In this document: positions 1 to 43,292 of the stretch, one piece after another
How positions within the stretch are numbered: position 1 is the first letter of the stretch
Layout: each line of letters opens with the position of its first letter
Assembly (NCBI GenBank): GCA_017962705.1
Contig: JAGCUV010000045.1
Span: 1-43,292 of the forward strand
Direction of reading: 5' to 3'
Source: Bacteroidales bacterium
GTDB taxonomy: Bacteria; Bacteroidota; Bacteroidia; Bacteroidales; UBA932
Length of the DNA: 43,292 nucleotides
Translations under genes and position numbers: made by a program
The notes under the pieces: model-generated
What the model was told of the DNA's origin: nothing
Seen by the model: only the letters and a program-made list of their open reading frames with translations
Database searches by the model: none

Positions 1-120
1 AAAGGCTTTCAAGAGCTGGCGCACAGGTTCACGCTGATATTTGTCTTTCCTGTATATGTAATAAATCAGCACAAAGGCGGGCAGAACGGCCGCAATCAGG
101 ATTTTGAAAACTTCAGGCAT
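1..120 (-). CDS. PrsW family intramembrane metalloprotease, N-terminus only
   Basis: Forty codons run from an ATG (complement of 118-120) off the left edge of the window. The peptide begins MPEVFKILIAAVLPAFVLIY and continues YIYRKDKYQREPVRQLLKAF. A first membrane helix followed by an aromatic-rich 'YRKDKY..EP' motif and 'LLKAF' is the usual N-terminus of PrsW-type membrane proteases. The catalytic glutamate and histidine motifs lie outside the window, so activity cannot be judged. It is on the same strand as the ATPase gene behind it but has its own promoter-like sequence. The family call rests on 40 residues. Confidence 0.6.
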   Translation of the reverse strand, partial: MPEVFKILIAAVLPAFVLIYYIYRKDKYQREPVRQLLKAF

Positions 121-142
121 TGTTTTTCAGGTTAATTTTCTG

Positions 143-150
143 CAAAAATA
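143..150 (-). promoter_or_regulatory. Bacteroides -7 promoter element for the PrsW-like gene
   Basis: The minus strand reads TATTTTTG, a perfect TAnnTTTG match, 23 bases before the ATG. It lies in the short gap after the upstream ATPase stop codon. Confidence 0.5.
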
Positions 151-164
151 CAGAAAAACGCGAT

Positions 165-1550
165 TCAGAACAAATCATTCAGCGTCAGCACCCGTTGGAC
201 AGTAGCGGCGTGGGCATTGGGAACAACCCCCTCTGAAGACAGCAGGATTGTCGATAAAGCCATTTGTTTCTTATAGAGCCGTGAGATGGCCTGCCGGCGC
301 AAACGGAATTTCCGTTCATCCGCCTCTGTCACAGCATAGGGTTCATCCGTACATTTAATCTCAAAAATGTTGACTACACGGTCGTTGCGTTCCAACACCA
401 TATCCACTTGTACCTCCTTATCACAATAAGCATAGAGTTTGGTCAACACCCCATCCACACCCAATGCAAACTTGATGCGTCCCGAATGCGCAAAACAGAG
501 CCGCTCAAAGGATAGCCCTTTCCAGGTATAATAGGCCGGCTGGCCCTGCAAATGCATCCAATAGTGTTCATCTCCAAAGGAACCATTTCGGATAAACTGG
601 AAATAAAACAAAGAATAAAAATCCGCCAGACGATAGATGCTTCCCACCAGTCCCTTTGCCGGGAACTTGGAAATAAAGCCGCACTCCTGCAGGTCGTCCA
701 GTTTTTCGGAAACACTTCCTCCATCCTTGAATTTCCCCTTGGAAACAATCTCATCGCGCAGAAAACCCGACTTCTTCACGGACAAAATTTCAATAATTTT
801 CACATAATCCTTCGAATCTCGGAAAAGTGACGCATAAAGGTTCTCAAACTCCGATTTCAAGAGTGCGTTGGAAGCAAAAAACAAGCGATCGATATTCTGG
901 GCCAGGCTGAGCGACTTATCCAACAATTTCAAATAATAGGGAATGCCCCCAAGAATCATATAGCACTCGGCAATCGTCCTGTCATCCCAATAAATGCCCT
1001 GGCTGACCAGAAAGGCTTTTACCTCAGACAAATCAAATGGCTGCAATTTCAACGGAAGCGTAATTCTGTCGTGCAAACCGCCACGGCTCTTCGTTATTTT
1101 CTTCACCATCCAAGAAGCGGCTGAACCGCAAACCACCAAAACAACATTATGCTGAAAAGCAGCCCAATCGTTCCAAAAATGCTCAAGCGCCTTGAGAAAG
1201 TCAGATTTCTGCGTGTACATCCAAGGCAATTCATCCAAGAAAATCACCTTTCTTTTATCGCGGGATTGCTCCACCAATGTACGTAGGAAAGTGAAGGCCT
1301 CCATCCAATCCCGTAAAACAGGACAATTAGGCATCCCCTGCCGGACAAGGTCCGACCTGAAATTCATCAGTTCTTCCTCACGGCTGCCATTGGCGACACC
1401 GGTACAGGAAAACACAAAACGATTCTGAAAAAACTCTCGGACTAGATAGGTCTTGCCTACACGACGCCGGCCATAGACCATAACAAACTCCGAATCAGTT
1501 GAAAGATAGGCTCTTTCCAACTCTTTTTGCTCTTGAATACGTCCAATCAT
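165..1550 (-). CDS. AAA ATPase with C-terminal DUF234/PD-(D/E)XK nuclease-like domain (copy 1)
   Basis: A 461-residue protein from the ATG at 1548-1550. The frame stays open 16 codons further, but that stretch lies inside the repeat array and 'MIGRIQEQKEL' matches the start of the paralogue at 14.9-16.4 kb. Walker A is GRRRVGKT (about residues 27-34) and Walker B is KVIFLDELPWM (about residue 100). A winged-helix-like middle ('SVSEKLDDLQECGFIS') precedes a C-terminal 'VDMVLERNDRVVNIFEIKC', which has the D...ExK spacing of PD-(D/E)XK nucleases. This is the archaeal-type ATPase/DUF234 architecture common in Bacteroidota; its function is not established. The gene is AT-richer than neighbours and sits with its repeats between two housekeeping-type genes, which suggests acquisition as a cassette. 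Confidence 0.85.
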   Translation of the reverse strand: MIGRIQEQKELERAYLSTDSEFVMVYGRRRVGKTYLVREFFQNRFVFSCTGVANGSREEELMNFRSDLVRQGMPNCPVLRDWMEAFTFLRTLVEQSRDKRKVIFLDELPWMYTQKSDFLKALEHFWNDWAAFQHNVVLVVCGSAASWMVKKITKSRGGLHDRITLPLKLQPFDLSEVKAFLVSQGIYWDDRTIAECYMILGGIPYYLKLLDKSLSLAQNIDRLFFASNALLKSEFENLYASLFRDSKDYVKIIEILSVKKSGFLRDEIVSKGKFKDGGSVSEKLDDLQECGFISKFPAKGLVGSIYRLADFYSLFYFQFIRNGSFGDEHYWMHLQGQPAYYTWKGLSFERLCFAHSGRIKFALGVDGVLTKLYAYCDKEVQVDMVLERNDRVVNIFEIKCTDEPYAVTEADERKFRLRRQAISRLYKKQMALSTILLSSEGVVPNAHAATVQRVLTLNDLF

Positions 1551-1555
1551 AGCAT

Positions 1556-1657
1556 TTATTTTCTGCGGTAAAGGTACAAAAAGTATTTCATTCCGCAAAA
1601 AATAATGCTATTTTCTGCGGTACGGCGACATTTTTACTACCATTCCGCAGAAAATAA
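1556..1657. repeat. Two inverted-repeat pairs, 52-bp period, upstream of ATPase copy 1
   Basis: Four copies of a 12-13-bp element alternate in orientation: TTATTTTCTGCGG (1556-1568), CCGCAAAAAATAA (1593-1605), TATTTTCTGCGG (1609-1620) and CCGCAGAAAATAA (1645-1657). Both pairs enclose exactly 24 bp. Equivalent arms are 52 bp apart, about five helical turns. A weak -7-like TACCTTTA (complement of 1569-1576) lies inside the gene-proximal pair, so a protein bound to the arms would cover the promoter. The array fills nearly all the space between the manA stop and the ATPase start. Confidence 0.85.
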
Positions 1658-1658
1658 C

Positions 1659-2633
1659 TTACTCTAGGCAAGCGGTCAATAGTTTGGCGGAGGAGGAAGC
1701 GGGGGTGAGGGAAAGGAATCGGGCGGTGGCGGGCACGAGCACCGTTTCGCCCTGACGGACGGTCACCTGCGACTCTTCCGTCGCCAGCGTCGCTTCTCCG
1801 GCGAGGCACATCACCACCACAAAGGAGTCCAGGCGGCTCAAATCCTTGCGCACCGGCTGGGTCAATTCCCACAAAGAGGTGGTGAAGTACGGGCAACTGA
1901 CCAGGCGAACCTCCTGATTCAAAGCAGGGGCGTAGGCCGTCCTGTAATCCGGATAGACCGTATAGTCGATGGCATCCTTGGCCTGCTCCGTGTGCAACTG
2001 ACGGGGCTTGCCGTCCAGCCCGAGGCGACCGTAGTCGTAGATGCGATAGGTGATGTCGGAAGTCTGTTGAATCTCGGCGATGAAGCAGCCGGAGCAAATC
2101 GCGTGGATGCGGCCGGCGGGCAGAAAAAAGACATCGCCGGGCGCTACATTGTATCGGGCCAGGACCTCGGTGATGCTGTCGTCCGCCACCCTGCGTTCGT
2201 ATTCCTCCGGGGTGATGGCCTGCGACAAACCGGACAGCAGATGCGCGTCCTTGTCCGCGTCCACGACATACCACATTTCGGTCTTGCCTTTGGAGCCGTT
2301 GTGCCGGACCGCCGCCAAGGCATCGTCGGGATGCACTTGAATGGACAGGTCGGCCTTCGCGTCAATGAATTTAATCAGCAGCGGGAATTGCGCGCCGGTG
2401 GCGGCATAGACTTTATCGCCCAGCAAAGCGCCTTTGAATTCTTGGGCCAGCGAAGTGATGCTCCTGCCGGCAAAACGTCCTTCGGAAACGAGTGTTTCCT
2501 TGCCCGGAACCGCGCTGATTTCCCAACTTTCTCCGATGTTTTTCTGAGCGGTTTCCACTCCCTTGTACGGAGCGATTTTCTCCCCGCCCCAGACGAGGCT
2601 CATCAGCAGCGGAGCAAATTTCAAGATTTCCAT
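1659..2633 (-). CDS. manA: Mannose-6-phosphate isomerase, class I
   Basis: A 324-residue cytoplasmic protein that interconverts mannose-6-phosphate and fructose-6-phosphate, feeding GDP-mannose/GDP-fucose synthesis or mannose catabolism. It opens with the family's 'FAPLLMSLVWGGEKI'. It carries the zinc-site motif 'IQVHPDD' after 'LIKFIDA', and the later 'PAGRIHAIC' and 'TYRIYDYGR' segments. The length is typical of the short bacterial type I enzymes, with a cupin-like C-terminal part ('VRQGETVLVPATARF'). The start ATG follows a good promoter. It is transcribed alone. Confidence 0.93.
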   Translation of the reverse strand: MEILKFAPLLMSLVWGGEKIAPYKGVETAQKNIGESWEISAVPGKETLVSEGRFAGRSITSLAQEFKGALLGDKVYAATGAQFPLLIKFIDAKADLSIQVHPDDALAAVRHNGSKGKTEMWYVVDADKDAHLLSGLSQAITPEEYERRVADDSITEVLARYNVAPGDVFFLPAGRIHAICSGCFIAEIQQTSDITYRIYDYGRLGLDGKPRQLHTEQAKDAIDYTVYPDYRTAYAPALNQEVRLVSCPYFTTSLWELTQPVRKDLSRLDSFVVVMCLAGEATLATEESQVTVRQGETVLVPATARFLSLTPASSSAKLLTACLE

Positions 2634-2655
2634 TTTCTACAAAACTTAGGTTTTG

Positions 2656-2676
2656 CAAATATACTAAAAATAGTAT
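2656..2676 (-). promoter_or_regulatory. manA promoter with overlapping palindrome
   Basis: The minus strand has TATATTTG (complement of 2656-2663), a perfect -7 element, 23 bases before the ATG. Overlapping it upstream is the palindrome ATACTA-AAAA-TAGTAT (2661-2676), placed where a repressor or activator could act. The operator role is inferred. Confidence 0.5.
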
Positions 2677-2699
2677 GGATTGACCGCACCAACGCTATT

Positions 2700-2727
2700 A
2701 TTTATCGCAAATAATTTATCGTAAATA
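2700..2727. repeat. 14-bp tandem repeat in the manA upstream region
   Basis: Two adjacent copies, ATTTATCGCAAATA and ATTTATCGTAAATA, differ at one base. Each copy is itself partly palindromic. They lie about 40-65 bp upstream of the manA -7 element. The role is unknown. The rest of the gene-free stretch 2634-3007 holds the hairpin repeat and terminator listed separately; no gene was recognised in it. Confidence 0.5.
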
Positions 2728-2880
2728 ATTGGCAGAAATAGCGTTTAAATGAAGCGGCGGGGCGGTTTGAGGCGCATCGCGCCGAAGCGCCATCAGGCGC
2801 GTGCCGGAACGTCAGCGAGATTTTTGCAGAAAATTGAAGCAGTGGAGGCGCCCGATGAAGCGAAGCGAAATCGGCATGGT

Positions 2881-3022
2881 ATCCCTCACTCTCCGGGATT
2901 TCGTCGGGCTGCGCCCTCCGACATCCCTGCCCGCCTGCGGCGGGGCGTTGCGAATCGGCATAAAAAAGCGCGCTCAAGTGAACTTGGCGCGCTTTTCAGC
3001 CGATTCGCGGAGAGTGAGGGAT
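2881..3022. repeat. Interrupted inverted duplication of the tRNA-Ser 3' end, with hairpin-rich insert
   Basis: The right arm (2999-3022) contains the last 15 bases of the tRNA-Ser gene plus 9 downstream bases. An inverted copy lies on the left in two parts: ATCCCTCACTCTCCG at 2881-2895 and GCGAATCGGC at 2950-2959. They are separated by 54 bp at 2896-2949. That insert contains two potential hairpins: GTCGG...CCGAC, and GCCCGCC-TGC-GGCGGGGC. The layout resembles an intergenic palindromic element inserted into an inverted tRNA-end duplication. Confidence 0.6.
2962..2996 (-). terminator. Rho-independent terminator after tRNA-Ser
   Basis: Read on the minus strand, AAAAGCGCGC and GCGCGCTTTTTT form a strong GC stem closed by a loop of about 14 bases and followed by a T run. 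It lies 12 bases beyond the tRNA 3' end. Confidence 0.8.
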
Positions 3023-3092
3023 TCGAACCCCCGGAGGCTTGCACCTCAACAGTTTTCAAGACTGCCGCCTTAAACCACTCGGCCAACTCTCC
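3008..3092 (-). tRNA. tRNA-Ser(UGA)
   Basis: The minus strand folds as a class II tRNA. The acceptor stem is GGAGAGT/ACTCTCC with discriminator G. The D arm is GGCCGAGTGG, the anticodon loop is CTTGAAA (anticodon TGA), there is a long variable arm, and the T arm is GGGGGTTCGAATCCC. The long variable arm and anticodon fit serine. No CCA is encoded; the next base is C followed by GAATCGG. It is 85 nt long and has its own terminator. Confidence 0.95.
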
Positions 3093-3107
3093 AAAACAAG
3101 AGAATAA

Positions 3108-4724
<1,617 letters not shown>

Positions 4725-4746
4725 TTTTTAACCTTATTATAAACCT

Positions 4747-6210
4747 ATGTCACAACAAGAACAACAACCCATCTACGATGCCAGGACCCTGGGTGCGCCC
4801 AGAATGGCTCTCCTTGGCTTCCAGCACATGTTCGCCATGTTCGGCGCCACCGTTCTGGTCCCCACTATCACCGGCTTGTCCGTTTCCGCTACCTTGCTCT
4901 TCGCGGGTATCGGCACGCTGATTTTCCATTTTATGACCAAATGGAAAGTTCCTGCCTTCCTCGGCTCTTCCTTCGCCTTCCTCGGTGGCTATGCCGCCGT
5001 CAAAGAAATGGGTGTCGCTGCCGGAATGACCGTTCCCGCCGCCCTCACCTACGCCTGCCTGGGTGTTTTCTTCGCCGGCTTGATGTATTTCATCCTCGCG
5101 GGACTCGTCGCCGCTTTCGGCACCCGTAAGGTGATGCGCTTCTTCCCGCCCGTCGTCACCGGCCCCATTATCATCGCCATCGGTCTGAACCTCTCCGGCG
5201 TGGCCATCAACAGCTGCATTGACAATTGGTGGATTGCGCTCGTCGCCATCTTCACCATCATCATCTGCAACATCTGGGGCAAGAAAATGATCAAGATCAT
5301 TCCCATCCTCCTGGGCGTGGTCGTCTCCTATATTTTCGCCGCCTGCATCGGCAAAGTGAACTTCGACGCCGTCCACGCCGCTCCTTGGGTGGGCCTCCCC
5401 TTCCAGATGGAAAACACAGTGTTCGCCATCTTCAAGAGTCCCGATTGGAACCTCGTGCTGAGCGCCATCATCGCCATCATCCCCATCTCTCTGGCCACGA
5501 TGGTCGAGCACATCGGCGACGTCTGCGCGATTTCCTCCACGACCAACCAGAACTTCCTGAAAGAGCCCGGCCTGCACCGCACCTTGATGGGTGACGGTCT
5601 CGCCACGATGGTCGCCTCTTTGTTCGGCGCTCCCGCCAACACGACCTACGGCGAAAACACCGGCGTGCTCAACATCACCAAGGTCTTCGATCCCCGCGTG
5701 GTGCGCATCGCCGCTTGCCTGGCCATCCTCTTCTCCTTCTCTCCCAAGTTCGCGGCCGTCGTCAGCGCGATGCCCGTCGCCACGGTCGGTGGTGTCTCCC
5801 TCGTGCTTTACGGTATGATTTCCGCCGTCGGTGTGCGTAACATCGTTGAAAACAAAGTGGACTTCACCAACACCCGCAACGTCATCATCGCGGCCCTCGT
5901 GCTGGTGCTCTCCATCGGTATTACCTACGGCCCCGGCGCCATCAGCTTCGGAAAGATTTCCTTCTCCGGTCTGGCCATCGCCGCCATTGTGGGTATCCTC
6001 CTCAACGCCATCCTGCCCGGCAAAGACTTCGAGTTCGGTAAGGAATACGAAGGTGTGGTGAACGTCAGCCTCGGCGGTGCCTCGCTGGATACGCCCGAAG
6101 ACACGCTCTTCCGTAACCTCGACCGCAGCAAGACGATGAAGCAGCTGCGCGAAGAAGACCGTGCCGCCGCCAAAGCCGCCGAAGAGGCCGCCAAAGCGGA
6201 AAAAGAGTAA
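4747..6210 (+). CDS. uraA: Uracil/xanthine permease (NCS2 family)
   Basis: A 487-residue inner-membrane proton symporter for a nucleobase. It has about a dozen hydrophobic segments and the NCS2 landmarks: 'GFQHMFAMFGATVLVP' near the N-terminus, 'FLGSSFAFLGGY' in TM3, and a TM8-TM10 region with 'TMVEHIGDV' and 'APANTTYGENTGV'. These fit UraA-type uracil carriers best, although xanthine carriers are close relatives and guaB lies just upstream. The C-terminal 30 residues are a charged Ala/Lys/Glu tail ('AAAKAAEEAAKAEKE'). Its TAA stop directly abuts the convergent folE stop. Confidence 0.88.
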   Translation: MSQQEQQPIYDARTLGAPRMALLGFQHMFAMFGATVLVPTITGLSVSATLLFAGIGTLIFHFMTKWKVPAFLGSSFAFLGGYAAVKEMGVAAGMTVPAALTYACLGVFFAGLMYFILAGLVAAFGTRKVMRFFPPVVTGPIIIAIGLNLSGVAINSCIDNWWIALVAIFTIIICNIWGKKMIKIIPILLGVVVSYIFAACIGKVNFDAVHAAPWVGLPFQMENTVFAIFKSPDWNLVLSAIIAIIPISLATMVEHIGDVCAISSTTNQNFLKEPGLHRTLMGDGLATMVASLFGAPANTTYGENTGVLNITKVFDPRVVRIAACLAILFSFSPKFAAVVSAMPVATVGGVSLVLYGMISAVGVRNIVENKVDFTNTRNVIIAALVLVLSIGITYGPGAISFGKISFSGLAIAAIVGILLNAILPGKDFEFGKEYEGVVNVSLGGASLDTPEDTLFRNLDRSKTMKQLREEDRAAAKAAEEAAKAEKE

Positions 6211-6801
6211 TCAGTGAATCAGATTTAGAAACTCATTGCGAGTCCGCTCGTCTTTGAGAAATATCCCCGAAAAAGCCGACGTCGTAGTTATGGCGTTGGC
6301 TTTTTGTACGCCCCGCAGCGTCATGCACGAGTGACTGGCCTCGATGACCACGGCCACCCCGCGGGGGTTGAGCGTCTCCTGGATACAGTCGCGGATCTGC
6401 ATCGTAAGCCGTTCCTGCACCTGCAGGCGGCGGGCAAAAGTCTCCACCACGCGGGCAATCTTGCTCAATCCAGTGATTTTCCCGTCGGGGATGTACGCCA
6501 CGTGGCATTTGCCGATGAAAGGCATCACATGATGCTCGCAAGTGGAATACAGGTCAATGTCTTTGACCAGTACCATCTGGCTGTAGTCTTCCTCAAACAA
6601 GGCCGAACGGATAATCTGCGCCCCGTCCTCCTGATAGCCCTTGGTCAGAAATTGCAGGGCCTTCGCCACCCGTTCCGGCGTCTTCACCAAGCCTTCCCGC
6701 CGGGGGTCCTCCCCGAGCAGTTCCAATATTTTTTTATAATGCTCCGCAATCTCGCGGGTCACCTCCGGGTTATACATTTCTTCATGCAGATAGGCCATCA
6801 T
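6211..6801 (-). CDS. folE: GTP cyclohydrolase I
   Basis: A 196-residue enzyme converting GTP to 7,8-dihydroneopterin triphosphate, the first step of folate synthesis. Zinc and catalytic motifs are all present: '[13 protein letters not shown]' (Cys and His ligands), '[12 protein letters not shown]', and '[13 protein letters not shown]' (second Cys ligand). The C-terminal '[10 protein letters not shown]' is typical. Two adjacent ATGs are possible; the upstream one is used here. The stop codon touches that of the convergent permease, with no space for a separate terminator. Confidence 0.97.
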
Positions 6802-6818
6802 CCATTCTATTTAGGGCA

Positions 6819-6826
6819 CAAAGTTA
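6819..6826 (-). promoter_or_regulatory. folE -7 promoter element
   Basis: The minus strand reads TAACTTTG, a perfect -7 element, 17 bases before the folE ATG. It is divergent from the DUF2795 gene promoter about 65 bp away. Confidence 0.55.
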
Positions 6827-6863
6827 CATATATTTTAATAAGTATTTCAAATCACCCATATTA

Positions 6864-6896
6864 TTTTGGTGGAACCATTTATTTTTTATACCTTTG
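6864..6896 (+). promoter_or_regulatory. Strong canonical Bacteroides promoter of the DUF2795-like gene
   Basis: TTTTG at 6864-6868 and TACCTTTG at 6889-6896 are separated by 20 bp, matching both the -33 and -7 elements of the primary sigma factor. It is one of the best promoter matches in the window. Confidence 0.7.
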
Positions 6897-6899
6897 CGG

Positions 6900-6930
6900 T
6901 CCCTTACGGAAAGGCCCCTTTCCAAGGGAG
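6900..6930 (+). other. 5'-UTR stem-loop at the DUF2795-like transcript start
   Basis: GGAAAGG-CC-CCTTTCC (6908-6923) is a perfect stem. It is extended by CCCTT...AAGGG outside a two-base bulge. It begins a few bases after the expected transcription start. Such a structure may stabilise the mRNA 5' end; that role is inferred. Confidence 0.5.
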
Positions 6931-6967
6931 ATAAATAAATAATTTACAAACATTTACTACAACCGAT

Positions 6968-7189
6968 ATGTACTGGACTTTGGAACTCGCCTACCGCCTT
7001 GAAGATGCCCCCTGGCCGGCCACAAAAGACGAATTGATAGACTATGCCACCCGCAGCGGCGCCCCCCTCGAGGTTGTGGAGAACCTGCAGGAACTCGATG
7101 ATGATGGATAAATCTACGAAAGCATCGAAGACATCTGGCCCGACTACCCCACCAAAGAAGACTTTTTCTTTAACGAGGAAGAATATTAG
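6968..7189 (+). pseudogene. DUF2795-type small acidic protein, interrupted by one in-frame TAA
   Basis: The ATG at 6968 opens a frame starting MYWTLELAYRLEDAPWPATK and continuing 'DELIDYATRSGAPLEVVENL'. After residue 47 it meets TAA at 7109-7111. The same frame then continues for 25 residues, from 'IYESIEDIWPDYPTKEDFFF' to a TAG at 7187-7189. Both halves match the conserved roughly 73-residue DUF2795 protein found across Bacteroidales, in which a glutamate is expected at the stop, so GAA to TAA is a one-base change. The promoter and terminator are intact. It is either a very recent nonsense mutation or a sequence error. TAA is a normal stop elsewhere here, so recoding is unlikely. The function of the family is unknown. 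Confidence 0.85.
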
Positions 7190-7211
7190 GACCTGCAAAC
7201 CCTAAGATGTC

Positions 7212-7248
7212 GAAAGTCCCGCTGTAAAGGTGGGACTTTCTGCTTTTT
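7212..7248 (+). terminator. Rho-independent terminator of the DUF2795-like gene
   Basis: GAAAGTCCC and GGGACTTTC form a 9-bp stem around an 11-base loop, followed by TGCTTTTT. It lies 22 bases after the original stop codon. Confidence 0.8.
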
Positions 7249-7337
7249 CCCCTATTTTCGCTGAAAGTCCCCACTGAAAAACAGGAACCTTCGGCACTCC
7301 CGGACCAAAGGTCACATGAAGAATGCCAGAGCGAGAA

Positions 7338-7373
7338 AGTTTTGACCAAAAAAAAGCAACTTTGGTCAAAACT
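7338..7373. repeat. Perfect 13-bp inverted repeat at the 3' end of the sigma factor operon
   Basis: AGTTTTGACCAAA (7338-7350) and TTTGGTCAAAACT (7361-7373) flank a 10-base loop. The stem extends outward by CGAG/CTCG across a two-base mismatch. It lies about 50 bp past the stop of the last gene. It lacks a trailing T run on the minus strand, so it may be a processing or attenuating hairpin rather than a classic terminator. Nothing else is recognised between 7249 and 7424. Confidence 0.6.
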
Positions 7374-7424
7374 CACTCGTCAAGGCCAGTCATTTTATTT
7401 TTCCGAAATGTCAGTGTGACGCTA

Positions 7425-7787
7425 TTACAACCTGACCTCCCCACCCATCGACAGGAGCAGGCTCAAGGTTAGGGCGATGACGGCGACGGGAGGAATCAAG
7501 TACTGTTTATAAGTGGTCAGGAATACGCGGAGGCTTTCCCAGATGCCGTTACTGACGGATGCGGGGTCCACCGGATAGAGAAAGGCTATTGCCGCAGCCA
7601 ACACGCCGAGGACCAGACCTATGGCCAATGCGACAATCAGCGCGATACGGCCTGCACTGCGTTGGCGGTCGACCTCGGCCTTGATGCCCTCGACCTGGTC
7701 CATCCGCCGGTATGTCTCCAACAGGAAGGTTGGGTCGTCTTTTACCAAAGGTCGGTTTGTGCGAAGGAAATCGTCAATATCTTTCAT
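7425..7787 (-). CDS. Small two-helix membrane protein in a sigma factor operon
   Basis: A 120-residue protein not recognised as a named family. The N-terminal 45 residues are charged and probably cytoplasmic. Two strong membrane helices follow, 'IALIVALAIGLVLGVLAAAI' and a C-terminal one around 'LIPPVAVIALTLSLLLSM'. Its start overlaps the stop of the sigma factor gene by 4 bp (ATGA), so translation is coupled. Position and topology (cytosolic N-terminus, membrane anchor, directly after an ECF sigma factor) suggest an anti-sigma-like partner. There is no zinc-binding anti-sigma motif, so this stays an inference. Confidence 0.75.
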   Translation of the reverse strand: MKDIDDFLRTNRPLVKDDPTFLLETYRRMDQVEGIKAEVDRQRSAGRIALIVALAIGLVLGVLAAAIAFLYPVDPASVSNGIWESLRVFLTTYKQYLIPPVAVIALTLSLLLSMGGEVRL

Positions 7788-8263
7788 AACTGAATGTGCT
7801 CTTTAAGATGGTTTCTCCCCTGGGACAGATGATATTTCACGGTCCCTTGCGGGATGGAAAGGATGGCCGATATCTCCCGGATGCTCTTGTCCTCGAAGTA
7901 GAACAGGGATATCGCGGCCTTTTCTTTTTCCGGCAAGTGTTCCAAGGCCTGGTAAAGCGGCTGGTAGCGGAAAGAGGCATCGGATGAAGCGTCGGAAGGG
8001 ATGTTCAGCGCCGCCTCAATCGGCGTCTGTTCGGGTTTTGTCTTGCGGCAGAAGTCGATATAGCAGTTATAGGCAATCCGGAAAAGCCAGGTGCTGAATT
8101 TGGAAAGGCCCAGAAACGAGCCGGAAGCCACGTATGCCCTCACCAAGGCGTCTTGGGCGAGATCGTCTGCCAACGCGGAATCGCCGTTGCACAACGCAAG
8201 CAGGAACCGCCTCAAGGGCTCCTGCTCCACGCGCACAAGACTGACGAACCGCTCCCGGGTCAT
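7784..8263 (-). CDS. ECF-type RNA polymerase sigma-70 factor
   Basis: A 159-residue sigma factor with region 2 (about residues 10-80; 'DDLAQDALVRAYVASGSFLG' and 'FSTWLFRIAYNCYIDFCRK') and region 4 (about 105-155; 'LPEKEKAAISLFYFEDKSIR' and 'EISAILSIPQGTVKYHLSQG'). There is no sigma region 3, as expected for the extracytoplasmic-function class. It directs RNA polymerase to a specialised regulon that is not identifiable here. The gene lies 1 bp after the membrane-protein gene at 8265-8702 and overlaps the next one by 4 bp. The three genes form a tight operon. Confidence 0.92.
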   Translation of the reverse strand: MTRERFVSLVRVEQEPLRRFLLALCNGDSALADDLAQDALVRAYVASGSFLGLSKFSTWLFRIAYNCYIDFCRKTKPEQTPIEAALNIPSDASSDASFRYQPLYQALEHLPEKEKAAISLFYFEDKSIREISAILSIPQGTVKYHLSQGRNHLKEHIQL

Positions 8264-8264
8264 T

Positions 8265-8702
8265 TTACTTCTGCAAATTTCTTTCCTCGTCCTCTATCTC
8301 CTTGGCCAGCATACGTTTCCCTACGAAATATACGATGAACAAAGAGATGCCGACGGCCAGGAGTATTCCACCAAGGAAGGGTAGTGTGGGCAGCGGGCTA
8401 TTGTTCATATCCCAACCGTAGTGGTTGCAGTAGAAGAGGCCCCCGAGCAGCCCGACTACGCCCAGAAGAGTGGTGATGGTTGCACCGGTAAGACGGGCCA
8501 GCAGTTTCTCCTTGATGGTCTTCTGCTGCGACTGCTGCGACATGAAGAAACCTGTGTCGATGGTTGCGCCGGACTCGATGGCCTTGAGCATAATTTCCGT
8601 CTTCTTGTTGGTCTCATTCATTTTGGCACGTGTATTCAGCCACACGATTACAATGGGAAGTACCACACAGATACCAATGGGAATCAAATCTTCAAAATTC
8701 AT
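8265..8702 (-). CDS. DUF6249-type membrane protein
   Basis: A 145-residue protein starting 'MNFEDLIPIGICVVLPIVIV'. One N-terminal helix is followed by a polar segment ('KTEIMLKAIESGATIDTGFF') and then two helices ('TGATITTLLGVVGLLGGLFY' and 'FLGGILLAVGISLFIVYFVG'), ending with a charged tail. This matches DUF6249 proteins that accompany ECF sigma factors in Bacteroidota; the function is unknown. The same frame is open 128 codons further upstream, but that stretch is opposite the conjugative-transposon remnants and lacks family similarity, so the start at 8702 was chosen. It is the first gene of the sigma operon. Confidence 0.8.
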   Translation of the reverse strand: MNFEDLIPIGICVVLPIVIVWLNTRAKMNETNKKTEIMLKAIESGATIDTGFFMSQQSQQKTIKEKLLARLTGATITTLLGVVGLLGGLFYCNHYGWDMNNSPLPTLPFLGGILLAVGISLFIVYFVGKRMLAKEIEDEERNLQK

Positions 8703-8785
8703 AATTATCTCATTTTTAAGGTTTAACTTTCTCGCTTTCGGAGCGGTTTCATCTATTAGACGGAAACACCGGCCAAAAGGTTGGG

Positions 8786-8793
8786 GAAAGTTA
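8786..8793 (-). promoter_or_regulatory. Possible promoter of the sigma factor operon
   Basis: The minus strand has TAACTTTC, one mismatch from the -7 consensus, with TTG about 22 bp upstream. The 5' UTR would be near 80 bases. The operon may instead use its own ECF promoter. Confidence 0.3.
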
Positions 8794-8870
8794 CAAAATT
8801 TTATCTTGCAGCGGTCAATGGATTTTCTTAACTCTACGAGTGAAAGAAAACAAACAACTATAAATGAATT

Positions 8871-9053
8871 ATGAGCGAAACGCGCGAGAACGGAAAACCC
8901 TGGTGGCCCGAAGAACTCATTACCCGCGAGCAGGCCATCGCATCCCTGCCCCTCAATGTCGCCAGACAGATGCTCGATAAACAGGAAGAAAAGCAGCCAT
9001 ACCGCAACATTCAGCATGTATTCCAGCATCACCCACGATGCGATGGAGAATAA
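8871..9053 (+). CDS. Hypothetical 60-residue protein, possibly a gene fragment
   Basis: This short frame from ATG at 8871 begins MSETRENGKPWWPEELITRE and continues 'QAIASLPLNVARQMLDKQEE'. The composition and codon use of the first 45 residues look like real protein; the last 15 ('PYRNIQHVFQHHPRCDGE') look like read-through into unrelated DNA. It was not recognised. It lies directly before the decayed traM and traN pieces and may be another remnant of the same conjugative element. The coding call is uncertain. Confidence 0.35.
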   Translation: MSETRENGKPWWPEELITREQAIASLPLNVARQMLDKQEEKQPYRNIQHVFQHHPRCDGE

Positions 9054-9097
9054 TTGTTCAAGTTCTTTCCAATCGGGTTTTATCAACTTCCGGAGAC

Positions 9098-9263
9098 CGT
9101 ATTTCCTGTCGGCCGTAAAGGATCAGAAACTCAAATCAGGCCAACGGGTGACGCTACGCCTGCTGGAAGACTATAATACCGACGGAATCCGCATCCCGGA
9201 CAACACCCATTTGGCCGCTATCTGCAAGATTGGCGACCGGCTGGAACTCCAGGTTCGTTCGCT
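9098..9263 (+). pseudogene. traM: Conjugative transposon TraM remnant
   Basis: An in-frame stretch reads 'FLSAVKDQKLKSGQRVTLRL', 'LEDYNTDGIRIPDNTHLAAI' and 'CKIGDRLELQVRSL'. The pattern 'sGQrVtLRLLed..idGi.IPdnT.L.gi.kIgdRLel.V.S' is the central domain of Bacteroides TraM proteins (the VirB10-like channel component). The family's N-terminal membrane anchor and the region after 'VRSL' are missing. Only about 55 residues remain, with no start codon of their own. TraN follows within 40 bp, the natural gene order, so an internal deletion joined the two. Confidence 0.6.
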
Positions 9264-9299
9264 GGATGCTTTGGCAAGTACTCAGCAAGTAAAATCACA

Positions 9300-9605
9300 T
9301 TGGTAATTCTTATCCTTGGGTGGGCATGTTCCGGAATCGGCCTTGCACAGGCCCCGGATACGCTTTTTATCTCGACCTCGCAGGTGGTGCATCTGCGCTT
9401 TGCCTCTGAGCTGAAGTACGTGAATCTCGGCTCCCGAAACATCGTGGCCAAGATTGTGGACGGCAGCAAGGATTTCGTGGCCGTCAAGGCCCGGGAGGCA
9501 TTCGGGGAATGTACCTCGATTTCGTGCCTGGAGGCCAGCGGTGCGATGCATACTCGGAAGAATTCTTCTTGCGTGAACCACGCAAAAAGTGTATATTTGC
9601 AGTAA
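9300..9605 (+). pseudogene. traN: Conjugative transposon TraN remnant (N-terminal part)
   Basis: The frame opens at TTG (9300) with a signal-peptide-like 'LVILILGWACSGIGLAQA'. It continues 'PDTLFISTSQVVHLRFASEL', 'KYVNLGSRNIVAKIVDGSKD' and 'FVAVKAREAF'. This fits the N-terminal domain of Bacteroides TraN, an outer-membrane-associated VirB9-like transfer protein. Similarity is lost after about residue 80, and the frame ends at 9605, whereas TraN proteins are usually near 300 residues. With the TraM piece it marks the scar of an integrative conjugative element. Confidence 0.65.
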
Positions 9606-9672
9606 CCCTGTTTTAAGGAAACGGGCTCATTTTTGTCAATATATCCTTCTGCAAGGGCCTGGAAGCCGGAAT

Positions 9673-10230
9673 CTAGTCGTCCACGATGGTGATGCGGCCC
9701 TGGGGCCGGGCATAGTTGCCGGAGATGACTCCGCCCAGGTTTGTTTCCATATAGTCAGACAAGGCGTCACGGACGAGACCTGTACTGTAAATGAGTTGTT
9801 TACAGTCTTTTAGGGTCTCATAGAAACCGCCGCGCGCATAGTAATCCGAGGAGGCGATGGTATAGTATCCGGCGGGATCAAGAGGGACCCACTCACCGGA
9901 GGCTTCTTCAAGCACGACCACGTCGCTCACAGTATCGCTTCGCAGATGGACCGTGTAACGGAGTCCGGAGACCTGGGGTAACTGTCCTTCCTCCGACGGG
10001 AGGTTTGCGGTGCAGCGCTCCAGCATAGACAAAATCTGCGCCCCGTTGGCTTCGAATTTGGACAGATGGTCGTCAAACGGCTGGGCGTCAGGGAGATTCT
10101 TACGCTCGCAACTTATCGACACTAAAGAAAGGACGGCAAGGAGGAAATAACTGATTCTTTTCACCCACAAAAATGACGGTGAGATTTTCCGGAGAATAGT
10201 TCCGTTTTTGTATATTTGTTTTTCTGTCAT
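9673..10230 (-). CDS. Lipoprotein with a stand-alone 5'-nucleotidase C-terminal domain
   Basis: A 185-residue protein. The N-terminus has a basic stretch, a hydrophobic core and a lipobox 'LVSISC' (Cys near residue 40), so it is probably lipid-anchored. The remainder carries landmarks of the 5'-nucleotidase (UshA-type) C-terminal substrate-binding domain: 'LPQVSGLRYTVHL', 'VPLDPAGYYTIASSDYYARG' and 'GGFY'. The metallophosphatase half is absent from the protein and its neighbourhood. Its ATG overlaps the stop of the nucleosidase gene by 4 bp, so the two are translationally coupled. It may bind nucleotides or partner a phosphatase encoded elsewhere. Confidence 0.75.
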   Translation of the reverse strand: MTEKQIYKNGTILRKISPSFLWVKRISYFLLAVLSLVSISCERKNLPDAQPFDDHLSKFEANGAQILSMLERCTANLPSEEGQLPQVSGLRYTVHLRSDTVSDVVVLEEASGEWVPLDPAGYYTIASSDYYARGGFYETLKDCKQLIYSTGLVRDALSDYMETNLGGVISGNYARPQGRITIVDD

Positions 10231-10883
10231 AAAGTATTCAATAACTCCGTGAACCGGGCACGGATATCGGCAAGAATGGAGCGCCAGTCCTTCAGGCTTC
10301 CGTCCAAGTTATCGGAAACCGCCTTGAGGCAGTAGAACGGGATATCGTACATCATGCAGAACCGGGCCACGGCGTAGGCCTCCATATCAAAGAGGTCGTA
10401 CTGCTGCGAAAGCTCCTTCACCTGCTCCGGGCTGAAGGTCTGGGTGCTCATAAAATAATCCCCGGAAAAGACGCTGGCGCCATCGCCCGGAAGTTCAATG
10501 CAATCATACACCAACTCGCAGCCGCCGTTGAAGATGCGGGTACAGTTGACGATGGTGCCGATGGGATATTGGGCCGACCCTGCGCTGCCGATGTTAAGGA
10601 CAACGGGATTGCTTCCTTCGGGCAGCGTTTCGTGCCATTTCACCAGGCCGCTGAACATCCGCATCTTTCCCATCCCGGTGAAAACTACGGGGAAGGGCAC
10701 TTCGGCAGGAGAAATCTCATCTTGGTCCGCCACAAACAGGACCACCTCACGGCCTTTGAGTTCTTCTAACACTTGATTTACAGCCGTCATTGTATCATAA
10801 TGAGCGGGTTCGACATTGACACAATGGCTTTTGCAAGCAATCAAAAGGAGTACCCCCAAAAACATAGCCGGTATTTTCTTCAT
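10227..10883 (-). CDS. Nucleoside phosphorylase/MTA-SAH nucleosidase-like lipoprotein
   Basis: About 218 residues from the ATG at 10881-10883. A start 8 codons upstream exists, but it is only 11 bases from the -7 element, and the inner ATG has GAGGAAT before it. A lipobox ('VLLLIAC') makes it an exported lipoprotein, unlike the cytoplasmic nucleosidases. Family motifs are 'FTGMGKMRMFSGL', 'NIGSAGSA', 'FDMEAYAVARFCMMYDIPFY' and 'KAVSDNLDG', which match the purine-base site, the catalytic Met-Glu and the Asp of MTAN-type enzymes. It probably cleaves nucleosides in the periplasm and acts with the coupled nucleotidase-domain lipoprotein. Confidence 0.8.
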   Translation of the reverse strand: MKKIPAMFLGVLLLIACKSHCVNVEPAHYDTMTAVNQVLEELKGREVVLFVADQDEISPAEVPFPVVFTGMGKMRMFSGLVKWHETLPEGSNPVVLNIGSAGSAQYPIGTIVNCTRIFNGGCELVYDCIELPGDGASVFSGDYFMSTQTFSPEQVKELSQQYDLFDMEAYAVARFCMMYDIPFYCLKAVSDNLDGSLKDWRSILADIRARFTELLNTL

Positions 10884-10917
10884 ATTCCTCGTACTATAGG
10901 GTTTCATCTACAAGATG

Positions 10918-10925
10918 CAAAATTA
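10918..10925 (-). promoter_or_regulatory. -7 element of the nucleosidase operon
   Basis: The minus strand reads TAATTTTG, a perfect -7 element. Transcription should begin near 10911, which supports translation from the inner ATG at 10883. Confidence 0.5.
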
Positions 10926-10983
10926 CAACATTTTTATTTTTTATGCCATGAAGTTCCTTGATGATGAAATGAAAAAAATTCCG

Positions 10984-10991
10984 TATTTTTG
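10984..10991 (+). promoter_or_regulatory. -7 element of the HdeD-like gene
   Basis: TATTTTTG is a perfect -7 element, 26 bp before the ATG. A TTG at 10958-10960 could serve as the -33 element. Confidence 0.5.
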
Positions 10992-11016
10992 AACAACAAT
11001 TTTAAAATGATGTTCT

Positions 11017-11586
11017 ATGAAAAGTACTAAAATTTGGATGGCGGTGGCAGGCATTCTGTTCATCGTCCTCGGCATTGCCTGCATCTGCAGTCCGACCGAA
11101 ACCCTCTTTACGCTCGCGTGGCTGATTGGAATCTTCACCCTCCTTTCCGGTATCACCAAGTTGGTTTTCACCTTCTACACGCAGGCGTTCCTGCCCAACA
11201 GCGGCAGCCGCGCCCTGTCTGCTGTCCTGCAAATCATCCTGGGCTGCATCATTTTGGGCAACGACATCTTTGTCGCCATTTCCATCCCCATCATCTTCGC
11301 CTTGTGGCTGATCGTCGAGAGCGTCGTCATCGCCGTTCAGAGTTTTGACTACAAGAAAGTCGGTTTCCCTTATTGGTGGTGCATCTTGCTGTTGGGCATC
11401 GCCGGCGCCATTCTGGGTGTCCAAGGTCTCAAGAATCCCGATGTCACGGCCGCTACCCTTTCTGTCTTCATCGGCATCGGCATTATGGCCATCGGCGGCG
11501 CTTACCTCGTAGCGCTTCGCGGCATCTACAAGTTCGAGAAGAAAGTGGACGAAATCAAGAAGACCATCGGCATCGACGAGCAGTAA
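11017..11586 (+). CDS. HdeD family (DUF308) membrane protein
   Basis: A 189-residue integral membrane protein with six predicted helices in the paired pattern of HdeD/DUF308: 'KIWMAVAGILFIVLGIACIC', 'FTLAWLIGIFTLLSGITKLV', then two more pairs. It ends with a short charged cytoplasmic tail ('YKFEKKVDEIKKTIGIDEQ'). E. coli HdeD is linked to acid resistance; in Bacteroidota the role is unknown. It is a single-gene transcript with its own promoter. Confidence 0.85.
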   Translation: MKSTKIWMAVAGILFIVLGIACICSPTETLFTLAWLIGIFTLLSGITKLVFTFYTQAFLPNSGSRALSAVLQIILGCIILGNDIFVAISIPIIFALWLIVESVVIAVQSFDYKKVGFPYWWCILLLGIAGAILGVQGLKNPDVTAATLSVFIGIGIMAIGGAYLVALRGIYKFEKKVDEIKKTIGIDEQ

Positions 11587-11605
11587 GTTCATTTCACATT
11601 TTGCG

Positions 11606-11622
11606 TTTCACATTTTGTGAAA
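11606..11622. terminator. Probable bidirectional terminator between convergent genes
   Basis: TTTCACA-TTT-TGTGAAA is a perfect inverted repeat. A second TTTCACATTTT copy lies just before it. AT-rich sequence lies on both sides, between the HdeD-like and DUF6122-like genes. Confidence 0.4.
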
Positions 11623-11642
11623 TGAAAACGAATTTTCCATTT

Positions 11643-11993
11643 TCACTGTAGCCAGAGCGCAAAGTCTTGCAAATCGGTGAGCATATGGAGGACGAGGCCG
11701 ATGCCGACGGCGCGGAGCCACCACGGCCAGTTCCATCTCTCATAGGGCAGAAAGCACATCACGACATAGACGGTAATGGCGTACCAGGAATGGAGCGGAT
11801 GAAAGCCGACGCTCATCCGCGTGGGGTCGAACAACGGCGTGGCCAGCAGATGGTCCGCATCCACCAGCATCGTGGCCAGCATAATCAGATAGGCCTTCAG
11901 CCGGCGGTCTTTACGAAAGAAAAGAGCCGGCAGCAAGGGCCCGAAGATGTGCAGACCGTAATGTACGACAAATCTCCAAGTCAACCATTCCAT
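11643..11993 (-). CDS. DUF6122-like membrane protein
   Basis: A 116-residue protein with about four hydrophobic segments. Distinctive residues are 'HYGLHIFGPLLPALFF', 'MLATMLVDADHLLATPLFDP' and 'GFHPLHSWYAI', with histidine and aspartate pairs that could bind a metal in the membrane. This matches the small Bacteroidota family DUF6122, of unknown function. It is transcribed alone and divergently from the beta-helix gene. Confidence 0.75.
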   Translation of the reverse strand: MEWLTWRFVVHYGLHIFGPLLPALFFRKDRRLKAYLIMLATMLVDADHLLATPLFDPTRMSVGFHPLHSWYAITVYVVMCFLPYERWNWPWWLRAVGIGLVLHMLTDLQDFALWLQ

Positions 11994-11997
11994 TTTG

Positions 11998-12005
11998 CAA
12001 AATTA
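11998..12005 (-). promoter_or_regulatory. -7 element of the DUF6122-like gene
   Basis: The minus strand reads TAATTTTG, perfect, only 5 bases before the ATG, so the mRNA would be almost leaderless. Confidence 0.4.
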
Positions 12006-12017
12006 CAATTTTTTACT

Positions 12018-12025
12018 TATGTTTG
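12018..12025 (+). promoter_or_regulatory. -7 element of the beta-helix/oxidoreductase operon
   Basis: TATGTTTG is a perfect match 46 bp before the ATG. It lies 13 bp from the divergent -7 element, so the two promoters cannot both be occupied. Confidence 0.45.
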
Positions 12026-12070
12026 TATCGTGCTTTCCATTCGCAGCGAATCTATAAATAATAGTAATAT

Positions 12071-13459
12071 ATGAAACTCCACAAACTCTCCGCCGTCTTG
12101 ACGCTCCTGATGGTCAGCGGCACCCTCGCTTTCGCCCAAGGCAAGACTTTCTATGTCAGCGCTTCCACCGGTTCCGCCCGTTCCGACGGATTGACCGCCG
12201 CCAAGCCGATGAAGGATTTGCAGAAAGCCATAGACGCCGCCGTCGACGACGACACCATCCTCGTGGCCGAAGGCAATTATCTCGGCAGCCTTGACCGGGG
12301 CTACATCGAGAGCGGACGTTTCGCCAACGCCACCCACGATATGGGCAAATTCATCAGCATCTACGGCGGCTACTCCCCTGATTTCAGCGAACGCGACATC
12401 ACCAAATATGTGACCAAGCTCCAGCCTACCGACCAGAAATTCACCGCTCCCCTGTTCAACCTGAACGCCCGCCGGCCGTACGGCTACAGCGGCCCCGAAG
12501 GCAAGGTGGTGATTGACGGATTGGTCTTTGACTTCGGTGAGAACAACATCTACTGCGTCGCCGATGTGAAAAATCCCGTCACCGGAACCCCCAACGAGGG
12601 CGTGCTCACCGGCCGTTTCGTGGAGCCCAACGCCTCTCCGAACTGCCCCAAGGTCGGTTTTGCCAACGGAGACGAATACGGCCTGCACCTTGATGTGGAA
12701 GGCAATATCCGCATTTCCAACTGCATCTTCGTCAACTGCCGCGACTACGGCATCTGCGCGCTGATGGGCAAAGGGCACATGGAGATCTCGAACAACATTT
12801 TCATCTCCTGCCGCTACGCCGCCTGCCAGGTCAAAGGCAACGTCCGCGATGCCGACATCCCCTTGGTCTCCCTTGATTTCCACCACAACACCGTCCTCTT
12901 CACCTGGACGCGCACGAAGGCCTTCGAGGATATGGGTCAGGGCTTCCGTTTTATGAACGGCATCCGCACCATCGATGTCCACAACAACATTTTCGGATGC
13001 AACAGCAACTGCGCGGTGGAACGCGTATTCTATGAGTCCAACAAAGCGATGGAGAGCGCCAAAATCAGCAACCTCTACGACAACTACTTCTTCGCCAACC
13101 GCCGGGACCTTGAACTGGCCGCCCCCGGCGCCGCCACCATTTCCGTCTCCGCCGCCCGGATTGAAGAAGCCGAGCAGATTGGTCCCAAGTACGAAGGCAA
13201 TGTGGAAATGCCGGAAAACGAGGCGTTCATCAACGCCATCGACAAGTCCTATCTGGAGGGCTTCATGACCTTGAAAATCATTTCCTCGCAGAGCTACAAC
13301 CCCAATTCCGCCGCCAACCAGGTCAACCGCCTGTTCGGGCTGAACCAGCAGGGCAGCGAGATTGTGCGCCCCAGTATGTACTGCAACAAGTATCCTTGGG
13401 AAAAGGCCAAAGACCTCTTCGGCAAAGTCGCCGGCTACGGCGCCCAGATGCCTCAATAA
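12071..13459 (+). CDS. Secreted right-handed parallel beta-helix protein (DUF1565-like)
   Basis: A 462-residue protein with a cleavable signal peptide ending 'GTLAFAQG'. The start 'KTFYVSASTGSARSDGLTAA' and 'AIDAAVDDDTILVAEGNY' is the DUF1565-type entry to a beta-helix. Repeated coils follow: 'NIRISNCIFVNCRDYGICAL', 'HMEISNNIFISCRYAACQVK' and 'TIDVHNNIFGCNSNC'. Catalytic residues of known pectate lyases could not be assigned, so it may be a lyase, a hydrolase or a binding protein. It is followed after 32 bp by a secreted oxidoreductase and lies close to the PUL, though on the opposite strand and beyond the second ATPase. Confidence 0.7.
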   Translation: MKLHKLSAVLTLLMVSGTLAFAQGKTFYVSASTGSARSDGLTAAKPMKDLQKAIDAAVDDDTILVAEGNYLGSLDRGYIESGRFANATHDMGKFISIYGGYSPDFSERDITKYVTKLQPTDQKFTAPLFNLNARRPYGYSGPEGKVVIDGLVFDFGENNIYCVADVKNPVTGTPNEGVLTGRFVEPNASPNCPKVGFANGDEYGLHLDVEGNIRISNCIFVNCRDYGICALMGKGHMEISNNIFISCRYAACQVKGNVRDADIPLVSLDFHHNTVLFTWTRTKAFEDMGQGFRFMNGIRTIDVHNNIFGCNSNCAVERVFYESNKAMESAKISNLYDNYFFANRRDLELAAPGAATISVSAARIEEAEQIGPKYEGNVEMPENEAFINAIDKSYLEGFMTLKIISSQSYNPNSAANQVNRLFGLNQQGSEIVRPSMYCNKYPWEKAKDLFGKVAGYGAQMPQ

Positions 13460-13491
13460 CAGCAACGAAACCCTTCGCACCTTAACGCTAT

Positions 13492-14919
13492 ATGAAACGT
13501 CGTGACTTTCTCAAATCTTGCGGACTGCTGGTAGCCGCCGGCAGCACTATGTCCTTGCCCTCAGCACAGGCAGCGGCCCCCTCATCAGCAGCCGACAACA
13601 AAACCAAAGCCGAACCGCTGACCGGGCTCAAACCCATCCGCGACCTCGTACCCGAAACGGACCATCCCGTCACGGTGATTATCATCGGATGCGGCAGCCG
13701 GGGAACCGTCTATGCCCGCTATGCCGAGAAGTTCCCGCAGGGAATGAAAGTCGTCGGCGTAGCCGACATGCAAGAGGGACGCAGGAATTATTTGGGCGAC
13801 AAGCATAATGTCCCGGCGGAAATGCGCTTCGCTGATTTCCGGGATGTTTTCGCCACCAAGAAGAAACTGGCGGACGCCGTTGTCATCGCAACGCCCGACA
13901 ACCTGCACTACGCACCGGCCATGATGGCCCTCAACCTGGATTACGACATCCTTTTGGAGAAACCCGTCGCCCCCACGGAGAAAGAATGCAAAGACATCCG
14001 CGACCTCGCCAAGAAAAAGGGACGCATCGTCGGCGTATGCCACGTGCTCCGCTATGCGCCTTATTTTGTTGCGCTCAGGGAAGTGGCCCAGAGCGGCATG
14101 ATTGGCGACATCGTCAGCATCCAGCACATGGAAAGCATCCAATACGCCCACATGGCCCACTCGTATGTGCGTGGCAACTGGCGCCGTTCCAAGGACACCA
14201 CACCCATCATCCTGGCCAAGTCCTGCCACGACCTGGATATTCTGCGTTGGATTATCAACAAGCCTTGCAAGACCATCACCGCCGATGGCGACCTGTATTT
14301 CTTCAAGAAAGAAAATGCGCCCGAGGGCGCTCCCGCCTACTGTACGGATGGCTGCCCGCATGCGGACACCTGCCCCTACAACGCCGTCACCATCTATTGC
14401 AAATGGAAAGAGCACACCAGCGTTTTCGACCTTCACGGAAAAGACAAGAAGGATCCCGAGAAGCTCCTCAGCCGGATGAAGGACCCCAAGTACAATCGCT
14501 ACGCGCGTTGCGTCTTCCATTGCGACAATGACCAGCCCGACCACTATGTCGCCGACATGGTCTTCGAGGACAACATCACGGCCTCTTTTACGATGGATGC
14601 CTTTACGATCAAAGGCGGACGACGCACCCGCATCATGGGCACAAAAGGATACATTGACGGCGACATGAAAGAATTCCATGTCTGGGACTTCCTGACCCGC
14701 AAGGAAAAATACTGGAACATGTACGTCGCTGAGATTCCCGAATACGCTGACAGCGGACACGGAGGCGGCGACCATCGCCTAGTCCGCGACTTCGTGGAAG
14801 CCGTCGCCCACCACGACCCGAACAGGCTGTCCAGCGACATCGACGTCTCTATGGAATCCCACATGATGGGCTTTGCCGCCGAACGTTCCCGCCGCACCGG
14901 CAAGAAAGAGAAAATCTAA
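13492..14919 (+). CDS. Gfo/Idh/MocA family oxidoreductase with Tat-like signal
   Basis: A 475-residue protein. The N-terminus 'MKRRDFLKSCGLLVAAGSTM' is a twin-arginine-type signal, so it is probably exported folded with its cofactor. The Rossmann fold has 'VIIIGCGSRGTVYARYAEKF', and the sugar-dehydrogenase motif is 'DILLEKPVAP' with the conserved Lys. An unusual Cys-rich insert ('CTDGCPHADTCPYNAVTIYC', about residues 284-303) could bind metal. Family members oxidise, reduce or isomerise sugars; GH109 enzymes share this fold and export route. It is co-transcribed with the beta-helix gene. The substrate is not predictable. Confidence 0.85.
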   Translation: MKRRDFLKSCGLLVAAGSTMSLPSAQAAAPSSAADNKTKAEPLTGLKPIRDLVPETDHPVTVIIIGCGSRGTVYARYAEKFPQGMKVVGVADMQEGRRNYLGDKHNVPAEMRFADFRDVFATKKKLADAVVIATPDNLHYAPAMMALNLDYDILLEKPVAPTEKECKDIRDLAKKKGRIVGVCHVLRYAPYFVALREVAQSGMIGDIVSIQHMESIQYAHMAHSYVRGNWRRSKDTTPIILAKSCHDLDILRWIINKPCKTITADGDLYFFKKENAPEGAPAYCTDGCPHADTCPYNAVTIYCKWKEHTSVFDLHGKDKKDPEKLLSRMKDPKYNRYARCVFHCDNDQPDHYVADMVFEDNITASFTMDAFTIKGGRRTRIMGTKGYIDGDMKEFHVWDFLTRKEKYWNMYVAEIPEYADSGHGGGDHRLVRDFVEAVAHHDPNRLSSDIDVSMESHMMGFAAERSRRTGKKEKI

Positions 14920-14922
14920 TTC

Positions 14923-16368
14923 TTAGCGAGAGGAAACAAACAAATCCTCAAGTGTAATAACTTTTTGAAAGGCGCTCATATACTCGTTGGGGGCCAAGCC
15001 TTCCGTTGTAATAAGCGTCATATGCACTACATATCGTTTGGGGATTCTCTCCTGAAGAAGATTGAGTCTATGAAACAGTTTCTTATTATATTCCTTTGTC
15101 ACGCGGAACTCTTCGTTATAGAACTTCATCTCGCAAAGATTAACGACATTATCGGCTCGTTCAATAACCAAGTCTATCTGCGTTCCGTCGACATCATCAT
15201 CGCCGCGTAAGGCCCACTGCGACTCTTTTGAATTCACCCCGCTTACCCCTAAGGCTTCTTTGATTTCGTCAATATGATTCAGACAGATTTCTTCAAAAGC
15301 ATAGCCACGCCAGGTATTCAAAACGGGAGATTTGACATTATTCATCCAGAATTTTCTGTCAGATATTTGTTTTTTGTCACGAAAAAATAGCCAGAAACGA
15401 CAGAAACCATCACACAAACGATAGCGGTAAATCTTCCGTTCTCTCCCGCCAAAAGCCTCATATTTCACTATAAAATTGCTCGCGACAAGAGACTTAAGTT
15501 GCGTTGTCAAACTCTTTCCTCCCTGGCTTTTCGTCAATTCAATAATCTCTTCTCTACTATATCCCGAATGCCTCCCCGCCAGAACCCGTACAAGACTCTT
15601 ATACTGTTCCGGATTGACGAATAGAGAGCCGAATAGAAGATCAAATTCATCCTCCAGTTTCGCATCCTTGGAAAAAAATAAGTTATCTATATTCTGCGCA
15701 AGAGAACAGTCTGGCTCGAACATTCCCAGATAATAAGGAATTCCCCCCAGAATCATATACGACTGGGCAATGTCGTACAATGACATTCTAACGCCCGCCT
15801 CGTCAAAAAACGCTTTGCACTCTGAAAGGGAGAAGGGACTTAAATGAATTTTTCGCGTAATCCGCCCGTACAATCCACCTTTGCTATTGATGAGATTATC
15901 TTCAATCCAGGAAGTGGCACTACCGCACACAATTAGCATAATGTCATCTCTCCTTGACGCCCAGCCATTCCAAAAATGTTCAAACGCGGGGATGAAACGA
16001 GAACGAGGAGTATCCATCCAGGGAAGTTCATCAATAAAAATAACTTTCTTACCCACTGTACCATCGCTCTCAATCAGTTGTTCTAACAAAAAGAAAGCAT
16101 CCATCCACGATTTCGGAACCGGAGAATCCTTGAGCCCAAATCTCATTAATGAAATATGGAAAGCCTTGAGTTGATCTTGGAGAAGATTTTTCTTCTCCCT
16201 GTCATATGGAGAAAGGCCTGTGTGCCAAAAGGAAAATTTCCCTTTGAAATGCTCCTTGATAAGAAAGGTCTTTCCTACACGCCTTCTTCCATAAACAGCA
16301 ACAAATTCGGATTTATGGCTGTTGTATAAATTATCGAGTTGTCTTCGTTCTATATTTCTACCAACCAT
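14923..16368 (-). CDS. AAA ATPase with C-terminal DUF234/PD-(D/E)XK nuclease-like domain (copy 2)
   Basis: A 481-residue protein from the ATG at 16366-16368; a TTG start 5 codons upstream is less likely. It is a paralogue of the gene at 165-1550 along its full length. Walker A is GRRRVGKT, Walker B is KVIFIDELPWM, and then come 'YMILGGIPYYLGMFEPDCSL', a winged-helix-like middle, and 'IDLVIERADNVVNLCEMKF' with D...ExK. It is clearly AT-richer than the PUL genes beside it, suggesting separate origin. It ends 4 bp from the convergent oxidoreductase. Its promoter directly adjoins the repeat array at 16396-16541. Function unknown. Confidence 0.87.
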   Translation of the reverse strand: MVGRNIERRQLDNLYNSHKSEFVAVYGRRRVGKTFLIKEHFKGKFSFWHTGLSPYDREKKNLLQDQLKAFHISLMRFGLKDSPVPKSWMDAFFLLEQLIESDGTVGKKVIFIDELPWMDTPRSRFIPAFEHFWNGWASRRDDIMLIVCGSATSWIEDNLINSKGGLYGRITRKIHLSPFSLSECKAFFDEAGVRMSLYDIAQSYMILGGIPYYLGMFEPDCSLAQNIDNLFFSKDAKLEDEFDLLFGSLFVNPEQYKSLVRVLAGRHSGYSREEIIELTKSQGGKSLTTQLKSLVASNFIVKYEAFGGRERKIYRYRLCDGFCRFWLFFRDKKQISDRKFWMNNVKSPVLNTWRGYAFEEICLNHIDEIKEALGVSGVNSKESQWALRGDDDVDGTQIDLVIERADNVVNLCEMKFYNEEFRVTKEYNKKLFHRLNLLQERIPKRYVVHMTLITTEGLAPNEYMSAFQKVITLEDLFVSSR

Positions 16369-16380
16369 CGTTTTTTTTTG

Positions 16381-16388
16381 CAAATATA
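16381..16388 (-). promoter_or_regulatory. -7 element of ATPase copy 2
   Basis: The minus strand reads TATATTTG, a perfect -7 element. It lies 13 bases before the ATG and 7 bases downstream of the first repeat arm. Confidence 0.6.
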
Positions 16389-16395
16389 ATCTTTA

Positions 16396-16541
16396 TTTCC
16401 CCAAAAACAAAACACAACATCATATTTTGGGGAAACAAGCCCTCTTTATTTCCCCAAAAACAAGACACAACATCATATTTTGGGGAAACAAGCCCTCTTT
16501 ATTTCCCCAAAATCCACACTAATTGCTGAGTTTTGGGGAAA
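16396..16541. repeat. Three inverted-repeat pairs, exact 53-bp period, upstream of ATPase copy 2
   Basis: Six identical arms alternate: TTTCCCCAAAA at 16396-16406, 16449-16459 and 16502-16512, and TTTTGGGGAAA at 16425-16435, 16478-16488 and 16531-16541. All three pairs enclose exactly 18 bp, and equivalent arms are exactly 53 bp apart. The two gene-proximal units are near-perfect tandem copies including their 18-bp interior (one difference) and the GAGGGCTTG linker. The third has a different interior, so only the arms and spacing are kept. The array fills the gap between the last PUL gene and the ATPase promoter. Confidence 0.95.
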
Positions 16542-16557
16542 TAAACGGCAAACTTGA

Positions 16558-18096
16558 CTAATTCTGCGGAGCCAGAAGGGTGCCTCCGGACTCATGAAGC
16601 CGGTAGCCTTTGAAAAGGGAGGGATTCTCACTGATACCGATGGGTTTTCCGCTGTGTACGATTACCTCGTCCAGAAGGATATCACCCTCTGCCTTGAGAG
16701 GCAAAAGCCCCGGTTGCTCCGGGTTGGGACGGAACGGAGAAAACACATTGATCGGCTTTCCGACCATCACGGTATCATCGATTTCCAGTCCCTTGATTTC
16801 AATCCGCGTGGGAAGAGAGCAAGGATAACCATAGTCGTGCTTGCCGGTGTTGACTCCGTCAATGAGGGAAATGGATTTGTCAGCCACCACCGGTCGCAGG
16901 ACACAGTTACGGACGAAGACGTCGCCGTCCCAGGTGGAGCCATAGTCGCTGCGCAGATGGACCAGACGGCTGTCGCGCACCTCACAATTCTCCAGGCACA
17001 TACGGCCCGCACCCACCATCCGCACTCCCTGATGGCCGAAGACACAGCCCGTCAGCGTCACGTTACAAACGCCCATATGCGCATCAAAACGAGAAAAACG
17101 GCAACCAATCATCTTGAGATCCTTACAGAAGTTGGAAGCAAAAAGGCCCCAGTATCGGATATCGTCAATATCTCTTTCTTGTGTGCAATCCTGGTAACAG
17201 ATGTCGGCTGCGTGCTTGGCCTGAATGTCATAAGAACCCATTTTTACCGGCGTCCCCGCCGCACCCACGGTCCCGTAAGTTTTTCGGGCGCAGAACCGGC
17301 AATCTTTCACCAACACTTCTGCCGCATAATCTATTTCCAGAAAGGCAGAATAAGGGGCGCCGTGGTCTTCCAGCTCTCCCTCCACCGTATGGGTCAGCCC
17401 CTCGACCATTACATGGGAACGGTTGACAACGATGCCACGCCAGTAGTAGTTATACTTGGCCGGCTCTTGATTGGCGATAGTGACAAAGCGGCCGCCACTT
17501 ACATGGAGCGGCTTGCTGTCAATGGGATAAGCCACGATAGAGGTAATCTGCTCGTAATCCCAGACAATGGGAGTGTTCTTCGCCACAGATCCGTCACGAT
17601 TGACAATAAACAGTTCGCTTTTCGCGGTCCCGGAATTGACATTGCCACCCGAACGGATATAAACCTTGGTATTTTCATCAGTCACACACACCAAGCAGCG
17701 CTCAGGCAGGCCGACACCCAGATTATCCTGCCCTTTGCGAAGAACTTCCACGCCTTTCACGAGGAAATGTTTCTGGGACGATTCCACTCGGAACACTGGG
17801 CTCCGGCGGCTCTCTACAGCCCTGTCATCTATGACGAAGCAGGACTCTCCCCAGTAAGTGTCCGTCTTGATGATGGCGGTAAGATTTTTCCCACCAATAT
17901 AGTAAGTAGCATCCTTGCGAGCGTGAACGGGGAGTCCCAACTCGTTGGCTGCCTGGTGGGCCGCCACTATGGCGGGCAGGTCGTCGGTAACGCCGTCTCC
18001 CTTGGCGCCATAATCTTCATAGCAAACAAAACGGGGGGTCCCGCCTGCCAGCAGGCAGGCAAAGGAAAGCAAGACAAAGAGAAGAAATCGTTTCAT
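16558..18096 (-). CDS. Secreted pectate-lyase-superfamily beta-helix protein
   Basis: A 512-residue protein with a signal peptide ('FLLFVLLSFACLLAGG'). It opens 'VCYEDYGAKGDGVTDDLPAI', the classic start of GH28/pectate-lyase-superfamily (PF12708-type) beta-helices. Later coils include 'VEVLRKGQDNLGVGLPERCL', 'DLKMIGCRFSRFDAHMGVCN' and 'VRMVGAGRMCLENCEVRDSR'. No GH28 catalytic aspartates could be assigned with confidence. It is the last gene of the PUL operon and overlaps the stop of the preceding gene by 4 bp. It may be an additional lyase or a glycan-binding helix. Confidence 0.75.
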   Translation of the reverse strand: MKRFLLFVLLSFACLLAGGTPRFVCYEDYGAKGDGVTDDLPAIVAAHQAANELGLPVHARKDATYYIGGKNLTAIIKTDTYWGESCFVIDDRAVESRRSPVFRVESSQKHFLVKGVEVLRKGQDNLGVGLPERCLVCVTDENTKVYIRSGGNVNSGTAKSELFIVNRDGSVAKNTPIVWDYEQITSIVAYPIDSKPLHVSGGRFVTIANQEPAKYNYYWRGIVVNRSHVMVEGLTHTVEGELEDHGAPYSAFLEIDYAAEVLVKDCRFCARKTYGTVGAAGTPVKMGSYDIQAKHAADICYQDCTQERDIDDIRYWGLFASNFCKDLKMIGCRFSRFDAHMGVCNVTLTGCVFGHQGVRMVGAGRMCLENCEVRDSRLVHLRSDYGSTWDGDVFVRNCVLRPVVADKSISLIDGVNTGKHDYGYPCSLPTRIEIKGLEIDDTVMVGKPINVFSPFRPNPEQPGLLPLKAEGDILLDEVIVHSGKPIGISENPSLFKGYRLHESGGTLLAPQN

Positions 18097-20072
18097 CGTT
18101 GCGGACCGTATCCACGGTAAGGTTCTAATAAAGTGATGTTGACACCCGGCGTATACGCGGAAATCGGATTCTCGTGAACTTTGGAAATCACATTGGGATC
18201 CGGCACAATCACCGAGCCCGTGGGATGCGCCTGAAGCCAGTTCCTATTGTTGGAAAGGCCGAAAGCGATATTGTTGGCCGAACTCACGCCGGAAGCGTCC
18301 TGAGCAGAGCCATACAAGATAAAGCCATAGGAAGTGCTGTCCAGTTCCGAATCGGCCCAGAAAAGGTTCCAGGACATGGACAACTTCTTCAATTGATAGA
18401 ACTTGAAGTAGCCGTTGCTGCCGGGACAGTTGTAGAAAAGGTTGTATTCCGCCTTCAAGACGGCGTCCCAAGTCTGCGAGGCATCCTGCGCGATATTCTG
18501 GTTATATTGGAACACCTGGATGGGCAGCGGGGAAGAAGCATAGACTTCGTTGTTGGAGAATATCAACTCCTTATACAGATGCAGGGCTGTCGTATTGGAG
18601 AAATTGAAAAGTTGGAGACTTTCCGCGCCGGCAATGTCGAAGAAGCAGTTGCGGACAATCAGGCTTTGGATGCCCGTGGCGAACGAACTGGCATACAGCA
18701 TCGTCACTCCCAGATGCAGGAAGCGGCAGTCTTCGATATGCCAGCGGGTGAAGGTCTCGGTGGTCGCGCCGGCGTTGTTGTTGCAAAAATACTTTGTATT
18801 GACCGACATATCTACTGCCAGATTCTTCATGACCAGCTTGCCACTTCCGAGGGTAAAGTACGAAGACGCGGAAAGACGCAGGGGCGCTTTCTTGTCCGAG
18901 TGGCGGCCGATCAGCACCACATCGCCGGCAATCACGCAGGCGGACGCCAGGTCAAAGTAGTCGCTTTCCGTCGCCACATCCAGGAAGAACACGCCGGATT
19001 TTTGGTGAAGGTCGCCCTTGATGTCCTTGCCGGGAGCGTCGGCCGTCAGCAGGATGCCTTCGCCGTATTGCGCTTTGTTGTAGGGCACGCCGGCAATCTG
19101 GATGTTATCCCCATTCTGCCAGGCGGCATAGTAATCGATGGGCGTATCCGGGCCGGGATCCGGACCGGGGCCGGGGCCGGGCTCGTCGTCAAGGCTCACC
19201 TGAAGTTTGGCCAAAGCGGCGGCGCCGGCGGCCGACAGGGCAAGGATGCTCACATCGGACGCCGTGCTGGCCAGCGTGGCCCTCGTAGAAACGGGAGCGG
19301 TCACGGAAAGGGTGTTGTCCGTCAGAGACGCCTTCCAGCCGGCAGGAGCCGTCACGAAGGTCTGCGTCACTTTCGACATGCTGACGTCGAATTGACGGGT
19401 CTGGCCGGATTCGAATATCTGCAACTGCTCCGAGCCGGCAATCGTGCAGTAGAAGTCGGCCACGATGGGAATTCGCAAAGTGGTATTGTCCTTCAGAACA
19501 ACTACCAGGCTGCCGCTTTCAAAGTTGACGGAGTTGAAATAAGGGTCCTGCGCCGGAGCAGAGCCATCGGGAAGGGCGCTGACCGGCTGTCCGGCGGAAT
19601 CCAGCACCTCCGAGTAATTGGCGCCCTTGTCGTAACTGACAGTCCAGTTGCCGGCGGCGTTGACGGAGAAAAGCGGGGTGATGCCATCCGTTCCCATCGC
19701 CTTCACTTTCTGTCCGTTGTGCAGGACATAAGCGGGACCTTCGCCAAAATCAATCATCCAGTAGCCATCGGCGTCGATGGTCATGACCGGAATGACCGCT
19801 TCCGCATCCTTGCCTTGGACAAGGGTGATTACTTTCCCGTTGTTCAGGGTAATGGTCCAGACGCCGTTCTCCTCCTCGGCGGAACGAATGGTGCTGGCCT
19901 GCATCAGAGCGGAAGTCGCAGCCACATTCTGATTCAGCGCCTTGATTTGGTTTTCAAGAGCCGACACGCGACCTTCCAGAGCGTCGAGCCGGGTGTTGAT
20001 ATCATCCAAGTTCGTACAGGCTCCGACAAGAAAGAGGGAAAGGCAAGCAAGTGACAGAATTCTGATTCTCAT
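18093..20072 (-). CDS. Surface lipoprotein: coiled coil, DUF4988 and DUF4957/DUF5123-like beta-helix
   Basis: A 659-residue lipoprotein (lipobox 'LFLVGAC', Cys 19). A heptad-rich segment ('LDALEGRVSALENQIKALNQ') leads into DUF4988 ('VWTITLNNGKVITLVQG', 'VMTIDADGYWMIDFGEGP'). A Big/BACON-like segment, a Pro-Gly linker ('GPGPGPDPGPDTP') and a beta-helix module beginning 'YAAWQNGDNIQIAGVPYNKA' follow. It ends 'YRGYGPQR'. The beta-helix module resembles the C-terminal part of the 664-residue lipoprotein at the operon's other end. It is probably surface exposed, binding or cleaving the glycan. Confidence 0.75.
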   Translation of the reverse strand: MRIRILSLACLSLFLVGACTNLDDINTRLDALEGRVSALENQIKALNQNVAATSALMQASTIRSAEEENGVWTITLNNGKVITLVQGKDAEAVIPVMTIDADGYWMIDFGEGPAYVLHNGQKVKAMGTDGITPLFSVNAAGNWTVSYDKGANYSEVLDSAGQPVSALPDGSAPAQDPYFNSVNFESGSLVVVLKDNTTLRIPIVADFYCTIAGSEQLQIFESGQTRQFDVSMSKVTQTFVTAPAGWKASLTDNTLSVTAPVSTRATLASTASDVSILALSAAGAAALAKLQVSLDDEPGPGPGPDPGPDTPIDYYAAWQNGDNIQIAGVPYNKAQYGEGILLTADAPGKDIKGDLHQKSGVFFLDVATESDYFDLASACVIAGDVVLIGRHSDKKAPLRLSASSYFTLGSGKLVMKNLAVDMSVNTKYFCNNNAGATTETFTRWHIEDCRFLHLGVTMLYASSFATGIQSLIVRNCFFDIAGAESLQLFNFSNTTALHLYKELIFSNNEVYASSPLPIQVFQYNQNIAQDASQTWDAVLKAEYNLFYNCPGSNGYFKFYQLKKLSMSWNLFWADSELDSTSYGFILYGSAQDASGVSSANNIAFGLSNNRNWLQAHPTGSVIVPDPNVISKVHENPISAYTPGVNITLLEPYRGYGPQR

Positions 20073-20081
20073 ATCGTTATA

Positions 20082-22535
20082 CTATTTAATTTCATTCAGC
20101 CAGGCGGGCACGTAGCCTAGGCGTTGTTTGATTTGGGCTTCGAAAAGAGATTCCGGGTCCACTCGCGTGCCGTGGGCCTCGTCAACCAGCGTTTGCGAGG
20201 GAACAAACTGGCAGGCTTCGCCATAGAATCCCACAATGATGGGAGGAAGGAACTTCCATCCCGCGCTGGAACCGGCCCACCAGTCCCACGAGCCTGCGAA
20301 AGGAGTCGTAGAATTGAAATTCCAGATGACCAGATCGCTCAAGTGGTTGGGGAGTTGGGCCGTGTCTCCCCCCTGCCTGTACTGGACCCATCCGCCGGAA
20401 CAGGCGTCAATCAGCGTGGCGCGCGGCTGCGTAGCGTGCGACTCGAAGCAACTGTCCGAGCCCCAGACATTGCGCCACAAGACCGTTCCCATCGCGGGTT
20501 TGGACACGCCCACCGCATGGAACTGCCCCGCTCCGTTCACCTTGGCCCCGGTGGATGCCAGCGGTCCGTCGCTGTGGTCCCACACTTTGCCGATGAAAAC
20601 GCGAGAAGACCCCTGGCTGCGAATCGCCGAATGTCCCCGGTTCCCGTCAATCTCGACGTCATAGACCGTCACATTGGCAGAATTCACGATGCTGCACGCT
20701 TCGCTGACCGAAGTGAAACGGACGCGTCGCAGCCATCCGTTGGTCACGCGGGTCATCGAAAGCAATCGATAGCCGCTGTCGTCGGACCAGGAGCCGTGGT
20801 GCTTGAAATCGGCCTTGGCGTTGCCCTTGAATGTCAGGTCTTCGACACCGACCCGCTCATAGTGCGGATATTTCTGGATGGTCCAGCCATACTGGGCCTC
20901 CACCTTGTGCATAATGGGTTCCACGAAGGAGATGCTGTCGGCCGATACCGCCTTTACCTGGTGGAAATCGGTCACCTGCACTCCCGTTTGGACGATGTCG
21001 GTCATAAAGGACTCCGCCGCATAGGGAACAAGTTCGGAGGCCACGAAAGCGGGATTGTTGTTGGTCACCTTCAGGCAGACCCAATCCCCTACCACGATAC
21101 CCGAGGTAGAAGCCACTTTTACGCCGAAACTTCCCTTGGCGGCATCGGCCGTGACAGGAGTCAGTTCCGACAGTCCGTTAAAATGCTTGAACTCCAGCAT
21201 CACCGGACCGCTCCACAGTTCCTCACTGTCCGGCAGGTTGGGATCCCGCATCAACAGGGTAGTCTTGTCCACGCCGGCTCCTTTCAGGACAATGGAGCCT
21301 GCCCGGATGAAGATAGGCTTGCTCTTTCCGTCCACATTGTCGGCCGAGGTATGAAGAATATACTCTCCTTCGGGGAAATAGAGCACGGCGCGGGCATCGG
21401 GATTCTGGACATTGCCTTCCCCGATGGCCGCCTGATAGGCGTTGAGAAAAGCCTGCCGGTCCGATTTGCCGTCGTTCGGAACGGCGCCATATTGGGTGAC
21501 GTCATAGACGGTATAGCCCAGGGAAAGGCCGTCGGGCGGAACGTTTTCTCCGTGATTGTAACCCGCATAAGAAAAGTCCGGCAGCACATTGTCCTCATTC
21601 TGGTCCAACCAGTCGTCCCAGGTTTTCACGCCGGTTTTTCCGTCCTTGTTGGTGGAAAGTTTGAAAGTCATCGCCATCTTCCGCAACCAGCCCTTGCTGG
21701 AAACCAGAACGATTTCCACGTCGCACACATCGCCTTGATGGCCGAAAGCCGGGGCGGTGATGGAGAAATCGTTGGCGGTGATTTGCGCGTTCCACCCCTC
21801 TGTAGTACGGATAATGGCGCTCGCAACATCTGAGCGGTCCAGTTCATACGAGAGCGTCTTGCCGGTCTCGACGAAATGCCCCGGAGCATATCCCCTCAGG
21901 TTCAGGTAGAAACTCTCCACCACCGGGACGACGACTTCGCGCCCGTCCAGCAAGGTGAGGGTCATCGCCGAGCGATCGGCGTCGTAAACGACATCCTGGA
22001 AGACCGAATTCTTTCCGCTTACCTGCCTGCCGTCCACGGCGCTGATGGGATGGCCGCTGGCATTCAAGATATTCTGATAGGTGATTTCCCCGTCCAGCGA
22101 GACTTGCCAGTATCCTTCCTCTGAAATGCGAATCTGAGGGCAAATGCCATCGTGGTCAAGCGCTTTGTCCGCCCCATAGACCGAGTCGAAGGTTCTGCCG
22201 CCGTCCATCGACACCACCCACTCTCCGTTTTCATCAATCATCAGAAGCGGCACGACGCTCAGGCCGCTTGAAGCGAAGGTGACCTTGACGGTCGTGCCGT
22301 CGCTCAACTCCAGCCAATACGCGCTGGCAGACTCCTTGAAGGAAAGAATCCGGATGTCATCCCCTCGTAGGAACTTGCCGATGGCGACAGCGTTGTTGTT
22401 GGCCAGCGCCACGTCCTCTTCCTGCAAGGTGATTCGCCGGGAGAGTTGGTCCAGACGGTTTTCCACCTCGGCAATGCGGGAACAGGCAGCCAGGACGGCG
22501 AACAAGATAAAACTTATGAAACAATATCTTCGCAT
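20082..22535 (-). CDS. DUF4988/DUF4955 beta-helix lipoprotein, candidate PL29-like glycosaminoglycan lyase
   Basis: About 817 residues from the ATG at 22533-22535, one base after the preceding gene's stop; the frame is open 21 codons further but lacks a signal there. Lipobox 'AVLAAC'. N-terminal coiled coil and DUF4988 ('WLELSDGTTVKVTF', 'LLMIDENGEWVVSMDGGRTF'). A pectate-lyase-like beta-helix starts at 'YTVYDVTQYGAVPNDGKSDR' and runs through 'GVEDLTFKGNAKADF' and 'VTVYDVEIDGNRGHSAI'. The DUF4955-like C-terminus ends 'RLGYVPAWLNEIK'. From memory, this architecture is like B. thetaiotaomicron BT3328 (PL29, chondroitin lyase), which fits the PL8 and GH88 neighbours; the match could not be tested. 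Confidence 0.7.
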   Translation of the reverse strand: MRRYCFISFILFAVLAACSRIAEVENRLDQLSRRITLQEEDVALANNNAVAIGKFLRGDDIRILSFKESASAYWLELSDGTTVKVTFASSGLSVVPLLMIDENGEWVVSMDGGRTFDSVYGADKALDHDGICPQIRISEEGYWQVSLDGEITYQNILNASGHPISAVDGRQVSGKNSVFQDVVYDADRSAMTLTLLDGREVVVPVVESFYLNLRGYAPGHFVETGKTLSYELDRSDVASAIIRTTEGWNAQITANDFSITAPAFGHQGDVCDVEIVLVSSKGWLRKMAMTFKLSTNKDGKTGVKTWDDWLDQNEDNVLPDFSYAGYNHGENVPPDGLSLGYTVYDVTQYGAVPNDGKSDRQAFLNAYQAAIGEGNVQNPDARAVLYFPEGEYILHTSADNVDGKSKPIFIRAGSIVLKGAGVDKTTLLMRDPNLPDSEELWSGPVMLEFKHFNGLSELTPVTADAAKGSFGVKVASTSGIVVGDWVCLKVTNNNPAFVASELVPYAAESFMTDIVQTGVQVTDFHQVKAVSADSISFVEPIMHKVEAQYGWTIQKYPHYERVGVEDLTFKGNAKADFKHHGSWSDDSGYRLLSMTRVTNGWLRRVRFTSVSEACSIVNSANVTVYDVEIDGNRGHSAIRSQGSSRVFIGKVWDHSDGPLASTGAKVNGAGQFHAVGVSKPAMGTVLWRNVWGSDSCFESHATQPRATLIDACSGGWVQYRQGGDTAQLPNHLSDLVIWNFNSTTPFAGSWDWWAGSSAGWKFLPPIIVGFYGEACQFVPSQTLVDEAHGTRVDPESLFEAQIKQRLGYVPAWLNEIK

Positions 22536-22536
22536 A

Positions 22537-23499
22537 TTACCACTTTTCAATGATTGACAAATCAATAGACTGCTCGGATTGGCTGAACCCATACGCATTA
22601 TGGTCTATACAGACAAAGGTGACCGTATAGTTTCCGGGAGCCGAATAAATGTATTCATATCCCGACATATAATTCTGCAGGTTCTTGATGGCAAAACCTT
22701 TGTCGCCATGCACCTTGTTCAAGGCGGACGGAGTGGTGATGATCCAAGCGTCCAGGGCATAACTCAATTCGTCGGCGGCCACGCCCCGGCAAGTAATCTC
22801 CTCCTCCCCGTCAAAATTGACAGAACCCGTTCCGCCGTTCTTGTAATAGGGGGCCAGTTGCTCGTTCATCGTCACCACCAGCGGTTCCAGGTCGGTCAAA
22901 TGGAAGGATTCGCCGGCCGGAAATCCTTCGATATCAAGTATCAATTCACCCTTGATTTTGTAGGTGCGCTGAGCCGTTGCGCCCGCTGCGGGATGCCAGT
23001 GAATGGCCAGCGAAAAATGATCCTTGTAGGCGCTCAGATCTATTGTTTGCGTAGCAGAGCCCTTGGAACTGGCGTTGTCGTCGTATCCGATTCTTGTCCA
23101 GCCCTGCATCCCGGAATCAATCATCTGCTGGATGGTCACTCGGTCAGCGGCGCCATTGCGCCCGTCAAGTCCGTTGAAACTGTTGGAAACATACACGTCT
23201 AGCCCTCCTTTCACGCCCCACTCGTGCGAATATTCCACGCTCAAAGCGGCGGACTTCACCCAGTCCATGGGAACGGAATGCCGGTCTTTATAAACATAGC
23301 AGGAACCGGACTCGCCGCTATAGAAAAGAATATTGTCGGCGTGGCCTTTCATCAGGAAGCGAACGGGCTCGCCGGCAAAATAGGTATTGGACGGATCCAG
23401 GGTGACGGTGCACGACACCGGCTCCGCTATCTTGTGGGAACAGGCAACGGCCAGCAAGACGGCCGCGGTCAGTAGGAAAAATCGAGTTTTCATACGCAT
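22537..23499 (-). CDS. DUF5017-type surface glycan-binding lipoprotein
   Basis: A 320-residue lipoprotein (lipobox 'AVLLAVAC') placed directly after SusD, where SusE/SusF-like surface glycan-binding proteins are normally encoded. An N-terminal PKD-like domain ('CTVTLDPSNTYFAGEPVRFL', 'NILFYSGESGS') is followed by a beta-sandwich typical of DUF5017. The C-terminus is PKD-like again ('YIYSAPGNYTVTFVCIDHNA'). A second ATG two codons in is an equally good start. It probably holds the glycosaminoglycan at the cell surface for the lyases and SusCD. Confidence 0.75.
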   Translation of the reverse strand: MRMKTRFFLLTAAVLLAVACSHKIAEPVSCTVTLDPSNTYFAGEPVRFLMKGHADNILFYSGESGSCYVYKDRHSVPMDWVKSAALSVEYSHEWGVKGGLDVYVSNSFNGLDGRNGAADRVTIQQMIDSGMQGWTRIGYDDNASSKGSATQTIDLSAYKDHFSLAIHWHPAAGATAQRTYKIKGELILDIEGFPAGESFHLTDLEPLVVTMNEQLAPYYKNGGTGSVNFDGEEEITCRGVAADELSYALDAWIITTPSALNKVHGDKGFAIKNLQNYMSGYEYIYSAPGNYTVTFVCIDHNAYGFSQSEQSIDLSIIEKW

Positions 23500-25188
23500 C
23501 TACCAAAGGGGGTTCTGTTCTAAAAGATTATTGACGCCCAGTTCAATGGAGGGAACGGGAAGGTATATGTGGCGCGGGCCGACAGCCGCTCCGATGGCGG
23601 CCGCATAGTCGGCTTTGCCAGCCTTGGACCAGCGGTCGTCCGCCGTCCAGTCGGCATATTGGCGCATGGACTCGACAAAGATGCCCCAACGAATCAGGTC
23701 CCACTTGCGGAGGCTCTCGAAGCAAAGTTCGCGTCCCCTTTCGTTGCGGACCAGCGTGCGGAAAGAAGCCTGGTCGTACTGGTCGAAATCCAAGGTCTTG
23801 ATCCCCGCCCGGTCCCGGACCGCCTTTACGCAAGCATAGGCTTCCTCCGAGGGCCGTCCCTCGTATTCATTGGCCGCTTCTGCATACATCAAGAGCACGT
23901 CGGCATAACGGAGGATGGGATAATTGACGGTGGTATTCTGGATTTTCGCGTCCTTGACTCCTTCGTACTCCACCTCGCGGCGGAACTTCCCGCAGTTGCG
24001 GATGGCGGGGGCGCTCAAGGGGTCCGCCGTGGTGGAAACACCGCTATAAGAATAGGGCGTCTTGTCGATGGAAGGCCGACAGGTGCCGGTACCCGTGGTG
24101 CCGTAAGGGGGCAGGGTTGAACTCCCCGCATAGTTGTAGGGAGGCATATTCCACTGCTGCCGGAGGTCGCTGACATAGGCCAGCTGGTCTTCTTCGGGCG
24201 TACGGTCCAGCGTCCAATACAAATCCCAGAGTTTCAGGGAGCCGTCGTACATGCCATAGGCATAGTTGCACTTGAAAGAGGTATAGTCGGAACTGCCTGT
24301 GGACTGAAGCCCGATCACATTGCCAATGCGGCCGTTGCTCCAATACGAGGCGCTGGAACGGTCTCCCAGGAATTCCGCCTCCCACATCGATTCATGGTAG
24401 TCGGTGTCGTACAAGTCTTCAATCATATTGATGAAGATTTGGCTGTAAGAGGGATTCAAGCGATAGGTCCCGGTTTCGATGACAGCCTTGGCATAGTTGC
24501 GGGCCTGCATCCAGAAGGCCGCCTTGTCCCCTCCTTGCACGCTTTCTCCCGCCAGGAACAGGTACACCCTGGCCAGGATGCCCTGGGCGACGACCCGGTT
24601 GACACGGGAAGGCAGTTGGGCGGGCTCCAGCGGAAGTTTCGCCAGACAGGCCTCCATTTCGCGCGTGCACCAGGTGAGAACGTCATACTGGGGCGTCGTG
24701 GCGCACATAACGCCATCGTGCGAAGTCACTTCCTTGTCCCGGAGCGGCACATCGCCCCAAGCCTGGGCCAGCAAGAAATGGTAGTAGGCCCGCAGGAAAC
24801 GGGCTTCGGCATAGAGGCCGCCGGCCGGATCGAACGCGGAACCGGATATGGCCTCCATAAAGGCGTTGGCATTGCGGATGCCCTGATACAGGCGCACCCA
24901 AGTTTCGTAGATATAACTATTGCCGGAATCGAACTTATACTGTTCCAACATAGCGATGGAAGAGGCTGGACGATTGTAGTAGCACAGGTCGTCCGTATTG
25001 GAAATCTTCAGCGAATAGGTGTTTCCATACACCGCTTCGTGGCTCATCGTACCATAGACTCCGGCCAGACCGTACTTGGCTTCGGCGTCATTCTTATAGA
25101 AAGTCTCCTTGCTGATAACCTGGGGCTCGACATCGAGAAATTTGCAAGCCGTCAGGCTCAAAAGAGCAAATAACAACAACTTTTTCAT
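23500..25188 (-). CDS. susD: SusD/RagB family nutrient-binding outer-membrane lipoprotein
   Basis: About 562 residues from the ATG at 25186-25188, which has GGGGAA before it; an in-frame ATG four codons earlier abuts the SusC stop. Lipobox 'LLSLTAC' followed by 'KFLDVEPQVISKETFYKNDA'. The SusD TPR body includes 'LYAEARFLRAYYHFLLAQAW' and 'GDVPL'. The C-terminal 'YPILRYADVLLMYAEAANEY' and 'VRNERGRELCFESLRKWDLI' segments are diagnostic. It caps the SusC barrel and captures oligosaccharides. The order SusC-SusD-DUF5017 is standard for a PUL. Confidence 0.95.
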   Translation of the reverse strand: MKKLLLFALLSLTACKFLDVEPQVISKETFYKNDAEAKYGLAGVYGTMSHEAVYGNTYSLKISNTDDLCYYNRPASSIAMLEQYKFDSGNSYIYETWVRLYQGIRNANAFMEAISGSAFDPAGGLYAEARFLRAYYHFLLAQAWGDVPLRDKEVTSHDGVMCATTPQYDVLTWCTREMEACLAKLPLEPAQLPSRVNRVVAQGILARVYLFLAGESVQGGDKAAFWMQARNYAKAVIETGTYRLNPSYSQIFINMIEDLYDTDYHESMWEAEFLGDRSSASYWSNGRIGNVIGLQSTGSSDYTSFKCNYAYGMYDGSLKLWDLYWTLDRTPEEDQLAYVSDLRQQWNMPPYNYAGSSTLPPYGTTGTGTCRPSIDKTPYSYSGVSTTADPLSAPAIRNCGKFRREVEYEGVKDAKIQNTTVNYPILRYADVLLMYAEAANEYEGRPSEEAYACVKAVRDRAGIKTLDFDQYDQASFRTLVRNERGRELCFESLRKWDLIRWGIFVESMRQYADWTADDRWSKAGKADYAAAIGAAVGPRHIYLPVPSIELGVNNLLEQNPLW

Positions 25189-25200
25189 AGCGTTCCCCAT

Positions 25201-28200
25201 TTAAAAAGTAATATTAATGCCGCCGGTGAAGCCGATGGCGCGGGCGTAGGCCGACCAGTCAAATCCTGGCGTCAGTACCGAATTGCGGGTGGAAACCTCC
25301 GGGTCCGGACCGGAATACCGGGTGATGGTGAAGAGGTTTTCTCCGGAAATATAGACGCGCAGGTTGCTTGCCCGTATATGACGCAGGATGCGGGCGGGCA
25401 GGGAATAACCCAACGTAATGTTTTTCATCCGAAGGAAGGAACCATCCTCCACCACGCGGGAAGAATAGACATCCATGCCGCTGGCCGCCACCCGGGGTAT
25501 ATCCGAGTCGGGATTGGTCTGCGCATCAAAACGATTCTGATAGGAACGGAACTGGTTGAGGTTGGAGCGGGAACCATTTTCAAAGATGAGACGGTTGGCG
25601 TTGAGCACATTCTGGCCATAACTCCAGGCAAAGAAGAAAGAGAAGTCCAATCCCTTCCAAGTGAGGTTGCTTCCGAAACCGCCGGTGTGCAACGGCTGGC
25701 CGCAGCCGATGATGGTACGGTCGTTCTCGTTCACTTCGCCATCCTGGTTGATGTCCGCGTATTTGGGGTCGCCGGGCTTGGTATTGACACGGCCGACGCT
25801 GGTCATATACGGGACTCCTTCTTTCAAAAGACCGGCGGCGTTGAAGTCCGAGTTTTTATAGGTCCCTTCATACAGATAGCCATACATCATGCCCGAAGGC
25901 TTTCCCACTTGCGTGATATAGGGATACTGGCTGTTGAACTGCGAATCCCAGGAGACACTGCGAAGCAGGGAATACTGATTGTCGGTAAGCGCCGTCACCT
26001 TGTTGCGGTTCATCGCCATATTCACATTGATGCTCCATTCCCAATCGCGGGTCCGAATCGGAACGACTTCCAGGGTGAGTTCCAAGCCCTTGTTCTCCAT
26101 CGAGCCGACATTCAACATTTCCGTAATGAAACCGGAAGAGGCCGGGATAGTGGCCTGCAGCAACAGGTTGTAGGTGTTTTTCAGATAGACGTCTCCGGTA
26201 AACTTGATCCTGTTGTCCAGGAACGCCAGATCCAGGCCCAGGTCGTACTGCGAGGTAGTTTCCCACTTCAGATTGTCGTTGGCCATATTGGCCGGGAAAT
26301 AACCTGCAATGCTCTTTCCGTCGAACACGTAGTCAAACGACTCGGGGTTTCCGGGAAGCGTCGTGATCTGGGAGTAGAAATCGTACGGCGTCGAGGTCCG
26401 GTTGTTGCCGGTAAGACCCCAGGAGAAACGGAGTTTTCCGTTGCTGAGCCAGGAACACTTCTTCAGGAAATCTTCCCGGTTGAAGTTCCACGCCAGCGAA
26501 GCCGACGGGAAATAGCCCACCCGGTTGTGTTTCGGGAATTTGGAGGAAGCGTCCGCGCGGAAAGACGCGGTGAGATAATACTTATATTTATAGTTGTAAT
26601 TGACGCGGAAGGCGCCAGATATCAGCCGCCAGTTGTACTCGAAAGGCGTGACCGTCTGGTATTCTCCCGTGTGCAGGCCTTTCAGCCCCAGGGCCTCAGT
26701 GGTCATCCGGGTGGCGCTGGTCCCATAAAAGTCATACTTCTGCCCCTGCATCGAGAAGATGCCGGTGAGCACGAGGTGATGCGCCCGGTTGAAAGTCTTG
26801 TTCCAGGTGAGCACGTAATCGTTGAGCCAGGAACGGGTGTCGTACCAGTAGATAAAACCGTTGATGCCCTTTCCGGAAGGGGAACCCTCGTAACCGGAAT
26901 AGGTCTCCGTGCCGTTGAACGCCTCGTTGCGGCGTTTCTGCATCGTGTAGCCTCCGGAAATCTTGAGTTTGAGTTCGGGGAGAATCTGCCATACCAGAGA
27001 GGCGTTGGCCGTGAGATAATCCTGCAGATTCCGCTTGTACTCGTTCCGCACCGTCTTGGCCGGATTGAAGCGATAGTCGTTGGAAGAAGCCACGTCCGTG
27101 TCAATCAAGCCGTCGGCCCAATCGTCATCCCCCTCCCCGGCATATTTCAGGGGACGGGACGGACGATAGCCCCATACGGAATACATCAGCCAGCCCGAAG
27201 CCGAAGAACTCTGCTGGGCGGCCGTAGGGTTGGTCCCGGACGTGACGCTGTGGGAATAATTGACCTGCAGGCTGAGTTCCAACTTGCTGGTAATCTTCTG
27301 CGTGAGGTTCACTTTCCCCTGATAGCGGCTGAAGTTGGAATTGACGATGATGCCGTCCTGGCTCAAGGCCGAGAAAGAGGCGTTGTAGATGGTGCCGCTA
27401 TCCTTGTTTCCACCGGAGACCGACAGGTTGTAGTTTTGCACCAAAGCCGTACGGTAGATGCGGTCCTGCCAGTCGATGCCCTGCACATTGCGGTAGTCTT
27501 CCAGGGTATAGCCGTCCAGGTAAGAATTGAAGCCGCCGGTAGCCTGGGAGTAGTCCGTCTGCAGGCGGACAAACTCGTAGGCGTCCATCAACTTGACCTT
27601 GTTGGCGATGGTATTGCCGGTAAAGGTGGCCGAGAAGTTGACGACCGGCTTGCCGACAGCGCCCCGCTTGGTGGTGATGACCACCACGCCGTTGGCGCCC
27701 CGGGCTCCGTAGATTGCCGTGGCAGAAGCGTCCTTGAGGATGTCTATGGTCTCGATGTCGGCCGAGTTCAGGACGGTGGCCATGGAACTCTCGGACGGGA
27801 ACCCGTCGATGATATAGAGCGGTTCGCTGGACTGCGTGAGCGAGTTGTTGCCTCGGATGACGATCTCCGCGCCCTGGCCCACGGCTCCGTCCGAGGTGGA
27901 GACGACCACGCCGGCCACGCGGCCGGTCAGCGCCTGGTCAAAGGTGGCGACAGGCGCTTTTACGATGGCGTCCATATCCACCGACGAAACCGAGCCTGTG
28001 AGGTCGCGCTTGGCAACGGAGGTGTAACCGTCCGTCACCACCTGGGCGGCATCCAAGGTAAGGTCGTCATTCTGCAGGACCACATTGATGACCTTGCGTC
28101 CGCCGACGGCTTCCTGCGCATCTTGGTAGCCCAGGCAGGAGATGACCAGCGTGGCCTTGGCTGGAACGCTGATGGTGTAATTGCCGTCAGCGTCCGTCAC

Positions 28201-28365
28201 CGTGCCGTTCGAGGTCTTGTCGGCCTGGTAGACCGTGGCGGCAATTACGCCCTCTCCGTCGCTGTCGGTGACCCGTCCTTTCACGCTCACATTCTGCGCT
28301 GTGGCGGAAAAGGACAGAAGCGCCAGCATAGCCGGGAAAAGGAACTTCTTGCTGAAAAACATCAT
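25201..28365 (-). CDS. susC: SusC/RagA family TonB-dependent transporter
   Basis: A 1054-residue outer-membrane importer. Signal peptide ending 'SFSATAQN', then a carboxypeptidase-regulatory-like domain ('VSVKGRVTDSDGEGVIAATV'). The plug domain has 'APVATFDQALTGRVAGVVVS', 'EIVIRGNNSLTQSSEPLYII' and 'SATAIYGARGANGVVVITTK', followed by a 22-strand barrel ending 'YARAIGFTGGINITF'. It moves oligosaccharides captured by SusD into the periplasm using TonB energy. Its ATG overlaps the stop of the PL8 gene by 4 bp, tying it tightly to the lyase. Confidence 0.97.
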   Translation of the reverse strand: MMFFSKKFLFPAMLALLSFSATAQNVSVKGRVTDSDGEGVIAATVYQADKTSNGTVTDADGNYTISVPAKATLVISCLGYQDAQEAVGGRKVINVVLQNDDLTLDAAQVVTDGYTSVAKRDLTGSVSSVDMDAIVKAPVATFDQALTGRVAGVVVSTSDGAVGQGAEIVIRGNNSLTQSSEPLYIIDGFPSESSMATVLNSADIETIDILKDASATAIYGARGANGVVVITTKRGAVGKPVVNFSATFTGNTIANKVKLMDAYEFVRLQTDYSQATGGFNSYLDGYTLEDYRNVQGIDWQDRIYRTALVQNYNLSVSGGNKDSGTIYNASFSALSQDGIIVNSNFSRYQGKVNLTQKITSKLELSLQVNYSHSVTSGTNPTAAQQSSSASGWLMYSVWGYRPSRPLKYAGEGDDDWADGLIDTDVASSNDYRFNPAKTVRNEYKRNLQDYLTANASLVWQILPELKLKISGGYTMQKRRNEAFNGTETYSGYEGSPSGKGINGFIYWYDTRSWLNDYVLTWNKTFNRAHHLVLTGIFSMQGQKYDFYGTSATRMTTEALGLKGLHTGEYQTVTPFEYNWRLISGAFRVNYNYKYKYYLTASFRADASSKFPKHNRVGYFPSASLAWNFNREDFLKKCSWLSNGKLRFSWGLTGNNRTSTPYDFYSQITTLPGNPESFDYVFDGKSIAGYFPANMANDNLKWETTSQYDLGLDLAFLDNRIKFTGDVYLKNTYNLLLQATIPASSGFITEMLNVGSMENKGLELTLEVVPIRTRDWEWSINVNMAMNRNKVTALTDNQYSLLRSVSWDSQFNSQYPYITQVGKPSGMMYGYLYEGTYKNSDFNAAGLLKEGVPYMTSVGRVNTKPGDPKYADINQDGEVNENDRTIIGCGQPLHTGGFGSNLTWKGLDFSFFFAWSYGQNVLNANRLIFENGSRSNLNQFRSYQNRFDAQTNPDSDIPRVAASGMDVYSSRVVEDGSFLRMKNITLGYSLPARILRHIRASNLRVYISGENLFTITRYSGPDPEVSTRNSVLTPGFDWSAYARAIGFTGGINITF

Positions 28366-31310
28366 ATCGAAGGATTTAATCTAAATTCTACTGGATGCCC
28401 GTGACGGCAGGTTACGCGGATAACGGTACTGTCGCCTTCTCGCGAGAGTTGGACGGCCGTCCCGAACACGGAATCTTCATAAGGGCTCGCCAGGTCCCAG
28501 GCGCCTTTCAACCGGACAATCCGCTGCAGCGGCCGGCTTTCCTGAGAGGTGGTGTAGGTTTTTTCCGTAAGGCCCAGGTCCGGGGTACAAATACTGACAA
28601 TCCGGCTCTCGCCGTCCGGTCGTTCCATCAGGATGGTCTCTTTCGGAAGTTTCCAAAGCGCGTCTTCATAACCCTTGTAAGAAACTATGGCAGTGATTCC
28701 GGTAGGCCGGTCTTTGACTGCGTGTGCGCGAATATCCGCCTGCAAAACTTCATAGGGCCGCTTCTGGGACCATTTCTTCCGCTCTGCCGAAGAGGGCTCC
28801 ACCAGCAGCAAATACTCATAGGAAGCATCCTGCGGAGCGACTCCGTGGTCAAGGACGGCGCAGACAAAGTCCCCTTCTCCCGGCTGCTTGACGCCGGTAT
28901 TTTCCGGAGAACGTTGATGCTGGCGGTAAATTACCAGGGGCGCGTCTTTCGGGACAATGTAACAGTTCCCCTTGAGGTCTTCCACGACCTGCTGCTCGGC
29001 GACAATCGGGCGCCAAGTCTGGGGGAATCCATTCACCAGATTGCCGTTGACCAGCACCGCTTCTCCATCCACAGACAAATGCTGCTGGAAAAGGGTGGTT
29101 TCCGTGGGATAGGTGGAGTTGTTGCTGATGCCCGTCCCCACGAAGACCAGGCGATTGTCAAAGCAGAATACGCTCTTGGTGGCCGTCGCGCCGGCGCAGA
29201 AATTCTCTCGGTCTTTTTCAACATAGGTAAAAGCCAGCGCGCCATTGCGCCCTTCCAGCGAAGAAACGCCCGGGAAACGGCTGGTATTGCGTTCCATCAG
29301 GGTTCCTTTGACAGGACTGTTCAATTTGTCCCAGGGCAGATGGATGGTTGTAGTTCCGGGCATACGGTTCCAATCCCATCCGGCTTCCTGATAACGGGAG
29401 TCCGGGGCCGATGCCGGTTTCCCTTTGTTAATAATCTGGACGGAACCATAACTTTGATACCGGCCATAGCGATTGTTTTTGGCATATATCTCAGATCCCC
29501 ATACATCGGAATTATAGGCTTTCAAGGTAACCATCCAGCCTCCGCGCCGGTGGATTCCATAGGCGCCGTAATTATAGGCATAAAAGCCTTCCGGCACCGG
29601 AAGGGGTTTGATGCCGGCCTTTTTCAATGCCGCGGCCACCTGCTTGTCCCCACCCCGAAGGTGCAAAAAAGCGGCGCCCAATTCGGGGTCATAGGCGGAG
29701 CCGGAGCCGGTCAAATCGCCCAGCAGGGCCAAATATCCGTAGGTATTGCGCACTTTATAAGGAATCTGTCCGCCAAAAGGGTGCCGTCCGGAGATGCCGA
29801 TACCCCAGTCATAGAGGTTGCAGGAGGCGCGAAGCGACAACAAGCCCTTCTTTACGCAGGAACGGGCGTCGGCCGAAGGTACGAAACAAGTGCCTTCCAC
29901 CAACCGAAAATAGGTTCCCAGAGTACTGTAAGCACCTTCGGCATAAGCCGGATAGTGGCCACCGTGATGGAAAGTAGTTCCATCCACTTTGATTCCACCC
30001 AAAGTCCCGTGGGAATAACGCATAGAGCCTTCCATCCAGCGGGTAAGCGCATCCATGTGGGCTTGTTGCAGTCCGGGTGTATCCTGAAGCATGCACGCCA
30101 CCATCTTGGGCAGCAGCAGGGTGTTCCAACTATCAATGATTTCGTCGCGATTTTCTTCATAGGGGAGGCGGCATTCGGCCTCTCCCGCCCAATAGGCTAA
30201 AGCGTTGCGATAAGCCTCCATCTTCCCCGCTTCCCGGATTTCTTTCCTGAGCAGCCACAGGGCGTTGGCCCAGCCCCTGATCTGGTAGCCATAATGATGG
30301 TTGGTACCCATTCCGCTCCCAGCGTCAATGCCTTGCCAGAGAAGATGGTCGGCCACCAGAAAGAAACGTTCCCGAGCCGTCGCATCGCCCGTAAGTTTAT
30401 AGTCCAAGGCTTCTCGATACAGCACGTCAAAGACCTTCTGCATCCGCATGTCCTGCGGCGCGCTCTCGTCATCGCTCACGACAGGGGTTCCCCGGGGCGT
30501 GCCGTCGGGCAGACGTGTCAGATGAAGTTTCTCCCATTCCTTTTCCAGGGTGGGACGGAAAGCGACCGGGGCATAATCACGACCGGAAGGCATTTCATCC
30601 AGGAAAAAGTCCTCCAGATGTTCGGAAAAAAGACGAAGCGAAGCCTCGTCGCAGGAGGCCGCAGGCGTCAGCGCCGGATAGCCTTCCCATTCCTGCAGGC
30701 GGGCCCAATGCCACAAGGCGCGGCGGGTCAGGAAGTGGTTGTTGTCGGGAACTTGGGCATCCGGCGTATTCTGGGGATGAATGGCCTGCTCGGTAAAATG
30801 CAGACGGTCCAGACAGAAACTGCCTTCCACCACCCGGGCCGATGGCCGAATGACCATCATCACGCCATCTTTGCGCCGGTCTTTGAGGGGAATGTCCCCG
30901 ATATAGCCGCCATCCGGGGTGTGCATGTCCTCGTAACGCACCCAGGCGGCGCGCCAGCCGGTAAATTGCATGCCAAATTCAAACCAGCAGATGTCCTTGC
31001 CGTCCGCCGCGCGGAAACTCACCCGAAGCGGCTCCGACAAGGGCGTCTCGTTGCAAATCCAAAGTTTCACGCCGCCTTTCCGGCTGTCCATGAAGGCGCC
31101 AATCCCCGCCGGGTCCACCAAGAGAAGTTCGGCCTGGCCGGCCCAGGAGAAACGCAGGGAACGCTCCCCATCCTTGAAACGATTTCCGTCCAAAGACACG
31201 GTCCCCCTGCCTCGGATTTTCAGTTGCTGCGGAACGGTCTCAAAATCGTAGGCGTACAGCGGACTTATTGCTATTGCAAAGCCCAAAAGGAATGTAAACA
31301 GACGATTCAC
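28362..31310 (-). CDS. Polysaccharide lyase family 8, chondroitin sulfate ABC lyase type
   Basis: A 982-residue exported enzyme (signal peptide 'FTFLLGFAIAISPLYA'). It beta-eliminates uronic-acid linkages of chondroitin/dermatan sulfate or hyaluronan, giving 4,5-unsaturated products. The catalytic set of Proteus vulgaris chondroitinase ABC I (H501, Y508, R560, E653) is matched in order and spacing by H449 and Y456 ('FHHGGHYPAYAEGAY'), R509 ('GISGRHPFGG') and E607 ('SEIYAKNNRYGRYQ'). The following 'EAGWDWNRMPGTTTIHLPW', 'SSLEGRNG' and 'TTLFQQHL' are also characteristic. The domain order is a jelly-roll N-terminus, an alpha toroid and C-terminal beta-sandwiches. It is the main clue to the PUL substrate. 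Confidence 0.93.
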   Translation of the reverse strand: MNRLFTFLLGFAIAISPLYAYDFETVPQQLKIRGRGTVSLDGNRFKDGERSLRFSWAGQAELLLVDPAGIGAFMDSRKGGVKLWICNETPLSEPLRVSFRAADGKDICWFEFGMQFTGWRAAWVRYEDMHTPDGGYIGDIPLKDRRKDGVMMVIRPSARVVEGSFCLDRLHFTEQAIHPQNTPDAQVPDNNHFLTRRALWHWARLQEWEGYPALTPAASCDEASLRLFSEHLEDFFLDEMPSGRDYAPVAFRPTLEKEWEKLHLTRLPDGTPRGTPVVSDDESAPQDMRMQKVFDVLYREALDYKLTGDATARERFFLVADHLLWQGIDAGSGMGTNHHYGYQIRGWANALWLLRKEIREAGKMEAYRNALAYWAGEAECRLPYEENRDEIIDSWNTLLLPKMVACMLQDTPGLQQAHMDALTRWMEGSMRYSHGTLGGIKVDGTTFHHGGHYPAYAEGAYSTLGTYFRLVEGTCFVPSADARSCVKKGLLSLRASCNLYDWGIGISGRHPFGGQIPYKVRNTYGYLALLGDLTGSGSAYDPELGAAFLHLRGGDKQVAAALKKAGIKPLPVPEGFYAYNYGAYGIHRRGGWMVTLKAYNSDVWGSEIYAKNNRYGRYQSYGSVQIINKGKPASAPDSRYQEAGWDWNRMPGTTTIHLPWDKLNSPVKGTLMERNTSRFPGVSSLEGRNGALAFTYVEKDRENFCAGATATKSVFCFDNRLVFVGTGISNNSTYPTETTLFQQHLSVDGEAVLVNGNLVNGFPQTWRPIVAEQQVVEDLKGNCYIVPKDAPLVIYRQHQRSPENTGVKQPGEGDFVCAVLDHGVAPQDASYEYLLLVEPSSAERKKWSQKRPYEVLQADIRAHAVKDRPTGITAIVSYKGYEDALWKLPKETILMERPDGESRIVSICTPDLGLTEKTYTTSQESRPLQRIVRLKGAWDLASPYEDSVFGTAVQLSREGDSTVIRVTCRHGHPVEFRLNPSI

Positions 31311-31322
31311 GAGAGGGCCTCC

Positions 31323-32498
31323 TTATTGAAGGTTCTTTCTTCGGATAAGGGCTTCCAGAAAATAATAATCTGTGTAGTTGAGCGGCACGTCGATATTGCT
31401 GCCGTGAGGAACGCTGCCCACGGAGTGCATCAAAATGAAGCCGCCGTTGGAGCCCGGGGTTGCGCGATAGGAAGGAGACGAAAGGGATTGAACCATCCCG
31501 TCCGCTTTTTCCCGATACATCGCCTCCCCGGTCAGGGAGTACAGTTGATAGAGCGCGCTGGCCATAATGGCGGCTGACGATGCGTCCCGCCAGGTATTCG
31601 GGATGTCCGGACAGTCATAGTCCCAATAGGGAACCAAGTCCTCTGGAAGGCGCGAGAAGATATAGTCGGCCACTTTCCGGGCCTGGTCGAGGTAGCGCTC
31701 ATAACCGGTGTAGGCATAGGCGCTGGTGTACCCATAGAGGGCCCAGGCCTGTCCTCTGGCCCAAGCGCTTTCGTCGGCATAGCCCTGCGCCGTGCAACGC
31801 CCCCGCACCGCTCCGGTTTCCGGATCATAATCCACCACATGATAGCAGCTGTAGTCCGGACGGAAATGGTTTTGAAGGGTCTTGTCGGCATGCGAGACCG
31901 CTATATGAAAATAGGTAGAGTCTCCGCTGATCCGCGTTGCGTTGAAAAGCAATTCCAGGTTCATCATATTGTCGATGATGACAGGACATTTCCATCCGCG
32001 GAGGGCCTGCCAGTCGCGGTCCACGCTCCAACTTTGCAGCACGCCGGCCGCAGGACGGAAGCGGGTGCTCAGGGATTTGGCCGTCTGGACGATGACGTCT
32101 TTGTAGGCTTCTTTCCCCGTCAGGCGCAGGCCGTTTCCGTAACTGTCATAGACCATGAAACCCACGTCATGGTGCCAAGTTAGGTACTGGATGGAGTCCA
32201 ATTTCTCCGTGTGGCAGGCGGCGTGTTCCGCCCAAAACGGCTCGCCGGTGAGCTCGTACATATACCACAAGTTCCCCGCAAAGAAGCCGCTCACCCAGTC
32301 GTCGATCGGGACGAACTTCACTTCCCCGTCCTTGAAGGTGGAGGGAATCCGCAAGGTGTCGCCCGCCTCGCTCACTTCCAAAAGCGAGGCCAACTGCACC
32401 TTGGCGTTCTCCACATTCTCTTCCACCAACGCGTCCTTAGGACCGCAGGCGACCAAGGAAATGACCGTGAGCAGGAATAGGATTCTACAGGCTTTCAT
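31323..32498 (-). CDS. GH88 unsaturated glucuronyl hydrolase
   Basis: A 391-residue exported protein (lipobox 'ISLVAC', Cys 18). GH88 enzymes hydrate the double bond of 4,5-unsaturated uronic acid at the non-reducing end of lyase products, releasing the sugar below. The (alpha/alpha)6 barrel carries the two catalytic aspartates seen in Bacillus UGL (D88, D149): D111 in 'TWHHDVGFMVYDSYGNG' and D176 in 'CPVIIDNMMNLELLFNA'. 'ESAWARGQAWALYGY' and the C-terminal 'GSNIDVPLNYTDYYFLEAL' are family signatures. It lies 12 bp before PL8, and the product of one is the substrate of the other. Confidence 0.94.
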   Translation of the reverse strand: MKACRILFLLTVISLVACGPKDALVEENVENAKVQLASLLEVSEAGDTLRIPSTFKDGEVKFVPIDDWVSGFFAGNLWYMYELTGEPFWAEHAACHTEKLDSIQYLTWHHDVGFMVYDSYGNGLRLTGKEAYKDVIVQTAKSLSTRFRPAAGVLQSWSVDRDWQALRGWKCPVIIDNMMNLELLFNATRISGDSTYFHIAVSHADKTLQNHFRPDYSCYHVVDYDPETGAVRGRCTAQGYADESAWARGQAWALYGYTSAYAYTGYERYLDQARKVADYIFSRLPEDLVPYWDYDCPDIPNTWRDASSAAIMASALYQLYSLTGEAMYREKADGMVQSLSSPSYRATPGSNGGFILMHSVGSVPHGSNIDVPLNYTDYYFLEALIRRKNLQ

Positions 32499-32514
32499 AC
32501 GACAGACTCAAAAT

Positions 32515-34509
32515 CTAGCGCTGCGCGCCATATTCGGTAGTAGAAAGACTGAAATCGGGCTTGGCCTCCGACAAATCCAGGTCGACAAACTGCGAGGCAA
32601 CTTGCGTATCATCGGAAGGCCACGAACTTCCCATATGGTACTTGATGCCGCTCGCATAATTCGTGGAATGCGTACCCTCAATGGAAAGGGACGTATAGGA
32701 AACGGTGTAGAAATTCACTTGATTTCCCGCTGTGGCCAGGTAGAAATAGTTGTTAGTCGAAGTGAAGGTCTCCAGGGACTTCGCCTGAAGCGTTTCGTAG
32801 GATGAGGTCGCGTGCCCGAAATTAACGAAGGTATTCCAAGTCATGCTGAAATCCCCCAGATCAGTGGTCGAGGAACCCTGGCAGATAGCGGCTGCGCCGA
32901 CGCCCTCAGACCGGCTGAATACGGAATTGTACAGTTTGAGCGTACCGATGGTACGAGAACCGGAATCCAATTTGTTAATGAGTCCCGCACGGACAATCAA
33001 GTCTGAATTCGTCACTGAAAACTTACCAACGGTCGCTTCATCCGCAATGGCAGCGAGATACTTCCATCCAGTTGTCTGGATAAAGCAGTCGTCGATGATG
33101 ATGTTTACATCCGTATTGGTCACATTGAAGAGTTCATTCCCCGTGTGGTTCACGGTAAGACCTTTCAGCAGGAGCGAAGCGGAAGTTCCCGCATTGAATT
33201 GCTTGTTGGTACTGAGGGTGGCGCTCCGGCTCCCCACGGCATCTTCCGAGACGGTGTCGCCCATCACAATCACGCTTCCGGAAATGTTGGCGCTCATCGT
33301 GGCAGTCACCCCGTCTGCGACGAAATAAACGCCGGCCGCCGAAATATTCTGGTTCGACGTGATGCGGGTCGCCGTCAGTCCGGAAAAAGCCGTCATATTC
33401 TTGTTATAGCCCACTCCGTCAATGACAATATCCTTTCCGGATTGCCACATATCATAATAAGAGGAGTAACTCACGATGGAACATACATCGCCCATGGCCA
33501 TCACGCGCCCCATGGAAGGTGTATAATCGTGGGTCGTAGAAAGAAACTTCGGGAATCCGGCCCAGTCAGTTTTGGCCTTGATTTCGGCGAGGGTCAGGTC
33601 CTTTGCAGCGGCATAGTCGGCCGAATTGGACCATAAGATAAGGGTAAAGCCGCCCGCAAAGGTGTAATTGGGAGCGAGAGGAAGATACCAGGTATCGTGG
33701 CTCTTATTGATGACTGCAGAGACTGCGGCATATCTCAAATTTGTATAAGTATTGGACGCATACTCCAGATTGCTCAGGTCCGCATTGATTTTGTAGGGAA
33801 TCTGGCCGGCGCCGCTGTTCGGGAAGAAAGAGACGGCGTAGTAATCATCGGAACAATTGAGAGACAGGTAGGCCAATGTATTGTTGAACGTAACAGCGGT
33901 TTCGCCAACAGCGCACCTTGCAATCAAATGCGCATCCTGGGCATCATGGCTCGTGCTGGTTTCGCCGAACTGGCGGGTGACCACGCGACCGCCCGTCGTC
34001 ATGGAATACACGTGAGGATTGGACCCCGTGACAAAGAAACAGTAATAATTGTCCGGCGTGTACACATTGACGTGGAAACGGAGCGTCTTCCCGTCACTGG
34101 CAATCATGTCCTCGGTAATGGCAATCCACTCGGCAACGACGTGAGAATTGCTGTCATCCGTCAGTTGCATAGTGGTCGAATTATAAGAGCAGCCTGTTGC
34201 AGCCAGATCTCCAGTCGTCGTGATAGGGCTGATGGTTTTCGCTCCGTTCGAAACCAAAATCTTGTCGCCGGCGCGCCAGGTCTGGCGGCCGTCGGCGGCG
34301 AGGGTCGTCTTGGGCGCTTCAATGCTGGCCGTAAAGGTAACGGATCCGGAGACGGGTTCATCGGCAACCGCGTCATCCTCCTGGGGCTCGACGGCCACGG
34401 GAACATTGCTTTCCTGAGAAGCGTCAGCGGGGGCGACGTTCTCTTTCTGACAGGCCGCAAAAGCGAACAACAAGACCGCGGCGGCGGACAGGGTATAAAT
34501 CTTTTTCAT
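32515..34509 (-). CDS. Fimbrillin-like/DUF4957-type beta-helix lipoprotein
   Basis: A 664-residue lipoprotein (lipobox 'LFAFAAC', Cys 20). The N-terminal half resembles Mfa-like fimbrillins: 'SVTFTASIEAPKTTLAADGR' and 'TWRAGDKILVSNGAKT'. The C-terminal half is a beta-helix module that starts 'DMWQSGKDIVIDGVGYNKNM', contains 'VNIIIDDCFIQTTGWKYLAA' and ends 'EYGAQR'. The opening and ending resemble those of the 659-residue protein at 18.1-20.1 kb, implying one duplicated surface module on two different N-termini. It is the first large gene of the PUL operon and probably a surface glycan-binding protein. Confidence 0.7.
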   Translation of the reverse strand: MKKIYTLSAAAVLLFAFAACQKENVAPADASQESNVPVAVEPQEDDAVADEPVSGSVTFTASIEAPKTTLAADGRQTWRAGDKILVSNGAKTISPITTTGDLAATGCSYNSTTMQLTDDSNSHVVAEWIAITEDMIASDGKTLRFHVNVYTPDNYYCFFVTGSNPHVYSMTTGGRVVTRQFGETSTSHDAQDAHLIARCAVGETAVTFNNTLAYLSLNCSDDYYAVSFFPNSGAGQIPYKINADLSNLEYASNTYTNLRYAAVSAVINKSHDTWYLPLAPNYTFAGGFTLILWSNSADYAAAKDLTLAEIKAKTDWAGFPKFLSTTHDYTPSMGRVMAMGDVCSIVSYSSYYDMWQSGKDIVIDGVGYNKNMTAFSGLTATRITSNQNISAAGVYFVADGVTATMSANISGSVIVMGDTVSEDAVGSRSATLSTNKQFNAGTSASLLLKGLTVNHTGNELFNVTNTDVNIIIDDCFIQTTGWKYLAAIADEATVGKFSVTNSDLIVRAGLINKLDSGSRTIGTLKLYNSVFSRSEGVGAAAICQGSSTTDLGDFSMTWNTFVNFGHATSSYETLQAKSLETFTSTNNYFYLATAGNQVNFYTVSYTSLSIEGTHSTNYASGIKYHMGSSWPSDDTQVASQFVDLDLSEAKPDFSLSTTEYGAQR

Positions 34510-34555
34510 AACTGATACTCCATTAAAATTTGTACTCGGAATGACTGGTTACTCG

Positions 34556-34699
34556 TTACTCTTGCTCAAAAACCATGGATCCATAGTCGAATGTATCGAC
34601 GTCATAGTCTTGCAATCCATAAGAGCTGGCAAGGATGGTCACGCCGTAATCCAAAACGGACTCGGAGCAACTGGGTGAAATGTAGGCTTTTTTCAACAT
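34556..34699 (-). CDS. 47-residue peptide, first gene of the PUL operon
   Basis: The ATG at 34697-34699 opens a 47-codon frame: MLKKAYISPSCSESVLDYGV, then 'TILASSYGLQDYDVDTFDYG', ending 'SMVFEQE' and TAA. The upstream promoter faces it, and the fimbrillin-like lipoprotein starts 46 bp downstream. The 'KKaYIsPs' opening followed by an acidic, Tyr/Asp-rich tail is like many short unassigned Bacteroidota peptides placed first in operons. The function is unknown: it could be a regulatory leader, a secreted peptide or a scaffold for translation coupling. Confidence 0.6.
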   Translation of the reverse strand: MLKKAYISPSCSESVLDYGVTILASSYGLQDYDVDTFDYGSMVFEQE

Positions 34700-34722
34700 A
34701 ATAACAACATATCATTAAATAG

Positions 34723-34863
34723 TTTTACACTTTTAATCAATCGCAAAGGTATTGCTTTGCAATGAGGCTAATTTGGACAATCGTGCAAATATTTTACACT
34801 TTCGTCCAATAAAGACAAGGGGGCGAATTTTTGAGCAAAAACCTTTGATTTTTAGTCAAAAGG
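34723..34863. promoter_or_regulatory. Divergent control region between the PUL operon and its regulator gene
   Basis: The direct repeat TTTTACACTTT occurs at 34723-34733 and 34792-34802, 69 bp apart. An imperfect palindrome TTGGAC...GTCCAA spans about 34773-34809, with inner GTG/CAC symmetry. A third, CCTTTGA...TCAAAAGG, lies at 34842-34863. Hybrid two-component regulators bind such repeats upstream of the operons they activate, so these are candidate sites for the regulator encoded at 34874. Binding itself is inferred. Confidence 0.5.
34744..34751 (-). promoter_or_regulatory. -7 element of the PUL operon
   Basis: The minus strand reads TACCTTTG, a perfect -7 element, 45 bases before the start of the 47-residue peptide. 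No good -33 element is visible, consistent with dependence on an activator. Confidence 0.55.
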
Positions 34864-34873
34864 CACTATATTA

Positions 34874-37800
34874 GTGGGCGTGAAACGGTTTTACGTCATA
34901 TTTTGCCTGTTTTCGCTCGCTCTTGGGCCGCATCTGTACGCCAAGCCGTACTTTCGGCATTTTGGCGCGCAGGAGGGGCTTTTGAGCCCCAACGTACTGT
35001 CCGTCTGCCAGGATTCGCTGGGGCGCATCTGGTTCGGAACGGAAAACGGAGCGTGCTACTACGACGGGGATATGCACATCGTGCAGGGCGTGGGCGAAGT
35101 GTCCCGGCTTTTGTGCGACGCGAAGGGCGTCGTATGGTACCTGTCGGAGGGAAGCCTCTACCGCTGCTTGGCGTCGCAGACAGAGCCGCAAGCGGTACTG
35201 CCAGGCGAGGCCGACGCTTTCTGCCTGGCAAATGGCGTTCTGCACGTAGCCAGCGGCTATCAAGATTTGTACTGGAATGTGGAAACCCAGTCCTTGTCCC
35301 CGCATCGCCAACTTCCTTTTGACAACGTGCGCGGCATATGCGTGGATACGCGCGGGAATACCTGGATTACCTGCCCGCAGGGATTAGTGTTCTGCCCCCC
35401 CCTACAGAACAAGCATTATTCCATCATCAGCACGATAGGCGATTTAGGCACTCTCTTTGAGGCTTCCGACGGCAGGATATGGGTCGGTAGTCTTCGCAGC
35501 GGAGCCCTTTGTGTGCAAAACGATGGCTCCATCATCCGATACACGGTGGACACCCACGGCGACAAAGGCTTCCCCAGCGACAACATCCGCTCTTTCGCAG
35601 AGTCTTCTTCAGGAATTATCTGGATGGGAACCTTCCGAGGGTTGTGCCGGTTCGAGCCGTCCAGCGGACAGTTCTCCGTCTTTCGACGGGAAGAAAGGGA
35701 AGGCGGACTGAACAGTTCCTCCATCCATAGTCTTTTGAAGGACCGGGACAACTTGCTTTGGGCCGGCACCTATTATGGCGGCGTCCATTTCTTCGACACC
35801 CGACCGGGCGCCATGTCGTTCTATCCCGAGTCTCCGGATGAGGGCCTCTCCCATTCCGTGGTAGGCCATCTTGCCAAGGCCGGGAACAATGGCGTATGGA
35901 TTTGCACGGAAGGCGGCGGACTGAACCGGCTGGAAGGAGAACGAATCGTCCGTTTCGACGCGCAGCCTTTTACCAATGTCAAATGGGTGGACATTTGTCC
36001 GGAACGAAATTGCATGTGGATAGCAACCCAACCTACCGGGCTCTATCGAATGGATTTGGGACGAAAGCAGTTCTACAAAGTCACGCCCACCTCGGCTTCC
36101 AGCCCCCTGTCCGTCGTCAATATGGTCTTGCACCACGGGAAGGAACTCTTTCTCTCAACCGAGGACGGGGTGTATGTCCATTCCCTGGAGCATCATACCG
36201 ACTCCCTGCTCTACCCCCAGACCGGAGGCGCCCGATATGTTCACGAAATGATTGTCGGGAACGAACTCTGGCTGGCTTCGTCCGAGATAGTCGTATTCGA
36301 TCTGGAAACGAAACAACTGCGCGCCCAATATCCTGTTTGGGACGGAGAGACATCCGCAAGACCGATGCGTTTGCTGGCTACAAGGGAGGGCCGCATCTAC
36401 GCGTCGACTTTCGGGCACGGGCTGTACAGGTTGCAGGACGGTCGTTTTGTCCCTTTCGTCGACCGGGATGTCCAGTTGAACGCCAATGGCTACCAACTCG
36501 TGGAAGCGCCGGGCGGACAATTGCTGGTCTCCGGCGAGAAAGGTATCCAACTGTTGGACAGACACGGAGGACATATCCGCTCCTGGCTGCCGGGACAAGA
36601 CCTGCCGCTGGAATCCTTGGTTCGGGACAGCGGCCTGTTGTTGACGGCGGACGGAACCGTTTATGCCGGCGGGACCAACGGATTGGTATCGTTCCGCCTC
36701 TCCCCGGAATCCGGGAAGGACGTTGAAGACATCTATTTCTCGGAATTGTTCGTTGACGGAACGCCGATGTCCTTCCCCTCCGCCGACAAACTTGTTTTGA
36801 CGGGAAAACAAAACCAGATTGTCCTGGGATTTTCCTCACGCCATTACGTCACGGAACTGAACTGGGCCAACTATCAGTATCGCGTAAAAGGGCTCGACAA
36901 CGATTGGAAAGACTTAAGCGGACGTCACTTGCAAGTAGAACAAGTTCTGCCGGGCAGCTACTTTTTTGAGCTTCGTCGGCGTAGCAGGCCCGAAGTGATG
37001 TGTTCACTCCAGATTGTTATCAAGGCCCCGTGGTACAACTCAACGGCCGCCTTTATCTTATACGCGCTGCTCCTTCTCTTTATCCTCTGGATGATATTCC
37101 GCAACATCCACCTGCACCGCGAATCCAAAAGAATCCAGGAACTGAACGAGACCAAACTTCGTTTTTTCACGACGGTGAGCCACGAACTGCGAAGTCCGCT
37201 CACCCTCATCATCGCCCAGATAGAATCCATCTTCCGCACATTCCATCTTCCGCCCCAAGTGACCCACAAGATGGACAAGATTATGTCGCAGGCCGAACAA
37301 ATGAACCAATTGGTCACAGAACTGATTGATTTCCGCAAGTTCGAGCAAGGACTTATTACACTGCATCTCTCTCCCACCTATGTCAATATGTTCGTCGGAG
37401 ATATCCTGGAAAAATTCCGGGAAATCGCCTCAGGAAAAGACATCGAGTTGGGAATGGTTCCCGATTCGTCGAATCCTATGGTATATATGGATGGTTTCCA
37501 TCTGCAGAAGGTCTTGATGAACCTTATCTTCAACGCGGTCAAATACACGCCGGCGGGCGGAAAAATCCAGTTGGCCGTAGAGTCGGATGAGAAGCAGGTG
37601 CACATTCATGTACGTGATACGGGTATCGGAATCGCCCCCGAGGAACAAGATAAAGTGTTCGAACGCTTCTACCAGAGCGCGCAGCCTGCCGACACGGTGA
37701 CGCAAGGCATACCCGGATCCGGAATCGGCCTGGCTTTGGCCAAGGATATCGCCAAGAAGCACCACGGCAATATAAGCGTGCAGAGCGAGCCGGGGAAAGG

Positions 37801-38656
37801 TTCGGACTTCACGCTCACACTGCCGAAGGGTACGGTGGCGTTTGCCGATGACAAGCAGATTGTCATTGCCCCGGAGCCGCATCCTGTCGAGGATTTTGGC
37901 AACGAGCGTCCCATCGCCGTAGTAGCCGAAGATAATTCACAAATGAGGGAGATTCTCAGGGAACTGTTCGAAATCCAGTATCGCGTACTATGCGCTACGG
38001 ACGGGAAGGAAGCCCTGGAACTGGTAAGACATGCCCGTCCGGACTTGGTGGTAAGCGATGTGATGATGCCCCGGCTGAGCGGTATTGAACTTTGCTCTGC
38101 CATCAAGAATACAGAGGAACTCCGGCACATTCCCGTCGTGTTGCTGACGGCTCTTGACCAAACGGAACAACAAATAGGGAGCCTCTTGAAAGGCGCCGAC
38201 GACTATATTGCCAAGCCCTTCAACTCCCGCCTGCTGCTAGCCCGATGCAACAACCTGGTCCGCTCCCACAGACGCGAACAGACGGTCCCGACGGTAGCCG
38301 AAAGCGAACTTTCCCTCAAGGCTACCAGCGAGGAAGATCAGGCATTTTTGGACAAATTGGGCGCCATCATTGAAGAAAACATTGACAATCCGGATTTGAA
38401 CAATAATCTGCTGGCGTCACTGATGAATATGAGCCGTTCCAGTTTTTACGACCGTTTCCGCCGCATCACCTCGGAAACCCCGAACAGTTACATCACCACC
38501 TACCGCCTGAAGAAAGCCTCGATTTTGCTCCGACAGGAGCCCAACAAGTCCATCGCCGAAATAGCGGAAACGCTGGGATTCAACACCCAGAATTATTTCT
38601 GCCGCCGCTTCAAGGAGCACTTTGGCGTATCCCCTTCGCAATATAGAACCATATAA
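34874..38656 (+). CDS. Hybrid two-component system sensor/regulator (HTCS)
   Basis: About 1260 residues from a GTG; a second GTG two codons on gives a cleaner signal peptide ('VKRFYVIFCLFSLALG'). The domains in order are: two seven-bladed periplasmic propellers (about 25-620, 'DSLGRIWFGTENG'-type repeats); a Y_Y_Y domain (about 640-715, 'WANYQYRVKGLDNDWKDL'); a membrane helix (about 720-740); HisKA with His 770 ('FFTTVSHELRSPLTL'); HATPase ('GSGIGLALAKDIAKKHHGNI'); a receiver with Asp 1062 ('VVSDVMMPRLSG'); and an AraC-type HTH ('SIAEIAETLGFNTQNYFCRR'). HTCSs sense oligosaccharides released by the PUL enzymes and activate the operon. It is divergent from the operon it presumably controls. Confidence 0.96.
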   Translation: MGVKRFYVIFCLFSLALGPHLYAKPYFRHFGAQEGLLSPNVLSVCQDSLGRIWFGTENGACYYDGDMHIVQGVGEVSRLLCDAKGVVWYLSEGSLYRCLASQTEPQAVLPGEADAFCLANGVLHVASGYQDLYWNVETQSLSPHRQLPFDNVRGICVDTRGNTWITCPQGLVFCPPLQNKHYSIISTIGDLGTLFEASDGRIWVGSLRSGALCVQNDGSIIRYTVDTHGDKGFPSDNIRSFAESSSGIIWMGTFRGLCRFEPSSGQFSVFRREEREGGLNSSSIHSLLKDRDNLLWAGTYYGGVHFFDTRPGAMSFYPESPDEGLSHSVVGHLAKAGNNGVWICTEGGGLNRLEGERIVRFDAQPFTNVKWVDICPERNCMWIATQPTGLYRMDLGRKQFYKVTPTSASSPLSVVNMVLHHGKELFLSTEDGVYVHSLEHHTDSLLYPQTGGARYVHEMIVGNELWLASSEIVVFDLETKQLRAQYPVWDGETSARPMRLLATREGRIYASTFGHGLYRLQDGRFVPFVDRDVQLNANGYQLVEAPGGQLLVSGEKGIQLLDRHGGHIRSWLPGQDLPLESLVRDSGLLLTADGTVYAGGTNGLVSFRLSPESGKDVEDIYFSELFVDGTPMSFPSADKLVLTGKQNQIVLGFSSRHYVTELNWANYQYRVKGLDNDWKDLSGRHLQVEQVLPGSYFFELRRRSRPEVMCSLQIVIKAPWYNSTAAFILYALLLLFILWMIFRNIHLHRESKRIQELNETKLRFFTTVSHELRSPLTLIIAQIESIFRTFHLPPQVTHKMDKIMSQAEQMNQLVTELIDFRKFEQGLITLHLSPTYVNMFVGDILEKFREIASGKDIELGMVPDSSNPMVYMDGFHLQKVLMNLIFNAVKYTPAGGKIQLAVESDEKQVHIHVRDTGIGIAPEEQDKVFERFYQSAQPADTVTQGIPGSGIGLALAKDIAKKHHGNISVQSEPGKGSDFTLTLPKGTVAFADDKQIVIAPEPHPVEDFGNERPIAVVAEDNSQMREILRELFEIQYRVLCATDGKEALELVRHARPDLVVSDVMMPRLSGIELCSAIKNTEELRHIPVVLLTALDQTEQQIGSLLKGADDYIAKPFNSRLLLARCNNLVRSHRREQTVPTVAESELSLKATSEEDQAFLDKLGAIIEENIDNPDLNNNLLASLMNMSRSSFYDRFRRITSETPNSYITTYRLKKASILLRQEPNKSIAEIAETLGFNTQNYFCRRFKEHFGVSPSQYRTI

Positions 38657-38667
38657 ATAATAACACT

Positions 38668-39993
38668 ATGCACAAATTTTTGTTTATCACCTCTCTTGCG
38701 CTCTTATCCTTTTCTTTGCAAGCGCAGAATTATTACGAACAAATTCGGCTGTCCATCAACAGCAAGGACGGCGTGTATCAGCCGGGAGACACCGTTAAAG
38801 TGAGCGCCCGCAGCCTGAGCGACTCCCCCGAAAGCATCCTGATGCAGACCATCAGTTACGACAAGGTCCTATCGGAAAAAGAAACGAGCCTTTCTGGTGA
38901 AGATCAGCTCATCTACTGTCAAGTGGCGGCCGAGCCCACATCCGTCATCATTAAAGTAAGTCCCGCTTCCGACCCCAAAGCCTTTACCTCCATCGGGTAC
39001 CTGGTATCTCCGGAGGCATTCAAGCCCGGATTCGAAACTCCTTCCGACCTCAAGGCGTTCTGGGATGCGGAACTCTCCAAAATGAGGGCGTTGAAGCCGG
39101 ATGTGAAAATTCTCCCGGCCGTGGGCGTGAGCGAGAAGGACGCCCAGGAATTCAACTGCTTCAAGATTGAAATCAACATGCCGGAAGGAAATCCATGCCG
39201 TGGCTATGTCGCCTACCCGCGCAACGCCGCCCCGGGCTCCCTGCCCATCTATCTGTTCCTCCATTCGGCGGGTGTCACCAAGCCTTGGAACCACGACAGA
39301 GCCTCGCAGGTCATTTCCCTCGCCAAAAAAGGATATCTGGCCGTTGACATCAACGCGCACGGCATGCTGGCCGACCAGCCCCAGGAGTACTATGACGCCT
39401 TGGATGCCGGCGAACTGTACAAATACTCCGGTCGCGCATTCACCAGCGTATCGGACTACTATTTCCACAATATGTACCTGAGAGACGTCCGGGGCCTGGA
39501 TTATGTGACCACGCTCCCCGTATGGGACGGCAAGCGCATCCTTGTCCACGGCGAAAGCCAGGGCGGCGGACAAGCACTTGCGCTATCCGGCATAGACGAG
39601 CGCATTACACACTGCGTGGCCATCGTACCGGCGCTTACTGATATGGGCGGTTGTCTGGACGGAAGAAAGAGCGGCTGGCCGGGATGGGCCAATAAAAAGG
39701 TTGCCGACACCCCTCTGGGAAAATCTGTGTTACCCTACCACGACGGCGCCCTGCTCGTATCCCTATTCAAGGGGAAACTGTATTTGGAAGCCGGCAATGC
39801 CGACTTCACCTGTGACCCGGCTTGCGTTAGCGCGGGGATGAACAATGCTTCGCAGGCGGCGTCCAAGACCATCGTTTTCTACCCTTCGCGTCCTCATACC
39901 ACCTCCGCCATGGGCCCCTTGAAGAAAGAATGGGAAGAAGCCGTTATGCCCGGCCGAAACGCATTCTTCGACGCCTGCCTTTCCAACAAATAG
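38668..39993 (+). CDS. Secreted acetyl esterase, CE7/cephalosporin-C deacetylase-like
   Basis: A 441-residue alpha/beta hydrolase with signal peptide ('LLSFSLQAQN') and an N-terminal beta-sandwich (about 20-110). The hydrolase domain contains 'GYVAYPRNAAPGSLPIYLFL', the nucleophile Ser 297 in 'VHGESQGGGQALAL', a probable acid in 'GNADFTCDPACVSAG' and the histidine in 'YPSRPHTTSAM'. This is the arrangement of acetyl xylan/cephalosporin deacetylases (AXE1/CE7). It lies 11 bp after the HTCS gene, so the two are probably co-transcribed. Acetyl removal is not needed for vertebrate chondroitin, which hints at an O-acetylated glycan or an unrelated role. Confidence 0.85.
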   Translation: MHKFLFITSLALLSFSLQAQNYYEQIRLSINSKDGVYQPGDTVKVSARSLSDSPESILMQTISYDKVLSEKETSLSGEDQLIYCQVAAEPTSVIIKVSPASDPKAFTSIGYLVSPEAFKPGFETPSDLKAFWDAELSKMRALKPDVKILPAVGVSEKDAQEFNCFKIEINMPEGNPCRGYVAYPRNAAPGSLPIYLFLHSAGVTKPWNHDRASQVISLAKKGYLAVDINAHGMLADQPQEYYDALDAGELYKYSGRAFTSVSDYYFHNMYLRDVRGLDYVTTLPVWDGKRILVHGESQGGGQALALSGIDERITHCVAIVPALTDMGGCLDGRKSGWPGWANKKVADTPLGKSVLPYHDGALLVSLFKGKLYLEAGNADFTCDPACVSAGMNNASQAASKTIVFYPSRPHTTSAMGPLKKEWEEAVMPGRNAFFDACLSNK

Positions 39994-40011
39994 ATTTCTC
40001 GATTTTTTCAC

Positions 40012-41694
40012 ATGAAAAGAATTTTATCCGTATTGCTGACCGCCATCCTGCTTCTGCCGGCGGGTTCCTGTCAAAAAGCCAAAGAGAAGGAAATTCCCGT
40101 GGCTTCCGTGAATTTGAACAAAGTATCGCTGTCTCTGCTTGTCGGAGAAACGGAAACCCTCACGGCCACGATTCTTCCGGAGAATGCCACAGATCAGGAA
40201 CTCAGGTGGGATAGCAGCGCGCCGGCGGTGGCAAGCGTCGAAAACGGCGTGGTAAGAGCCCTCTCCGAAGGCACGACAACCATTACCGTTCTTGCCAGCC
40301 GCAAGATGGCCAGTTGCACGGTCACCGTGAGCCAAAGGATTGTCAAGGTCACCTCGGTCGAACTGGACAAGACGGAGGTGAAATTGGACGAGGACGACCA
40401 CGTCACCCTCGTCGCCACCGTGTTCCCGGAAGACGCTACGGATAAAAGCGTGAGTTGGACCTCCTCCGACGAGGCCGTTGCAACGGTGGCCGGCGGTGTT
40501 GTCACCGCCGCCTCCGAAGGCAGCGCCACCATCACTGTCCGCACAAACGACGGCGGGTTCGAAGCCACCTGCGCCATTACGGTCATCCCCTACGCGGGCA
40601 TTGACTGCACTGGAAATCTGGAAGATTACGGGATGGATGAATTCCCCTATGAGCCTTCTCCCCTGGATTGGCCCGTCGAAGAACATTATGACACAACGCC
40701 TTGGCTGGCAACAAATTCGGAAGTGGAGTCATTTTTGGAAAATGTCACCTATACCGATACGGACTTCAGCGTCACCCATGTGACGGATTATGCCGGCGGT
40801 CCCGGCGAAGCCGACATTCCGCCCACCTATACCATCAGTTGGACGGCCCGGCCTCAAGCGGGCATCCTCTCGCTTCGCGTGTGGGAAGGAAACTGGAGCC
40901 GGGAATATTCTCTCGGGGTCGGAGCGACGCAAAAAAGCATCAGCAATCTGGTCCCGGGAAGAGAATACCAGTATGAGGTGAAATCCATCTCCAGCGGAAA
41001 ACCGCTGGCCAAGGGCTCCTTCATTACCAAAGGCCGCCTGCACCAGGTTTACTTCGAGCCCAAGGTGCGCAACGGCCGCGACTTGGGCGGATGGACAGGG
41101 CTCGGCGGCAAGAAGGTCGCCTACCGCAAACTCTACCGGGGCGGTCGCCTGGACGGCAGTTATCTGGGCAATACCGGCCGCAACGAGATGCTCGCCCTCG
41201 GCATCAAAGCAGAGATTGACCTTCGGGAAGAAGGCGTGGCCGCCAGCGAGTCTCCGCTGGGAAGCAGCATCGCCTTCTTCGCGCCCCTCCTTGAAGGTGG
41301 ATACGACTATATGGTCAAGGAGAATCCCGGAAAGGTGGCGGCTTGTTTCACTTTCATCGTCAACTGCCTGCGGGACAACAAACCCGTTTACTTCCACTGC
41401 GCGGCCGGACGCGACCGCACGGGCACGCTGGCCTCCATCCTGCTGGGCGTATTGGGCGTCAGCGAAAGCGACATCTCGAAAGATTACGAACTCACCTACT
41501 TCGCCCCCGCATACTGGAGCCTGCTCAATGGAGAATACCAACACTCCCGTACGTCATACGGATTCAGATGCATCTTCAACACGCTGAAAGAAACCGGTGA
41601 GAGCGCCTTCGCGCAGCAGGTTCAGAAACTCTTTCTGGACAATGGCGTAAGCCAGAAAGACATCGACGACTTCCGCGCCATCATGTTGGAATAA
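40012..41694 (+). CDS. Lipoprotein with two Ig-like (Big_2) domains and a tyrosine-phosphatase-like domain
   Basis: A 560-residue lipoprotein (lipobox 'LPAGSC', Cys 20). It has two bacterial Ig-like domains (about 30-110 and 112-195; 'TATILPENATDQELRWDSSA' and 'VATVFPEDATDKSVSWTSSD'), a fibronectin-like segment (about 230-340), and a C-terminal phosphatase of the Y_phosphatase3 type ('RNGRDLGGW' to residue 555). The catalytic P-loop is 'HCAAGRDRTGT' with Cys 463, matching HCx5R[T/S], and 'EIDLREEG' is also present. It is surface or periplasmic, so its substrate is extracellular: a phosphorylated glycan, phytate-like compound or protein. It lies 18 bp after the esterase gene. Confidence 0.85.
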   Translation: MKRILSVLLTAILLLPAGSCQKAKEKEIPVASVNLNKVSLSLLVGETETLTATILPENATDQELRWDSSAPAVASVENGVVRALSEGTTTITVLASRKMASCTVTVSQRIVKVTSVELDKTEVKLDEDDHVTLVATVFPEDATDKSVSWTSSDEAVATVAGGVVTAASEGSATITVRTNDGGFEATCAITVIPYAGIDCTGNLEDYGMDEFPYEPSPLDWPVEEHYDTTPWLATNSEVESFLENVTYTDTDFSVTHVTDYAGGPGEADIPPTYTISWTARPQAGILSLRVWEGNWSREYSLGVGATQKSISNLVPGREYQYEVKSISSGKPLAKGSFITKGRLHQVYFEPKVRNGRDLGGWTGLGGKKVAYRKLYRGGRLDGSYLGNTGRNEMLALGIKAEIDLREEGVAASESPLGSSIAFFAPLLEGGYDYMVKENPGKVAACFTFIVNCLRDNKPVYFHCAAGRDRTGTLASILLGVLGVSESDISKDYELTYFAPAYWSLLNGEYQHSRTSYGFRCIFNTLKETGESAFAQQVQKLFLDNGVSQKDIDDFRAIMLE

Positions 41695-41702
41695 CTCTCA
41701 TT

Positions 41703-43052
41703 CTATAAGAGTGGCGTCATATAGAGAGGTAAAAATACCAGGCCATCTTTGATTTCCACATCTTTGGAGTGTAGAATATAGGGCGTAGAAAGATACTGAC
41801 CGAACTTCTTGATACATTTATTCATTGAGGTGAGGGTATAATGGGTGCTACTCTTGACCTCGATGGGAGAAATGTTATGGCGGGATGTGACTACTTTTTC
41901 CTGAATGAGGAAATCTATCTGCATGCGACCGTCAGCATCTTCTTTATCGACGCTAAAATAGAAGAAAAGGTCACTGCCTGTAGCCTTGAGCATCTGGGCT
42001 ACGATGTTCTCTACCAACATGCCCTCATTGACTTCCAATTTGTCAAACATCAGTTTCTGGTATATCTCATTTGTAACAATACCTCGAGCACCGAAAGCCA
42101 GGGAGATTAGGAGGCCGGTATCACAAAAATAGCACTTGAGGGCAGTACGGTCCTCATTGAGTTGCAGACCAATGTTTGGAGCCGTAGTATTGTAGCAGAT
42201 GTTGGCCAATCTGGCATCTTCCAGCCAGAAAAAGGCGCTATCGTACTCTCGCATCCGGGCTTCATCTTTTAAGGCTGCCAGGACAAATTTCTTCTCTTTC
42301 TTCTGCAACTGACCAGGAATGGCATCATAGATAGCAGAAATACGGGCCGTAAGTCCGCCAGCGTACTTCTTAATGTCGTTCTTATATAAGCGCAGAATCT
42401 GACGCTTGATAGCATCAACTCTATTAAAATCACGTGAGGCCGCATATTCGGCCACAGCCTGTGGCATGCCTCCGACTATGAGATACTGGCGGAAATAGTG
42501 CATGGCTTCGCGATGGAAATCTCCCATCGGCTGACGCTTTTCGAACCGACTTTGGATGTATGGCATCAGGACCTCGTTACCCATAGCCCAAAGAAACTCC
42601 TCAAAGTCCATGGGGAACATATCAATACCATCCTCCTCGGAAGGAATGACGATGTTCTCAACATTCTTCTTAATGGAGATGAGAGAACCGGTCTCAATAT
42701 AGTCGAAGCGATGATCCTGCACCAAGGCCTTGATGGCCTCGCGAGCACGGGGACATTTCTGAACTTCGTCAAAGATAATGAGAGATTTTCGCGGCGTAAG
42801 ACGCTTCTTGTAATGGAGTTGGATATTCTGAAGAAGCGTATCGACATCTTCCAGATACTCATCGAACCAATCCTTGACACGCCCGGGCGCCTTACTGAAG
42901 TCGATGAGAATATAAGATTCATATTCATTGCGCGCGAATTCTTCTGCAATCCAACTCTTTCCAATACGCCGTGCTCCCTCAATCAAAAGGGCCGTTTCGC
43001 CGTTTTTCTCCTGCTTCCACTGAAGCAATCTATCGTAAATTTTTCGTCTCAT
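41703..43052 (-). CDS. AAA ATPase with DUF4143 C-terminus (copy 3, PD-(D/E)XK-like end)
   Basis: A 449-residue protein from the ATG at 43050-43052; a TTG start five codons earlier is less likely. Walker A is 'EGARRIGKSW', Walker B 'LIIFDEVQKCPRAREAI', sensor-like 'YIETGSLIS', then 'MDFEEFLWAM' and 'YLIVGGMPQAVAEY'. The C-terminal DUF4143 has 'LEVNEGMLVENIVAQML' and 'QIDFLI....ISPIEVKSS', again a D...ExK nuclease-like arrangement. It is a different subfamily from the other two ATPases but has the same plan. It is AT-rich and convergent with the phosphatase gene 8 bp away. Function unknown. Confidence 0.88.
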   Translation of the reverse strand: MRRKIYDRLLQWKQEKNGETALLIEGARRIGKSWIAEEFARNEYESYILIDFSKAPGRVKDWFDEYLEDVDTLLQNIQLHYKKRLTPRKSLIIFDEVQKCPRAREAIKALVQDHRFDYIETGSLISIKKNVENIVIPSEEDGIDMFPMDFEEFLWAMGNEVLMPYIQSRFEKRQPMGDFHREAMHYFRQYLIVGGMPQAVAEYAASRDFNRVDAIKRQILRLYKNDIKKYAGGLTARISAIYDAIPGQLQKKEKKFVLAALKDEARMREYDSAFFWLEDARLANICYNTTAPNIGLQLNEDRTALKCYFCDTGLLISLAFGARGIVTNEIYQKLMFDKLEVNEGMLVENIVAQMLKATGSDLFFYFSVDKEDADGRMQIDFLIQEKVVTSRHNISPIEVKSSTHYTLTSMNKCIKKFGQYLSTPYILHSKDVEIKDGLVFLPLYMTPLL

Positions 43053-43132
43053 ATTCACCTTTTCCAATGTTTAGACGGGGGCAAATATACACCTTTTCTA
43101 GATTTTTAACAAGAGCAATTATACACCTTTTC
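43052..43132 (-). repeat. Three direct repeats, exact 34-bp period, over the start and promoter of ATPase copy 3
   Basis: On the minus strand GAAAAGGTGTATA occurs at 43120-43132 and 43086-43098. A variant, GAAAAGGTGAATA, is at 43052-43064. The spacing is 34 bp each time. The gene-proximal copy contains the ribosome-binding site and touches the ATG; the middle one overlaps the -7 element. A protein binding the repeats would control both transcription and translation starts. Confidence 0.8.
43082..43089 (-). promoter_or_regulatory. -7 element of ATPase copy 3
   Basis: The minus strand reads TATATTTG, perfect, 30 bases before the ATG and overlapping the middle 34-bp repeat. Confidence 0.6.
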
Positions 43133-43167
43133 GCGATTTTTACGCTCAAGACTGTACCGCGCGCGAG

Positions 43168-43260
43168 AAGTAGACACGAAAAGATTTTTTCGTTAATACT
43201 TATTTTCGAAAGTAGACACCGGTAAAGTTTTTCCTGCATCTGGTTTTACAAAAGTAGACA
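43168..43260 (-). repeat. Three direct repeats, exact 42-bp period, upstream of ATPase copy 3
   Basis: TGTCTACTT (minus strand) begins three times, at the complements of 43252-43260, 43210-43218 and 43168-43176, exactly 42 bp apart (four helical turns). The two distal copies continue as TTG/TCG, giving TACTTTTG in one, itself a perfect -7 element. The segments between copies are unrelated except for being A/T-rich. The series may continue past the right edge. Confidence 0.75.
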
Positions 43261-43292
43261 TTTTTCAACGATTTTCAAGATTTTCTTTTTCA

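Follow-up and report, generated by a model that had tools for sequence, protein, structure and literature searches.

Private repeat arrays beside PDC-S27 and PDC-S01 ATPase-nuclease genes: probable self-read operators and perhaps cassette ends

A contig of 43,292 nucleotides from a Bacteroidales bacterium, analysed here at its full length (the window), carries three ATPase-nuclease genes, each with short repeats spaced at regular intervals near its promoter. What would read such an array, and what would it do for the gene beside it? An earlier note on this DNA had proposed that each ATPase-nuclease recognises its own array. We examined the genes and arrays of the window, together with their homologues. 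The features concerned are the following.

165..1550, minus strand: copy 1 gene, PDC-S27 (full-length PADLOC model match, E 1.2e-173)
1556..1657: copy 1 array, half-sites CCGCAGAAAATAA at 1556(-), 1593(+), 1608(-) and 1645(+)
14923..16368, minus strand: copy 2 gene, PDC-S27, with ATPase_2, winged helix and DUF234-like PD-(D/E)XK
15124..15174, minus strand: D-x13-ExK nuclease motif of copy 2 (of 88 homologues, all have D and E and at least 90% have K)
15469..15558, minus strand: copy 2 segment covarying with the motif core, codons 271-300, the likely recognition helix
16267..16290, minus strand: copy 2 Walker A motif GRRRVGKT, in which GRRR, G and K do not vary among 88 aligned homologues
16381..16388, minus strand: copy 2 -7 box TATATTTG, 4 bp from the innermost half-site
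16393..16544, alternately minus and plus strand: copy 2 array, six half-sites TTTTGGGGAAAYAA, period 53
41703..43052, minus strand: copy 3 gene, PDC-S01, with AAA_14 and DUF4143
43052..43132, minus strand: copy 3 array, three direct repeats with GAAAAGGTGTATA units at 43052, 43086 and 43120, period 34
43082-43089: copy 3 promoter box TATATTTG, overlapping the middle array unit
43153..43292: insertion element end, starting TGTACCGCGCGCGAG, outside the copy 3 array

Genes and arrays in the window

The copy 2 product (481 aa, ATG at 16368) matched the PADLOC PDC-S27 model PDLC04984 over its full length (E 2.9e-188, residues 5-482 of P0001), and copy 3 gave a full-length match to the PDC-S01 model PDLC04786 (E 1.6e-113). 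The Pfam matches of the three copies comprised ATPase_2 (copies 1 and 2), AAA families, DUF234, DUF4143 and a weak winged helix; AAA_14 and DUF4143 of copy 3 were both above the Pfam cut-off. The Walker A, Walker B and D..ExK columns were invariant or at least 90% conserved across 88 aligned PDC-S27 homologues. DUF234 was reached at E 0.01 by 39 of these 88, and the nuclease fold was assigned from this match and from PMC12988326. The winged-helix families matched up to four of the 88 members each, and residues 252-304 of copy 2 gave a sub-threshold match to B-block_TFIIIC. Against PDB sequences, the PDC-S27 profile found 2QEN (E 1.5e-6), TnsC (2.2e-4) and ORC4 (3.7e-4), which fits an AAA+ protein that is oligomeric and DNA-bound. 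The Orc/Cdc6 family was absent from the six Pfam families of copy 2 and from the 25 (of 32) listed for the 88 members.

Both families are common, largely unvalidated phage-defence candidates. In the parts of the papers available to us, they are described as PADLOC phage defence candidates in which an ATPase is fused to PD-(D/E)XK (PMC12988326, PMC13356809), with validation pending for most such candidates (PMC12988326). PDC-S27 was patchy, being found in 49 of 294 genomes at E 1e-60 in a scan that scored at most five candidates per genome, so that its copies per genome are lower bounds. Ten proteins of the window were scanned as well; they look metabolic or surface-related, and one had no match.

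The periods given in the earlier note for copy 2 (53), copy 1 (52) and copy 3 (34) were all confirmed. The layout was also periodic, as described there, but the repeats of copies 1 and 2 proved to be mirrored (inverted) pairs and not just direct repeats. The copy 2 half-sites, at 16393(-), 16425(+), 16446(-), 16478(+), 16499(-) and 16531(+), are spaced 32/21/32/21/32 bp apart, and the array had a Tandem Repeats Finder score of 239. All six occurrences of its motif at up to one mismatch in the 2.14-Mb genome lay inside the array itself. The copy 1 array consists of two mirrored pairs, with half-sites 32/20/32 apart by arithmetic in the register of the family alignment; its motif occurred four times at the same stringency, twice in its own array and twice as lone half-sites elsewhere. 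The copy 3 repeat was also present in L195, a homologue with 86% identity. Downstream, no array was found at copies 2 and 3; for copy 1 the contig offers only 164 bp to judge by.

The earlier note had assigned copy 3 a further array with period 42. This array of TGTCTACTT (GTAGACA repeats at 43170, 43212 and 43254) was ruled out as part of copy 3, since it sits in the end of a transposon. Contigs C73 and C83 carry the same element end (100% identity), as do 5 of 60 genus relatives (77-95% identity). An rve-type transposase read toward it in two relatives, and the fragment beside it was an rve integrase core (PF00665, E 9.8e-11). We read this transposon, known from its end and the adjoining fragment and not from a full assembly, as IS3-like; an IS21-like identity, our first guess, was dropped.

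Repeat arrays across the two families

Two sets of PDC-S27 genes were used to see how general the arrays are. The order set contained 93 genes, mostly from the same order as the source; 95 of 109 homologous frames were kept after duplicates and fragments had been taken out, and 93 of them had enough upstream DNA. The genome_contigs set added 77 genes (77 of 82 kept) from the best 80 of at least 583 loci, labelled mostly as Bacteroidales, with Firmicutes and a few other groups.

Within 200 bp upstream, the best inverted repeat scored at least 12 in 56 of the 93 order-set genes, against 1.3% of 3720 shuffles that preserved dinucleotides, and the best direct repeat reached the same score in 40 of the 93, against 2.0% of the shuffles. 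A mirrored score of at least 14 was found for 73 of 169 PDC-S27 genes; among 293 regions upstream of neighbouring genes, 12 reached it. Chance, or low-complexity AT-rich DNA, could be invoked because the regions upstream of PDC-S27 are AT-rich (67%, against 60% in the neighbouring-gene controls). However, both the shuffles and the neighbouring genes fall short of the observed repeats. This refutes such an origin for the family-wide pattern and leaves it with practically no probability.

Direct repeats scoring at least 11 occurred in 90 of 169 PDC-S27 genes. Their period was 52-54 in 44 genes and 62-64 in 12, with smaller groups at 83-85 and 94. The periods were strongly phased at 10.5 bp (R 0.69, Rayleigh p 2.7e-19, n=90), and they stayed phased once periods of 50-55 had been set aside (R 0.50, n=43, p 2.5e-5). 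Without the main peak, it was significant in the genome_contigs set (n=21, p 2.3e-5) and not in the order set (n=22, p 0.10). The survey of homologues proposed in the earlier note therefore found upstream repeats to be frequent and their periods to be clustered.

The PDC-S27 sites share a skeleton of approximately WTTYRGCNRAWTATA around a variable core. When the arms were aligned from the symmetry axis, the skeleton NNNWTTYRGCNRAWTATA emerged, with an identical axis offset in 184 of 273 pairs; it is partly selected for, because the sites had been picked as inverted repeats before alignment. The motifs had been called unrelated. Within PDC-S27 they are instead variants of one skeleton, although the core does differ between copies, as that description implied.

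Eleven records outside both sets were also inspected. A strong mirrored pair was present in Butyrivibrio, Emticicia, Segatella and Phocaeicola (0 of 60 shuffles each), and direct repeats were seen in Wolbachia phage WO (period 56, 0 of 60 shuffles) and Malaciobacter (period 51, 1 of 60). The Desulfosarcina array was weak. No comparable array was found in the four distant relatives with 27-29% identity, three haloarchaea and Rhodothermus: Halomarina and Natrinema had no array, and Haladaptatus and Rhodothermus had short repeats with spacings of 15-19.

PDC-S01 showed a different arrangement. Among 111 genes, 96 had a direct repeat score of at least 11, against 62 of 888 shuffles, and the period was 32-34 in 78. 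An excess of inverted repeats was not clear in this family (2 of 30 genes at a score of at least 11, against 1.5% of shuffles). The idea that the repeats are phased at 10.5 bp per turn thus holds for PDC-S27, where 52.5 and 63 are the corresponding lengths, and fails for PDC-S01, whose period of 33 bp would need a helix of 11 bp per turn to make up three turns.

Covariation with the winged helix and position at the promoter

If the arrays are read by the proteins they accompany, the variable core might follow a DNA-reading segment. Core distance and protein distance were compared in 94 windows of 15 residues, in 136 of 170 PDC-S27 genes (inverted score at least 10, protein at least 440 aa). 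Whole-protein distance did not predict the core (Mantel r 0.03, 97/500). Covariation was confined to windows 271, 276 and 281 (residues 271-295), with the peak at residues 281-295, SQGGKSLTTQLKSLV in copy 2. The peak r was 0.21, against a null maximum of 0.158 (0 of 400 permutations), and no further window among the 94 exceeded the permutation threshold. By its place and its pattern, TRxEIxxxxxxxxGGxLTxxLxxL, the segment 271-295 is likely to be the recognition helix of the winged helix.

Individual residues pointed the same way. Of 38 genes with Ser at residue 283, 37 have G at base 7, compared with 37 of 98 others; of 34 with Asp at this residue, 18 have C at base 7, compared with 3 of 102. 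Thr at residue 286 accompanied T at base 10 in 18 of 30 genes, compared with 14 of 106. Column-wise mutual information between G283 and base 7 (z 23.4) exceeded the largest null value (z 17.3). The columns ranking after it, among them the gap-rich 480 and 481, stayed below that null, so we relied on the windows and contingency tables. The peak persisted in the order set (0 of 200) and among pairs at most 45% identical (0 of 200), and it was weaker in a 60% non-redundant set of 76 genes (8 of 200). The genome_contigs set alone (63 genes) gave no significant peak (28 of 200), with window 206 at the top and window 281 fourth.

These comparisons suggest that each PDC-S27 protein reads its own private array, and so favour the recognition proposed in the earlier note, with weaker signals in two subsets. 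The covariation sought there with the winged helix or the C-terminal sequence appeared at windows 271-281 only. The accompanying idea that the arrays tell self from foreign copies is left without direct support. Among 52 co-resident pairs, drawn from 73 genes of known genome, one had a core in common, where 4.4 would be expected (P 0.06); L006/L008, a pair in the source genome whose motifs agree by eye, does not figure there as a matching pair.

In PDC-S01, the motif covaried with residues 186-200 (partial r 0.22) and 246-276 (partial r up to 0.20) in 91 of the 111 genes. The maximum exceeded 200 permutations, with an overall motif-protein correlation (r 0.17) as a confounder that permutation does not remove. 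We read segment 246-276 as winged-helix-like.

The position of the sites indicated what such reading might achieve. The promoter of the Bacteroidota type has the -7 consensus TAnnTTTG, and TTGAC is a -35 element. Of 147 PDC-S27 genes of the Bacteroidota type, 121 have TAnnTTTG in the 75 bp before the start, compared with 7 for a stretch of equal length farther upstream. Set against a nearby site axis, 32 of 89 such boxes fell at +4 to +6, where the TTTG belongs to the half-site, and a further 20 at +36 to +39. The box of copy 2 lies next to the innermost half-site, with no overlap. A TTGAC -35 element lay inside a half-site in 8 of 23 other loci, 8 of 8 labelled Firmicutes, six of them in arms called by script and two by eye. 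Misbinning is possible among these 23 loci, most of which are MAG contigs; the record of the Butyrivibrio plasmid is complete. The same arrangement in hosts with two promoter types points to repression of the gene by its own product, so the promoter-proximal sites very probably repress the PDC-S27 gene. The autoregulation suggested earlier is thereby strengthened.

Inverted repeats might alternatively form RNA hairpins or terminators, as their arms could pair as single strands. This explanation is very improbable. Transcription probably starts downstream of the outer pairs, the PDC-S01 arrays are direct and have no clear inverted excess (30 genes), the spacing tracks the DNA helix, and the core covaries with the DNA-reading segment.

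Flanking arrays, solo arrays and the meaning of the cassette

Comparison of the flanks revealed arrays on both sides in a subset of genes. A half-site of the gene's own type was found within 300 bp past the stop codon in 33 of 131 PDC-S27 genes, against 2 of 372 cross-comparisons. In 59 of 164 genes the upstream flank matched the downstream one at E 1e-3, with the best match direct in 54 of the 59 and inverted in 5; among 161 controls there were 2 such cases. Flank similarity here means a sequence match, which was not confirmed as array sequence in each case. PDC-S01 gave a similar result, 33 of 104 genes (30 direct, 3 inverted) against 0 of 104 controls. Among the 32 listed pairs of genes at different loci with at least 72% identity, 18 had homology that began 40-165 bp before the gene and ended no more than 20 bp from the stop codon; in the other 14, it ran farther or ended short.

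Two loci were found in more than one state. At locus A, the gene is present in G209 and G285, and in G209 it lies between 237-bp direct repeats that are 97.5% identical. G364, G375 and G374 have a solo pair without the gene, the array in G375 being decayed. The G374 pair is near the start of one contig, and this genome also has an array followed by unrelated sequence, as in G365. In G116, G363, G376 and G358 the locus consists of 27 bp without a site; the count leaves out G366, which has 943 bp there. At locus B, G116 has an array-gene-array arrangement and G376 one solo array, with flanks of 2 kb each that are 97.5% and 90.4% identical. Loci without the gene were thus of two kinds, with a solo array and without any site. 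No further match to this array pattern was found in G364 or G376. One of 23 pattern matches (G285 C29) has no ATPase gene within 3 kb and no mirrored arms, and looks like chance.

The earlier note had considered gene plus array a transferable cassette. The homology edges and the contrast between array-gene-array and solo loci agree with this, and we regard it as a strong lead, from sequence comparison, that the array delimits a mobile unit in a subset of genes. The nuclease might even cut or recombine arrays of its own type, with the gene being copied beside solo arrays, as in a homing or REPIN/RAYT-like selfish element. The two states of locus B between closely similar flanks would suit such a process, as would the gene, solo-pair and no-site states of locus A and the patchy occurrence among the genomes scanned. 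However, solo arrays may be footprints of gene loss, the copy 2 arrays are not dispersed through the genome, and target duplication was not established at the compared loci. We consider homing possible but rather doubtful.

A plainer account has the array as an operator only, belonging to an autoregulated accessory gene. Flank copies and solo arrays would arise when a repetitive promoter undergoes ordinary duplication and RecA recombination, and the cassette would move only on other elements. The promoter overlap and the covariation require nothing beyond this, about two thirds of the genes have no similar downstream repeat, and the G375 solo array is decayed. Homologous recombination between flanking repeats would also yield a solo array, for which the protein is not needed. 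However, the similar repeats that flank about one third of genes in two families, almost all of them direct, exceed the needs of an operator, and homology often ends at the array edge and the stop codon. This account is a serious contender, though we stop short of calling it probable.

The reading we prefer, and hold to be probable, is that the arrays are self-read operators by which the gene represses itself, perhaps serving also as the ends of a one-gene cassette. Its best-supported part is that the protein reads its private array and that this array is an operator. The comparisons make DNA binding, repression and mobility putative properties; a nuclease role in mobility and any antiphage role are likewise putative. 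Each PDC-S27 gene would be a one-gene cassette carrying a DNA word read by its product. The ATPase-winged helix-nuclease would bind the private mirrored half-sites through the recognition helix of its winged helix. The half-sites alternate at about three and about two helical turns, so oligomers could occupy one face of the DNA. The promoter-proximal sites, overlapping or adjoining the promoter, would repress the gene. In a subset of genes the array is on both sides, and loci without the gene can retain it by itself; a second, probable function is therefore to delimit the cassette as the gene enters or leaves a locus. With direct repeats of period 33, PDC-S01 (copy 3) would follow the same scheme.

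A defence role could be combined with such arrays if binding to its array kept the ATPase-nuclease inactive until phage released or activated it; the array would then be a threshold-setting decoy. Both families are defence candidates in the part of the PADLOC account available (PMC12988326), and the Walker and nuclease residues are invariant or nearly so. Against this, the scanned window proteins look metabolic or surface-related, and a sensor of this kind is silent on why copies have different sites. We know of no antiphage test of PDC-S27 or PDC-S01, and a defence sensor seems unlikely. The alternatives to self-read operators are compatible with one another, and the probabilities we attach to them need not sum to one.

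The proposed arrangement resembles several known systems in part. Orc1/Cdc6 proteins combine an AAA+ ATPase with a winged helix, and mirrored origin recognition boxes are arrayed beside their gene. PDC-S27 shares these features and has the profile matches to 2QEN, TnsC and ORC4, but it differs in its nuclease domain and accessory distribution, and there is no sign of an origin. Phage immunity groups, of several types, each have a self-encoded repressor with a private operator; in PDC-S27, unlike these, the repressor and the presumed effector would be one protein. RAYT genes, in the portion of the account consulted, each have a private mirrored repeat pair nearby, and the gene copies in a genome are distinctive (PMC3116915). 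The likeness lies in the private mirrored repeat type beside each gene. RAYT is a tyrosine transposase, whereas an ATPase-nuclease is present here, with no RAYT-type domain among the Pfam matches. REPINs are dispersed genome-wide, while the copy 2 array is confined to its own locus and copy 1 has only its two lone half-sites elsewhere. The PDC-S27 repeat, unlike that of RAYT/REPIN, overlaps or adjoins the promoter. For IniR, a mycobacterial ATPase regulator that works at a promoter and induces its target operon, SSO1545 served as the model of the AAA+ domain (PMC5760070). IniR resembles PDC-S27 in an AAA+ domain working at a promoter, but has another DNA-binding domain, and the portion of that account available describes no nuclease or array of its own. 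The available parts of the PADLOC accounts concern the same genes and do not mention arrays, self-recognition or bracketing (PMC12988326, PMC13356809). Among the open-access literature that could be reached, in part, we found no account of promoter or flanking arrays of PDC-S27 or PDC-S01; the original report of the candidates was not located.

More tentatively still than for homing, both families, which rank among the commonest defence candidates, might be selfish one-gene elements of a new kind that are not primarily immune. Their private mirrored (PDC-S27) or tandem (PDC-S01) sites would be operator and ends at once, and a resident would silence newcomers of the same type. Specificity would then diversify through one helix and leave a readable protein-DNA code. 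If each gene does bring along the DNA read by its product, genomes already contain thousands of protein-site pairs, from which a residue-to-base code might be learned. The label of defence could be weighed against that of a selfish cassette, and assays of DNA binding, promoters and mobility could be designed at once.

Protein segments and repeat words

Motif covariation in PDC-S01, the family of ATPase-nuclease genes that includes copy 3, was strongest at the VGGMP loop region (residues 186-200, copy 3 numbering). The winged-helix-like segment was not the sole covarying region, and the signal at the VGGMP loop region was the stronger one.

Some repeated words were common to separate gene copies within the bacterium's own genome, as judged by eye. 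The word TTTATTTTGCTGG was found at two co-resident PDC-S27 copies (L006 on contig C139 and L008 on C13), and GCCAAATAACCAAAC, with small variants, was repeated at both L009 (C97) and L010 (C34), which represent a further DUF4143 subfamily present in two places in this genome. A homologue adjoining head genes is carried by phage in a Wolbachia phage WO record (L277), and its promoter has direct repeats with a period of 56.

Insertions beside the arrays

The insertion-element end at window positions 43153-43292 recurs elsewhere (loci L241, L234, L235, L236 and L240). The same end abutted the outer side of a DUF4143 gene promoter in five of ten matches.

Insertion-element ends abutting a DUF4143 promoter
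Own genome, contig C127
Own genome, contig C73
Genome G347
Genome G027
Genome G025

The gap between the insertion-element end and the first repeat was about 10 bp in three of these five cases. A 21-bp remnant of the end was also seen upstream of a PDC-S27 gene on contig C9. These promoters may be an insertion hot spot, or the bound ATPase may target the element to them.

At locus A, unrelated sequence directly followed the solo array, an array lacking its gene, in two relative genomes (L384, G365 C129; L364, G374 C209), and that in G365 contained a 591-codon open frame. In both genomes the array has the look of a general site for insertions.
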